Shown piece by piece: positions 1 through 60,656 of a stretch of DNA of 60,656 nt. The notes beneath the pieces were generated by a model that was given only the letters and a program-made list of their open reading frames with translations, searched no databases and was not told the DNA's origin. Made by a program: the position numbers and the translations under genes. Origin of the DNA: Sulfuricurvum sp. GTDB lineage: Bacteria > Campylobacterota > Campylobacteria > Campylobacterales > Sulfurimonadaceae. The stretch spans positions 1 to 60,656 of the forward strand of contig JAGXFM010000001.1 in assembly GCA_024637215.1 (NCBI GenBank), read 5' to 3'. The stretch's first letter is position 1. Every line of letters starts with the position of its first letter.

Positions 1-13
1 GTAATGCCCACCA
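1..13 (+). tRNA. 3' end of a tRNA gene truncated by the window edge (acceptor 3' strand + ACCA)
   Basis: gtAATGCCCACCA looks like a 3' acceptor strand plus discriminator and CCA, directly upstream of a tRNA array. Confidence 0.5.
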
Positions 14-63
14 TTTTTATACAGAGTCACAACAACAGAAAGTTTATCTTTCTTCTAGCACAT

Positions 64-140
64 GCGGTGGTAGTTCAGTTGGTTAGAATGCCTGCCTGTC
101 ACGCAGGAGGTCGCGGGTTCGAGTCCCGTCCGCTGCGCCA
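64..140 (+). tRNA. tRNA-Asp(GTC), variant acceptor stem
   Basis: Cloverleaf: GCGGTGG...CCGCTGC acceptor with two G:U pairs, anticodon loop CTGTCAC, T-loop TTCGAGT, encoded GCCA. Confidence 0.93.
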
Positions 141-172
141 TATGTTATTTCGATTTTTTACGCACAATACAC

Positions 173-248
173 GGGAGTTTAGCTCAGTTGGTAGAGCGCT
201 ACCCTTACAAGGTAGATGTCACAAGTTCGAGTCTTGTAATTCCCACCA
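173..248 (+). tRNA. tRNA-Val(TAC)
   Basis: GGGAGTT...AATTCCC acceptor, anticodon loop CTTACAA, T-loop TTCGAGT, ACCA end. Confidence 0.95.
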
Positions 249-260
249 TTCGTTTAGGTT

Positions 261-337
261 GCAGCGGTAGTTCAGTTGGTTAGAATGCCTGCCTGTCACG
301 CAGGAGGTCGCGGGTTCGAGTCCCGTCCGCTGCGCCA
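261..337 (+). tRNA. tRNA-Asp(GTC)
   Basis: GCAGCGG...CCGCTGC fully Watson-Crick acceptor, anticodon GTC; identical to 71-140 over the last 70 nt. Confidence 0.96.
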
Positions 338-406
338 CCTTTACTTCTCTCTTTTTTCATAAATCAAAAAAAATGCGCTTTGTTTTATCTGTGTTATCAT
401 ACAGCT

Positions 407-991
407 ATGAAATTAAAACTTTTCCTTTTTCTTCTTTATATAGCCATTTGGTTTTACTTGGCAATTGATCCTTGGTATCGTGATGACTGGTTACTTGAAA
501 ATATCCTTGTATTTGCCGCTTTACCGATTTTAATCTGGAGTGATCGCCATCTTCACCTTTCAAATAAAAGTATTTGGATGCTCTTTCTTTTTTTCGTTTT
601 GCATGCCATCGGCGCTCATTACACCTACAGCGAAATGCCGTTTTTTTCTCCCATTACCGAGCTTTTCGGATTTGAGCGAAACCATTACGACCGTATAGTC
701 CACTTTTTATTCGGCTTTTTACTTTTTTTACCCTTTTATGAGTTGTTTAGCTCATTTGAAAAATCAGCAAAAAACACTTTTATTTTTACCTTTATTTTTT
801 TGATTGCTGCATCAGGCCTTTATGAAGTGATAGAATGGATCGCCACACAAATGACCCATGCAGATCTTGGAACAGCTTTTTTAGGAAGTCAAGGGGATGA
901 ATGGGATGCACAAAAAGATATGGCGTGCGGATATCTCGGAACGCTGGTTTCAGCAGCCGTATACTATCGTACAATTATTCCGAAACGTTAA
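407..991 (+). CDS. DUF2238 / YjdF-like inner membrane protein
   Basis: Multi-TM ORF with IDPWYRDDWLLEN and DxxVHFxFGFLLxxPxxE motifs; ATG at 407 preferred to 380. Confidence 0.75.
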   Translation: MKLKLFLFLLYIAIWFYLAIDPWYRDDWLLENILVFAALPILIWSDRHLHLSNKSIWMLFLFFVLHAIGAHYTYSEMPFFSPITELFGFERNHYDRIVHFLFGFLLFLPFYELFSSFEKSAKNTFIFTFIFLIAASGLYEVIEWIATQMTHADLGTAFLGSQGDEWDAQKDMACGYLGTLVSAAVYYRTIIPKR

Positions 992-1006
992 TGCGTTGCA
1001 ACCATT

Positions 1007-1441
1007 TTATTTTGCCAACTCTACATTATAAATTTGGCCGTTTCGCTTAATAATTTTTATCCGTTGACCAACTCCGAATTCGGTCCCTTTTGAAATCACA
1101 ATCACCTCTTGTTTATCATCCAAAGTGACCGACAACTCCTGTGCATTCGATTTTCCGATTTCATTTCCGGCATATAAACCGACCAATCCACCCGCTAACA
1201 TCGTTAAAATAGAACCTCTTCCACCGCCCATGGTAGAACCGATCACCGCTCCGCTAATACCACCTATAGCAGTGCCGCCACCCGAATCTTTTACTACAAC
1301 AGCTTTAACATCGGTAATAACTCCCGATTGCGCTGTCAATATATATTTCGAAGCATCTGATTCAACAACCGGTACTCCAGATTGTGCACAACCACCTAAC
1401 ATTACCATACTCACAAAGGCTACAGTAGCTAATACTTTCAT
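1007..1441 (-). CDS. Glycine-zipper outer membrane lipoprotein (SlyB/Pcp-like)
   Basis: Lipobox LGGC, glycine-zipper GGTAIGGISGAVIGSTMGGG. Confidence 0.75.
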   Translation of the reverse strand: MKVLATVAFVSMVMLGGCAQSGVPVVESDASKYILTAQSGVITDVKAVVVKDSGGGTAIGGISGAVIGSTMGGGRGSILTMLAGGLVGLYAGNEIGKSNAQELSVTLDDKQEVIVISKGTEFGVGQRIKIIKRNGQIYNVELAK

Positions 1442-1484
1442 GATATCCCCTTTTCTTTATTCTATCACTCTTTTATGAATAGGG

Positions 1485-2822
1485 TTATATTTTCCGTGCC
1501 ACGCTCCCTTTGGGATGTTCATACCAGCCCGGATCACTGTAATCGCCTTTTGGCTGGTTTTTGCGTACCTTTACGAGGGTAAACATCCCTCCCATTTCAA
1601 TCGGGCCGAACGGCCCTCGCCCACTCATCATCGGCAAGGTATTTTCAGGAAGCTTCATCCCCATCTCCACCATATCTTGCATCTCTGCCATCCCGTTTTT
1701 TCCCATCGGCATGTACATATAATCGGGCATTAGATCGCTGATTTTTTCGGTGAGATCATCTTGCTTCACTCCAAGCATATTTGGAATACTGTGCCCCATC
1801 GGACCCATCGTATGATGTGACTTATGGCAATGCAGAGACCAATCCCCCTCTTCAGTGGCTACAAATTCAAATGCCCTCACTTGTCCCACCCCGACGTCGA
1901 TGGTAACTTCAGGCCAACGTGCCCCTTTTGGAACCCATCCCCCATCGGTACATGTCACCTCAAATGTATGTCCATGCATATGAATCGGATGGTTCGTCAT
2001 TGTCAAATTCCCGACACGGATACGGACACGATCGCCTACTCGGACATTCATCGAATCGATCCCGGGAAATACTCGGGAGTTAAAACTCCAAATATTAAAC
2101 TCAGTCATGGTTGAAGGGTTAGGTGTATAAGTACCCGGTGCCACATCATAGCTCGCTAACAAAAAACAAAAATCGCGATCGACACGATGTTCTAGCCCCT
2201 TCTTCGGATGAACGATAAACATTCCCATCGCCCCCATCGCCATCTGTACCATCTCATCCGCATGAGGATGATACATAAAAGTTCCACTTTGACGAAGGGT
2301 AAACTCATAGACATAGGTTTCACCCGGGGCTATCTGCGGCTGGGTCAATCCCCCTACCCCATCCATTCCGTTAGGAAGGATTAATCCGTGCCAATGAATT
2401 GTCGTATGTTCGCTAAGCTTATTTGTGACAATCAGCCGTATCCGATCTCCCTCAACCGCTTCAATCGTCGGTCCCGGAGAGGTACCGTTGTATCCCCAAC
2501 AATTTACGACCATACCGGGGGCAAACTCACGAACAACCGGTTCAGCAATGAGATGAAACTCTTTGACCCCCTCTTTCATTTCATACGGGAGACTCCATCC
2601 GTTGAGTGTTACGACGGGATTATAATTTTTCCCCTCTTTCGGAGTAATAAGCGTGGCAGGAGAAAGTACCCGTTTCGGATTTTTAACAAAGGTAAGTTGA
2701 CGTTTTTTACTCCCGTGTGCCACATGGTCATGTTCGGATGCTTTGAGATTAGGGCTGAGTGCCGCGGATGCGATCAATGCCACACCCAAACCCAAAAAAT
2801 TGCGTCTATCGTGTCCCATCAA
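1485..2822 (-). CDS. Multicopper oxidase (CopA/CueO-like)
   Basis: HWHG, HPHADE, HPIHMHGH, HCHKSHH copper motifs; twin-arginine-like RRNFLG start; Met-rich C-terminus. Confidence 0.9.
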   Translation of the reverse strand: MMGHDRRNFLGLGVALIASAALSPNLKASEHDHVAHGSKKRQLTFVKNPKRVLSPATLITPKEGKNYNPVVTLNGWSLPYEMKEGVKEFHLIAEPVVREFAPGMVVNCWGYNGTSPGPTIEAVEGDRIRLIVTNKLSEHTTIHWHGLILPNGMDGVGGLTQPQIAPGETYVYEFTLRQSGTFMYHPHADEMVQMAMGAMGMFIVHPKKGLEHRVDRDFCFLLASYDVAPGTYTPNPSTMTEFNIWSFNSRVFPGIDSMNVRVGDRVRIRVGNLTMTNHPIHMHGHTFEVTCTDGGWVPKGARWPEVTIDVGVGQVRAFEFVATEEGDWSLHCHKSHHTMGPMGHSIPNMLGVKQDDLTEKISDLMPDYMYMPMGKNGMAEMQDMVEMGMKLPENTLPMMSGRGPFGPIEMGGMFTLVKVRKNQPKGDYSDPGWYEHPKGSVARKI

Positions 2823-4162
2823 AGTTTTCCCCCTATCGTGTATTCTAAATCTGCTTGTGCTTTTTGGTACTCTCCCAACGCATCAAGTGCTTCCATTTTT
2901 GCCTCACCGGCTCGTCGCTGATCTTCAAGCAACTCATAAATACCGTCCAACATTCCGTTATAAAAAAGCTGCGTCTCTTCCAAAATCTGTTGATTTAGTA
3001 TCACAATTGTCTCGTCATAGGTACGGGAAATGTCGTATGCGTAATGAAATTTCGCATATCCTTCACGCACTTCAGAGCGAATATTGGTAGCTGTTTCCAT
3101 TAGACGATGAACGTTTTGATTGTAAATTGCTTGAGCCTTACTCACCCGAGCTTGTCCGAAATCAAAAATTGGAATAGGAAGTTTTATCCCAAAAGTATTG
3201 AACCGTTTTTCATCAGTTGTTTTTTCACTCTCGACTGAAAGTTCTAACTCGCTCAAAAGCCGTGTATTTGAGGTATACCCCGCTTGTACCGCTGCATAAT
3301 CGACCGCTTTCATCGCACCTTGCATATCAAGCCGGTTCATAATTGCACGTTTTTCCAATCCTGATTCCGAGACTGTAGAGTCAAGGCGTCGTAAAGGCTC
3401 AGTACTCAATGAATAATGGGTTTGCGCTCCGTAAAGCCCAAGCATTTTATTCAATGTTTCCCGTGCCGATCCGTTCTCACGAGAGAGTTTAATAAATTCT
3501 ATGCGAGAGTGCTCATAACTCTCTTGAATTTTTAGCATATCTCGCTTAGAGAGATTACCTGCGGTGTATTGACGAGCCGCAAGTTGGAGAGCAGCTTCAT
3601 GCGACTTCAAAATTGACCGATACAATACAACTTTTTCTTCAGCCAAACGCGCCTCAACATAGCTCTTTTTTACATCCCGTACCGTACGTAAAACAGTGTT
3701 AGCCACAAGTGCTTTTGTCTCTTCAAATGCCAGCCCGCTCAATTCGCGACGCAAAGGAATCCAAAGAAGATCCAAAAATGCCATTTCTACGCTTAGCGTA
3801 GAAGTAGTCACCCCATTACTGCGGCCGATACTGTAACCTAAGAGGGGATTTTGCATCAATCCCGCTTCGACCAATTCACTTTGTGCAATGCCGATCTCTT
3901 CGTAGGTTTGTTGTAAGGAACGGTTATTAATCAGCATAATACGAACTGCATTCTCTTGTGTCACAGGCTTCGAAAGGAGTAATGCGACACTCTCATCTAC
4001 ACTCACAGACTCTTGCTGTGTTTTAATCCATTGAAGATTTTTCACTCCTCGCTCTGACGTCATTTGATTTACCGAATCAAATGCTTCCTGTTGAGAAACA
4101 GTAGAACATCCCCAAAGGGATAAAAGTACTACGAATGATACGCTCAGGTGATTTAGAACCAT
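2819..4162 (-). CDS. TolC-family outer membrane efflux protein
   Basis: Lipobox-like LWGCS, paired coiled-coil OEP repeats; start chosen at internal ATG 4162. Confidence 0.85.
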   Translation of the reverse strand: MVLNHLSVSFVVLLSLWGCSTVSQQEAFDSVNQMTSERGVKNLQWIKTQQESVSVDESVALLLSKPVTQENAVRIMLINNRSLQQTYEEIGIAQSELVEAGLMQNPLLGYSIGRSNGVTTSTLSVEMAFLDLLWIPLRRELSGLAFEETKALVANTVLRTVRDVKKSYVEARLAEEKVVLYRSILKSHEAALQLAARQYTAGNLSKRDMLKIQESYEHSRIEFIKLSRENGSARETLNKMLGLYGAQTHYSLSTEPLRRLDSTVSESGLEKRAIMNRLDMQGAMKAVDYAAVQAGYTSNTRLLSELELSVESEKTTDEKRFNTFGIKLPIPIFDFGQARVSKAQAIYNQNVHRLMETATNIRSEVREGYAKFHYAYDISRTYDETIVILNQQILEETQLFYNGMLDGIYELLEDQRRAGEAKMEALDALGEYQKAQADLEYTIGGKL

Positions 4163-4353
4163 TTTGCACTTCCATGCCCTGTCGTATTTTGATCCTCTTT
4201 TTGGACACACCCTTCATCAGCGACCTCTACAGGAGGAGGAGGTGAAACGTAAACACTTTTCCCTTCCGAAGCATCAGGTGATGCAGGAGAATTTTTTACC
4301 TCTTTAGCACTTACGCCGATCACTAAAAGTAATGCAATAAGAATGCGGCTCAT
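4153..4353 (-). CDS. Small secreted hypothetical protein in copper cluster
   Basis: 66 aa with signal peptide; overlaps both neighbours (4-nt overlap with upstream gene). Confidence 0.6.
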   Translation of the reverse strand: MSRILIALLLVIGVSAKEVKNSPASPDASEGKSVYVSPPPPVEVADEGCVQKEDQNTTGHGSAKWF

Positions 4354-4676
4354 TTAGCCATCTTTACGATGATATTTTTTCCATCTTTTTGAATAAACTC
4401 AAAATTGACTCGATCTCCCACTTCCAACGGATGTGTCAAATCGTGATCGATTACCTCAAATTGCATGTTCATAGAGGGCCATTTAAGCTCAGCAATCGGA
4501 TCGTGGAAAATCCGTAAACTCTCGTGATTGGCAGCAATGGATTTTACGGTTCCGCTGGCATGAATTGTTTTAGAACTTATATTTGCTGAGGAAGAATGGT
4601 CGTGGTGCTCATCCCCCATTCCCATTAATGGTGAAAGAGAGAGGGATAAAACTAAAATGAGAGGTGAAAACTTCAT
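4350..4676 (-). CDS. CusF-like periplasmic copper-binding protein
   Basis: GTVKSIAANHESLRIFHDPIAELKWPSMNMQFEV... CusF-like W..M.M core; His-rich N-term. Confidence 0.85.
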   Translation of the reverse strand: MKFSPLILVLSLSLSPLMGMGDEHHDHSSSANISSKTIHASGTVKSIAANHESLRIFHDPIAELKWPSMNMQFEVIDHDLTHPLEVGDRVNFEFIQKDGKNIIVKMAK

Positions 4677-4760
4677 AATAAACTCCTTTTTAAACAGTTT
4701 AACGGAGTTCTTTGTATTTTATATCAATATAATATTAATGATATTAATACTTCCCTTCTT

Positions 4761-5075
4761 CTATTCTCCGCTATTTGAATAAACACGAACCAAATCACTC
4801 CGCTTCACATTTTTAGATGCGGAAGAGAGTTCACTCAACTGTTCGGAACTCATTCCAAACCCTTCGCTATTCGCATAAAGCGTTGAAGATTTAATCTCTG
4901 TCTGAAGTTGATCAAACGAATTATTCTTCTCTACCGGATTCTGGGCTTCCGTTTCTACTTTAGCCTCTTCTTTTTGGTTCTGTTGGGACTCTTCTTGTTT
5001 CATTGTCGGATCAGGCTGACCCACTTGAAAAGGTTGAGAATAAGGACTTTGAAAAAGATAGGAACTGACGGTCAT
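4761..5075 (-). CDS. Hypothetical protein (104 aa, Gln/Glu-rich)
   Basis: ORF with GGAGGT ribosome binding site. Confidence 0.55.
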   Translation of the reverse strand: MTVSSYLFQSPYSQPFQVGQPDPTMKQEESQQNQKEEAKVETEAQNPVEKNNSFDQLQTEIKSSTLYANSEGFGMSSEQLSELSSASKNVKRSDLVRVYSNSGE

Positions 5076-5138
5076 GGTACACCTCCGTATTTGGAAAATT
5101 TACATCCAAATAGCACAAAATAAGATTAAATACTTAAA

Positions 5139-5708
5139 TTAAAAAATACTCCGACCTAATACGTTGTAAAACTGTTCCAGATTTTCAACACTCCCCTCAA
5201 TCTTGAAAACAGCTCCCTTCTCACCGAATGTTTTTTCAATACAGCGAATCGCTTTTTGAGACATTTCATATTCGATCATAGAAACATTGGAGTAATGACA
5301 TTCAATGCTCTTTATCATCAATTTTTCATACGGGTAGAAAACGGCTTGCGAATATGCCGCATTTGCCGCTTCCGCATAGGCACGAACCAGTCCTCCGGGT
5401 CCAAGCTTCGTACCTCCGAAATAGCGTACCGTGATAATCGCGGCATTAATGAGTTCATGCCCTTGTAATACGGCGAGAGTCGGTTTTCCTGAGGTCCCTT
5501 TGGGCTCGCCGTCATCACCGCTATATTCAACGATCTGATCAAACTCATTGAGATAACGATAAGCACTCACCCAATGGACGGCTTTAGGGTGTTCGGATCG
5601 AAGATGCACCATCTGTTCCTCATACATCACGATGGGCATTAGATACGCAAGAAATTTAGACCCTTTAATCTCGATCGTATCTGTACTTATTGCATTTACC
5701 GTGACCAT
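5139..5708 (-). CDS. YigZ/IMPACT family protein
   Basis: GSKFLAYLMP, DDGEPKGTSGKP, VRYFGGTKLGPGGLVRAY motifs. Confidence 0.93.
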   Translation of the reverse strand: MVTVNAISTDTIEIKGSKFLAYLMPIVMYEEQMVHLRSEHPKAVHWVSAYRYLNEFDQIVEYSGDDGEPKGTSGKPTLAVLQGHELINAAIITVRYFGGTKLGPGGLVRAYAEAANAAYSQAVFYPYEKLMIKSIECHYSNVSMIEYEMSQKAIRCIEKTFGEKGAVFKIEGSVENLEQFYNVLGRSIF

Positions 5709-5747
5709 TTCTCCCCTTTTTTCCCACTACCATTATATAATACCATC

Positions 5748-6737
5748 ATGAAAATCTCCCCTCACCGATCTCTTCTAAAATGGTATCAGCTTAACGGCCG
5801 TCATGACTTGCCGTGGCGCACGACCGATAATCCCTATCACATTTATCTCAGCGAAATAATGCTCCAACAAACACAGGTCAAAACTGTCCTAGAGCGGTTC
5901 TATTTTCCCTTCCTAGAAGCCTTTCCTACACTCGCCGATGTAGCTGCTTCCGAGCTTGATGATGTCCTAAAAAAATGGGAAGGATTAGGCTACTACACAC
6001 GTGCACGCAATCTTCATCATGCCGCCCGTCAATGCGGAGGAAATTTACCAAACAACGCCCATGATCTCATCCAACTTAGCGGTGTCGGACGTTCCACCGC
6101 CCACGCCATCGCCGCCTTTGCGTACAAAGAGGCTCTACCGATACTCGATGCTAACGTCAAACGGATTTTACACCGTTATTTTGCCCTCACTGCACGCAAT
6201 GAAAAAAAATTGTGGGAATATGCCTATATCCTATTTGATCCTCACCATCCGTTTGAATACAATCAAGCAATGATGGATATAGGGGCGACGGTATGCCTCT
6301 CTAAAAAGCCCCTCTGCACTCTTTGTCCGCTAGAGCATACGTGTCAAGGCAAATCTGATCCGCTCTCTTATCCTGAGGCTAAAATACCGAAAATAAAACC
6401 GATTCGCCAATGTTCCATCATACTGCATCAACGTGAAAAACGGTACGCTCTACAGCAACGCTCCGGCCGTTTTTTACATGGGTTATGGGGATTTTCCGAA
6501 GTCGAAACCAAAGTTATACACGGCGAGTATCTAGGTCATATCACACAACACTACTCTCATTTTACACTTGAAGCCGAAGTCTATCAGAGTGATGAAGAGC
6601 TGATGGATGAAACCTTTGAGTGGTTCCTTCTCTCTGAAATAGCTTCACTTTCCCTAAGTCGTGCCGACCATAAAGCTATTGAGTTATTACGGTATAATCT
6701 GAAAAAAGAGGGGGATAGAGATGCTAAAATCCATTAA
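5748..6737 (+). CDS. mutY: A/G-specific adenine glycosylase
   Basis: HhH-GPD LPWR, EIMLQQTQVKTV, LxxLxGVGRSTAHAI; 4Fe-4S CxxxxxxCxxCxxxxxC. Confidence 0.95.
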   Translation: MKISPHRSLLKWYQLNGRHDLPWRTTDNPYHIYLSEIMLQQTQVKTVLERFYFPFLEAFPTLADVAASELDDVLKKWEGLGYYTRARNLHHAARQCGGNLPNNAHDLIQLSGVGRSTAHAIAAFAYKEALPILDANVKRILHRYFALTARNEKKLWEYAYILFDPHHPFEYNQAMMDIGATVCLSKKPLCTLCPLEHTCQGKSDPLSYPEAKIPKIKPIRQCSIILHQREKRYALQQRSGRFLHGLWGFSEVETKVIHGEYLGHITQHYSHFTLEAEVYQSDEELMDETFEWFLLSEIASLSLSRADHKAIELLRYNLKKEGDRDAKIH

Positions 6738-7161
6738 AAATTACTTTTTTAGCGCATTTCGAGAAATTTTTGTCTATCATCACTCTTCATTGGAATTTCG
6801 TGCCAAAACCTATGCTGTTCTCATTGCCAGTTCCCACGAACCGCTCAGTAATTATCAAAGTACCTTAAATGAAATTGCTTCTGAAATCTATTCTGAACCC
6901 GATCGTGCCAGTGCACTGGTCATTACGGTAAAAGAGTATCTAAAAAATATCCATATTAAAAAGCAGAGGGGAGAAGAGGCATTACTTATTGAAGTTATTC
7001 GAGAACTTCGTCAAGTCCCCCGTTACGCACTTAAAATCGAGCCTGAACATCTTACACGTTTACAATCGTGCACGAATGATGAAGATTCTGTCATCTATCA
7101 AGATCGCCTGATCGATTTTTTAGAACAAAAGCGGCTTGAATATCGAGAGCTTAAACGTTAA
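6721..7161 (+). CDS. Hypothetical protein
   Basis: 146 aa ORF overlapping mutY end. Confidence 0.6.
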   Translation: MLKSIKNYFFSAFREIFVYHHSSLEFRAKTYAVLIASSHEPLSNYQSTLNEIASEIYSEPDRASALVITVKEYLKNIHIKKQRGEEALLIEVIRELRQVPRYALKIEPEHLTRLQSCTNDEDSVIYQDRLIDFLEQKRLEYRELKR

Positions 7162-7909
7162 AACGTTTCGGATCAAAGAAAGTATCATCACTGATATGCC
7201 CGAATGCAGAGTTAATGGATACGAAAAGATCCGGATATTTCTCTTCCATTTCATGAAGCATTGTTTTCATCGAAGCACGGGCATGAGGCATTTTTACATC
7301 AAACCGCATCGAAGGGCACGCTTCATCCCCGATAGTCGGCATCTCATTTTCCAAAGCACATGCGGCAAGCTGACGTTCACGCAGCTGTATCAACGGACGA
7401 ATAACCATTAACCCGTTTCCCGCTTTGTATTTTGGTGCAAGAGCTCTCATATGACCGTTGTAAATCAGATTCATAAAAAAGCTCTCTGCCGTATCATCGA
7501 GATGATGTCCGAGAGCCACTTTATTGCATCCGTATTCAACTGCTGCACTGTACAGGGCACCACGCCGCATACGGGAAAAAAAACTGCAAAACGAAGAGTT
7601 TTGACGAATCTTTTCTCCCGCGATCTCATAGGTATTGGTCTCATAAATTTTATGCGGAATATCATACGTCGCACAGTGATTTATAAGTGCGGAGAAATCT
7701 TCACCCATCCCGTAGGTCACGGTTACTGCAATAATTTCAAATTTAAACGGAGCACGCCGCTGCTGTTCGCGCATCGCGTGTACCATAGTCAGTGAATCTT
7801 TCCCGCCGCTCAAACCGACAAGAATTTTATCACCCTCTTCGATAAGACCAAATTCGGCATTGGTTCGACCGATTTGGCGCATAATCTTTTTACTAAGCTT
7901 AATCCCCAA
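7151..7909 (-). CDS. ttcA: tRNA 2-thiocytidine biosynthesis protein TtcA
   Basis: SGGKDSLTM PP-loop, C-x2-C-like CSFFSRMRRG, HHLDD. Confidence 0.9.
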   Translation of the reverse strand: MGIKLSKKIMRQIGRTNAEFGLIEEGDKILVGLSGGKDSLTMVHAMREQQRRAPFKFEIIAVTVTYGMGEDFSALINHCATYDIPHKIYETNTYEIAGEKIRQNSSFCSFFSRMRRGALYSAAVEYGCNKVALGHHLDDTAESFFMNLIYNGHMRALAPKYKAGNGLMVIRPLIQLRERQLAACALENEMPTIGDEACPSMRFDVKMPHARASMKTMLHEMEEKYPDLFVSINSAFGHISDDTFFDPKRFNV

Positions 7910-8591
7910 GATGCTCTACCATTGTCAAAATAAATTTAGCACTTACTTTCGCCGAACTCTTTAAAAATGTATCGAAATCCATCCCTGCATCGCCGTCCGC
8001 CGTATCACTGATGGCACGGAGAACAAAAAACGGAACGTTGAAATTATGACACACACATGCCACACTCGCCCCTTCCATCTCCAATGCATCGGCTTTAAAC
8101 GTTGCCTCAATCCATGCTTTTCTCTCAGCTGATGCAACAAACTGATCGCCTGTCGCGATAATCCCCTCTTTTACTTTTACACTCAAATCTGCCGCTACTT
8201 TCGACGCAATGGCTAAAAGTGATTTATCCGCCTCGATCATAACCGAACCTTCAGGGATAAAACCGAAAGGGTGTCCAAACGCTGTAATATCAACATCATG
8301 CTGACACAAGGCACTCGCCATAACAAGATCACCGATTTTCAAATCTTTACTTATCCCCCCTGCTACTCCGCTAAAAAGAAGTTTTTCTGCATGAAAACGT
8401 TCAATCATTACCGATGCGGTAATCGCAGAGAATACTTTTCCTATTTTTGAATAAGCAATAACAAGTTCATGTCCTCCGTACGTGCATTCGTAAAAAACAT
8501 TTCCGGCATGTTCAATGGTCGTATAATTACCGACCGTTTCCAAAATTGGATCAATCTCTTCGCGCATTGCGCCCATGATGGCTATTTTCAT
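7899..8591 (-). CDS. mtnN: 5'-methylthioadenosine/S-adenosylhomocysteine nucleosidase
   Basis: MKIAIMGAMREEI, SGVAGG, DALEMEGASVA, RAISDTAD. Confidence 0.95.
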   Translation of the reverse strand: MKIAIMGAMREEIDPILETVGNYTTIEHAGNVFYECTYGGHELVIAYSKIGKVFSAITASVMIERFHAEKLLFSGVAGGISKDLKIGDLVMASALCQHDVDITAFGHPFGFIPEGSVMIEADKSLLAIASKVAADLSVKVKEGIIATGDQFVASAERKAWIEATFKADALEMEGASVACVCHNFNVPFFVLRAISDTADGDAGMDFDTFLKSSAKVSAKFILTMVEHLGD

Positions 8592-8599
8592 TTTTTTCC

Positions 8600-9358
8600 T
8601 TACGTGTGTTTAACTAAATATCGACCCAGTTTTTTGAGACTTGCATCCAGTGAACAGAGTTTTTCTCCTCTGTCAAAAAGAGGTAAACTGTATTCAATTG
8701 TCCCCATAGGGGTAATAACACGGCTCCCGCCCCAAAATCCTAAACCGTCTTCAAATCCTACTCGATTTACAAAAACAACATAGTTATGGCTGAGCAATGC
8801 CGTTGATTTTAATAGAGCATCCCATTGTGACTCAATGCTTATCCCCTCATCGCTGAAGTTACGTGCGGGAGAAGCGGCTAATACATAAACAACTTCTGCA
8901 TCCGAGGCTGAAATAGTGGCTATTGTCTCTGCATGCCATAGATCTTCACATACCACCATAATCGCTTTGCCATACGGGGTACTAAAAGAAATTATCGTTT
9001 CACCGGCAACAAAATAACGCCCCTCTTCAAACATCCCATAGGTAGGAAGATAGTTTTTATGATGGATATGGAGCAATGAGCCTTTTGAAAAGTAAAGGGC
9101 ACTGTTATAGACGTTATCGTTATCCCACAATGCGGCACCGATAACAATATCGCACGCTACACTCGCACGAGCCAAATCATTCAATTCTTCAATTTTCCAT
9201 GCATCTTCATAGAGTTTATCTTGGAGCAAATAACCGCTCAATGCCAACTCCGGGAAAACAACTACATCCGCATCTTTGTTCGCCTCGATCAGTGTTAAAA
9301 CGTCATTCAAGTTTGAACGGTTTAGTTTCGGTGCGGATTGGATCAGAGCAACTTTCAT
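8600..9358 (-). CDS. Carbon-nitrogen hydrolase (NAD synthetase/nitrilase-type amidase domain)
   Basis: FPELALSGY, HHKNYLPTYGMFEEGRYF, CEDLWH. Confidence 0.88.
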   Translation of the reverse strand: MKVALIQSAPKLNRSNLNDVLTLIEANKDADVVVFPELALSGYLLQDKLYEDAWKIEELNDLARASVACDIVIGAALWDNDNVYNSALYFSKGSLLHIHHKNYLPTYGMFEEGRYFVAGETIISFSTPYGKAIMVVCEDLWHAETIATISASDAEVVYVLAASPARNFSDEGISIESQWDALLKSTALLSHNYVVFVNRVGFEDGLGFWGGSRVITPMGTIEYSLPLFDRGEKLCSLDASLKKLGRYLVKHT

Positions 9359-10290
9359 TAGAGTGCTTCACAAACCTTGGCGAGTGATTCCATATCGCTA
9401 ATGCCTACTGTTTCAACATCAGGTGCATTTCGTTTATTCAACCCTTTGAGAACTGCACCGTTGCCAAACTCGATCATCATATCAATCTCACTGCTAATCC
9501 CTTCAACGGATTGTTTGTATTTCACCGGTTGGATAAGTTGAATCTTAAGAAGTTTCAATGCATCTGCTTTTGAAGCGTATTTTTCAGTCGTTACATTCGA
9601 AACAATCGGAGCGCTAAAACTCCCACTTACCATTTCTTCCATCGCTTCACCCAACGGCTCCATTGCACTTGAGAGTAGGGGACAATGACTTGCAATTGAC
9701 ATGTTGAGTAATAATGCCCGTTTTGCACCCGCTTCTTTAAATACGCTTTCCATACCTTGAAGATCTTCTTTAATTCCGGCGACAACCAGTTGACCTGTTT
9801 GATTATAGTTTGCAGGCCAAACTTGTTTTCCCTCACTATTGGCCACAGCACAAAGCTCTTCAACGATTGCATCATCCAGACCCAGAATCGCCATCATCCC
9901 GGCATTGATACTCTCACAGGCTTCGCTCATTAATTTGCCCCGTTTATGTACCAAATCGACCGCATCAACATAATCGATTGCACCGGATGCACATAGAGCG
10001 CTAAATTCACCTAACGAATGTCCCAAAAACATCACCGCATCTGTTGGACGAGCTTCTTGAAATAATTTATAGGCTATCATGGATATAAGTAAAATAGCAG
10101 GTTGAGTGTATTCGGTTTGATCAAGTTGTTCATTAGGTTCAAATAAAAGTTTTGTAAAATCAACTCTGATACGTTCACCCGCTCTCTCAAACATTTCGCG
10201 TGCGAGCGCACTGTTTTCATAAAACGATTTGCCCATACCGATGCTTTGAGAGCCTTGACCCGGAAAAATCATTGCAATTTTTTTTGACAT
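9358..10290 (-). CDS. fabD: Malonyl CoA-acyl carrier protein transacylase
   Basis: FPGQGSQ, GHSLGEFSAL, FGNGAVLKGLNKR. Confidence 0.95.
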   Translation of the reverse strand: MSKKIAMIFPGQGSQSIGMGKSFYENSALAREMFERAGERIRVDFTKLLFEPNEQLDQTEYTQPAILLISMIAYKLFQEARPTDAVMFLGHSLGEFSALCASGAIDYVDAVDLVHKRGKLMSEACESINAGMMAILGLDDAIVEELCAVANSEGKQVWPANYNQTGQLVVAGIKEDLQGMESVFKEAGAKRALLLNMSIASHCPLLSSAMEPLGEAMEEMVSGSFSAPIVSNVTTEKYASKADALKLLKIQLIQPVKYKQSVEGISSEIDMMIEFGNGAVLKGLNKRNAPDVETVGISDMESLAKVCEAL

Positions 10291-11060
10291 TAATGTTCCT
10301 TTATTTCTAATTGATACTCGGAATGATCTGCAATTTTTTTCCGCAATGTGTTGCGATTCAATCCAAGTCGCTCAGATAACTGTAATTGAGATTTAAATCG
10401 TTTAATTCCTGCACGGATAAGGGGAACTTCATACAAATGTAAAAAAGCTCTATAGTCATTATTACTTCCGAGTTTTCCCTCTAAATAATGTTCCATAATT
10501 TCCATCAAATCATTCTCATTAATACTGTCAAAAAGATAATGAAGATATACCTGACGGCGAAGGGAAATAGCATTTTCACTTAAATCAGGGACAAATCCGT
10601 TTAAATCAAATGGCTCAGATTTTCCAAGAGTATGCCGTGCTTCTTTTACAAAAGCATCAATCAATACAGCAACATCTTCATTGCGTTCGCTTAACGGCGG
10701 TAAGGCGAGACGAATCGTAAAAATCTCATCCAACTGATCTTGAGAGTATCGAAAACCACCCGTTGCAATAACACGTGTTCGTGTTTTTTGAATGGTTTCA
10801 ATAAGACGTTTCAGATTAGCTACATTATCAAGACGATGGATAATGACATCGCTGTGTGATTCTATTGCGTCCAGTAGCTCATCAAAATGACTCGCATCAA
10901 TAATCGGTGCGTGCGGAAGAATATAACGGGCAAGGGTAAGTTTACCCGTACCCCGTTCTCCGAAGATAATGGCATTTACCCCTAAACCTTTGAGTAAATT
11001 TGCTGTTTTAAACGCTTCTATTGAAGCGTTTGATGCCGTTAAAAAATTAGTGACATCCAC
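10290..11060 (-). CDS. Fis-family transcriptional regulator with degenerate NtrC-type AAA domain
   Basis: GERGTGK Walker A; C-terminal Fis HTH QLSERLGLNRNTLRKKI; ATG at 11099 also possible, GTG at 11060 gives smaller overlap. Confidence 0.75.
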   Translation of the reverse strand: MDVTNFLTASNASIEAFKTANLLKGLGVNAIIFGERGTGKLTLARYILPHAPIIDASHFDELLDAIESHSDVIIHRLDNVANLKRLIETIQKTRTRVIATGGFRYSQDQLDEIFTIRLALPPLSERNEDVAVLIDAFVKEARHTLGKSEPFDLNGFVPDLSENAISLRRQVYLHYLFDSINENDLMEIMEHYLEGKLGSNNDYRAFLHLYEVPLIRAGIKRFKSQLQLSERLGLNRNTLRKKIADHSEYQLEIKEH

Positions 11061-11568
11061 AACCGTGATTTCCGCCACTTCCACAACATCCGCTATCATC
11101 TACTTTGTTTTCAGCCGGAATTCCGGTCATCGCTTCTTCAGCCGATGCATCACGCACATTACTGATAGTGACGCTAAACATCAAATCTTTTCCTGCAAGG
11201 GGGTGATTAAAATCAATAATGACCAAATCATCTTTGATCTCTTTAACCAATACTTGAACCGTTCCGCCGTCTTCGCCTTGACCGTATAATGTCATTCCGA
11301 CATTCAAATCAATCCCTGCAAATTGCTCACGCGGAAGCTCTTGCTGTGCTGCTTCATTGTAATCGCCGTATGCATCTGCCGCTTTTACAAGAACATCACC
11401 TTTTTCACCCATATTCATATGTGCAATCCCTGCTTCAAGACCAGGGATAATTTGCCCTTTACCGAACATGAATGTTAATGGATGTCCACCGACATTGCTA
11501 TCTACAACGTTTCCGCCGTCACGTACTTCGTATTCAATCGATACGATTTGATTATTTTCAATTGCCAT
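11047..11568 (-). CDS. slyD: FKBP-type peptidyl-prolyl isomerase (SlyD-like)
   Basis: SlyD fold motifs, IPGLEAGIAHMNMGEKGDV, FNHPLAGKDLMF, metal-binding tail CCGSGGNHGCGCH. Confidence 0.93.
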   Translation of the reverse strand: MAIENNQIVSIEYEVRDGGNVVDSNVGGHPLTFMFGKGQIIPGLEAGIAHMNMGEKGDVLVKAADAYGDYNEAAQQELPREQFAGIDLNVGMTLYGQGEDGGTVQVLVKEIKDDLVIIDFNHPLAGKDLMFSVTISNVRDASAEEAMTGIPAENKVDDSGCCGSGGNHGCGCH

Positions 11569-11625
11569 TTTAGTGCCTTAACTTTAGATTGTGCGATTTT
11601 AGCACATTTACCTATAGCGATGCTG

Positions 11626-11647
11626 AAAATAGCCATATAGCTATTTT
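11626..11647 (-). terminator. Putative intrinsic terminator downstream of tol-pal run
   Basis: AAAATAGC-CATATA-GCTATTTT perfect 8-bp inverted repeat overlapping the last codon. Confidence 0.55.
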
Positions 11648-12516
11648 AGCTTAGAGAGCCTCTCACTCGCTTCTCTGGCTGCTCCGCTTCCATTGAATTT
11701 TGAAATTGTTGCTTGGTAAAACGCTTTAGCCATCCCATTATCCCCTGTTTTTTCCATCGAGATCCCTGAGTGAAGTAAAAGTGTCGGCATATAGAGTGCT
11801 TTTTCATTACGTGAAGCGCTCTCTTTATAGCTAGCAACCGCTTCTTTATAATTTTTGCGCTCAAACTGTGTCTCACCGATCATATACATCGCTTCGGCAG
11901 TTTTATACTTTTTCACGACCATCTGCTCAAAATAACTCTGTGCATCACCATATTTCTTTTGAGAAAAGAGTTTATTCGCCTCTTTTTCAATCGCAGAATT
12001 CGACATTTTTTCAGGGGTTGCTGTACGCTCAGGAACACTGACCTTAAGTTGTTTAATCAGAGCCGCAAATTGTTCTTTACTCACATAAGCGCTATTGATC
12101 CCGTCAACAACATGCGAAAGCTCTTCTAAAAGAGTTTTAAACTGAGCAATATTTTCGGAATTCGCATTCACTTGTTTACTCAATTCTTCTAGCGTTACGC
12201 TGCTATTGCCGTCGGTTATGAGTTTCTCTTGAAGTTTTTGAAGTGTCAAGGTTTGTTCATTAGAGCGTTGGCTTAATCCCTCAATAATTCCCTGCATCCC
12301 GTCAAGTCGTTCACTAACCGTTTCCACTTTTGCGATTTGCACATTATTTTTTTGGATGACGGATTGAATCTCTTTTTTATTCTCGAGAATCAGTTTCTCT
12401 TCATGGGTAAGACCGTATGGATTAGGGTTATTGAGATCACCCGCCCCGAAAGCCGAAGGCTCGGAAGCAGATGCAATGGTAATGAGTAAGAAAGGAAGAA
12501 GTAGAAACGAACGCAT
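11641..12516 (-). CDS. Tol-Pal system coordinator CpoB/YbgF-like TPR protein
   Basis: Signal peptide, coiled coil, C-terminal TPRs; adjacent to pal. Confidence 0.85.
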   Translation of the reverse strand: MRSFLLLPFLLITIASASEPSAFGAGDLNNPNPYGLTHEEKLILENKKEIQSVIQKNNVQIAKVETVSERLDGMQGIIEGLSQRSNEQTLTLQKLQEKLITDGNSSVTLEELSKQVNANSENIAQFKTLLEELSHVVDGINSAYVSKEQFAALIKQLKVSVPERTATPEKMSNSAIEKEANKLFSQKKYGDAQSYFEQMVVKKYKTAEAMYMIGETQFERKNYKEAVASYKESASRNEKALYMPTLLLHSGISMEKTGDNGMAKAFYQATISKFNGSGAAREASERLSKLK

Positions 12517-13068
12517 TTACGGAAGTTTGAAATCTACACGACGATTTTTAGCCCAGCACTCTTGTGTTTTTTCTAAACAAACCGGATTACTCTCACCAAA
12601 ACTTGCCATCGTGATTGAATCAGCATTTACACCGCTGTTTACCAATGATGCTTTTACAGTGTTGGCACGTTTAAGACCGAGAGCGTAATTGTATTCATCG
12701 CTACCGAATTCATCACAATTACCTTCAAGTTTAATCGATTTACCTTTAACCAAAAGGGTATTTTTTGTCATTGATTCTTGCATATCTTCACGAATCTCAA
12801 ATTTATCATAATCGAATTGAATACTAACCAATTGACCGTCTGAACCGTTTGTACCGTTTGACCCAGATACAGATGTATCGTTTGCACTTGCATTTGTTAT
12901 AGGGGCAATGACCGCATTAGTATCTGTCCCGGTTGTTTGTGTTGCATTTGTCCCGATTGACGTTCCATTTGCATTTGCCGTAGCATCGATTGCAGGTTCT
13001 TTAGAACTACATCCACTTAAAACTAACATTGCTACCGTTGCGCTTAAAAAAGCAACTTTTTTCATCAT
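12517..13068 (-). CDS. pal: Peptidoglycan-associated lipoprotein Pal (OmpA C-terminal)
   Basis: Lipobox LSGCS; GNCDEFGSDEYNYALGLKRAN. Confidence 0.93.
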   Translation of the reverse strand: MMKKVAFLSATVAMLVLSGCSSKEPAIDATANANGTSIGTNATQTTGTDTNAVIAPITNASANDTSVSGSNGTNGSDGQLVSIQFDYDKFEIREDMQESMTKNTLLVKGKSIKLEGNCDEFGSDEYNYALGLKRANTVKASLVNSGVNADSITMASFGESNPVCLEKTQECWAKNRRVDFKLP

Positions 13069-13125
13069 GATATCTCCTCAGGATTATAAATATTTAACGT
13101 TATGATACCTAAAAAATTGTTAACA

Positions 13126-14373
13126 CTACCAATCAATAGACTGAATTCGCCCTATTTTCAGTGGAAATGCAAAGCTTTTGTTAAGTCCAAAACGGATAAC
13201 GCCGATAGAACTGCGTGATCCTTCTTGTTTCGTATACAAAATCGCTTCACCATCAGGAGAAAATCTTGGAAAATCATTCTCTCCACTCGCCGTTAGCCGT
13301 TTAACATTACCCGAGTTAAGAGACAAGAGATGAAGATTAAAGGTATTGCCTGCAAAATTTGCGCTATTCTCTCTGGCTTTATAGACTAGAAAATTTTTAT
13401 ACGAGCTCAAAGAAGAGTTGCTTTTACCTTGATACACCAATTGTGAAACCGCATTGCTGTTAATACGCGTCGAAAATATATTAGGATATCCCAAACGGTT
13501 AGAGACAAAAGCAATCGATCCATCCCCCATAAACTGTCCGTTAACATCAATCCCTGAATAATCGGTAATACGTGTTTTATTACCCGAGAGCGTATCATAA
13601 AGAAAAATATCAGGTTGTCCGTTGGGTGCCAACGTTAATAAGAGGCGGCTGCCATCTTCACTCACATCCGAACATACCGCCATCCCGTCTGAACTGATTA
13701 TCCTCTCTTTTTTTCCGCTAAAAAGATTCATTTTGTAAATTGTCGGCTTCATGTCCGATAAAGCGGTATAGTATAAATCAGTTTGCTCGCGATTAGCCCA
13801 TTTTGCAAATCCGTACATCCCCCCTTTTAAAATCACTTTTTGATACGAAAGGGTGTAATCTGATGCCACTATTTCTGATTGTCTCGGACTCGTTAAGCGG
13901 ATGAATAAGACTTTGCGCTTAATCCAGTCGATAGGAGAACCGCCAAGTTTTGCATTAATATCATAGGCGATCGAATGCGACAAAAATACTGCCATTTCAC
14001 TCTGTTTCAAAACATAATTTTTAAAAAATAGCTCTCTTCCATTCTGGAGCAGTTTGATATCTGCACGTATTCCCCCTGCTCCGTCGTTACTTAAACGATA
14101 GCGCAGTATATACTGAGCATCTTTATGTATTGGTGAGGGTAGAGGTGAGTCAAATGCCGCAGTCGCATAACGCTCATCAACCGTAAATAAAGAAACCACA
14201 TTCATATCCGCCGCTAACATTTTGGTAAATTTTTGGCTTATTTCACTGCTTTGCGGCGATGAATCTTCAATCGCTAGCGGTGATAATCCCTCAACCCCTT
14301 TAACGACTTCAAGAGTAGCATCTGCCCCCCATGTAAGTTGAATTAATGTTAAAATAAAAAATAAAAATTTCAA
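13126..14373 (-). CDS. tolB: Tol-Pal system protein TolB
   Basis: WD40-like beta-propeller repeats, position between pal and tolA-like gene. Confidence 0.92.
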   Translation of the reverse strand: MKFLFFILTLIQLTWGADATLEVVKGVEGLSPLAIEDSSPQSSEISQKFTKMLAADMNVVSLFTVDERYATAAFDSPLPSPIHKDAQYILRYRLSNDGAGGIRADIKLLQNGRELFFKNYVLKQSEMAVFLSHSIAYDINAKLGGSPIDWIKRKVLFIRLTSPRQSEIVASDYTLSYQKVILKGGMYGFAKWANREQTDLYYTALSDMKPTIYKMNLFSGKKERIISSDGMAVCSDVSEDGSRLLLTLAPNGQPDIFLYDTLSGNKTRITDYSGIDVNGQFMGDGSIAFVSNRLGYPNIFSTRINSNAVSQLVYQGKSNSSLSSYKNFLVYKARENSANFAGNTFNLHLLSLNSGNVKRLTASGENDFPRFSPDGEAILYTKQEGSRSSIGVIRFGLNKSFAFPLKIGRIQSIDW

Positions 14374-14377
14374 ATGA

Positions 14378-15124
14378 TTACTCCTTAGCGGTTAGTATAA
14401 ATTCCAAAATTGCATCTTTTCCCTCAGGATGTTCCGGAAAGCGAATAGAAACAAGTCGATCTTTTAGCCACTCGACTTCGCTGTTAAACGACCTATTTCC
14501 GGAATAACTAATCACTTTGTAACTGATTAATTTTCCGGATGCACTAATACTCATACGTACTCGTGCTACTTCCCCTGCCGTTCCTGAAGGAGGACGAAAA
14601 TAGGTATAAACCAGACCTTGAATCTTAGCATGGTATTCGTTAACAAGTGGTCCACTCGATCCCCCTTGAGTGACCATCTTAACAGAAGGCTTGAGTAGAT
14701 CGACTTTACTCACTTTATCCGAAAAACGGGGAGAATCTTTTTTCTCCAAGATCTCTTTTTCAAGTGCACTCAATTGTTCTCTGTGTTTACTCTCTTCTCG
14801 TATTTTTTTAGGTGTTCGGTCTACCTTTACCTGAGAAAAAAGATCAGATATTTCAGGAACTTCTTCCTCTTCGACAATAGGTTTTTCTTCTACAGGCTCA
14901 GGTTCAGCTTTTTCAGGGGAAGTAAGAGCTTCAGTGCTTGTTTGAATTTCAGCTGTTGTCGGTTCAATGAGAGATACCGATACATACTCACTTTCTTTCA
15001 TGGCAAAGTGCTCTATCGTCGGAGACAATGCTAAACTGTACGCTGATAAAAATAGCAAAACAAGAAAAAGTGTAATCGAAATCAATCCACTTAGAAAAAA
15101 ATAGCGATCTTGGTTAAAACTCAT
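14378..15124 (-). CDS. TonB/TolA-like C-terminal domain protein
   Basis: Single N-terminal TM, Pro/Glu-rich spacer, TonB_C-like tail. Confidence 0.8.
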   Translation of the reverse strand: MSFNQDRYFFLSGLISITLFLVLLFLSAYSLALSPTIEHFAMKESEYVSVSLIEPTTAEIQTSTEALTSPEKAEPEPVEEKPIVEEEEVPEISDLFSQVKVDRTPKKIREESKHREQLSALEKEILEKKDSPRFSDKVSKVDLLKPSVKMVTQGGSSGPLVNEYHAKIQGLVYTYFRPPSGTAGEVARVRMSISASGKLISYKVISYSGNRSFNSEVEWLKDRLVSIRFPEHPEGKDAILEFILTAKE

Positions 15125-15159
15125 TTGACAGCATCTTTTATAGAAACTCTAAAATACGT

Positions 15160-15582
15160 TTAGCCATTGGATGCTAACGATACTTCTCGAAAACCGGCTT
15201 TTTTAACTGCCCCTAATACGGACATTACTTTTCCATAATCAAGCGTTTGATCTGCACTTATCAAGACAGTAGCATCATGATTTAACGTCTGTGCATGAAG
15301 AGAAAAATTATCTTCAAAGGTATCCATTTTAAACGGTTCTTTGTTAACCGTAATCTCCCCACCTTTACTGATAGTAATATGTACAGGAGGAATTTTTGTC
15401 AGCTCTTTTTGCGCGGAACCCTTGGGAAGTCGGATTAACTCTTCATAAACGATATTGGGTGAAATAACCATCAAAATAGCAAGTAAAACCAACATTACAT
15501 CCACGAGGGGAGTAATGTTGAGTTCCGGTTTTTCATCCCAATCAAACATTGTGTTAGGCATCTTTAGAAAGGAGTGCATCAC
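15160..15582 (-). CDS. ExbD/TolR biopolymer transporter
   Basis: ELNITPLVDVMLVLLAILMV. Confidence 0.93.
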   Translation of the reverse strand: MMHSFLKMPNTMFDWDEKPELNITPLVDVMLVLLAILMVISPNIVYEELIRLPKGSAQKELTKIPPVHITISKGGEITVNKEPFKMDTFEDNFSLHAQTLNHDATVLISADQTLDYGKVMSVLGAVKKAGFREVSLASNG

Positions 15583-16120
15583 CTTGCATACGAATCAGAC
15601 CTGATAATTCAAAAGCTTTGCGTTTGAGTATTTGATGATAGGTATAGGCAAAAATAGCAACAAATATTCCTGAAGCAGTCGCAACCAATGCGTCTGAAAC
15701 ACCCGAAGCGATTACACTCATCGTTCCACTCGCCTGCCCGATATTGTCAAACGTATCCAAGATGGAAACAACCGTACCAAAAAGGCCGATAAAAGGGGTA
15801 GTTGATGCAACAATGGAGAGAAACATCAACCCCTTCGTCGCCTCTTTGGTAGCCGAATAAGAAGCCATATCAAACAAAGAGGTTGAAAGACGTGATGATG
15901 ATTTTGTAAAATGACTTAAATACGCAAAATCAGGGATTTTAGATGATCCAAGCAATAATGACTCAAGTGATTGGTTTTCAGTGGTAATCCATTGATTAAG
16001 AGAAAAAAAGCGGTAAAAAAAAGTCCAATTAACGGCTATAAAATAAAGAGAGAGGACCAGTAACACAAAAAGTGTTACCGGATGGCTTTTATCGTAAAAA
16101 TTTGCAAATGATTGAAACAT
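15554..16120 (-). CDS. TolQ/ExbB/MotA proton channel
   Basis: ASTTPFIGLFGTVVSILDTF, GVSDALVATASGIFVAI. Confidence 0.93.
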   Translation of the reverse strand: MFQSFANFYDKSHPVTLFVLLVLSLYFIAVNWTFFYRFFSLNQWITTENQSLESLLLGSSKIPDFAYLSHFTKSSSRLSTSLFDMASYSATKEATKGLMFLSIVASTTPFIGLFGTVVSILDTFDNIGQASGTMSVIASGVSDALVATASGIFVAIFAYTYHQILKRKAFELSGLIRMQGDALLSKDA

Positions 16121-16124
16121 TGAC

Positions 16125-16517
16125 TTAAACTAAACGATGTGCCGCAGATTCGATACGTGCTGAAACGGATGCGATCATTGCGTTAGAATCACCTACACTG
16201 GTGATCAAAGATTTTGCTTCATCAAGAGCTTTAGCAATATCTCCTTCGCTTTCACCGCGAATCGCAACCGCACCGTCGACCAAAACAACAACTTTGTTTT
16301 GAGTGATTTGGACAACGCCCCAATTCACAACGATTGATTCCGTTTTACCGTTCTCTTTTTGAATATCGACTACTCCGGCTTGGAGCAATGTAGTCAAAGA
16401 GACGTGTTCAGGGAGAACACCGAATTCTCCCTCTTCACCCGGTAGGGTGACGCTTTTAGCCGGCCCGTTATAAATCGGACCGCTTGGGGTTAGCACTTCT
16501 AATTGGAGTGTTTCCAT
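16125..16517 (-). CDS. atpC: F1Fo ATP synthase epsilon subunit
   Basis: LEVLTPSGPIYNG, LPGEEGEFGVLPEH. Confidence 0.97.
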   Translation of the reverse strand: METLQLEVLTPSGPIYNGPAKSVTLPGEEGEFGVLPEHVSLTTLLQAGVVDIQKENGKTESIVVNWGVVQITQNKVVVLVDGAVAIRGESEGDIAKALDEAKSLITSVGDSNAMIASVSARIESAAHRLV

Positions 16518-16544
16518 AGTGTTTCCTTATAAGGCGAGAAGCAA

Positions 16545-18847
<2,303 letters not shown>

Positions 18848-18855
18848 AAAGATCC

Positions 18856-20373
18856 TTATTCAGCAACGAAAGTAGATTTAAACTCTTCGAGTGCTTTTTT
18901 CATCATCGCCATCGTTTCATCATCAATTTTTGATGTGCTACGGATGTTTTCAAGAATTTGTGGATAAGACGCTTCAATGAACGGATACAAATCCGATTCA
19001 AATTTAACGACAGAATCTGCAGAGATATCATCAAGATACCCTTCATTACCCGCGAAAATAATCAATGCTTGTTTTTCAGCACCGAGTGGAGAATATGGAG
19101 GTTGTTTCAAAACTTCAACCATACGTTGACCACGCTCAAGCTGTTTACGGCTTACTTCGTCCAAATCAGAAGCAAATTGAGCAAACGCTTGAAGCTCACG
19201 GTATTGTGCTAAATCAAGACGCAAAGTTCCGGCAACTTGTTTCGTTGCTTTGATTTGTGCCGCACCACCGACACGTGATACCGAGAGACCTACGTTGATC
19301 GCAGGACGGATACCTGAGTTGAACAAATCAGTTTCCAAGAAAATTTGACCGTCAGTGATCGAAATTACGTTGGTAGGGATATACGCCGCAACGTCACCCG
19401 CTTGAGTTTCAATGATCGGAAGAGCGGTCAATGAACCTGCACCCAACTCATCGTTCAATTTCGCTGCACGCTCTAAAAGACGAGAGTGTAGATAGAAAAC
19501 GTCACCCGGATATGCTTCACGACCCGGAGGACGGCGAAGGATCAATGACATTTCACGGTAGGCTACCGCGTGTTTGGAGAGATCATCATAAACGATCAAA
19601 CCATGACGTGCATTGTCACGGAAATATTCACCCATCGTTACACCGGTATACGGTGCAAGGAATTGGAGCGCTGCCGCTTCAGAAGCAGGAGCAGCAACGA
19701 TAATAGTGTATTCAAGGGCACCGTGTTCTTCAAGACGACGGATAACTTGTGCTACGGTTGATTCTTTTTGACCAATCGCAACGTAAACACAAACGACACC
19801 GTTCCCTTTTTGGTTAATGATCGTATCCAAAGCAACGGTAGTTTTACCGGTTTGGCGGTCACCGATGATAAGCTCACGTTGTCCACGTCCGATCGGAACG
19901 AGGGCATCAATCGCTTTAATACCGGTTGCCATCGGCTCGTGAACCGATTTACGTGCCATAATCCCAGGAGCTTTCTCTTCTACGAAACGGATTTCACTTG
20001 TTTCGATTGGCCCTTTTCCATCGATCGGCTCACCAAGAGCGTTCACAACACGGCCTAGAAGTGCATCACCAACAGGAACACGTAAAAGACGTCCAAGACG
20101 TTTTACACTCATACCTTCACGAAGGTCTTTACCTTTACCGAGAATAACAACACCAACGCTGCTCTCCTCAAGGTTCATAACTAGACCGCGTGAACCGTCT
20201 TCAAATTCTACCATCTCACCGGCCATAACGTTGTTCAAGCCATAAACTTGAGCGATTCCATCTCCGTATGAGACGATTTTTCCGGTTTCATTAATATCTA
20301 CATTTAGTTCGAAATTCTCAATTCGTTCTTTAATGATTGAACTGATTTCGTCTGCTTGTACTTTTGCTACCAC
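18856..20373 (-). CDS. atpA: F1Fo ATP synthase alpha subunit
   Basis: [29 protein letters not shown]. Confidence 0.99.
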
Positions 20374-20393
20374 TATTTCTCCTTTCCCGAGGG

Positions 20394-20930
20394 TTAAATT
20401 GCTTTTAAAATGTGCTCAACCAATTGAGCATTAAGGCGGCTTTTTGAAAAATTAATCTCTACATTCAAATCATCAACTTCTACACGGATACCGTCAAAAT
20501 CAGAAGCAACATAACTCAAAGAGATGGTTGCCCCCATTTTTGTACCCAAATCGCGTGCAATCGTATCAACCGAAGCTTGATCTACAACATTATTACTGTA
20601 AATACGCCCTTTGAATGTACGTTTTACACGACCGATTTCACGTGTTAATTGATCTGCGATGACAGGAATCAATGAAAGACGCCCGTTTTCAGCTAATAAT
20701 TTGATCAAGTTATTAACCGTAGTACTGTTTGCTGAAGCGACCATATCTAAAATCAATTGGCATTTAGCACTGCTGCTAACGTCATTGGAATTCATAATAA
20801 GGTTGAATTTTTCATTTTCATACGCTTTTGCTACCGTACTAAGAAGTGTAGACAAGTTATCTAACGATACTTGATCACAACTCTCCATCAACGGTTTGAT
20901 GTAACGTTTTGCAATAAGTTCATGCCGCAT
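20394..20930 (-). CDS. atpH: F1Fo ATP synthase delta subunit
   Basis: OSCP/delta motifs and operon position. Confidence 0.93.
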
Positions 20931-21458
20931 TTATGCCACCTTCTTTTTCAAGATTTCGGTCATTGCTTCTTTTCCTAATGCATCATTGCTACTATTCATA
21001 ACATCATTCATTATTTCAGAAACTACGTCACGAACCATTTTACGCTTATCAAGTTCCATTAATGCGCCGTTTTGTTTTGCAATAATTTCAAGATCTTGCT
21101 CACATTGCGCCAAAATTTTATCACTCAAAATTTTGTTCTCTTTTTTACTCGATTCCGCTAATTCAATCGCAAAGCGTTCCGCTTCTTCGACTTTATGTTC
21201 AGCCGCATCTTTTAGACGTTTTGATTCACGAAGACGCTCTTGAACTTTTTCAAGTTCATCGGCGATTCCTGTAGTTCTTCCGCTAAAATAGCTTTTAACC
21301 GGTTCAGCCAAAATGTAAAACAAAATTCCGGCAAAAATCAGGAAGTTAACCGTTCGTTGAACGATATCTGTAGAGCCTTCTGCACCAGCATCTGATCCAA
21401 ATAGATAGGCGCTGAGCATTAATAGTGTAACGATTATTTTACCCATTGCATACCTCAT
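20931..21458 (-). CDS. atpF: F1Fo ATP synthase b subunit
   Basis: N-term TM, long charged helix, operon position; ATGA overlap with upstream gene. Confidence 0.92.
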   Translation of the reverse strand: MRYAMGKIIVTLLMLSAYLFGSDAGAEGSTDIVQRTVNFLIFAGILFYILAEPVKSYFSGRTTGIADELEKVQERLRESKRLKDAAEHKVEEAERFAIELAESSKKENKILSDKILAQCEQDLEIIAKQNGALMELDKRKMVRDVVSEIMNDVMNSSNDALGKEAMTEILKKKVA

Positions 21459-21877
21459 ATCTGACTTAGTTTTGCTGATACAGCAGATTGGAATGCCGGC
21501 GCTTCATTTTGAAGCGTAGCGATCAACCGTGTTCGTTCTGCAGACAATTCGCCTTCGAACGTTGCGTACTCAAGTGCTAATTCAGCACGTTTTGTCTCTA
21601 TTTTGCTATTTGCCAGCGCTTTGGCTTCAGCAATAACTTTTTCTCTTAATGCCGCTGCTTCCAGTTTAGCATCACTCATAATCTTCTCAGCTTTGGCGTG
21701 AAACGCAGCAATTTCAGAATCGTTGTTTCCAACTTGTTCCAAATCTTTTTTAATATCTGCATCCCGTTTTTCCATATAGCTGAAAAGAGGTTTGTAAAGC
21801 AAACTGTTTAGTAGGGCAATAAGGACAAGGAAGACAATCAGTGTGCTGCCTAGCAGCATCGGACTTATATCTAACAT
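21455..21877 (-). CDS. F1Fo ATP synthase b' subunit
   Basis: Second b-type subunit: TM plus YMEKRDADIKKDLEQ helix. Confidence 0.92.
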   Translation of the reverse strand: MLDISPMLLGSTLIVFLVLIALLNSLLYKPLFSYMEKRDADIKKDLEQVGNNDSEIAAFHAKAEKIMSDAKLEAAALREKVIAEAKALANSKIETKRAELALEYATFEGELSAERTRLIATLQNEAPAFQSAVSAKLSQI

Positions 21878-21945
21878 ACCACCTCCTAAAAGTTGCGTGA
21901 TTATACAACTTATAAATTGAAGGGACAGTTAAACGCGGGGAGATA

Positions 21946-22788
21946 TTAAGAAAGTAGGTCTAAAAATGATTCAATTTGTTTATTATCTTCAAATTCAATC
22001 GTTACTTTGTAACCTTTTGTGCCACATTTATAACCAAGCGAGTATAAATGTTTTTTGAGAGCGGCAAAATCCAACTCTTCCGATTCAATAACATTATGCA
22101 GTGTATTCGAAGGGAGTTTTATTTTTTTAACCATACTCTCCACTTCACGAACACTCAATTTTTGACCGATAATCGAATCAATCATCATAGCTTGTTCGCT
22201 TGGTTCTAATCCCAATATCACTTTTGCATGACCTGCGCTGATTTTTCCATCAACAAGTGCTTTACGCCCTTTATCACTGAGTTGCAATAAACGTAACGTA
22301 TTGGTAATTTGTGTACGGCTCTTATGGACGGTTTGGGAAAGTTGCTCATGCGTCAATTCGTGAATGTCGATTAATTCTTGATACGCCTGCGCCAAATCGA
22401 TAGCATTCAGTTCGTCACGCTGAATATTTTCAATCAATGCCTGCTCACGCATTTGCTCATCACTAACAGAAACGACAATGGCTTTGATTGTTTTATTTTT
22501 AGCCAATTTACTGGCACGGAGGCGTCGTTCGCCCGCAATAAGAATATAACCGTCCAGATCTTCTTTGATAACGATAGGTTGAAGCAATCCGTGTGTTTTG
22601 ATTGAGTCAGAGAGTTCCGCCAGTGATTCAGAGTCAAAGTGTTTACGAGGTTGATAGGGGTTAGGGCGGATTTTATTGACAGCTATCTCTTCAACGCCCC
22701 CTTTTTTTGGGAGTTCATTGTCGTATGCTTCTTCGATTTCACTTAAAAGTGCCCCAAGACCTCTGCCCAATGCTGATGCTTTCGCCAT
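21946..22788 (-). CDS. parB: Chromosome partitioning protein ParB
   Basis: IRPNPYQPRKHFD, GERRLRASKLA, LIENIQRDELNAIDLA. Confidence 0.97.
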   Translation of the reverse strand: MAKASALGRGLGALLSEIEEAYDNELPKKGGVEEIAVNKIRPNPYQPRKHFDSESLAELSDSIKTHGLLQPIVIKEDLDGYILIAGERRLRASKLAKNKTIKAIVVSVSDEQMREQALIENIQRDELNAIDLAQAYQELIDIHELTHEQLSQTVHKSRTQITNTLRLLQLSDKGRKALVDGKISAGHAKVILGLEPSEQAMMIDSIIGQKLSVREVESMVKKIKLPSNTLHNVIESEELDFAALKKHLYSLGYKCGTKGYKVTIEFEDNKQIESFLDLLS

Positions 22789-22797
22789 ATTTATCCT

Positions 22798-23583
22798 TTA
22801 GGCGATAATCGCGTGTGCCAAATCTTGGTACGCTATAGAGCCGCTCGATTTTACATCATAAAGAATCGCCGGTTTTCCGAAACTCGGAGATTCGGCAAGT
22901 TTTACATTGCGAGGGATAACGATAAAATCGTCTTCTCCTCCCGATTTAAACAATTTTGACTGAAAATGTTGACGTAAATCTGCGAATACTTGACGTGAAA
23001 GATTGTTTTGCGCACTGTACATTGTCGGCAAAAACCCTTTGATCGTCAATTTAGGATTAATGGTTTTACGCACTAATTTAACAGTATTCAGAAGCTGTGC
23101 TAACCCTTCCAACGCAAAAAATTCGCATTGGATCGGGATAATGACCGAATTGGATGCCGAAAGGGCATTAATCGTCATCGGCCCAAGTGCCGGAGGAGAA
23201 TCGATAATGACATAGTCATATTCATCTTTCACCTGAGCAATGGCGCGCTTTAAGATGAGTTCACGTCCCGTAGCATTATCGGCATCGTAATACTCTTTTT
23301 CCACTCCGACAAGACCGATATTCGACGGAGCTAAAAAAAGTTTTGGTAATGATGTTTTTAAAATAATTTCTCGTAATTTTTTGGCACCAATGAGTACATG
23401 ATAAATATTAAACTCATAATTGTTACGATGGTACCCTAATGAGGTTGTTGCATTGGCTTGCGGATCGGCATCGATCAGCAATACTTTTTTTTCAGCAACA
23501 GCTAATGAGGCGGCTAGATTGACAGCGGTGGTGGTTTTACCCACTCCCCCTTTTTGATTGGCGATAACAATAACTTCACTCAT
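22798..23583 (-). CDS. parA: Chromosome partitioning ATPase ParA/Soj
   Basis: [29 protein letters not shown]. Confidence 0.97.
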
Positions 23584-24215
23584 CGTAAACTATATATCCT
23601 TTGGCCATTGCATTCTAACGATCCGTCTTCACATAATACGGCCTGCGTTAACGCAATTTTTTCATTACTACTGTGGATAAAAAAATCTCTACTGTTCTCA
23701 AATTCTATCTTGTAATTACTAAAAATCTGCTTCCACGCTGGTAATTTTTTAAACAATTCACTATAAGATTTCGTTAAATCATATGTACTGACCGTAATAT
23801 CGATTTTTTCAAAATACTCAGGTGCTGAGACAAGATTAATACCGATTCCGCATATCAGCGTATTACCCATTAAATTTGTGATAACACCACCGATTTTTTT
23901 ATCTTTAAGATAAAAATCATTCGGCCATTTAAGCCACACTTTTGAACCGAAAGTGCCTAAGAGCTCTTTCATAAGAAAAGCAAAATAAATCGATGAAGAT
24001 TCAAGTTTCAAATCGTCGGGCAATTGTGCACGCGCTATGGCAACTGAAATAAAAAGATTTCCTTCTTTTCCAATCCAGCTATTGCCGCGTGATCCTTTGC
24101 CCATAGTTTGGGACAATGCCCCGACGCAAACAGGAGCTTGCAATCTTGAAGCTTTCAGTTCTTCTATGAGATAACTTTGAGTCGATTCAAGCGACTCAAA
24201 CCAATGGATATCCAC
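23580..24215 (-). CDS. birA: Biotin-[acetyl-CoA-carboxylase] ligase
   Basis: [26 protein letters not shown]. Confidence 0.92.
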
Positions 24216-25107
24216 ACCCTATCCGTTTGCCGTTGAGATAATCAACAACTGAAGTCTCTTGTTTAGAGGGGGCTTGAACCCTTGTAATACGAAGGGAGCC
24301 ACGAGAGCATTGAACAACAATACCCTCTTTATCCATATGGATAATTTTTCCTGCTTCACCAAGGCTCGTCACTTCTTCGAGTTTCATCTCTTTGATTTTT
24401 AATCCTGATTCATTAAATAATCCCGGCCATGGAGTGTAAGCACGATAGCGATTATAGATTTCGCGTGCATCGGTGAAATCAATCAAGCCGTCTGATTTAA
24501 TGATTTTTTTACAGTTCGTAGCTTGCTCATCATTTTGACTCACCGCACTTTTGCGATCCCAGTTACGGATAACATCGAGAGTCAAATGCACCGCTGTCTC
24601 GGTAAGGCGTGAATACAACGACTCTACCATCTCATCTTCTCCAATAGTAATCGTTTCAATTTTAATAATCGACCCCGTATCAAGTCCCTCATCCATCCAC
24701 ATGGCGGTAACACCGCTTTGGGTATCGTTGTTCAACAAACTTTGCTGAATCGGACTCGCACCGCGATAGTGAGGGAGAATAGAGGCGTGAAGATTGATAC
24801 ACGGAACATATTCCAAAATCGCTTTAGGGAGAATCTGTCCGTATGCCGCAACAATGATCATATCGCACGGTGTTGCCAAAAGTTCATTCACTACGGCTTC
24901 ATCACGGAGTCTGTTAGGCTGTATCACGGGAATATTTGCATTTTGGGCTACCGTTTTAACAATCGGAGCGCTCATAATAGCTTTTCGCCCTACCGGTTTA
25001 TCGGGCTGGGTGTAAATACTTACCACTTCAATATCATCAGCCTCAATCAACGCGCTCAAAATAGAAGCCGCATAATCGGGTGTCCCCATAAAAATAACGC
25101 GGGTCAT
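24196..25107 (-). CDS. fmt: Methionyl-tRNA formyltransferase
   Basis: FMGTPDYAASIL, NLHASILPHYRGASPIQ. Confidence 0.97.
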   Translation of the reverse strand: MTRVIFMGTPDYAASILSALIEADDIEVVSIYTQPDKPVGRKAIMSAPIVKTVAQNANIPVIQPNRLRDEAVVNELLATPCDMIIVAAYGQILPKAILEYVPCINLHASILPHYRGASPIQQSLLNNDTQSGVTAMWMDEGLDTGSIIKIETITIGEDEMVESLYSRLTETAVHLTLDVIRNWDRKSAVSQNDEQATNCKKIIKSDGLIDFTDAREIYNRYRAYTPWPGLFNESGLKIKEMKLEEVTSLGEAGKIIHMDKEGIVVQCSRGSLRITRVQAPSKQETSVVDYLNGKRIGCGYPLV

Positions 25108-25877
25108 TAGAGAACCTCACCAGCTTTAAACAGACTGCCTCCACGATGTTCTCCTGCAATCAAAAAGCTTTTAGCATCACTCAAATCAAATCCGCTCGCC
25201 AAAAACATCGCCCCGCCCCGCTTGAGGAGAAAATCAGCCGCTTTGAGTTTCGTCACGATTCCCCCCGTTGCAAAATTATGGTTCGGTGTCACTTCAAGCG
25301 ATAACTCCTCAGGAGTAATAACCTCAATACGTGAACGGACTTTTGCATCACTATGACTTCGTGGATCTTTATCATAATAGGCGTCGATATCGGAAAGAAT
25401 AACGAGTAATTCGGCTCCGAAATGGTGCGCCGCATAGGCAGAGAGCTGATCGTTATCTCCCAAAATCAACTCTTCCGTCGCCGTCGCATCATTTTCGTTG
25501 ATAATCGGAACAACATTGTGCTTAAGGAGCGTTTCAATCGTATCTTTTGCTTTTTGGGACTCTTCGGCGGTGTTAAAGTTGGCCGCTGTTACTAGGACTT
25601 GTGAGGGGAGAATGTTATAGTGTTCAAACATCTTGCGGTATTTGTTCATGAGTATCGGCTGACCGATGGAAGCAAGTGCCTGCTTATTGGCTAAAATCTT
25701 TTTATCGAGTTTAAGCTCGGTATACCCCGCCGCAACCGCACCCGAAGAGACGAGGATCACTTCATAGCTTTTTTTGAGTTCAGCTATAAAATCGACAAGG
25801 TTTTGCATCCGATCTTTTGCGATACGATTTTGCTCACTTAAAACCGCACTTCCGACTTTAACAACGATCCGCTTCAT
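25107..25877 (-). CDS. proB: Glutamate 5-kinase (no PUA domain)
   Basis: [34 protein letters not shown]. Confidence 0.96.
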
Positions 25878-26971
25878 GCGCGCTCCGTTACGACCATTTG
25901 ATAAAGTGCGTACGTTAATGGTTTGATATTAAGATTGATTGCCGAAGAGATCGGGGCGATAAATGCCGGTTTGCTACGGTTATAAAACGCTTTATCAAAA
26001 TCTTCTTGCTCATAGACCGGATACTCGTCACTAAACGCAAATCGGCTCTTTTTAACCGGATCAAGGTTAACTAATTTCAAAAAGGCATTGGTTTTTTCAA
26101 TAGCCTCTTCAGGGCTCATCGCATCCGCGCGGGTCAATGCGATCGCAAAATTGCGCTCCGCCAAAAGAGGTGAAAATTTCTCTAGTTCTTGCTTAAGCGT
26201 TTCATACTGATATTCAAGCTCATGGTACGATGCTAAATCGATCATAAATAAAAGTGTTTTGGTACGTTCGATATGGCGTAAAAATTTAAGCCCAAGCCCT
26301 TTACCCTCAGATGCGCCACCGATAATCCCCGGAATATCGGCCATAATATACGAATCAAACTCACCGATATTAATCTGTCCAAGCTTAGGAGTCAGTGTCG
26401 TAAATTCATAGTTAGCTACTTCGGGACGAGCGTTAGAGACGGTAGAGATCAAAGTCGATTTACCGACATTCGGGAACCCCACCAACCCTACATCCGCGAT
26501 CAGTTTAAGATCGAGCCGAAGAACACGGGTAATAGCCGGTTCACCCGGTTGAGCGTACATCGGTTTTTGGTTGGTTGAGGATTTAAAGTGGACATTTCCA
26601 AGTCCACCGCGTCCCCCCTCCAAAAAGAGGACCTCTTTACCGTCTTCTAATAGATCCAGTAAAATATCGCCTGTTTCAACATCCACAACTTGTGTTCCCG
26701 GAGGGACAACCACCACGAGACGTTTACCTGCTTTACCCGCCATATTGGAACCTGAACCCGGTTGACCTTTATCGGCTTTGAGGTTTTTGTTCCCTTGGAA
26801 GTGTGCAAGTGTATGGGTATTGTTGTCTACTTTGAAATAAACATCACCACCACGACCACCATCACCACCGTTCGGTCCCCCTTGAAGAACGTATTTTTCC
26901 CGTCTAAAAGCAACACACCCTGCTCCCCCTTTTCCAGAGGAGACGGTAATTTCTACACTATCACTAAACAT
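25874..26971 (-). CDS. obgE: GTPase ObgE/CgtA
   Basis: [27 protein letters not shown]. Confidence 0.98.
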
Positions 26972-27091
26972 GGATGTCCTTCAAGTTGTTTTGAACATTT
27001 GCCTCTAATAAGGCAACTATTATTTGCTTAACACTGTACTTCGATTCTCAAGTACACGATTAAAAAGATAATTTAGGAAATGGATTCAAAA

Positions 27092-27109
27092 TCGGGCGAT
27101 AGCCCGATG
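27092..27109 (-). terminator. Intrinsic terminator downstream of rpmA
   Basis: ATCGGGC-GATA-GCCCGAT hairpin followed on the minus strand by a T run. Confidence 0.75.
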
Positions 27110-27119
27110 TAAGTGAAAA

Positions 27120-27377
27120 TTATGCGGCAGGGATGATAGAAACTTGCTTGCGTTTTTTGTCTTTACGTTCAAACGCAACGACACCGTCAACCAACGCATA
27201 CAATGTGTGGTCTTTACCCATACCCATGTTTTTACCCGGGTGAACTTTTGTTCCGCGTTGACGAATAATGATATTACCCGCTCTTACGAATTCACCGCCG
27301 TATTTTTTGACACCGAGTCTACGTCCCGCTGAATCGCGGTTATTCTGTGTACTACCCTGACCTTTCTTATGAGCCAT
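27120..27377 (-). CDS. rpmA: 50S ribosomal protein L27
   Basis: [24 protein letters not shown]. Confidence 0.99.
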
Positions 27378-27400
27378 GCTGTCCTCCTACTTTTAAATAA

Positions 27401-27709
27401 TTACGCAGCGATCTTAATGATGCGAACGCGTGTGTGATCTCGTCTGAAACCACGTTTCAATTTACTGTCTTTACGACGACGTTTTTTGTAGATCACGACT
27501 TTACGGTCACGACCTTCATTGATAACCTCAGCAGTAACAACAGCACCACTTACGAATGGGGTACCGGTTTTAAGTTCACCGTTATTTACGGCAAGAACTT
27601 CTTTAATTTCGACGGTGGTTTTAGGATCAAGTCCCATTTTATCGAACAAAAGGATATCACCCTCTTGAACTTTATACTGTTTTCCGCCGTTTTTGATAAT
27701 TGCGTACAT
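27401..27709 (-). CDS. rplU: 50S ribosomal protein L21
   Basis: [36 protein letters not shown]. Confidence 0.99.
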
Positions 27710-27746
27710 TAGCGTTCCTTACTTACAAGTCTACAAAAAGTGGCGA

Positions 27747-27752
27747 ATTATA
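27747..27752 (-). promoter_or_regulatory. Probable -10 element of rplU promoter
   Basis: Minus-strand GGCTATAATTCGC about 38 nt upstream of rplU start. Confidence 0.5.
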
Positions 27753-27770
27753 GCCAACGTTTATTTAAGC

Positions 27771-28145
27771 TTAAATTAAAGCGATAGCATCAATCTCAAC
27801 AAGTGCATTTTTTGGTAACGTTTTCACGGCCACCGTCGAACGCGCCGGCTTATGATTTCCGAATGCATTAGCGTAAATTGCGTTAACCGCCGCGAAATCA
27901 TCCATATCTGCCAAAAAGATCGTCGTTTTGATCACTTTGTCGAAAGAGCTGCCTGCAGCTTCTAAAACCGCTTTAAGGTTTGAGACGACTTGAATACATT
28001 GCGCGCTCACATCACCCTCCACCATTTCGCCTGCTGGAGTTAGTGCGATTTGACCGGAGGTAAAAACCATACCGCCCGCAATCATCGCCTGTGAATAAGG
28101 TCCGATTGCTGCGGGAGCGTTAGGTGTTTGTACATTCTTAATCAC
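27771..28145 (-). CDS. RidA family (YjgF/YER057c/UK114) deaminase
   Basis: [17 protein letters not shown], [16 protein letters not shown], [21 protein letters not shown]. Confidence 0.95.
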
Positions 28146-28162
28146 TGTTATTCCTTGTAAAA

Positions 28163-28558
28163 TTATTTTTTAGCTTTTCGTAATGCATCATCAAGAATCG
28201 ATTGATAATCTTCACTCGACCAATATCCCGGAATAGAATAAATCACTTTTCCATTACCGTCTAAAAAATAGCTCATCGGTACCATTTTGGCTGTAAGGGT
28301 TTTAGGGTAAACACTTTTATCACGAGTTACGTGTACAGGGATAAACCGCGTATTTATTTTAGAAATAACCTCATCATCGGAGAGCGTTGTCGCCTCAAGC
28401 TTGCGGCACCATCGGCATTGCTCGGTTGTGATAATTACCAACATCGGTTTAGACTCTTTTTTTGCTTTAGCCTGTGCTGCCGCAAAAGAGTCATTCCATC
28501 CGATTTCAGCACCAAAGAGGTTGAGCATTAAAAGAGCTAAAAGAAGTACTTTTTTCAT
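28163..28558 (-). CDS. Periplasmic thioredoxin-fold protein (DUF255/SoxW-like)
   Basis: Signal peptide; CRWC redox motif. Confidence 0.82.
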
Positions 28559-28584
28559 TCTTGACCTTTACTAAAAACAGAATT

Positions 28585-29682
28585 TTACCGAAAATTATGG
28601 ATCAATTTTGTAAAAACAGCATAAAGATTTTGAACTTCAGCAATGGATGTCCGCTCATTCGGAGCATGAATCGTATCGTTAATAACACCGAATTCAATGA
28701 CGTCGATGCCATACTCGGCAACAAAACGGGCATCTGATGTCCCCCCTGCCGTCGAATTTTTTGGGGTAATTTTACATACCTCTAGAATCGCATCCGATAA
28801 AGTCCGAACAATCGGGGTATTCGCATCCGTGACAAACGGATAAGCCGATTGATCCAAGACCAGGGTATAGTCCATTCCGCAAAACTGTGAGTCGATAAAT
28901 TTTCTAATACTTTCTTGATCGGTTCGGGTGGAGTTTCGGACATTAAACATCATTTTGAGTTTGCCTGGTGAAACATTGGTTGTCTCAATCCCTGCACGTA
29001 TATCGGTAATAACAATCTGGCTCGGAGCAAAATACTCATCCCCCTCATCCAAAAAAGCACCCGCAATGTTGGATAACACAGGGGCAAGTTGATGGACGGG
29101 ATTGATCGCTTTTTCAGGATACGCGGCATGACCTTGTTTTCCGGTGATTTCGATTACACCGTTGATTGAGCCGCGACGCCCTACTTTGATTGCATCCCCG
29201 AAACGCTCTTCACATGTGGGTTCAGCCACCACAACGGCATCCGGCAAAAGATTATGCTCTTTAAGGTAGGCTAATACTTCAACCGTTCCAAATTTAGCGG
29301 GACCCTCTTCATCCGAAGTCAATAAAATAGATAACGTGCCGTTAAAATCTTTCGCTTCTTTTAGCGCTTGAATAAAGGCCGCAACGCCGCTTTTCATGTC
29401 CTGAGCACCGCGGGCGTAAATATATCCGTCCTTTTGCGTAGCAGTAAAGGGATCGCTCTCCCAGCCATCACCTACAGGAACAACATCCACATGTCCGGCA
29501 AAACAGAGATGTTTTCCCTCCCCAAAATGACGATAGGCAAAAAGGTTTTTAACCCCTTCTCGATCAATTCGAACCATTGTAAAACCTACCAAATAGGTCT
29601 CTAAATAGTCAAAAATACCACCATCTTCAGGAGTAATACTCTGTGACTCTAATAAGTGCTTAAATAACTCAATAACGTTCAA
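28585..29682 (-). CDS. dapE: Succinyl-diaminopimelate desuccinylase
   Basis: FAGHVDVVPVGDGW, ARGAQDMKSGVAAF, TSDEEGPA. Confidence 0.96.
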   Translation of the reverse strand: MNVIELFKHLLESQSITPEDGGIFDYLETYLVGFTMVRIDREGVKNLFAYRHFGEGKHLCFAGHVDVVPVGDGWESDPFTATQKDGYIYARGAQDMKSGVAAFIQALKEAKDFNGTLSILLTSDEEGPAKFGTVEVLAYLKEHNLLPDAVVVAEPTCEERFGDAIKVGRRGSINGVIEITGKQGHAAYPEKAINPVHQLAPVLSNIAGAFLDEGDEYFAPSQIVITDIRAGIETTNVSPGKLKMMFNVRNSTRTDQESIRKFIDSQFCGMDYTLVLDQSAYPFVTDANTPIVRTLSDAILEVCKITPKNSTAGGTSDARFVAEYGIDVIEFGVINDTIHAPNERTSIAEVQNLYAVFTKLIHNFR

Positions 29683-29684
29683 TG

Positions 29685-31709
29685 TTAATCCTCTTTTAAT
29701 TGCGTCTCATATTCCAGACGTAAACCATTCGGTGTCATTATAAAACCTTGCAGTTTGATTTTGCCTTGCGAAATTTGACGAGAATGGGCTTCACATAAAG
29801 GAATAAGATGGTGATGTTCTTTGGAAACATAACTTTTTTGTGGATTTCGAACCAATGCACCGCAGATAACACACTCCGAAGCCACCACCTCACGATAGCG
29901 TTTGATGTACTCTTTTTGATTACCCAGTTCAAGAACATCATACTCTTTCGCTAAATTTTCCCGCAATCGCTTGGCATTGATTAAAAAGTTTGAATTCATA
30001 TGAAGCGATTCAGCAAATTCCAAACCGTACACACTGCTCCCACGCCCTGATTTTAAAATACGATCATAGATGAGACGATCATGTTTTTCATCATAACGGA
30101 CACTTAGATGCAGATGTACTACTTCCCGTAAACGGCTAAGTTCACTAACCATAGAGAGTTGATGCAAATGGGTCGTCATTAGGAATAAACACCCTTTTTT
30201 AGTGAGTTCCATAATGGTACTTGCGACAATAGCAACCGCTGAGAGAGTTTCGGTACCGTGACTGATTTCATCCCCCAATACCAATGAACGCTCCGTTGCT
30301 CGGCTGAAAATCGTGTTCAGTTCCAACATCTCTACTCCGAAAGTAGAAAGCGATTTCGCAACATTATCCCGCGATTGAATGCGCGTATAGATGCCGTCAA
30401 AAAGGGAAAATTTCATCACTTTGGCAGGAACAAAAAAACCGCTTTGCGCTAATGTTACCGCAATACCGATACTCTTCATTAGTGATGATTTTCCGCTCGA
30501 GTTGATTCCATAAAGCAATACGCCGCGGATATTAGCACCGTCATGCACCTTGGAATCCAACATAACCGTATCGGGATACGGTAAATCGACACAATCACGA
30601 TCACCCATCACAATATCGTTCGGAACATACACAATACCCTGTTCCTCTACCAACAAATGACGCAATCCGCTCATTTGCAAAAAATTTTCTTGGTGAGATG
30701 CCACAATCGTAGGACGAATAAGTCCGTATTTTTGAGCGTTAAGGGCTGAGGCTACGGCAACGTCGATTTGAGCAATCCAATTCAATGTATTTCTGACTAA
30801 AATAATTTGGGCTTCTTGCCATTGCCGCTCATGGGCATGATTACGTAACGCTATCTCCCACCCTTCTTGAATCATTTCCGGAATAAGAAGGTGAGTCAGA
30901 TTATGCTTCACACAATATTTTTGAATTTCCATGATGATGGAAAATGAGTTGAGGGCTAGATCGAGCTCCCCCTTTTGTCCGGTTTGAAGATTTCGCCATA
31001 ACAGCTCAGTATCGGTTACTAAACGCAACCGATCTTTGATCCAGAGGGCATGAGCGTTAAGTGCTTCAATCCAATCAAATCTTCGATTAAGCTCGTAAGG
31101 ATCTTTAATCGGGAGAAAAAGGCGAAAGCGTCCTAATCTTTTTCCCATCGGAGTCGACATATTCATAAAGAGCTTAGCAATACTCGGAACTCTCGAGTCA
31201 ATCGCTGTTATTTCTAACTGTTCAAGGGCATTGTTACCCAGTTCCATCAATTGCACTGTTTCTAAAAAGCTCGGCAACGGATAAGCAAAGGCTTTAGTCT
31301 CATTCATACGATTGGCAAGCAACGCTAATGCCTGCGCAGCTAACGGTCTCGTTTCCAAACTCAAATGCTCTAACGGGCTCAAAAGCGAATAGACACCGAA
31401 AACTTCTTTGAACAGTTTATTTTGCTCTGTCGTATTCAATTGGTTTACGTCAAAGGTATATTCATACATTGCAAAATTCGGTGCAATCTCGTCAAAAATT
31501 TGTTTTGAGGTGGTCCCGATAATAAGATGACGACTGTCAGTAACAAATAAAAGATGCAATACTCGATCGATCGCACCGTAGGGGTGTGCGGGGTCTGCTT
31601 CAATCTCACACAGCCATCCCTTAAGACCGAAAGGTTCAAACATCGCCAAACCGATTGAATATCCGGTAGAGTTTGAGTTGATAAATAAGGATGCTTGATA
31701 CTCTTGCAT
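29685..31709 (-). CDS. MutS-family ATPase (MutS-related, possibly MutS7-like) with C-terminal CxxC/HH domain
   Basis: LYGINSSGKSSLMKSIG Walker A, LVLGDEISHGTE Walker B, MTTHLHQL; C-terminal CVICG...HHHLIPLCEAHS. Confidence 0.88.
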   Translation of the reverse strand: MQEYQASLFINSNSTGYSIGLAMFEPFGLKGWLCEIEADPAHPYGAIDRVLHLLFVTDSRHLIIGTTSKQIFDEIAPNFAMYEYTFDVNQLNTTEQNKLFKEVFGVYSLLSPLEHLSLETRPLAAQALALLANRMNETKAFAYPLPSFLETVQLMELGNNALEQLEITAIDSRVPSIAKLFMNMSTPMGKRLGRFRLFLPIKDPYELNRRFDWIEALNAHALWIKDRLRLVTDTELLWRNLQTGQKGELDLALNSFSIIMEIQKYCVKHNLTHLLIPEMIQEGWEIALRNHAHERQWQEAQIILVRNTLNWIAQIDVAVASALNAQKYGLIRPTIVASHQENFLQMSGLRHLLVEEQGIVYVPNDIVMGDRDCVDLPYPDTVMLDSKVHDGANIRGVLLYGINSSGKSSLMKSIGIAVTLAQSGFFVPAKVMKFSLFDGIYTRIQSRDNVAKSLSTFGVEMLELNTIFSRATERSLVLGDEISHGTETLSAVAIVASTIMELTKKGCLFLMTTHLHQLSMVSELSRLREVVHLHLSVRYDEKHDRLIYDRILKSGRGSSVYGLEFAESLHMNSNFLINAKRLRENLAKEYDVLELGNQKEYIKRYREVVASECVICGALVRNPQKSYVSKEHHHLIPLCEAHSRQISQGKIKLQGFIMTPNGLRLEYETQLKED

Positions 31710-31803
31710 AACGTTACCATCGCTTTTTATATCTATAATTTTTTATAAAGATCATTATACAAAAATGAATGCTATTTAACTTTTATTTTAGTAACAATCG
31801 GGC

Positions 31804-31809
31804 TATAAT
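31804..31809 (+). promoter_or_regulatory. Probable -10 (TATAAT) for PAS gene
   Basis: GGGCTATAATCGC 42 nt upstream of ATG. Confidence 0.5.
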
Positions 31810-31850
31810 CGCAAATTATATATTTCAGTCTACGTTTAGGATATGGTTTT

Positions 31851-32264
31851 ATGAAACGCCCAACCCCGATCAATGAAGAAGTTTTATTTGACGGACGAAG
31901 TTTGATTTCCGAAACGGATACCAAAGGTATCATTACCTACGTTAACCGTAAATTTACTGAAATGACTGGCTACACCGCCATAGAAGCAGTTGGTCAATCC
32001 CACAATCTGCTCCGTCATCCCGATATGCCAAAAGCTGGATTTGCGCAAATGTGGAAAATCATCGAAAGCGGGAAAATTTGGGAAGGATATGTTAAAAATC
32101 TCCGAAAAGATGGGAAGTTTTACTGGGTAGTTGTCCATATCGTCCCAAAACTTGATGAAAGAAGAGAAATTATCGGCTATATCGCTTCACGTAAAATGCC
32201 CGACCGTACCCGTCTCAAAGTCATCGAAGAACAATACAAAGAGATGCGCGTTCAAGAAGACTAA
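31851..32264 (+). CDS. Stand-alone PAS domain protein (Aer/CetB-like)
   Basis: ITYVNRKFTEMTGYTAIEAVGQSHNLLRHPDMP, WEGYVKNLRKDGKFYWV. Confidence 0.88.
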   Translation: MKRPTPINEEVLFDGRSLISETDTKGIITYVNRKFTEMTGYTAIEAVGQSHNLLRHPDMPKAGFAQMWKIIESGKIWEGYVKNLRKDGKFYWVVVHIVPKLDERREIIGYIASRKMPDRTRLKVIEEQYKEMRVQED

Positions 32265-33568
32265 ATTCTCTTCATTAGCCACTCTTTTTTACGATAAACA
32301 CTCCAGAACCAATACCCTTTAATAGCTGTTTCAATCGTCATAGCGACGTATATCCCTAAAATTCCTCCCCCAAATTTCAAAACCGCATACGCCGGAATAA
32401 TTCGGAAAAGCCATAAGGATAAAAGCGAAATCTGCATACTCAGTTTCGTCGCACCGGCACCGCGTAACGCACCACTGAGAACAAAAGTCAGAGCTAGGGG
32501 GACTTGTGCAATCCCCACAAGGCGTAGATAGAGTGCCGCTTGATCAATCGTTGCGGCGTCTTCCGTAAAAAATTTTATTAGAATTTCAGGGATAGCTACC
32601 AAAATTACACCGACGCTTCCCATAAACAGTATCGCTATTTTTGCACTCAATATCCCCGATTCATACGCATAATCGTATTGCTTCGCCCCGAGATATTGTC
32701 CGACTAAGACCATAGCGGCTACGGAAAATCCGAATCCGGGCATAAATGCTAACGCCTCAATCCGAAGTCCGATCTGATACCCGGCTAAAACTACCGTACC
32801 TTGCGAAGCAATCATCATGACAAAGAGCAAAAAGGAAGCGACTCCGGCAACTCTTTCTACGGCTGCGGGGGTACCGATAAAAATCATTTTTTTCAAGTCA
32901 TTCAGAGCAACAATCGGATAAATTCCTAAAATCCCCCCCCTTCGTATCAAAAGCCACCCGTATATGATGACGCTGAACCCATACGCACACACTGTTGCGT
33001 AAGCAGCACCTTCAACCCCCATCGCTTCAAAACCGCCATGTCCGAAAATAAAAAGATAATTCAAACCGGCATTAAGAAATGCCGAAGCTATTTTAATAAA
33101 AAGTGAGCTTCGTGTATCTCCAGCAGCGGAGAGAGCACTGTATGCCAACGTATCGAGAAATATCAGTCCCATTCCCAAAGAAAGAATGCCGAAATATCCG
33201 CTCCCTAAAATCACCACCTCTTCGCTTGATCCCATCCATTGAAAAAAATCAGCCGCAAAAGTCCACCCGATAATCCCTACGATGAGTGACCCAGCCAGCG
33301 CAACCCACAGTCCGACAAAAACGACTGCCGAAGCACGATTACGCCTTCCACTACCGATATACCGCGAGATCAAAGCACTCGAGCCGATAGCATAAACACT
33401 CATAAAAGCTTGAATGATCATCATAAACTGCATCGATAATCCAACTGCGGCCAGTGCAGCAACACCTAAAATACCGACCATAACCATATCTATCAGGATT
33501 TGGATAATATCGAGAAAATGTTTTAATGCAGCGGGAATCGCAAGCCGTAATACACGCTGTTTCATCAT
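32261..33568 (-). CDS. MATE family efflux transporter
   Basis: 12-TM MatE pattern, LRGAGATKLSM, SAAGDTRSSLFIK. Confidence 0.93.
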   Translation of the reverse strand: MMKQRVLRLAIPAALKHFLDIIQILIDMVMVGILGVAALAAVGLSMQFMMIIQAFMSVYAIGSSALISRYIGSGRRNRASAVVFVGLWVALAGSLIVGIIGWTFAADFFQWMGSSEEVVILGSGYFGILSLGMGLIFLDTLAYSALSAAGDTRSSLFIKIASAFLNAGLNYLFIFGHGGFEAMGVEGAAYATVCAYGFSVIIYGWLLIRRGGILGIYPIVALNDLKKMIFIGTPAAVERVAGVASFLLFVMMIASQGTVVLAGYQIGLRIEALAFMPGFGFSVAAMVLVGQYLGAKQYDYAYESGILSAKIAILFMGSVGVILVAIPEILIKFFTEDAATIDQAALYLRLVGIAQVPLALTFVLSGALRGAGATKLSMQISLLSLWLFRIIPAYAVLKFGGGILGIYVAMTIETAIKGYWFWSVYRKKEWLMKRI

Positions 33569-33576
33569 AAGAGCAT

Positions 33577-33861
33577 TCAGTTTCGGAACCTTTGCGCTAT
33601 CTCTTCCATTACGCTAAACAGCTCCTCTTTTGTTGCATATCGAAGCTCTATACGGTTCGTCGGAACCTCCCCTACGGGATCAAAATCACAAATTAACAAA
33701 TACGATTCAAGCGTTATCTGTTCGGCTTTTAATTCGGCCCATTCCAACGATACCGAAGCACTCTCACCTCCGGCATGGATCAAAGCAGCAGGATACAAGC
33801 GGGTAATTTTTGCCAAATCAATCTGCTCTCCGTTTGCTTCAAACATCATCTCATTTTTCAT
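33577..33861 (-). CDS. Hypothetical protein
   Basis: 94 aa ORF overlapping MFS gene stop. Confidence 0.55.
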   Translation of the reverse strand: MKNEMMFEANGEQIDLAKITRLYPAALIHAGGESASVSLEWAELKAEQITLESYLLICDFDPVGEVPTNRIELRYATKEELFSVMEEIAQRFRN

Positions 33862-35063
33862 CCAATCTCCTCAAGCTCATACATCTGCCGTATCCATTGG
33901 TAATAGAGTGCGGCGAATACAAAAACACTCCCCAAAATCAACGTTATCATCGACAACGCAACCCCTAAGGTTGCCAAATAACCTATCAATAATGAGACAA
34001 ATGCCCCCACCCCTAAAAAAATCATATCATTATACGCAATCACACGACCGTAATAATCGCTATGGGTATGATGCTGCAAAAGGGTATAGGTATAAGACCA
34101 TAAAGTTGTCGTCACAAAACCGACAGTAATCGAAGCAACCATCGAAAGATAAAAATCATCTATAACCAGTGCCCAAAAAATGATACTCAATGCTTCTGCG
34201 AGCAATAGCCATCCCAAACGTCCATTGTTAATCCAGTGTCCTAATACCATCGGACCGATTACCAACCCCACCGCACGAGAGGCATTCAGCAATCCTATCC
34301 CTAAAGATACGGCAATGATTTGGGAATAGTACTGTTTTGCGGCCAAAGCAACCAATGCATCAAACGCGGTAAATCCTATAATGGCATGAAGAATTATAAG
34401 GTGATAGACAATGGGGTTGGCTCGGATATAGGTAAAAGCCTCCCGCATCATGACCATCATCTTTGTACCGCTTTGCGATAATTCAATATCAATTTTGATC
34501 GTATACGCGAGAAAAAGGACAATGACAAATAACCCCGCATCCAGTAAAAACGCCGTTGTAACGCCTACCCAATAAACCACCAAGCCACTCAAAGCCATCC
34601 CGAATGTATACGATAAAGACCAAATTATGGAATGAATTTCATTCGCTGCTTGAAGATCTTTCCCCTCCAAAATGCGTGGAAGAAGTGACATCTCAACCGT
34701 AAAATGAAAACTTGCCGCCCCCATACGGATAAATACCAATACATACAAAACCCATAACATCCCTATATTGTCAATACTGATTAAAGACAAAGTAGCAAAA
34801 ATTTCTATCAGCGTAAGAAGTATCATCAACCGCTTGGGATGGATACGATCGAGGATAACACCGCTCAAAGGTGCTTGAAATACCCCGGGTAAAAAATGGA
34901 GCGCCGCAACCAAAGCTATCGTCGTTGCATCAGCTCCCATCTGAATTAATAAGGTGTAAATCGCGACATTGCTAAACCACGCTCCGAAATAAGCAAGCAG
35001 CTGGATTAAAGAGAGGCGACGAAGAAGCGGTTCATTGCGTAAGAGAATTAAATAGCGTTTCAT
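33858..35063 (-). CDS. Major facilitator superfamily transporter
   Basis: 12-TM, GVILDRIHPKRLMI MFS loop 2-3 motif. Confidence 0.9.
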   Translation of the reverse strand: MKRYLILLRNEPLLRRLSLIQLLAYFGAWFSNVAIYTLLIQMGADATTIALVAALHFLPGVFQAPLSGVILDRIHPKRLMILLTLIEIFATLSLISIDNIGMLWVLYVLVFIRMGAASFHFTVEMSLLPRILEGKDLQAANEIHSIIWSLSYTFGMALSGLVVYWVGVTTAFLLDAGLFVIVLFLAYTIKIDIELSQSGTKMMVMMREAFTYIRANPIVYHLIILHAIIGFTAFDALVALAAKQYYSQIIAVSLGIGLLNASRAVGLVIGPMVLGHWINNGRLGWLLLAEALSIIFWALVIDDFYLSMVASITVGFVTTTLWSYTYTLLQHHTHSDYYGRVIAYNDMIFLGVGAFVSLLIGYLATLGVALSMITLILGSVFVFAALYYQWIRQMYELEEIG

Positions 35064-35089
35064 AATTGCAAGGTTATCATGGGAGTGAT

Positions 35090-35116
35090 TAAAGTTTTTA
35101 TTTTCATGGACGATTT
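35090..35116 (+). promoter_or_regulatory. Putative sigma-28 (FliA) promoter of flaG
   Basis: TAAAGTTT-N11-GACGATTT, matching TAAAGTTT-N11-GCCGATAA spacing, 42 nt upstream of flaG ATG. Confidence 0.7.
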
Positions 35117-35157
35117 AGGGTTAGAAACTGCCTCATATTTTTATTAGGAGACTTACA

Positions 35158-35544
35158 ATGGAAATCTTCCAAACAACTGCAAAGATGCAACAAAGTCAAA
35201 GTGTTGCTCCGAAACAAAATGTTACAGACGTTCAAAGCGTTCAACAAATTCAAAAAGCGCAAATTCAGCAGGATCAAGCGGCGCAAGCCAATACTGAACA
35301 AAAAACGTCAAAAACCACTTCCCAAGAAGATATGAATCAATTGATTGATCAACTCAATAAATCACTCAATCCGTTTAACACGACCTTGAAATTTGGGTTT
35401 GATGATTCGACGGAAGATTTTTACGTATCCGTAGTCGAAACGAAAAGTAATCGTATGCTTAGACGTTTTCCGATTGAGCAAGCGGAGGCACTTTTGCCGA
35501 AAATGCAAGAAGTAAACGGGCTATTATTTGATCAAAAGGGCTAA
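35158..35544 (+). CDS. flaG: Flagellar protein FlaG
   Basis: C-terminal LKFGFDDSTEDFYVSVVETKSNRMLRRFP. Confidence 0.92.
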   Translation: MEIFQTTAKMQQSQSVAPKQNVTDVQSVQQIQKAQIQQDQAAQANTEQKTSKTTSQEDMNQLIDQLNKSLNPFNTTLKFGFDDSTEDFYVSVVETKSNRMLRRFPIEQAEALLPKMQEVNGLLFDQKG

Positions 35545-35602
35545 TTCCCCCTTTTAGAATATTTTTAATACTTTTTAATCGAATAAACCTAAGGATTTTT
35601 TT

Positions 35603-35983
35603 ATGCACACAAATTTAGCTTATAACACGTACACCCAGAACAATATCGGCGTTGAATCACCGGAAAAGTTGATCCAAATGATGTATGAGGGGATATTGCG
35701 TTTTAACATGCAAGCCAAACGCTCAATCAATGATGGCGATATTGAACGCCGTACGTATTGGATCAACCGTTCTAACGCTGTTATTAGTGAACTTATTAAC
35801 ATTTTGGATTTTAATCAAGGGAGTATTTCCCATTATCTTGCCGGGCTTTATACCTATCAGCTCCGTTTGCTTGTAGAAGCCAATATTTATAGTGATTCCA
35901 CTAAAATTGACCAAGTAAGCCAAGTCTTCAAAGGGCTTTTAGAGGGATGGAAAGAGAGCATTGATGTGGCTAACAAAGCTTAA
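35603..35983 (+). CDS. fliS: Flagellin export chaperone FliS
   Basis: YNTYTQNNIGVESPEKLIQMMYEGILRF. Confidence 0.95.
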   Translation: MHTNLAYNTYTQNNIGVESPEKLIQMMYEGILRFNMQAKRSINDGDIERRTYWINRSNAVISELINILDFNQGSISHYLAGLYTYQLRLLVEANIYSDSTKIDQVSQVFKGLLEGWKESIDVANKA

Positions 35984-36218
35984 AACTGCACTTATTCTTG
36001 AAGACTTTGAGCTTCTCTCTGCTTTGCTAGACGAGATGCCTCAATTTGAGACGCTTCAAGAAATGGAAGAAGCATCGTATCTTCTTGCCCATAGTAAAAT
36101 CTCCTTAGAAAAAAACCGAGCAGAGACTGCGCATATAGTGCAACAACTCAAAAATAGCCTCAATTTTCTCAAATCTACCCAAACAGAACCACCCTCTTCC
36201 CTAAATCTAAAATTTTAA
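35961..36218 (+). CDS. Small helical protein overlapping fliS (FliT-like position)
   Basis: 85 aa ORF overlapping fliS 3' end; ATG at 35964. Confidence 0.55.
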   Translation: MMWLTKLKTALILEDFELLSALLDEMPQFETLQEMEEASYLLAHSKISLEKNRAETAHIVQQLKNSLNFLKSTQTEPPSSLNLKF

Positions 36219-36304
36219 CCCTTTTCTCACCCTTTTTTTGATAAAATCGCGACATTCACTCCATACATGATATGGAGCAAGTGTTCAACGATAAGGAAGC
36301 AGTT

Positions 36305-37522
36305 ATGAAAAAAGAGGTTAAAAAAGTTGTTCTTGCCTATTCCGGCGGATTGGATACAAGTGTCATTTTAAAATGGCTCCAAGACGAGTATAAATGTGAA
36401 GTGGTCACGTTTACCGCAGATATCGGTCAAGGCGAAGAGGTAGAACCAGCACGTGCAAAAGCAATCAGCCTCGGGATCAAACCTGAAAATATTTACATTG
36501 AAGATCTTCGCGAAGAGTTTGTACGTGACTATGTATTCCCAATGTTTCGCGCTAATGCAATTTATGAAGGGGAATATCTCCTCGGAACGTCGATTGCGCG
36601 TCCTTTAATTGCAAAACGTCAAGCGGAAATCGCACGTATCACGGGTGCCGATGCGGTCAGCCACGGTGCGACCGGAAAAGGGAATGACCAAGTCCGTTTT
36701 GAAATGGGGTACTTGGGTCAAAACAGTGCTCTCACTATCATCGCTCCTTGGCGCGAATGGGATTTAAACTCGAGAGAAAAGCTCCTTGCCTATGCGGCAG
36801 AACACGGGATCAAAATCGAAATGAGCGGCAAAAAATCTCCGTACTCTATGGATGCCAACCTCCTGCACATCTCGTATGAGGGTGGAATTTTGGAAGATCC
36901 CGCTTCAGAGCCTGAAGAGAGTATGTGGCGTTGGACGATATCACCTCAGGATGCACCGGATGAAGCTGAGTACATCGAAATCGGCTACGAAAAAGGGGAT
37001 CCGATCAGCCTTAACGGTAAAGTTCTTTCCCCTGCTGTTATGCTTGAGCAGCTCAATATCATCGCAGGACGTCACGGAATCGGACGTGCCGATATCGTTG
37101 AAAACCGCTTTGTCGGTATGAAAAGCCGTGGTTGTTATGAAACACCGGGTGGAACTATTATGATCAAAGCACACCGTGCTATTGAATCATTGACACTTGA
37201 CCGTGAAGAGGCGCACCTTAAAGATGAATTGATGCCGCGCTATGCAAAACTGATTTACAACGGATTCTGGTTTGCGCCGGAACGTGAAATGCTCCAAGCG
37301 GCTATCGATAAAACCCAACAAAATGTACGCGGTAGCGTACGTTTAAAACTTTACAAAGGGAATATCATGGTTGTCGGACGCAGTTCAGATCTTTCACTCT
37401 TCAATCCTGAGTATTGTACCTTTGAAGAAGATTCTGTATACGATCAAAAAGATGCGGGCGGATTTATCAAACTCAACGCGTTACGCTTCATCATCGCCGG
37501 TAAAGCGCGCAAAAACAAATAA
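36305..37522 (+). CDS. argG: Argininosuccinate synthase
   Basis: [18 protein letters not shown]; start at MKKEVKK preferred. Confidence 0.98.
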
Positions 37523-37535
37523 GGAAATTTTCACT

Positions 37536-38276
37536 ATGAGCATCATTAAAATAGATATGAATTCGGATGAATTCCAAGCCGAACTCGAAAAAACGATTAA
37601 ATTTACCGACAAAGTGATCAACCAATTCAATTGGGCCTACAATCCTCAAGAAGAGATCAATGAAGGGGTACAACTCGGTCTTGCCCGTAATAAAATGATG
37701 TACGGCAAACGCTTTTGTCCTTGTTATATGGTTGAAGAGGTTGAGGGAAAATATCAAAGTACCGATAATCGTCTCTGTCCTTGTACCACAGCCATTGAAA
37801 AAGAACTTCCGGAGGAAGGGGTCTGCCACTGTCAAATCTTCTGTACGCCGGAATTTGCAGCAGCTAAACGTATGGAGATGGGAATCGAAGAGGTTACCCA
37901 CCAACACTCTCGCGGTCTTACTAAAGAAGAGTGCGAAATGTTATTGACCAAAAGTGATATTGACAGCGATGAGCTAACGTCACTTTTCGAAGCGCGTGAG
38001 CTCGGAATGGTCACATTTAAAGTAGTCGACGTTCGTGAATGGATGGAGTGGAAAATGGGACGTATTTCCGGTGCCGACGTATTGATTCCGACCAGCAGTT
38101 TCTTCCAAACCCTTACCGAATCGAAATTAGAGAAAGACGAAAACATTATCGTTTATTGTCATGTCGGAAGCCGAAGTGCCCACTGTCAACGTATTTTACA
38201 CGATATGGGATACACTAAAGTTTCCAATCTTGCGCACGGTATCGTCTCTTATGGCGGCGTAATCGTTCGCGGTTAA
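37536..38276 (+). CDS. Ferredoxin-thioredoxin reductase catalytic domain fused to rhodanese domain
   Basis: FCPCYMVEE...RLCPC...CHCQIFC FTR-beta cysteines; C-terminal DVREW...VYCHVGSRSAHC rhodanese active site. Confidence 0.88.
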   Translation: MSIIKIDMNSDEFQAELEKTIKFTDKVINQFNWAYNPQEEINEGVQLGLARNKMMYGKRFCPCYMVEEVEGKYQSTDNRLCPCTTAIEKELPEEGVCHCQIFCTPEFAAAKRMEMGIEEVTHQHSRGLTKEECEMLLTKSDIDSDELTSLFEARELGMVTFKVVDVREWMEWKMGRISGADVLIPTSSFFQTLTESKLEKDENIIVYCHVGSRSAHCQRILHDMGYTKVSNLAHGIVSYGGVIVRG

Positions 38277-38288
38277 TCAAGGATTAAA

Positions 38289-38735
38289 ATGAAAGTATTA
38301 TTGACAAAAGATGTCAAAGGGGTCGGAAAATCCGGCGAGATCAAAGAGGTAGCAGATGGTTATGGTAAAAACTTTTTAATCGGTAAGGGTCTAGCTCTTG
38401 CGGCTACCAATGAAGTGTTAAAAAAATATGAGTCGGAACAAAAGAAAAAAGCCGCCAATGAAGCTGCCGAAATTGAGCGACTTAATGCGATTAAAGCTCA
38501 ACTTGCCGGTATCAAAGTAACGATTGTTAAAAAACTCGGGAATACAGGCCATCTCTTCGGGGCTGTCACCAAAGAAGAGATTTCTGAAGCGTTGAAGACG
38601 CAACATAACATCGAAATTGACAAGAAAGAGCTTGATGCCAAACACGGGATTAAAACCACCGGTTTGCATGATCTCGATCTCAAACTCGGTCACGGTATTC
38701 ACGCAACACTCCATTTAGAGATCAAAGGAGAATAA
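38289..38735 (+). CDS. rplI: 50S ribosomal protein L9
   Basis: [31 protein letters not shown]. Confidence 0.98.
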
Positions 38736-38738
38736 TCG

Positions 38739-39272
38739 ATGTTTGATGCCACCACCATACTCGCTTACAAAGGTAAAAACAAAGCCGTTATCGGCGGAGA
38801 TGGGCAAGTGACATTTGGACAAACGGTTCTCAAAAATAATGCAACCAAAATCAGAACGCTCCACAACGGAGAGGTTTTAGCCGGTTTTGCCGGTTCAACC
38901 GCCGATGCCTTTAACCTTTTTGATATGTTCGAAGAGTATTTAGCACAACGTAAAGGCGAACTTATCAAAGCGGTTATCGATTTTTCCAAAGCATGGCGTA
39001 AAGACAAAGTATTGCGTCGTTTGGAAGCGATGATGATTGTCCTCAATCATGAACATATTTTCATACTTACCGGAAACGGTGATGTCGTTGAACCCGAAGA
39101 TGGCGAAATTGCTGCTATCGGGAGTGGTGGAAGCTACGCTATTTCAGCGGCACGCGCCCTTAAAAAACATACCTCTTTGGATGAAGAGACACTGGTAAAA
39201 GAGAGTCTCGCCATAGCTGCTGATTTGTGCATTTATACCAATCATAATATCAAAACATTGAGCCTCGGTTAA
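38739..39272 (+). CDS. hslV: ATP-dependent protease subunit HslV
   Basis: [24 protein letters not shown]. Confidence 0.98.
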
Positions 39273-39276
39273 ACGG

Positions 39277-40605
39277 ATGGATATGACCCCACAAGAGATC
39301 GTCGATTATCTGGATCAACACATTATCGGTCAAAGCAATGCGAAGAAAACCATTGCATTAGCACTGCGGACGAGATACAGACGTTTAAAACTCGAACCGG
39401 CTTTACAAGATGAGATCATGCCGAAAAACATCCTAATGATCGGTTCGACCGGTGTGGGAAAAACTGAAATTGCCCGCCGACTTGCCAAAATGATGCAATT
39501 GCCGTTTATTAAAGTTGAAGCAAGTAAATACACTGAAGTCGGTTTCGTAGGCAGAGATGTCGAATCTATGATACGTGACTTGGTTATGACCTCATTATCT
39601 ATGATCAAAGCCGAATACAATGAGAACAATAAAGAAGCGATTGAACACTATGTACTCGACACACTTACCCGTAAACTGCTCCCCGAACCTGAACATTTTT
39701 CTTCGGATGAAGAGCAGGCTCAATACGAAACCGCCAAGATAGAGATGAAAGCAAAAATTCTACGCGGTGATATGGATGCATCTATCGTTGAAATTGAGCT
39801 TCCTAAGGGGGGGATCGAATTTAACGACACCAACATGCCCCCTGAAATTGCCCGTGTTCAAGAATCATTCTCTAAAATGTTCTCCGTTATGGGAAAAGAA
39901 GAGACCAAAAAAGAGCTCCCGGTCGCTGAGGCCAAAGAGATATTAGCGCAAGAGGCCTCCGACAAACTGCTTAACCATGATCAAATGAAACGCGAAGCGC
40001 TAAAACGTGCCGAAGACGGCGGGATTATCTTTCTCGATGAAATCGATAAAATTGCTGTCAGTTCTCGAAGTGATGGGCGTAATGATCCAAGCAAAGAGGG
40101 GGTTCAACGCGATTTGCTCCCCATAGTCGAGGGGAGTATCGTCTCAACAAAGCTCGGTTCCATCAAAACCGATCATATCCTTTTTATTGCCGCCGGAGCT
40201 TTTCACCTCACAAAACCGAGTGATCTCATCCCTGAACTTCAAGGACGTTTTCCGCTTCGAGTAGAATTGGAGCCTCTAAATGAGGATGCTCTTTATTTGA
40301 TATTAACCAAACCAAAAAACTCTTTATTAGAACAGTACAAAGCACTGTTGGCAACCGAAGAGATGACCCTATCTTTCGATGAGACCTCCGTACGTGCCAT
40401 GGCACGTTATGCCCAAAGAGCGAATCAAAAAACTGAAGATATCGGTGCGAGACGGCTTCATACTGTTGTTGAAAAAGTGTTAGAAGAGATTAGTTTTAAC
40501 GCCCATTTGCACCAAGGCAGTACCGTTACAATCACCGAAGCGATGGTTAATACCATTCTCTTACCACTTGTTGAGGATGAAGACCTCGCACGTTATATAC
40601 TTTAA
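39277..40605 (+). CDS. hslU: ATP-dependent protease ATPase HslU
   Basis: GSTGVGKTEIARRLAK, FLDEIDKIA. Confidence 0.98.
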   Translation: MDMTPQEIVDYLDQHIIGQSNAKKTIALALRTRYRRLKLEPALQDEIMPKNILMIGSTGVGKTEIARRLAKMMQLPFIKVEASKYTEVGFVGRDVESMIRDLVMTSLSMIKAEYNENNKEAIEHYVLDTLTRKLLPEPEHFSSDEEQAQYETAKIEMKAKILRGDMDASIVEIELPKGGIEFNDTNMPPEIARVQESFSKMFSVMGKEETKKELPVAEAKEILAQEASDKLLNHDQMKREALKRAEDGGIIFLDEIDKIAVSSRSDGRNDPSKEGVQRDLLPIVEGSIVSTKLGSIKTDHILFIAAGAFHLTKPSDLIPELQGRFPLRVELEPLNEDALYLILTKPKNSLLEQYKALLATEEMTLSFDETSVRAMARYAQRANQKTEDIGARRLHTVVEKVLEEISFNAHLHQGSTVTITEAMVNTILLPLVEDEDLARYIL

Positions 40606-40617
40606 AGGCAATTATTA

Positions 40618-41496
40618 ATGAACAAAGCAGGATTTGTCGCTCTCGTTGGACGCCCGAATGCAGGAAAAAGCACTCTAATGAACTGGATTTTGGGTGAAAA
40701 AATCGCCCTTGTAAGTCAAAAAGCAAATGCTACCCGTAAACGCTCTAATGCCATCGTCATGCACAATGACGATCAAATTATTTTCGTCGATACTCCGGGA
40801 CTTCATCAGGCCGAAAAACTTCTTAACCAATATATGTTGGAAGAAGCACTCAAAGCCATCGGGGATTGTGACATCGTTGTCTATCTCGCTCCGGCATCGG
40901 ATAAAACCATCCATTATGAAAAATTTTTGGAAATTAACTCGGACAAACGGAAACATATTATTGTTCTGAGTAAAATTGATCAAATTTCTCAAGCCGAACT
41001 CCTCAAAAAAATCGGAGAATACAATCAATTCAGTGACCATTTTATTGCCCTTATCCCCATGTCCGTCAATAAAAATGTGGGAAAAAAAGATCTTCTCGAT
41101 ACCATCGTAAAGCATCTCGATGAATCCCCTTATCTCTACGATCCTGAAAATATCACAACCGAAATGATCCGTACTATTTATAAAGAGTTCATTCGAGAAG
41201 CGATTTTCGACAACATTAGTGATGAGATTCCTTATGAATCGGATGTTATTATCGATAAGATCGATGAAGATGCCCCCGTCGAACATATTCGTGCAACCAT
41301 CATCGTCGAAAAAGATTCCCAAAAAGGGATTATTATCGGTAAAGGGGGGGCGGCCATCAAACGTATCGGGCAAAATGCCCGCGAAAAAATAGAGCGGTTA
41401 GCCTCAAAACCTGTTTATCTTGAACTCTTTGTCTCCGTTAAAAAAGGGTGGACTACCGATAAAAAATTCCTCTCTGATTTAGGCTACGAATGGTAA
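40618..41496 (+). CDS. era: GTPase Era
   Basis: GRPNAGKSTLMN, DTPGLH, KH-domain IIGKGGAAIKRIG. Confidence 0.98.
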   Translation: MNKAGFVALVGRPNAGKSTLMNWILGEKIALVSQKANATRKRSNAIVMHNDDQIIFVDTPGLHQAEKLLNQYMLEEALKAIGDCDIVVYLAPASDKTIHYEKFLEINSDKRKHIIVLSKIDQISQAELLKKIGEYNQFSDHFIALIPMSVNKNVGKKDLLDTIVKHLDESPYLYDPENITTEMIRTIYKEFIREAIFDNISDEIPYESDVIIDKIDEDAPVEHIRATIIVEKDSQKGIIIGKGGAAIKRIGQNAREKIERLASKPVYLELFVSVKKGWTTDKKFLSDLGYEW

Positions 41497-42443
41497 AAAT
41501 TCTCTTTGTTTCAGTACTAACGTTTAGTGCACTTTTTTCTTCCGAAGTGATTACTTTATACAAAAGTGGCGGAAAAAAATTGCTCGACAGCCAAATGAAT
41601 TCTCCTACCTATTGGTCCGGATCTCTTTTTAATAAAGATCTCCGTTTCGGCTATTTTGAACGTGCATTTTCACTTTTGACGTGTAACAAAGAAAAAGGTT
41701 TATTAGAACTCTACACCCCAGACGCACAAAAACGTTTTTCTCTTAAAAAACGCTACAGTGCCTTCACCGGAAAAAATGCCGGCGATAAGAGAGTTGAGGG
41801 GGATCTAAAAACTCCTGTCGGAATTTATACACTCACGGAGAAAAAAAGACGCGTTGATCCCTTTTACGGGCCAATGGCGTTTGTCACCTCTTATCCCAAT
41901 CTGTATGATCGCATCCGTGGCAAAAACGGTGATGGAATATGGGTTCACGGGGTACCTTTAAGCGGTTCGAGAGACCCTTTTACGAAGGGATGTATTGCTA
42001 TCGATAATAATGATTTGATACAACTGGATCAATCCATCAATCCTTCCAATACCTTATTAATCATTGATTCTACCCTAAAACAAGGGGTCAACGCTTCCGC
42101 CTATTCGGCTATTCTCGCAGGTCTGTATCAATGGAAATATGCATGGACCTATAACGATATTGAGAGCTATATTTCGATGTATGACCCCTCTTTTAAACGC
42201 TTTGATGGGATGAATTTGACGCAATTTAAAGCGTATAAAGAACGAATTTTCGCTAAAGATGAAACAAAAACCATCGCATTGAATCGCCTCAACATCATCC
42301 CTTATCCGGGTGAAAAGCGGAACCTTTTTTGGGTAACGTTTAATCAACTGTATATTAGTGACTCCCACCGATTCGAAGGAGAGAAATCGCTTTTGGTCCG
42401 ATTGAATACCAATCAATCGATCTCGATTCTAACGGAAGAATAA
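41490..42443 (+). CDS. L,D-transpeptidase/LD-carboxypeptidase-type YkuD protein (Csd6/Pgp2-like)
   Basis: YkuD IWVHGVPLSGSRDPFTKGCIAI, GDLKTPVGIYTL; C-terminal NTF2-like region. Confidence 0.88.
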   Translation: MVKILFVSVLTFSALFSSEVITLYKSGGKKLLDSQMNSPTYWSGSLFNKDLRFGYFERAFSLLTCNKEKGLLELYTPDAQKRFSLKKRYSAFTGKNAGDKRVEGDLKTPVGIYTLTEKKRRVDPFYGPMAFVTSYPNLYDRIRGKNGDGIWVHGVPLSGSRDPFTKGCIAIDNNDLIQLDQSINPSNTLLIIDSTLKQGVNASAYSAILAGLYQWKYAWTYNDIESYISMYDPSFKRFDGMNLTQFKAYKERIFAKDETKTIALNRLNIIPYPGEKRNLFWVTFNQLYISDSHRFEGEKSLLVRLNTNQSISILTEE

Positions 42444-42446
42444 CAC

Positions 42447-43739
42447 ATGTATTTTTCCTTGCTCCTCTCTTTTTTCTTTATATCCTCTTTGTACGCGCTC
42501 CCGTTTAACTTCATTAAAAAAGAGACGGATATTGTAAATGCTCCGACATTGCTAGTTATCGGAGGAATCCACGGGAATGAACCCGGAAGCTATTTTGCGG
42601 CTGCTTTATTATCTCAGTATTATCAAATCAAAGAGGGGAACCTTTGGATTGTTCCGGATTTAAATCGACCGAGTATCCAACAAAATGATCGTGGAATCAA
42701 TGGGGATATGAATCGTAAATTTGCCTATATCGATCCCAATGATGCCGATATCCAAACCGTTCAAGAGATTCAAAAAATCATTACGCAAAAACAGGTTGGA
42801 CTTATATTGAATCTCCATGACGGACATGGATTTTATAGAAAAGAACATCTGAATACGATTTTCAATCCTAATGCATGGGGTCAAACCTGTGTCATTGATC
42901 AAGGCTCGCTCGACACCGAACACCCTTTTGGAAATTTAAATGATATTGCGTCAAAAGTGAGCCGAGAACTTAACAACGGGTTAATTGAAGATCACCATTT
43001 TTTTGATGTGCGTAATACCAATACCCGATTTGATGACGAAGCGATGAAACACTCCCTAACCTATTTTGCCGTTTCTAATAATAAACCTGCCTTTGCGATT
43101 GAAACCAGTAAAAATTTACCCACCTTGCACCATAAAGTATTTTATCAACTCCATGCTATTGAGTGTTATATGAAACTGATGGGAATCAAATATGAACGTG
43201 CTTTTGAATTGAACCTTAATGTCATTCAGAAGCTACTAACTGATCATGAGTTTCTCACCATTAATAACGACATATACCTTAACTTAAACGATTTAAAAAA
43301 CCGTTTAAGTTTCATTCCGCTACAATCGGAGCGAAACGAGTTTAAGTTTTTTCACCCCCTGGGTAGTGTTCAAAAAAATCAACAGACCTATGATCTTTAT
43401 ATCGGTAACCAAAAAATAAGTACGCTAGTACCCAGTTATCATCCAAAAGAGTTTTGTACTGAACCTATACAGATTATTGTTGACGGCAAAATAAGATCGA
43501 TCCCCTTTGCTACAGATTTTTTTGCCGATGCCGATTTTAAAGTTATTAATAATGATCGCAATATACGGGTTAATATCATCGGTTTTACCAAAAAAGGGGT
43601 GAGTGATGAGGGGAATTTGAATGTAAAATTGAAAGATTTGGATTCAAAGTACTCCATTGATACCGCACATAAGAGCTATCGGATAGAGTTTTATCAAGAA
43701 AACCGCTTTTGCGGCATGGTTCTAGTACATTTTAAATAG
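42447..43739 (+). CDS. M14/M99-type metallocarboxypeptidase (Csd4/Pgp1-like)
   Basis: VIGGIHGNEPGSYFAA (HxxE), NLHDGHGFY, DLNRPSIQQNDRGINGDMNR. Confidence 0.85.
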   Translation: MYFSLLLSFFFISSLYALPFNFIKKETDIVNAPTLLVIGGIHGNEPGSYFAAALLSQYYQIKEGNLWIVPDLNRPSIQQNDRGINGDMNRKFAYIDPNDADIQTVQEIQKIITQKQVGLILNLHDGHGFYRKEHLNTIFNPNAWGQTCVIDQGSLDTEHPFGNLNDIASKVSRELNNGLIEDHHFFDVRNTNTRFDDEAMKHSLTYFAVSNNKPAFAIETSKNLPTLHHKVFYQLHAIECYMKLMGIKYERAFELNLNVIQKLLTDHEFLTINNDIYLNLNDLKNRLSFIPLQSERNEFKFFHPLGSVQKNQQTYDLYIGNQKISTLVPSYHPKEFCTEPIQIIVDGKIRSIPFATDFFADADFKVINNDRNIRVNIIGFTKKGVSDEGNLNVKLKDLDSKYSIDTAHKSYRIEFYQENRFCGMVLVHFK

Positions 43740-43747
43740 GATATAGG

Positions 43748-45286
43748 ATGAGTATAAGCAAGCAGCCAATCTATCCAACCGTTATATCATCTGACCCTTA
43801 TAAAGCAGATTTTTATGAAGGGACCCTCAATACTCTATCCAACACCGCATCACCCTCTTTTTCGAAAGAGCAATACTCTATATCTTTTTTAAATACCAAA
43901 GGATTTATTTCCACCCTTATCGGAATCAGTAAAAATGTTCCGGATGACGATATCAATGATGCCTTAGAAAATAAAGTTTACGAAGAACTTGCATTGGATA
44001 TGGCTATCGAATACCACTTCAAGTATATAGAGGCTATACATAAAAGTACAGAAACCGATCGCTTCTTCCATGTATTTGTTGTTGATCCCCTGACCCTAGA
44101 GGAAGAATACGCCCACATTGTTGATACGATAAAATACATTGATCAAATTATCCCCGTTCCGCTATTGCTAAAATCTCTCTATATTAAAGAACTGATCGAT
44201 TCATCAGGGGTGCATTGTTTTATCTATTTTCAAGAAAATGATGCCTTTTTTTGTATTTACAACCAACAAGAATATATCTACGCCAAATCATTAAAATTTT
44301 CACTCAAACAAATGCATGAACGCTTTTGTGAACTTTTAGGTGAGCAAATCGATCTTCTCTCTTTTGAAACGATGTTAGCCCAAGAGGGTCTGAATACATC
44401 ACATCCTGACTATCAAAAAAGCCTTATCAAACTTTTCGGTGAAATTTTTCTCCATATCAGTGATGTTATCACCTATGCCAAAAGAGCTTATGAGATTAAA
44501 ACATTTGATCAAATCTATATCGGAACCGATGTAGGAAACGTCCTTGGACTGGATGAGTATGCGCAAACCTATTTAGGGATTAAAACGACGCCGCTGGATT
44601 TTAATTACGGATTTGATACCCACGGAGAAAAAGTAGATCAGATACATCAGCTCATGCATCTCTACGGACGGCTTGAAACCGATGAGCGATACGACTGCAA
44701 CTTTACAATATTTGATCGCCCACCCCCATTTACCAAACGCGACAGCGGAAAACTTATCTTAGTGACTGCCGCATCTTTGGCTGCCGCACTTCTTTATCCG
44801 GGTGTTTATTGGGGGCTCTCGTATGTTGAAGAGTTCCATCATGCCGTTTTAACCAAGGAATACGAGCAGGTTCATGTTGAAAAAATGGACCGAGAGGCAA
44901 CGGTCAATTTAAAACTGGCCAATAAAAGTGTCGCTCAAACCCTTTTGGATGAGCAAAAAGAGTCCTATAAACAGAAGCAAGACACGTTAGTACAAGTACA
45001 TGATAAAAAAGTCAATTATCCGATGAAAGCAAAAATCATGGCCGATTTTACCCGAAGCTTCAACCACTATCGGGTACAACTAAAGACCATTGCGTATACA
45101 GAAGATCTCAATAATACCAAAACGTTCACTTTTGGATTGACATCCTCCAATACGCAGGATATTACAGCGCTCCTCAAACATCTCACCAATACAAAAAACA
45201 ACCGCTATATTTTTAATCTTGAACTCATTTCCTATAATGAAGAGCAAAAATCCTACCTTAGTGAACTTAAGGCGGTCATTAAATGA
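43748..45286 (+). CDS. Type IV pilus/T2SS-type inner membrane assembly protein (PilM-like fused to PilN-like, GspL-like)
   Basis: Long cytoplasmic N-term, single TM VTAASLAAALLYPGVYWGL, periplasmic coiled coil; operon position before PilO/PilP/secretin. Confidence 0.7.
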   Translation: MSISKQPIYPTVISSDPYKADFYEGTLNTLSNTASPSFSKEQYSISFLNTKGFISTLIGISKNVPDDDINDALENKVYEELALDMAIEYHFKYIEAIHKSTETDRFFHVFVVDPLTLEEEYAHIVDTIKYIDQIIPVPLLLKSLYIKELIDSSGVHCFIYFQENDAFFCIYNQQEYIYAKSLKFSLKQMHERFCELLGEQIDLLSFETMLAQEGLNTSHPDYQKSLIKLFGEIFLHISDVITYAKRAYEIKTFDQIYIGTDVGNVLGLDEYAQTYLGIKTTPLDFNYGFDTHGEKVDQIHQLMHLYGRLETDERYDCNFTIFDRPPPFTKRDSGKLILVTAASLAAALLYPGVYWGLSYVEEFHHAVLTKEYEQVHVEKMDREATVNLKLANKSVAQTLLDEQKESYKQKQDTLVQVHDKKVNYPMKAKIMADFTRSFNHYRVQLKTIAYTEDLNNTKTFTFGLTSSNTQDITALLKHLTNTKNNRYIFNLELISYNEEQKSYLSELKAVIK

Positions 45287-45918
45287 AATTACAAATTGAA
45301 GACTACCTTTACGCTTTAGATCAATCACTCTCTTATAAAAGTGACCGAGATAAAATGATGCTGTTTCTTATCATTTTTGCCTCATTGTTCGCTTTTTCCT
45401 ATTTTTTCTTATGGGAAAGTTCAGAATCAAGTTTCAAAATATCGCATGAAAAAGCGATCCGAGTCGAGCAAGATTTGAATGCGGATAAACACTATTTATT
45501 AACCTATCCTCCCGAACGTATTACCCAAATTGAGCAAGAAACCGTTGAGATTGAACGTCAACATGCTCTGTATATCCAATACAACACCTACATCAAAGAA
45601 CAATTAGAGCAGATTTCTTCTTTATACTACGATGAAACCGTATGGGGAGCTTATCTGGATTCAGTCTCTCGCTACGCACGTGCGAATAAAGTGAAACTAG
45701 CCCGTTTTGCGAATACGCTTCAAACGGACAACAGCTCATTCGGACACGTATTGGATATTACTATTGCATCCGAAGGGGCTTATAAAAACACCCTGAAATT
45801 TATCAATGCATTGGAGCAAAGTCATCTGGTTGTTGATTTGCACAATTTTAATATTGTTGCCGATGAGAAACTCAAAGGGGATCTCAATATCTCGGTATGG
45901 GGGATTGTAAGAGAATGA
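45283..45918 (+). CDS. PilO/MshJ-like pilus assembly protein
   Basis: N-terminal TM followed by coiled coil and ferredoxin-like tail; 4-nt overlap with preceding gene. Confidence 0.7.
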   Translation: MKLQIEDYLYALDQSLSYKSDRDKMMLFLIIFASLFAFSYFFLWESSESSFKISHEKAIRVEQDLNADKHYLLTYPPERITQIEQETVEIERQHALYIQYNTYIKEQLEQISSLYYDETVWGAYLDSVSRYARANKVKLARFANTLQTDNSSFGHVLDITIASEGAYKNTLKFINALEQSHLVVDLHNFNIVADEKLKGDLNISVWGIVRE

Positions 45919-46421
45919 AAAAGTATCTGCCGATCCTATTATTCACGTTAATGACCCTTCATGCGGCTATCCCGCCGACAAATACAACAGCCAATTCCGC
46001 AGGAGCGTATCCCAACGGCAATGAAGAACTGGCAAAGGTAGACGAACAAATTAGTGCCATTCTTCCTTCCCGTGTGGGAGTTTCAGATGGGTTTATCAAC
46101 TCTCTTCGTGATCCGATGAAAATGACAAAGCCTTCACTCACGGCTAAACCCGGCTCTAACCTTTTAGCACCGCCGAAATTAGGGAACACTATGGGTATTT
46201 TAGCCCAACCAAAAGTGATCGAGGAACCGTTGCGTCTTTTTGCTATCATGAATAAATCGGTATTCATAAGCGGAAAATGGTATAAAATAGGGGAAAGTGT
46301 CCGAGATTTTACCCTCTCTGAAATTAAATCGAATTCTGTTTTACTCACCGGAAAAAAAGATCAAAAGCTTATTTTGTTTTTGACAAAACAAAATAATAAT
46401 ATTAAAATTATCACGAAATAG
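45897..46421 (+). CDS. PilP/GspC-like periplasmic protein
   Basis: Signal peptide, Pro/Thr-rich linker, HR-like domain RLFAIMNKSVFISGKWYKIGESV. Confidence 0.65.
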   Translation: MGDCKRMKKYLPILLFTLMTLHAAIPPTNTTANSAGAYPNGNEELAKVDEQISAILPSRVGVSDGFINSLRDPMKMTKPSLTAKPGSNLLAPPKLGNTMGILAQPKVIEEPLRLFAIMNKSVFISGKWYKIGESVRDFTLSEIKSNSVLLTGKKDQKLILFLTKQNNNIKIITK

Positions 46422-46430
46422 GAAAGTATC

Positions 46431-48002
46431 ATGACATCTGTAATTAAACACCATGTGCGCGCGTTTATGTTATCCGTTGCCACGGCTACCCTCCTCATCC
46501 CTACACTTCACGCAGATTGTACCTATGAGCTTTTCAATATCTCATCGGTCAAAGGGACAAGCGTAGGCGAATTCGTTGATCAGCTAAGCGATGAATGCGG
46601 CATGAGTGTTATCGTAACCGATGAGCAGGCTGAAAATATTTTGAAAAAACAGATGAACAAAACCTTTTTGAAAAATCTGACTATTAATGAAGTATTGGAT
46701 TTGATTATCAAAGAAAATAATCTCCAATATACCTTGCAAAACAATATTCTCAAAATTTCTTATTTAACCACTAAAACGTATAACATTGACTACATTATTT
46801 CGCAACGCAAAGGGGTTGGAAGTGCCAATATAACCCTTAGTTCCAATACGAGTACTGCAGCGATAGGAACAGCTTCTACCTCTAAAAGCACTTCCGGCGG
46901 GGGAGCTTCCTCTGAATCGGGGATTAACATAACCTCCAGTGATGAAGTCCAATTTTGGGAAATACTGGATAAAGAGCTTGAAAGTATCCTAAACCGTCCG
47001 GAAGATGGGTATACGGCTCAAATCCCGATGATCAATAAAAATGCAGGATTAGTGACCGTAACCGCGACCAATACCCAAATTAAGCGGTTGGATGCCTATC
47101 TGGAAGATTTACAGAAAAAGATGCAGACACAGGTGTTGATCGACGTAAAAATGTACAGCGTCGTCTTTAGTGACGCTTCATCAACCGGTATAGACTGGTC
47201 ACAATTATACGCATTGCAAAACGTAAAACTAGGTTTCGATTATGTTACTACCAAAAACATCGATAAAACCTATAGCGGTACAAATAGTGCAACCTCTACA
47301 GGTGTTTTATTTGATGGGTTTTCTGCAAACGCGAATAACGCTAATGTCTTTCAACTTAGTGCCGGCGGTAGCCTTAATGAAGTGATTAAATTTCTAAAAA
47401 CGCAGGGAGATGTTTACTCGATCTCCAATCCTAAAATCCTGACGCTTAACAATCAACCGGCACTCATAACCGCCGGAACCGAACTCTTTTATAAAACAAA
47501 AAGCTCTACAACATCGACAAGCAGCGGGGGGACCGATAATACCGAAGATGAGACCGTTTCTTCTGTTTTTTCGGGTGTTCTCCTCGATATTACCCCTGAA
47601 ATATCCAGAGACGGCAGTATCACCTTACGGATAAACCCATCCATATCTGAAACGGCAAGTGAAATTTCTACGGATAATGCAACCCGATCTATGCCGCCCG
47701 ATTTAAGCCGTCGTCAAATGTCATCGGTCATCAGTGTTAAAGATGGAAACCGTGTCATTTTAGGGGGATTAATTAATACCAAAAACGTTAATGACGCAAA
47801 CAAAGTTCCTCTTTTGGGCGATCTCCCTATTTTAGGGTATCTTTTTAAGCGCGAAGGGATCAGTAAGCGGACGGAAGAGATCGTTATTATCATTGAACCG
47901 CATATCATTAAAAAAGAGGCCGATACCCTCAGTTTAGGTGATTTGGGATATACCCGTCTTGGCAAGCCAAACGAAGAAGATCCAAAGCCTGAAAGCAAAT
48001 AA
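46431..48002 (+). CDS. Secretin (MshL/PilQ/GspD family)
   Basis: STN domain, secretin core VYSISNPKILTLNNQPALITAGTE, ISVKDGNRVILGGLI, VPLLGDLPILGYLFK. Confidence 0.95.
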   Translation: MTSVIKHHVRAFMLSVATATLLIPTLHADCTYELFNISSVKGTSVGEFVDQLSDECGMSVIVTDEQAENILKKQMNKTFLKNLTINEVLDLIIKENNLQYTLQNNILKISYLTTKTYNIDYIISQRKGVGSANITLSSNTSTAAIGTASTSKSTSGGGASSESGINITSSDEVQFWEILDKELESILNRPEDGYTAQIPMINKNAGLVTVTATNTQIKRLDAYLEDLQKKMQTQVLIDVKMYSVVFSDASSTGIDWSQLYALQNVKLGFDYVTTKNIDKTYSGTNSATSTGVLFDGFSANANNANVFQLSAGGSLNEVIKFLKTQGDVYSISNPKILTLNNQPALITAGTELFYKTKSSTTSTSSGGTDNTEDETVSSVFSGVLLDITPEISRDGSITLRINPSISETASEISTDNATRSMPPDLSRRQMSSVISVKDGNRVILGGLINTKNVNDANKVPLLGDLPILGYLFKREGISKRTEEIVIIIEPHIIKKEADTLSLGDLGYTRLGKPNEEDPKPESK

Positions 48003-48005
48003 CGG

Positions 48006-48815
48006 ATGGAGCATTCCCTTTTCTCAAAACCGCGTGATCTGTTTTTAGATGTGGTGAACCCTAAAGACTACGTCCAGATCGACAGCATTGCACATATCTA
48101 TCAGTCTCTTAAAAGTTCGGTGCAAAAACCTCTTAAAATGATCCTTCTATTCGGCAGACCGGGTACAGGGAAAAGTATGCTGCTGCATAAACTTCACCAT
48201 GACCTTTCCAAACACCAAAAAGTTTTTATGTTTGATATTCCGATTGTAGACGAAGATGATTTTCTCCGTGTATTGGCCGAAAGGATTTTTGCATATTCCC
48301 CGCGTGAAACTATGACATTAACCCGTTTTTTAGAGATTGCCGAAGCTGTTTCTTATACAGACGTACCCATAGTTCTCCTAGATGAAGCACAACTCTATAG
48401 CTCATCGCTCATGGAAAAAATTCGCCTGATATCGGATGCACGGGTTATTAAATTTGTCATCACTTTGCATAAAACCGATAAAGAAGAGATCATAGCAAAA
48501 GAACATTTTCAAACGCGGATATGGGAGAGTATTGAGCTTCACAATGCCACTGCCGAAGAGCTCAAAATATACATACAAAAAAAACTTCTCAAAGCGAACT
48601 GTTTTGATGTCGCCAATATGTTTAATGATAAAAATATAAAATTGGTGGCCTCTTTAACCAAAGGGAATTTTCGTGAGACGAATAAATTATTATTTTCACT
48701 TTTCAGCCTCTACTGCTGGTATGAAGAAAACAATCCCGCTTTAATCCAATACAATGCTCTCAAATCTAAATGGATTGAGATGGCAGCTATCCATACAGGG
48801 CTGATCCATGCTTAA
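48006..48815 (+). CDS. AAA ATPase (ExeA/MshM/CtsP-like)
   Basis: GRPGTGKSMLLHKL Walker A, VPIVLLDEAQ Walker B. Confidence 0.88.
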   Translation: MEHSLFSKPRDLFLDVVNPKDYVQIDSIAHIYQSLKSSVQKPLKMILLFGRPGTGKSMLLHKLHHDLSKHQKVFMFDIPIVDEDDFLRVLAERIFAYSPRETMTLTRFLEIAEAVSYTDVPIVLLDEAQLYSSSLMEKIRLISDARVIKFVITLHKTDKEEIIAKEHFQTRIWESIELHNATAEELKIYIQKKLLKANCFDVANMFNDKNIKLVASLTKGNFRETNKLLFSLFSLYCWYEENNPALIQYNALKSKWIEMAAIHTGLIHA

Positions 48816-49488
48816 CATCCAAAACCTAGAACGCCGTTGGCTTAAATATAAAATCAAATTTTACGCCCCCTATATCCTTGGTCTCATTGCACTCCTGACA
48901 CTCCTGATCGCCGTCACTTATTCTAAAAAATCTGACACGGACGAAGCCAAAGAATCTATTGCATCGCCTTCCAAATCGACGCATGAAGCATCTTCTACCG
49001 TCCTTGAACCCTCTATGGATTTCGTCCGATCCTTTCAAACAACGTTACCGATGAATGAAACGCCCAAAGCTCCTCTTCAAAAAAATGCTCAACCGGTTCG
49101 TGAACCCCTCCCTGTAGCGAAACTTGTAAGTACTCCTCCCCCCGATTTATCCGATGAGAAATCGTTTTCTCTCAACCGTACCGAGTCCAAACTTGATATT
49201 GAGACACTTGAACGCCGTTTCAAAGAGACATCCAATGCGAATCTTGGACTCTTTATCGCCCGTTACCATTATGATCACGGCAACTACAGCGAAGCCTACA
49301 ATTTTGCGTTAAAAACCAATAGCATCAGTAATAAGATAGAGGAGAGCTGGATTATCTTTGCCAAATCACTCGTCAAACTCGGAAGAGCGGAGCAGGCAAA
49401 AAAAACATTACAGTTCTACATCACCGATTCAAATTCCGAAGCGGCACGTTCACTGCTCGATACCATTGAACGGGGTACATTCAAATGA
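48808..49488 (+). CDS. Membrane-anchored protein in pilus operon (MshN/CtsX-like position)
   Basis: N-term TM, Pro/Ser-rich linker, TPR-like C-term; 8-nt overlap with preceding gene. Confidence 0.65.
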   Translation: MLNIQNLERRWLKYKIKFYAPYILGLIALLTLLIAVTYSKKSDTDEAKESIASPSKSTHEASSTVLEPSMDFVRSFQTTLPMNETPKAPLQKNAQPVREPLPVAKLVSTPPPDLSDEKSFSLNRTESKLDIETLERRFKETSNANLGLFIARYHYDHGNYSEAYNFALKTNSISNKIEESWIIFAKSLVKLGRAEQAKKTLQFYITDSNSEAARSLLDTIERGTFK

Positions 49489-50024
49489 GATTTTTACTCT
49501 TCTTTGTGTTGTTCACCCTCTCTTCCTTTGCCGATGCCAGAGAACGCCTCTATACTCTTTATCAACAAGGAAACTATCTTCAAGCCTGCAACCTCGGCCT
49601 TAAAGGTTTTCCCTATCATCAAAATGACGAAGCGTATGTCTCTTTGTATGCTTTTTCATGCCTTAAAGCAGATTTGATCGACCGCTTGGCAGCGCCCATG
49701 ATGACGCTAAACCAAAGCGAAGAGGCTCGGGCCAATTCTGCATATTTTGCAGTTATTCTAATGCAAAAAAAACTTTTAATGCAAGCGCTGTATGATAATA
49801 AACCGATGAAAAATCTCACATTTCCGACCAGTTCCCATCTCCTCTCTAAGGTATTTGATTTGTATCTCAAAGCACCTCAGCCGAACCGACTTATCAAAGA
49901 GTATAAAGACCCCTCGGATAGCCGCCTCAGCTATAAACTCTACCCCACGCAGAGCAATGGACGTAAAAGCATCGCGATAGATGAATACTATGATAAAATA
50001 TTGACCCTTCATCATGTATATTAA
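49485..50024 (+). CDS. Secreted hypothetical protein in pilus operon
   Basis: Signal peptide, ATGA overlap with preceding gene; no family recognised. Confidence 0.65.
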   Translation: MRFLLFFVLFTLSSFADARERLYTLYQQGNYLQACNLGLKGFPYHQNDEAYVSLYAFSCLKADLIDRLAAPMMTLNQSEEARANSAYFAVILMQKKLLMQALYDNKPMKNLTFPTSSHLLSKVFDLYLKAPQPNRLIKEYKDPSDSRLSYKLYPTQSNGRKSIAIDEYYDKILTLHHVY

Positions 50025-50039
50025 TAAAGGATAGAGTAT

Positions 50040-51776
50040 ATGGATCGCATTACGCATGATTTGTTAGAAAAGCGCCATATCTCGCAACAACAAATTGATC
50101 GTCTAACTTCCCATGGGGTTCAAGATGATACCGTTTTAGAAACCCTCACTAAAGTGGGGGCTATCTCCAGCAACTTTATCAAACGTTTTATTGTTGAACA
50201 AATCCGACTCGGTCGATATGAACTCTCCATTATCAAAAATTACCATTTTTTAGACGAAATCTCGATTCTAACCCATTTAGCCGAAGTGATTGAAGTCCCT
50301 TTTATCGATCTCGACTCCATCGACATGGATTATCGACTCGTTGAAAAGATACCGACACCTCAGCTTAAACGGTACAATGCACTCCCTATCTCACAAGACG
50401 ATATGTATGTCATGGTCGTATTCGCCGATCCTCTCAATATTGAAGCGCAAGAGTCCATACAACGCCTCTTCCCTCGAAAATCACTTAAAATTGCCGTTGC
50501 CACCGAAAAACAGATTCAAGCGTATTTGTTTAAAATGGAGCTCAAAGACAGTGTCAAAGAACTTGTCGCCAATATTCGTAATGAATTGCGCAATATCGGA
50601 ACCATTGAAGAGCAACAAGAAGCTTCTTCGATCTTACAACTGATTGATGTCATTTTAAAAGCGTGCATCAAAGGGCGTGCAAGCGATATACATATTGAAC
50701 CTACCGAACGTAACTGTGTCGTTCGCGGACGTATTGACGGGAAATTGACCGAAATTTTTATATTTGATCGAGATATTTATCCGCCGTTGGCTTCACGTAT
50801 TAAACTCTTGGCCAATCTTGATATCGCTGAACGCCGTAAACCTCAAGACGGTCGTTTCTCCGCAATGGTTATGGACGCGGAGTTTGATTTTCGTCTCTCT
50901 ACTCTCCCCATTATTTACGGAGAATCGATCGTTATGCGTATTTTGGATAAGACCAAAGCGCTCGTCAAACTCGAAGACTCCGGAATGGATACCCAAAGCT
51001 ATCAAAAACTCCTCAAAGGGCTTCAATCTCCTTTCGGTATTATTTTGGTCACAGGCCCTACAGGAAGCGGTAAAACGACCACCCTTTACGGTGCGTTGAA
51101 TGAGCTTCGTAACATCGAAGATAAAATCATTACGGTTGAAGATCCCGTCGAATACCGTATGAATCTGATCCAACAGGTTCAGGTAAACCCAAAAGTGGGA
51201 CTCTCTTTCGCCGATGCCCTCCGCTCTATCCTCCGTCAAGATCCCGACAAAATCATGATCGGAGAGATCCGTGACCATGAAACACTGGAAATTGCCATCA
51301 AAGCCGCGCTCACAGGGCACCTTGTTATCTCTACCCTCCATACCAATGATGCCATCAGTGCGATCCCCCGTATGGTGGATATGGGAATTGAACCTTACCT
51401 CATAAGCGGCGCACTTGTTGCGGTACAAGCTCAGCGGCTCATCCGTAGAATCTGTATTCATTGTAAAAAAGAGGCCGATATTCCTCAAAATATTCTCCAA
51501 GAATACCATACCCTCATTCCTCCTAGTACCGTTTTTTATGAGGGGGCAGGTTGTAAAGAGTGCAACGGCTCAGGATACATGGGGCGAGAGATGATTTGTG
51601 AAGTTCTCCCCATGAGTGAAGAGATTTCCAGTATGATTGCCAGAGGTGCCTCCAAAGACGATCTTGTTAAACAAGCAAAAGAAGAGGGGTTTGTCGGGAT
51701 GTTTGAAAACGGCATGGCGAAAGCGGTACACGGAGTTACAACCTTGGATGAGATTCTAAGAGTCGCTAAAGGATGA
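50040..51776 (+). CDS. Assembly ATPase (PilB/GspE/MshE; CtsE-like)
   Basis: GPTGSGKTTTLYGAL, VEDPVEY, LRSILRQDPDKIMIGEIRD, CxxC..CxxC zinc motif. Confidence 0.95.
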   Translation: MDRITHDLLEKRHISQQQIDRLTSHGVQDDTVLETLTKVGAISSNFIKRFIVEQIRLGRYELSIIKNYHFLDEISILTHLAEVIEVPFIDLDSIDMDYRLVEKIPTPQLKRYNALPISQDDMYVMVVFADPLNIEAQESIQRLFPRKSLKIAVATEKQIQAYLFKMELKDSVKELVANIRNELRNIGTIEEQQEASSILQLIDVILKACIKGRASDIHIEPTERNCVVRGRIDGKLTEIFIFDRDIYPPLASRIKLLANLDIAERRKPQDGRFSAMVMDAEFDFRLSTLPIIYGESIVMRILDKTKALVKLEDSGMDTQSYQKLLKGLQSPFGIILVTGPTGSGKTTTLYGALNELRNIEDKIITVEDPVEYRMNLIQQVQVNPKVGLSFADALRSILRQDPDKIMIGEIRDHETLEIAIKAALTGHLVISTLHTNDAISAIPRMVDMGIEPYLISGALVAVQAQRLIRRICIHCKKEADIPQNILQEYHTLIPPSTVFYEGAGCKECNGSGYMGREMICEVLPMSEEISSMIARGASKDDLVKQAKEEGFVGMFENGMAKAVHGVTTLDEILRVAKG

Positions 51777-53020
51777 AATATTTTGTAGCGACCATCCTCG
51801 CTAAAGGGAAAAAAACCAATCAAGGTTTTTATGCAGAGAATAAAAAAGAGGCGCACTACATAGCCAAAATAAAATTCTCGGGGATGATTCTAAAAGTAAC
51901 CGAAGCTACCCCGCCGCTCGAAGATCAGCTGCGCCGTTTCAAAGAGACCCTTTTCTCCAATCTCCGAAAACGAAAACTCAAACAAGACGCTTTAATTGGC
52001 GCGATTCGACAGCTTGCCGTTATGACGAATGCCGGTATCTCAATCCACGACTCTTTGAATGAGATAGCCGATGCTACAACCGATAAAACGTTGCAAATTG
52101 TTTTAGGGACGATGGCGGAAGATATCAATGCCGGACACAGTCTCTCCCACTCCGCCCATAATTTTAGTTACGAACTCGGCAATCTCTCTCTTGCTATGAT
52201 CGAGTTGGGGGAGAAAACGGGAAACATGGCGGAAGCGCTGCACAAGCTTGCCGATATGCTTGAAGAGATTCGTCGCAACATTATCAAATTCAAAAAAGCG
52301 ATGGCCTATCCTCGCAACGTTATGATTGCTATGGCCATCGCCTTTACCGTTCTTATCTCTTACGTTGTCCCCCAATTCAAAGCTATATTTGAGCAACTGG
52401 GTGCCGATCTTCCGGTTCCTACTAAAATTTTGTTATTTTTAGAGCATCTGTTTAATACCTACGGAGTGTATGTTCTTGCCGCACTTTTTCTTTTTATCGT
52501 TACCTTCCGATACCTGTTGCGTAATAATCGGGAATTTAGGTACAAATGGCACCAATTCTTACTCAAAACCTATCTGATTAAAAATATCATTATGTACGCT
52601 ACCCTAAACCGTTTTACATTGGTCTTCTCCGAATTGGTTCGTGCGGGTATTCCGATAGCCGAAGCATTGGAAACCTCCATCGCCATGATCGATACCCTCC
52701 CCCTGCAAGAAAAGTTATTAACGGTGCGTCAGACGGTTGAAAAAGGGGGAACCCTCCATAACGGTTTGGCAGAAACAAAACTTTTTGAAAATATGATTAT
52801 TCAGATGATCTCTGCCGGAGAATCAAGCGGTCAACTCGATGCCATGATGCAAAAGGTGATGGAGTATTACAAAATGAAATTTGATGCCATCATTGACGGT
52901 CTCTCCGAAGCGGTGGAGCCTATTATGCTTTTGTTGATTGCGTGTATGGTTGTACTCTTGGCGCTGGGTATTTTCTTGCCGATGTGGGAGATGGGGAACG
53001 CGGTACAAGGTCGCCGATAA
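51773..53020 (+). CDS. Inner membrane platform protein (PilC/GspF/MshG; CtsF-like)
   Basis: Two GspF domains, GEKTGNMAEAL, GESSGQLDAMM. Confidence 0.95.
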   Translation: MKYFVATILAKGKKTNQGFYAENKKEAHYIAKIKFSGMILKVTEATPPLEDQLRRFKETLFSNLRKRKLKQDALIGAIRQLAVMTNAGISIHDSLNEIADATTDKTLQIVLGTMAEDINAGHSLSHSAHNFSYELGNLSLAMIELGEKTGNMAEALHKLADMLEEIRRNIIKFKKAMAYPRNVMIAMAIAFTVLISYVVPQFKAIFEQLGADLPVPTKILLFLEHLFNTYGVYVLAALFLFIVTFRYLLRNNREFRYKWHQFLLKTYLIKNIIMYATLNRFTLVFSELVRAGIPIAEALETSIAMIDTLPLQEKLLTVRQTVEKGGTLHNGLAETKLFENMIIQMISAGESSGQLDAMMQKVMEYYKMKFDAIIDGLSEAVEPIMLLLIACMVVLLALGIFLPMWEMGNAVQGRR

Positions 53021-53027
53021 AAAAGGG

Positions 53028-55106
53028 CTAAGCCTCTTCGTTTGTACCCTTCGCGACCAAAGCCGCATACATTTCATCTTTGGGGATCAACCCCGCCTCA
53101 AATAAAAACTGTGAGGGGACGAAATTGGTTTTTTTGATTTTGTCGTATTTGGCGTAGCTCAAAAAGAGACGATCTTTTGCCCGTGTCACGGAGACATAAA
53201 AAAGCCGCCGCTCCTCTTCTATACTTCCGCTTCGGCACATCAGTTTTCGGTTGGGAAACCGTCCGTCCATCAAATCGATAACATACACCTCTTGATACTC
53301 CAACCCTTTGGACGCATGGATACTCAGCAGATGCACCCCCTCCCCTTGCGTCAAATCCTGAGACCCTAAGACCATCGCATTCAAAAAACGTTCATGCTCT
53401 TTATACGGACGGGAAAGTTCAAATAAAATCGTACATTTGCGCCGAATTCGCTCTTCAGACTCTCCTTTGACCCGCTCATCAATGGATCCGTTTTCAGTCA
53501 TTGCTCTTCGTGTCGAGAGCATTTCAATGACGTGTTTGTACAAAGCGGAGAGGGCAATTTTTTGAACCGCCGCTTTAGGCTCTTTGATATCCCGCAATTG
53601 TCGAAAAAGGGTAAAAAGGTCATGTAAAAAAGTGGCGGAATCTTTGGAAAGCTTCGCATGCTTTAAGATTGGGTTCCCCATAAAATTAGGATCAAATCCG
53701 AGTTTTGCAAACCGCCCCGCACTGCCGAGTTCGGCATAATCATCAAAAAGTCCCAACTGATGATTGAGACGCCGCTTTTCAAACGGATTGGATATTTCGG
53801 AATCAGGTGAATACAATCCGCGTAAAAACGACCCGCGACCTAACTTTTGCAATGCGACGAAAAGTTCTTTGGCGATAGCACTTCCCACCCCTTTGGCGTA
53901 ATCAAAGAGATGGATAAACGCCATCATATCCGACTCATTAACCAGTAACGTGTACATATCCAAAAGGGCCTTGATCTCTTTGGAATCAAAAAAACTGGTT
54001 CCGCCGCGCCGACGGCATGCGATCCCCATCTCCCGCAACGTCGCTTCGATACCGTCTGCCGAGGCGTTGTTTCTGAAAATCACCGCTATCTCTTCTCGAT
54101 TGGTAGAGGAATCCCCGATTTTTTGGGCTATCCCGTGATACTGATCGAACAGTTCATCGTAGATGAGCAGCGCGGGACTTTGTGCCTCATGATTGCGCGT
54201 CACTTCAAGCGCTTTGGGGTAAATCCGCTCATTATGGGCGATAACCGTATTGGCAAGCGAGAGGATCGGAATCGTGGAGCGGTAATTTTTGTTGAGGGTA
54301 TAAACTTGCGCGTCAGGGAAATTGGTGGTAAAAGAGCCGATGATAGAGATATCCGCACCGTTAAAAGCATAAATACTCTGATCGTAATCTCCGACACAAA
54401 AAAGCGAAGGGGGACGCATAGCGTTGATCAGCGTCCCTTGAAGGGCATTCGTGTCTTGGTACTCATCGATTAAGACCTCTTTGTAGCCCAAATCACTCTT
54501 CAATGCCAAATCGCGCATATGCAACAGCAGATCGTTAAAATTGACAAACCCGTACTCTTTTTTTAACGCTTCAAACTCATCGATGATATCGGCATAGATG
54601 GCCGCATACACCGCGTGTTCATCCTGACGGGTCAAAATCCACTCTTCGAAATTTGTACTCAACTCGGTATTTTGATAAAACGAGTAAACATCATAAAGAT
54701 AGTTGGCACCGTATGCCGATGTCGCGCAATCGATATGGCTAAACGTTCGCTTTTCGTACACGCTTCGAAAAAGGGTTTTGAGTTCTCGCGGCTGTTTGAG
54801 GACGACTTTCCCCTCTTTGCGTTTGAGCCATCGGTAACTCACCGCATGAAAGGTTCCCGCATCGATTTTTGAAGCGATCTCCCGACCGAAAAATGCCGCT
54901 ACCCGCTCCACCATCTCCTGCGCCGCTTTGTTGGTAAACGTAAGGAGTAAAATCTCTTCGGGTTTGACGTTTTGGGAGATAAGATAGGCGATACGCCCTA
55001 CAATCGTGGAAGTTTTTCCGGTGCCCGCCGAAGCAATAATAAGATTATGCCCATACGAAGCCGTTGCTGCCGTATATTGCTGATCGTTGAGGCGGGAGAG
55101 TGGCAA
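53028..55106 (-). CDS. UvrD/Rep-family ATP-dependent DNA helicase
   Basis: ASAGTGKTSTIVGRI, LLTFTNKAAQEM, VGDYDQSIYAFNGA, LLSIHASKGLE, RLFYVSVTRAKDRLFLS. Confidence 0.96.
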   Translation of the reverse strand: MPLSRLNDQQYTAATASYGHNLIIASAGTGKTSTIVGRIAYLISQNVKPEEILLLTFTNKAAQEMVERVAAFFGREIASKIDAGTFHAVSYRWLKRKEGKVVLKQPRELKTLFRSVYEKRTFSHIDCATSAYGANYLYDVYSFYQNTELSTNFEEWILTRQDEHAVYAAIYADIIDEFEALKKEYGFVNFNDLLLHMRDLALKSDLGYKEVLIDEYQDTNALQGTLINAMRPPSLFCVGDYDQSIYAFNGADISIIGSFTTNFPDAQVYTLNKNYRSTIPILSLANTVIAHNERIYPKALEVTRNHEAQSPALLIYDELFDQYHGIAQKIGDSSTNREEIAVIFRNNASADGIEATLREMGIACRRRGGTSFFDSKEIKALLDMYTLLVNESDMMAFIHLFDYAKGVGSAIAKELFVALQKLGRGSFLRGLYSPDSEISNPFEKRRLNHQLGLFDDYAELGSAGRFAKLGFDPNFMGNPILKHAKLSKDSATFLHDLFTLFRQLRDIKEPKAAVQKIALSALYKHVIEMLSTRRAMTENGSIDERVKGESEERIRRKCTILFELSRPYKEHERFLNAMVLGSQDLTQGEGVHLLSIHASKGLEYQEVYVIDLMDGRFPNRKLMCRSGSIEEERRLFYVSVTRAKDRLFLSYAKYDKIKKTNFVPSQFLFEAGLIPKDEMYAALVAKGTNEEA

Positions 55107-55141
55107 GAGGCTCCTTAAAGCCCCTGAAAGAAGGAGCTAAA

Positions 55142-55525
55142 TTATACTTTAAATTTTTTAATCGGTTCGGCTAAACCGAGACCGGGGTGATTTTTCACAT
55201 CTAATACCGCTTGTGCCATAGTCGCGTTGTCTTGATTAAAAATAAGCGGGGCTAGGAAGTTGATGCACGATTCATCGAGCGGGTCTTGAATAACGGCGAT
55301 ATTATATACCACTACCTTTGAATCTTCACTAATATCCAGCAAAACTCTCACCGATGTCGGTAAATCAAAAGAGTACTCACGCAACAGATAGGGATTCACG
55401 ACCGTGAAACTGATATTACTACCGTCACAACTTTTAAGAGTAGCAAACATCTCATCAATTTGGCTCAACTCTACCTTGGTAATCTGATCAAATCCTAAAA
55501 TCGTTGACTTCACAGTATATTGCAT
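55142..55525 (-). CDS. fliW: Flagellar assembly factor FliW
   Basis: ILGF...V..., NPYLLREYSFDL, NFLAPLIFNQDNATMAQAVL. Confidence 0.92.
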   Translation of the reverse strand: MQYTVKSTILGFDQITKVELSQIDEMFATLKSCDGSNISFTVVNPYLLREYSFDLPTSVRVLLDISEDSKVVVYNIAVIQDPLDESCINFLAPLIFNQDNATMAQAVLDVKNHPGLGLAEPIKKFKV

Positions 55526-55584
55526 GGTTCACCTTTGATAATTAATACTTTATATAAAGCAATTAGCGTTCCTCTGAAATTTGG

Positions 55585-55590
55585 TATAAT
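55585..55590 (+). promoter_or_regulatory. Probable -10 (TATAAT) for valS
   Basis: TTGGTATAATTCGCG 32 nt upstream of preferred ATG. Confidence 0.5.
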
Positions 55591-55621
55591 TCGCGATATT
55601 TTTTGTTACCAAGGCCTTGTT

Positions 55622-58240
55622 ATGTCAGCTACCCACTACGATCCCAAAAATATTGAAGAGACTTACTATCCTATATGGGAGAACCGAGGCTATTTTGAGG
55701 TTGAGGGGAACCTATCTATACAAAAACCGAATAAACATTTTGCCATCATGCTTCCCCCTCCGAACGTCACGGGATCATTGCATATCGGTCATGCGCTAAA
55801 TCATACCCTTATTGATATCATCACCCGCTACAAACGGATGGACGGCTATGCCGCTCTGTGGCAGCCGGGAACCGACCATGCAGGGATCGCGACCCAAAAC
55901 GTCGTCGAAAAACAGCTCCTTGCCGAGGGGTTAACCAAAGAAGAGCTCGGACGCGAAGCGTTTTTGGAACGGGTATGGAAATGGAAAGCGCACAGCGGCG
56001 GAACCATTGTGAGCCAAATGCGTAAAATGGGGGTATCGCCTGCGTGGAGCCGTGAACGTTTTACGATGGATGAAGGGCTAAAATCCTCCGTTAAAGAGGC
56101 ATTTGTCCACCTCTACAACCAAAACCTCATTATACGCGGTAACTATATGGTCAACTGGTGTACCCATGACGGTGCACTCAGCGACATCGAAGTGGAACAC
56201 GAAGAGCACCAAGGGAACTTCTACCATATGCGCTACCCCTTCAGCGACGGCAGCGGGCATATCGTGGTCGCTACTACCCGACCTGAGACCTATTTCGGCG
56301 ATACCGCCATCATGGTACACCCTGATGATGAGCGTTACCTCCACCTCATCGGACAAAGCGTCACTCTGCCGCTCATCAACCGCGAGATCAAAATCATCGC
56401 CGATGGCCATGTTGATCGTGATTTCGGAACCGGTGTCGTTAAAGTCACCCCCGCCCACGATACGAACGACTACGAAGTGGGCAAACGTCATGATCTCGAA
56501 TTCATCACCGTTTTCGATGAAAAAGGGATACTCAATCACCATGCGGGAGAGTTTGAAGGATTAGAGCGTCTCGAAGCACGTGCGATAATCGTTAAACGCC
56601 TCGAAGAAGCAGGGTTTATCGAGAAAATCGAAGAACATACCCACCAAGTGGGGCATTGCTACCGCTGTAAAAATATCGTAGAACCCTACATCTCCAAACA
56701 GTGGTTTGTCCGCAAAGAGGTCGCGCGCGGTTCGATCGATAAAACCAATGAAGGGTTGGCACAGTTTTTCCCTCCGCACTGGATCAACAGCTACAATGCA
56801 TGGATGGGCGACCTACGCGATTGGTGTATCTCACGTCAGCTTTGGTGGGGACACCGTATCCCTGTGTTTTACTGCGACGATTGCGGCCATGAATGGGCAA
56901 GCTTAGAGGAAAATCCTGAGAGTTGTCCCCATTGTGCGAGTAAAAACTTCACCCAAGATCCGGATGTTCTCGACACGTGGTTTAGTTCCGCCCTTTGGCC
57001 GTTCTCGACTCTGGGATGGGGGAACGGTGACAGTGCGCAAGATCAACTCTTCCAAAGTGAAGATATGGCGAAGTTCTATCCCAACACCCTCATGATTACC
57101 GGATTTGATATCCTCTTCTTTTGGGTGGCACGGATGATGATGATGGGGGAAAGCTTTACGGGTGAACTGCCGTTTAAACACATCTATCTCCACGCTTTGG
57201 TACGGGATGAACACGGGCAAAAAATGTCCAAATCCAAAGGGAACGTTATCGATCCGCTCGATATGGTCGAAAAATACAGTGCCGATGCGCTGCGCTTTAC
57301 GTTAGCCGTCCTTGCCGTTCAGGGGCGTGACATCCGCCTTAGCAACGACCGTCTGGAGCAAAGCCGTAACTTTACCAACAAACTCTTCAACGCTTCCAAA
57401 TTCTTGCAAATGAATGTTCCGACCTTTAAAGATTTAGCGGATCAAGAGATCACTACACCGTTGGGTCGCTATATGCTCTCGCGTTTCCATCGTGCAACGG
57501 CAGAGACGAGAGCGTTCTTGGACGAATACCGCTTTAACGATGCGGCAACGGTACTCTATCGCTTCTTATGGAACGAGTTCTGCGACTGGGGTATCGAACT
57601 GGGCAAAGCGTCAAAAGAGAGCGTTAATGAGTTGGGAAGTATCTTTAAAGAGTCGATGAAACTCCTCCATCCGTTTATGCCGTTTATCACCGAATTTCTC
57701 TACCATGAGCTTTCAGGGACAACCCTCGAAGAGGGGAACTCGATCATGATTATGACCTATCCGGATAATATCACGGTTGATGAGGCCATCGAAGCGGAAT
57801 TTGCGATCATTATGGATGCGATTGTTACCCTTCGCCGTGCCAAAACACTCGTTGATTTAGGAAACCAAAAAATCGACCTCGCTTACCTCAAATGCGGCGG
57901 CGATCAAACTATGATGGCACCGTTTATTGTGCGCTTGGCAAAAGTCGAAACGCTCCATTTTACCGACACTAAAATCGATAACGCCATCAGCGATATCGGA
58001 GAATCGGTTGAGGTATACTTGCCGACCGAAGCTATTGATTTAACCCCTATTATTGATCGACTCACCAAACAGCGCGAAAAACTCCAAAAAGAGGCGGATA
58101 AGCTACGCGGGATGCTCTCCAATGAGCGTTTCGTCGCCAACGCTCCCGAAGCCGTTATTACTGAAAATCGTAACGGACTTAGTGATGCCGAAGACAAAAT
58201 TACTAAAATTGGCGCTCAACTCAGCGCGTTAGGAAACTAA
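55622..58240 (+). CDS. valS: Valyl-tRNA synthetase
   Basis: PPPNVTGSLHIGHALNHT, KMSKSKGN; start at MSATHYD preferred. Confidence 0.98.
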   Translation: MSATHYDPKNIEETYYPIWENRGYFEVEGNLSIQKPNKHFAIMLPPPNVTGSLHIGHALNHTLIDIITRYKRMDGYAALWQPGTDHAGIATQNVVEKQLLAEGLTKEELGREAFLERVWKWKAHSGGTIVSQMRKMGVSPAWSRERFTMDEGLKSSVKEAFVHLYNQNLIIRGNYMVNWCTHDGALSDIEVEHEEHQGNFYHMRYPFSDGSGHIVVATTRPETYFGDTAIMVHPDDERYLHLIGQSVTLPLINREIKIIADGHVDRDFGTGVVKVTPAHDTNDYEVGKRHDLEFITVFDEKGILNHHAGEFEGLERLEARAIIVKRLEEAGFIEKIEEHTHQVGHCYRCKNIVEPYISKQWFVRKEVARGSIDKTNEGLAQFFPPHWINSYNAWMGDLRDWCISRQLWWGHRIPVFYCDDCGHEWASLEENPESCPHCASKNFTQDPDVLDTWFSSALWPFSTLGWGNGDSAQDQLFQSEDMAKFYPNTLMITGFDILFFWVARMMMMGESFTGELPFKHIYLHALVRDEHGQKMSKSKGNVIDPLDMVEKYSADALRFTLAVLAVQGRDIRLSNDRLEQSRNFTNKLFNASKFLQMNVPTFKDLADQEITTPLGRYMLSRFHRATAETRAFLDEYRFNDAATVLYRFLWNEFCDWGIELGKASKESVNELGSIFKESMKLLHPFMPFITEFLYHELSGTTLEEGNSIMIMTYPDNITVDEAIEAEFAIIMDAIVTLRRAKTLVDLGNQKIDLAYLKCGGDQTMMAPFIVRLAKVETLHFTDTKIDNAISDIGESVEVYLPTEAIDLTPIIDRLTKQREKLQKEADKLRGMLSNERFVANAPEAVITENRNGLSDAEDKITKIGAQLSALGN

Positions 58241-58642
58241 TTGCAGTTTCGGGAACTCTCCGCATCCGAGTTAGTGGAGGGGTTTGCCCTCCTCACAACC
58301 CTCCGCCCAGAACTCACCTCCGATCAATTTGACGCATTCATCACCTCACAATATCCCAAAGATTACCGACCTATCGGTGCGTATCAACGCGGTGAGTTAC
58401 AAATTTATGCGGGAGTGAGCATACGGGAGAATTTAGAACTGGGACGCCATTTGATCGTGGATGATTTTGTGACCTATGGCGGATATGAGCATCTAAGCCG
58501 TGGAATGATCGATTATTTGGTCGATTACGCCAAAATATACAAATGCCAATCTATTTTAGTGTGGGGAAAACAACAGGGGTTAAACTTGAATGATTTAGAG
58601 GGATTCCGCCCCAAACGGGACGGGTTTATCAAAACCTTTTAA
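58241..58642 (+). CDS. GNAT-like N-acetyltransferase
   Basis: TTG start abutting valS; GNAT-like strand/helix pattern AGVSIRENLELGRHLIVDDFVT. Confidence 0.65.
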   Translation: MQFRELSASELVEGFALLTTLRPELTSDQFDAFITSQYPKDYRPIGAYQRGELQIYAGVSIRENLELGRHLIVDDFVTYGGYEHLSRGMIDYLVDYAKIYKCQSILVWGKQQGLNLNDLEGFRPKRDGFIKTF

Positions 58643-59209
58643 TTACTCCTCAATCCCCTCGATCTCAACCACCATTTTCACTTCGTCTCCGACGACCACG
58701 CCGCCCGCTTCAATCGCTTTATTCCAGTTTAGACCGAAATCTTTTCGGTTAACTTTTCCGCTCAATACAAAACCTGAACGCTGATTGCCCCAAGGATCGG
58801 TTACCGTGCCCCCCATATCGATATCTAAAACCACTTTTTTGGTAATTCCCCGAATCGTTAAGTTTCCGGTCATTTTGGTTTTGGTAGCACTTGTCATGAC
58901 AAAATTAATATCGCCGAATTTAGCGGTATCGAAAAAATCGGCACTGCGTAAATGATCATCACGTTTTGCGATACCGGTATCGACCGACTCGGCCTTGATA
59001 GCGCCGCTCAGGGATTTAAACTGCCCTTTATCCAAATCATACATTCCTGAAAAATTACCGAATTTTCCGGTTACGGTACTAATCATCATGTGTTTTACTT
59101 TAAAACCCACATTCGAATGTGAAGGATCGACTTTATAGAGTGCGGCAGAGGCAACACTTACGCTCATTACTAATCCGGCTAATGCCATCGCTATCAAATT
59201 TCGCTTCAT
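58643..59209 (-). CDS. YceI family periplasmic protein
   Basis: Signal peptide; YKVDPSHSNVGFKVKHMMISTVTGKFGNFSG. Confidence 0.95.
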   Translation of the reverse strand: MKRNLIAMALAGLVMSVSVASAALYKVDPSHSNVGFKVKHMMISTVTGKFGNFSGMYDLDKGQFKSLSGAIKAESVDTGIAKRDDHLRSADFFDTAKFGDINFVMTSATKTKMTGNLTIRGITKKVVLDIDMGGTVTDPWGNQRSGFVLSGKVNRKDFGLNWNKAIEAGGVVVGDEVKMVVEIEGIEE

Positions 59210-59380
59210 GAGATACCCTTTTTTATTTTAGTCTTTTGAATATTGTAGGCTGTTTTCATCAATGAATTATTAATGCAATACAAATGGACGTTTTTTTTAA
59301 GATTTAATACAGCACTCCCTCTCAACCCTTTCAAAACTTCTCTTGGTTATACTTTTACCAATATTATCCAAAGGCTTATC

Positions 59381-60064
59381 ATGCAATTGTGCGTCGCACT
59401 TGATCTCCCGAATCAGGAAGAGAACTTAGCCCTCGTCGAAAAACTCAAAGAGTACCCCCTATGGCTGAAAGTGGGTCTACGCTCGTATATCCGTGACGGT
59501 AAGCCGTTTATCGATGCCATCAAAGCGATCAATCCCGAATTCAAAATTTTTCTAGACCTCAAGCTCTACGACATCCCCAATACGATGGCGGATGCCGCAG
59601 AATCGATCATGTCTCTAGGGGTCGATATGTTCAACGTCCATGCCTCCGCAGGACGCAAAGCGATGCACGAAGTGATGAAACGGCTCTCCCCTTATGAAAA
59701 CCGCCCTCTCGTCCTCGCAGTCACCGCCCTCACCTCGTTTGAAGAGGGAGAGTTTAAACACGTGTACGGAGAGAAAATCGCACCCAAAGCGGATCGTTTT
59801 GCACAAGATGCGCATGAAGCGGGGTTGGACGGAGTCGTGTGCAGTGCCTACGAGAGCGCTTCGATCAAATCACTCACATCGGATACCTTTATCACCCTCA
59901 CCCCAGGAATCCGACCGTTCGGTGAAGATGCGGGAGATCAAGAACGGGTCGCTACCGTCGAAATCGCACGGGATGAAAAAGTTGACTTTATCGTTGTCGG
60001 GCGACCGATTTACAAAGCATCCAATCCTGCCGAAGTCGTCGAAAAAATCCTCGCGATTTTATAA
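59381..60064 (+). CDS. pyrF: Orotidine 5'-phosphate decarboxylase
   Basis: CVALDLPN, FLDLKLYDIPNTM, TPGIRP, VVGRPIYKA. Confidence 0.95.
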   Translation: MQLCVALDLPNQEENLALVEKLKEYPLWLKVGLRSYIRDGKPFIDAIKAINPEFKIFLDLKLYDIPNTMADAAESIMSLGVDMFNVHASAGRKAMHEVMKRLSPYENRPLVLAVTALTSFEEGEFKHVYGEKIAPKADRFAQDAHEAGLDGVVCSAYESASIKSLTSDTFITLTPGIRPFGEDAGDQERVATVEIARDEKVDFIVVGRPIYKASNPAEVVEKILAIL

Positions 60065-60114
60065 ATTGGAATATTCCTTGCTTTATTTCTTATAAATACC
60101 TGCAAGGAGACTGC

Positions 60115-60261
60115 ATGAAATTTATGGATAAAATCGAGCTGGTTGTAAAACTTAAAGAAAAAATTGCCGAAGCAAAAGCTTCTAATGAGGTTCTAGCTAC
60201 GCAGTTACAAGCCCTTTTGGATCAAATTATCGCTACTCCCAAAAACTCTCCCGCAATTTAA
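60115..60261 (+). CDS. Small helical protein (48 aa)
   Basis: AAGGAGA site 4 nt upstream; MKFMDKIELVVKLKEKIAEAKASNEVLATQLQALLDQIIATPKNSPAI*; absent from supplied ORF track. Confidence 0.6.
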   Translation: MKFMDKIELVVKLKEKIAEAKASNEVLATQLQALLDQIIATPKNSPAI

Positions 60262-60268
60262 CGCATCA

Positions 60269-60289
60269 AAGCACCTATTTAAGGTGCTT
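60269..60289 (+). terminator. Putative terminator after small ORF
   Basis: AAGCACC-TATTTAA-GGTGCTT hairpin followed by short T-rich stretch. Confidence 0.55.
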
Positions 60290-60332
60290 GTTATGTACGT
60301 ATGCTTATAATTACGCCCTCTTTAATAACACT

Positions 60333-60422
60333 GGACGAGTAGGAAAGCGGCTGAATCCACCTCCCTGCTAAGGAGACGTACTGGCAACGGTACCGAGAGT
60401 TCGAATCTCTCCTCGTCCGCCA
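60333..60422 (+). tRNA. tRNA-Ser(GCT)
   Basis: GGACGAG...CTCGTCC acceptor, anticodon loop CTGCTAA, long variable arm, encoded GCCA. Confidence 0.95.
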
Positions 60423-60544
60423 CCACATCAATTTAATCCCCTCTAATATAATCCAAAAAGACAAACACAAACCCATTAAATAGGCACTTTTAACGCTATT
60501 TAGCCTCTAATACGTATTTATTCAATACAACTACATCCACATTC

Positions 60545-60609
60545 TTAATGTACCTTTTAATGTACTTTCGTATAATGTACCTCATCAATACCTAAAAAAG
60601 GTACATTAA
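60545..60609. repeat. Direct and inverted AATGTACY repeats between tRNA-Ser and integrase
   Basis: AATGTACC 60547, AATGTACT 60559, AATGTACC 60574; GGTACATT 60600; TTAATGTACCTTTT/AAAAGGTACATTAA 14-bp perfect inverted repeat. Confidence 0.9.
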
Positions 60610-60622
60610 TTAGGGGTAAATT

Positions 60623-60656
60623 ATGGCGAAAAGACAGGTTACACCGCTCACCGATA
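60623..60656 (+). CDS. N-terminus of tyrosine recombinase/integrase (truncated by window)
   Basis: MAKRQVTPLTD resembles Arm-DNA-binding N-termini of P4-type integrases; located just after a tRNA gene. Confidence 0.6.
   Translation, partial: MAKRQVTPLTD

Follow-up and report, generated by a model that had tools for sequence, protein, structure and literature searches.

A packed nine-gene locus in MSHA order

The window, that is, the whole stretch of 60,656 nucleotides of Sulfuricurvum sp. DNA that was analyzed, carries nine ORFs packed on the + strand between positions 43748 and 53020, with neighboring genes either overlapping or separated by 3-15 bp (Table 1). An earlier sequence-only reading had placed nine genes at exactly these coordinates, and all nine of its gene identities stand, with two refinements: the first gene encodes a PilM-PilN fusion, and protein X, previously regarded as an orphan secreted protein, is a conserved component of the locus. 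The layout is the MSHA order I-J-K-L-M-N-x-E-G. Upstream of the set lie hslU, era, and two probable cell-wall genes. The order of the nine genes is kept across many families of the phylum, and is therefore not due to chance. Promoter and terminator scans yielded sites no more numerous than in shuffled sequence.

Table 1. Genes of the nine-gene locus and its conserved upstream neighbors in the window.
Gene	Product	Position	Strand	Basis
era	conserved upstream neighbor, marks the ancestral site	40618..41496	+	
	probable L,D-transpeptidase, between era and mshI	41490-42443	+	
	Pgp1/Csd4-like carboxypeptidase, directly before mshI	42447-43739	+	PDB 4wcm match, E 7.6e-71
mshI	inner-membrane fusion protein, 512 aa: PilM-like part (actin fold), TM, PilN-like part	43748..45286	+	AlphaFold model
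mshJ	PilO-like, 211 aa	45283..45918	+	Pfam PilO PF04350, E 0.0016 (weak, below cut-off)
mshK	PilP/CtsR-like periplasmic protein, 174 aa	45897..46421	+	profile homology
mshL	MshL/CtsD secretin, 523 aa	46431..48002	+	NCBIfam TIGR02519 and Pfam Secretin
mshM	MshM/CtsP AAA protein, 269 aa	48006..48815	+	Walker A (GRPGTGKS) and Walker B intact
mshN	MshN/CtsX, 226 aa	48808..49488	+	one TM, C-terminal TPR
X	secreted protein, 179 aa; TPR-like, with a beta sheet at the C-terminus	49485..50024	+	predicted structure, pLDDT 89.4
mshE	MshE/CtsE extension ATPase, 578 aa	50040..51776	+	Pfam T2SSE and MshEN fold
mshG	MshG/CtsF inner-membrane platform protein, 415 aa	51773..53020	+	Pfam T2SSF

No Pfam family matched MshI. 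Its AlphaFold model (pLDDT 87.9) consists of a PilM part resembling Pseudomonas aeruginosa PilM (5eou, E 2.9e-13), a long helix, and a PilN-like end; EpsL/GspL came lower among the structural matches. Protein X found no family in Pfam or NCBIfam, and a Foldseek search with its model returned generic TPR folds only, none with E < 0.001. Nevertheless, X recurs in loci of the window type (hereafter type A), and L074 and L075 are two further loci that have it.

The description of the machine as MSHA-like was borne out not only by gene order but also by the secretin, which scored 273.6 bits against the MshL model TIGR02519 (cut-off 250.2) and matched Pfam Secretin with an E-value of 8e-46. The genes mshM, mshE, and mshG, called for by the MSH model of PMC6668835, are all present at the locus, and the type A profiles also match MSHA genes of Aeromonas and Legionella. 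Among these, the K profile recovered both CtsR and the Legionella gene preceding the annotated mshL (the latter with E 2e-9). The same model allows the mshA-type pilin to lie off-locus, and class III pilins are dispersed in the window genome. In the secretin tree, gamma MSHA sequences were nearer to the window group than GspD, with weak support (81/66), and the ATPase-only tree did not bring the window group nearer to gamma MSHA than to either GspE or PilB.

The remaining pilus components are dispersed in the genome

Within 43748-53020 no pilin, prepilin peptidase, or retraction ATPase was found. The earlier claim that pilin and prepilin peptidase are missing from the machine is thus true of the locus but not of the genome (G000; 1.82 Mb, 80 contigs, 84% complete), where the full complement is dispersed. 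The expectation that these parts must be encoded elsewhere proved right, and pilins, pilD, and comEC are all present. Class III pilins are located on contigs 46, 59, and 15, with weaker candidates on 34 and 39, and there is one Peptidase_A24 prepilin peptidase (PilD). A PilT-type ATPase distinguishes a retractile type IVa pilus, and the genome encodes two PilT-family ATPases (451.6 and 432 bits), both above the curated cut-off of 319.1.

On contig 59, a tandem pair of pilin genes precedes priA, ispG, and the beginning of dnaB, and contig 32 opens with the remainder of dnaB, followed by comEC, from which we infer the order pilins-priA-ispG-dnaB-comEC across the contig break. This order is unbroken in G116, G061, and G098 (L117, L122, and L128), and the linkage between pilins and comEC is found with inserted genes in G053 and G009 (L124 and L120). 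On contig 15, three pilin-like genes follow a gene whose 1554-aa product contains Big_9 and cadherin-like domains; this is the MshQ-D-O-P arrangement, and comparable sets occur at L118, L121, L123, and L129. The large MshQ-like counterparts in relatives measure 1252-1412 aa and gave no significant Pfam match. On contig 39, a FimT/MshC-like pilin gene follows an ATP-citrate-lyase-like gene, as it does in L119. A further pilus-like cluster, incomplete at the contig edge, lies on contig 34 (L029:2-3522). It comprises a lipoprotein secretin related to MshL but below the cut-off (89 bits), a pilin, and two small proteins with weak matches to PilN/PilO-type profiles. This cluster is neither Cts nor a type II secretion system (T2SS); its candidacy as the true Cts, as a second MshL-like secretin, was dropped since type A profiles fit Cts far better.

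Two complete genomes, G116 (one contig) and G009, tie the dispersed parts to the locus. In both, the sole extension-type ATPase is of the window type, and both carry pilins, PilT, and PilU, so that the window-type machine must assemble those pilins. Among 121 genomes, full-length MshI was detected in 56 and PilT above the cut-off in 58, all 56 MshI genomes being among the latter, whereas 63 had neither. The resulting agreement in 119 of the 121 is not a count of independent events, since the genomes share ancestry.

Type A and type B loci differ in c-di-GMP motifs

A second, paralogous locus, type B, is present in other genomes but was not found in the window genome. It has the order Q-D-O-P-C-I-J-K-L-M-N-E-G plus two adjacent pilins (L063, L066, L093, and L074; partly rearranged in L069). 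The ATPases were searched for the pattern (R/K)LGxx..xxG, a consensus taken from PMC11731258, according to which motifs of this kind bind c-di-GMP. The pattern was detected in MshE of four of the five type B loci, two of them with both motif copies, and in both gamma MSHA references, but in none of the 14 type A, six Cts, or two g14 sequences. MshE of the window has no V. cholerae-type motif pair, only a degenerate RLG at residues 56-58. Hence, as judged from this pattern, the c-di-GMP motifs appear to be kept in type B and missing from type A and Cts.

Relationship to the Cts system of Campylobacter jejuni

The sequence-only reading had noted that the C. jejuni transformation genes run ctsR-D-P-X-E-F in the same relative order. 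Type A profiles match all six products of ctsRDPXEF, which gives substance to this link. In C. jejuni subsp. jejuni 414, the K, L, M, N, E, and G profiles found matches with E-values from 1e-11 to 1e-164 in a ctsRDPXEF set that adjoins an oxidoreductase, and CtsD of this strain scored 330.7 bits against the MshL model, over its cut-off. In the C. jejuni group (g13), the R-D-P-X-E-F locus lies beside pyruvate:ferredoxin oxidoreductase, although P was not recovered in some members, and gene product sizes resemble those tabulated for C. jejuni in PMC8308473. In-frame stops interrupt the CtsE-type ATPase gene of three genomes of this group (G107:C1:332925, G066:C40:63852, and G114:C1:400418), where the system may thus be nonfunctional.

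Cts was nested within type A in the concatenated E+G+L tree (SH-aLRT 100 for the branch uniting A and Cts), and the secretin tree agreed. In the ATPase-only tree, Cts lay on a long branch apart from type A, and in AU tests neither a placement outside type A (p 0.115) nor one outside A+B (p 0.119) was rejected for Cts. Gene order at the era site, described below, provides evidence independent of all these trees. Altogether, Cts would be a stripped-down descendant or a close sister of type A.

None of the g13 genomes examined has PilT or PilU. In C. jejuni-type genomes, the Q-D-O-P site reads FliW-proC-CtsT (100 aa) followed by proteins of 220 and 150 aa (L131; also L135, in which no proC ORF was recovered), and G098 has FliW-Q-D-O-P at the same site (L129), which makes CtsT the positional equivalent of MshD, with MshQ gone. 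Furthermore, a gene for a 145-aa pilin precedes priA in C. jejuni-type genomes (L132), and a 171-aa pilin of CtsG size is encoded beside tsaD and a Pgp1-like gene (L130 and L136). From these comparisons, the Cts line seems to have lost MshQ, PilT/PilU, and much of MshI, with MshI and MshJ persisting in reduced form downstream of era.

A Pgp1/Csd4-like peptidoglycan carboxypeptidase is thus linked twice to these systems, by mshI in the window and by the CtsG-like pilin in L130 and L136. In this family, the transpeptidase and Pgp1/Csd4-like genes separate era from mshI, and the pair is also found in L061, L062, and L071. Wall remodeling for the pilus machine is a possible role for the carboxypeptidase.

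A probable retractile pilus and its likely use in DNA uptake

Taken together, the locus probably encodes the envelope base of a retractile MSHA-class type IV pilus whose pilins lie elsewhere, serving probably DNA uptake and perhaps adhesion, with Cts as its reduced descendant or close sister. In the mechanism proposed, PilD would cleave the dispersed pilins, and MshE, together with MshG and the inner-membrane frame formed by MshI, MshJ, and MshK, would drive the fiber out through the MshL pore. PilT/PilU would then pull the fiber back, and DNA caught on it would enter the periplasm to be handed to ComEC. The MshQ-like protein may add adhesiveness to the pilus.

The main alternative is an MSHA-type pilus devoted to adhesion only, in attachment or biofilm formation, with DNA uptake arising as a later use in the Campylobacter line. 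It would account for the MSHA gene order, the MshL secretin, and the large MshQ-like proteins of the window genome (with Ig/cadherin-like domains) and its relatives, as well as for the loss of MshQ in C. jejuni, the known transformer. We regard it as unlikely, although it deserves attention, because type A is related to Cts, which is needed for C. jejuni transformation (PMC10893306, citing Wiesner 2003), and because it is type B, not type A, that has pilins alongside the locus and c-di-GMP motifs, type A being like Cts in having none. Moreover, type A pilins are linked to comEC, and the lack of Pfam matches for the relatives' MshQ-like proteins weakens the adhesin argument. Three points lead us to rate DNA uptake likelier than adhesion alone: the kinship with Cts, the linkage to comEC, and the lack of c-di-GMP motifs. 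The mere presence of ComEC proves nothing, since it is found even in genomes without the pilus machine. In group g17, all 14 genomes were devoid of a window-type or Cts-type ATPase, and ComEC was present in both genomes tested. Helicobacter has a T4SS-derived DNA uptake system, which fits the g17 pattern.

A reduced MshI-MshJ pair at the era site of C. jejuni

In most type A loci the set adjoins era, and era also adjoins a reduced gene pair in C. jejuni (L176/L177). Searches with the MshI profile gave weak matches in two g13 genomes, in which era is followed by a 337/352-aa protein (I') and a 179-183-aa protein (J'). Ten further g13 genomes carry the same pair after era, J' being truncated in one of them and I' split in another, and so do two named C. 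jejuni, where the preceding genes are rplI-hslV-hslU-era. Across these 12 C. jejuni-group genomes and the two named C. jejuni, I' and J' measure ~337-372 and ~179-197 aa, respectively. An NCBIfam search with I' and J' gave no meaningful match. In contrast, hhalign aligned I' with MshI over 332 columns (98.9%, E 2.7e-17) and J' with MshJ over 177 columns (98.5%, E 1.9e-15), whereas cross comparisons failed and column-shuffled controls reached at most 0.5%.

C. jejuni HslU and HslV are cj0662c and cj0663c (PMC3694039), so by consecutive numbering era would be Cj0661c, I' Cj0660c, and J' Cj0659c. Cj0660c has been called transmembrane (PMC6109747) and Cj0659c periplasmic (PMC5557513). A probable explanation, held with somewhat less confidence than the pilus assignment, is that Cts is a stripped-down MSHA pilus and that the unannotated Cj0660c and Cj0659c are its missing PilN-like and PilO-like inner-membrane parts, left at the ancestral site, with the remainder located elsewhere as ctsRDPXEF; the pilin before priA would be a further candidate subunit. 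Unlike the cts genes, Cj0659c was listed as essential in a transposon study (PMC5557513), which either counts against a dispensable Cts role or reflects the limits of that screen.

PilMNO homologues are also used in C. jejuni flagellar motors (PMC11870540), and the era-linked genes might accordingly belong to the flagellar cage as PilMNO-like FcpMNO proteins and not to Cts. This assignment was judged improbable: in that paper, fcpMNO is described as flagellar and as a separate operon behind miaB, whereas I' and J' sit behind era, where type A loci have mshI-mshJ, and they align with the MshI and MshJ profiles.

The C. jejuni DNA-uptake machine has been described as T2SS-like, without a recognized PilM/N/O frame or PilT. 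If it did derive from a full pilus, its parts list, evolution, and mechanism would become concrete, and two unstudied C. jejuni genes could be tested directly as Cts parts. Environmental relatives with the complete retractile version would serve as models for a pilus reduced to a DNA-uptake device.

Comparison with known systems

That the locus is a T2SS, as its GspE/GspF-family matches and the T2SS-like label given to Cts in the literature (PMC10893306) might suggest, is highly improbable and was rejected, since the secretin is an MshL (164 bits against a GspD cut-off of 351), the locus has no GspG pseudopilin or other pilin, contig 46 of the same genome carries a separate T2SS with GspG over the cut-off, GspC-/GspD-like genes, and pseudopilins, and the trees set the window system apart from it. 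The separate T2SS, probably split by a contig break, has GspC/D, K-L-M-N-like, and G-H-I-J genes on one contig and E/F on the other (L022:3-6609 and L026:9089-10915; contigs 46 and 5). A T2SS/pilus-like cluster with an ATPase 44% identical to that of the window is also found in the Fusobacteriota (L106, Haliovirga abyssi plasmid pHIC).

The machine had been considered under-described, which is only partly so. MSH systems have already been reported in Epsilonproteobacteria (Denise et al., 2019; PMC6668835); Campylobacter goes unmentioned in the main text of that paper. For about half of Campylobacterota, PMC11870540 records pilMNOPQ sets in which pilM and pilN are fused, surveyed there only as evidence that the proteins of the flagellar cage occur independently of T4P. 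These sets are very likely the same loci as the window type. In the passages of PMC11870540 consulted and in PMC6668835, neither the Cts link nor the missing Cts parts were found, and the open-access literature yielded no paper that connects Cts with MSH or assigns the era-linked genes to Cts. What appears to be new, on the strength of gene order and profile matches, is the retention of a reduced MshI/MshJ at the post-era site in C. jejuni, with K-L-M-N-E-G located elsewhere as ctsRDPXEF.

The MSHA pilus of Aeromonas (L101) and Legionella (L102) shares with the window the order I-J-K-L-M-N-E-G, the MshL secretin, and the MshM AAA protein, and an MshQ-D-O-P-like set, which in the window genome lies elsewhere. 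The window system differs in its off-locus pilins, the fusion of PilM and PilN, the additional protein X, and an MshE without consensus c-di-GMP motifs. Type B (L063, L066, L069, L074, and L093) is a paralogous sister of type A with common core genes. It differs from the window in that its locus includes minor pilins, an MshQ-like protein, and two pilins, and in that c-di-GMP motifs are retained by most of its MshE copies. Compared with Cts (ctsRDPXEF, ctsG, and ctsT), the window has an MshE with a longer N-terminus and retains MshI, MshJ, and X in full; the MshQ-like protein, PilT, and PilU are encoded in the same genome. In Cts, these parts are absent or present as reduced copies at another site. 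Both systems have dispersed pilins and the same gene order, in which K, L, M, N, E, and G correspond to CtsR, CtsD, CtsP, CtsX, CtsE, and CtsF, respectively.
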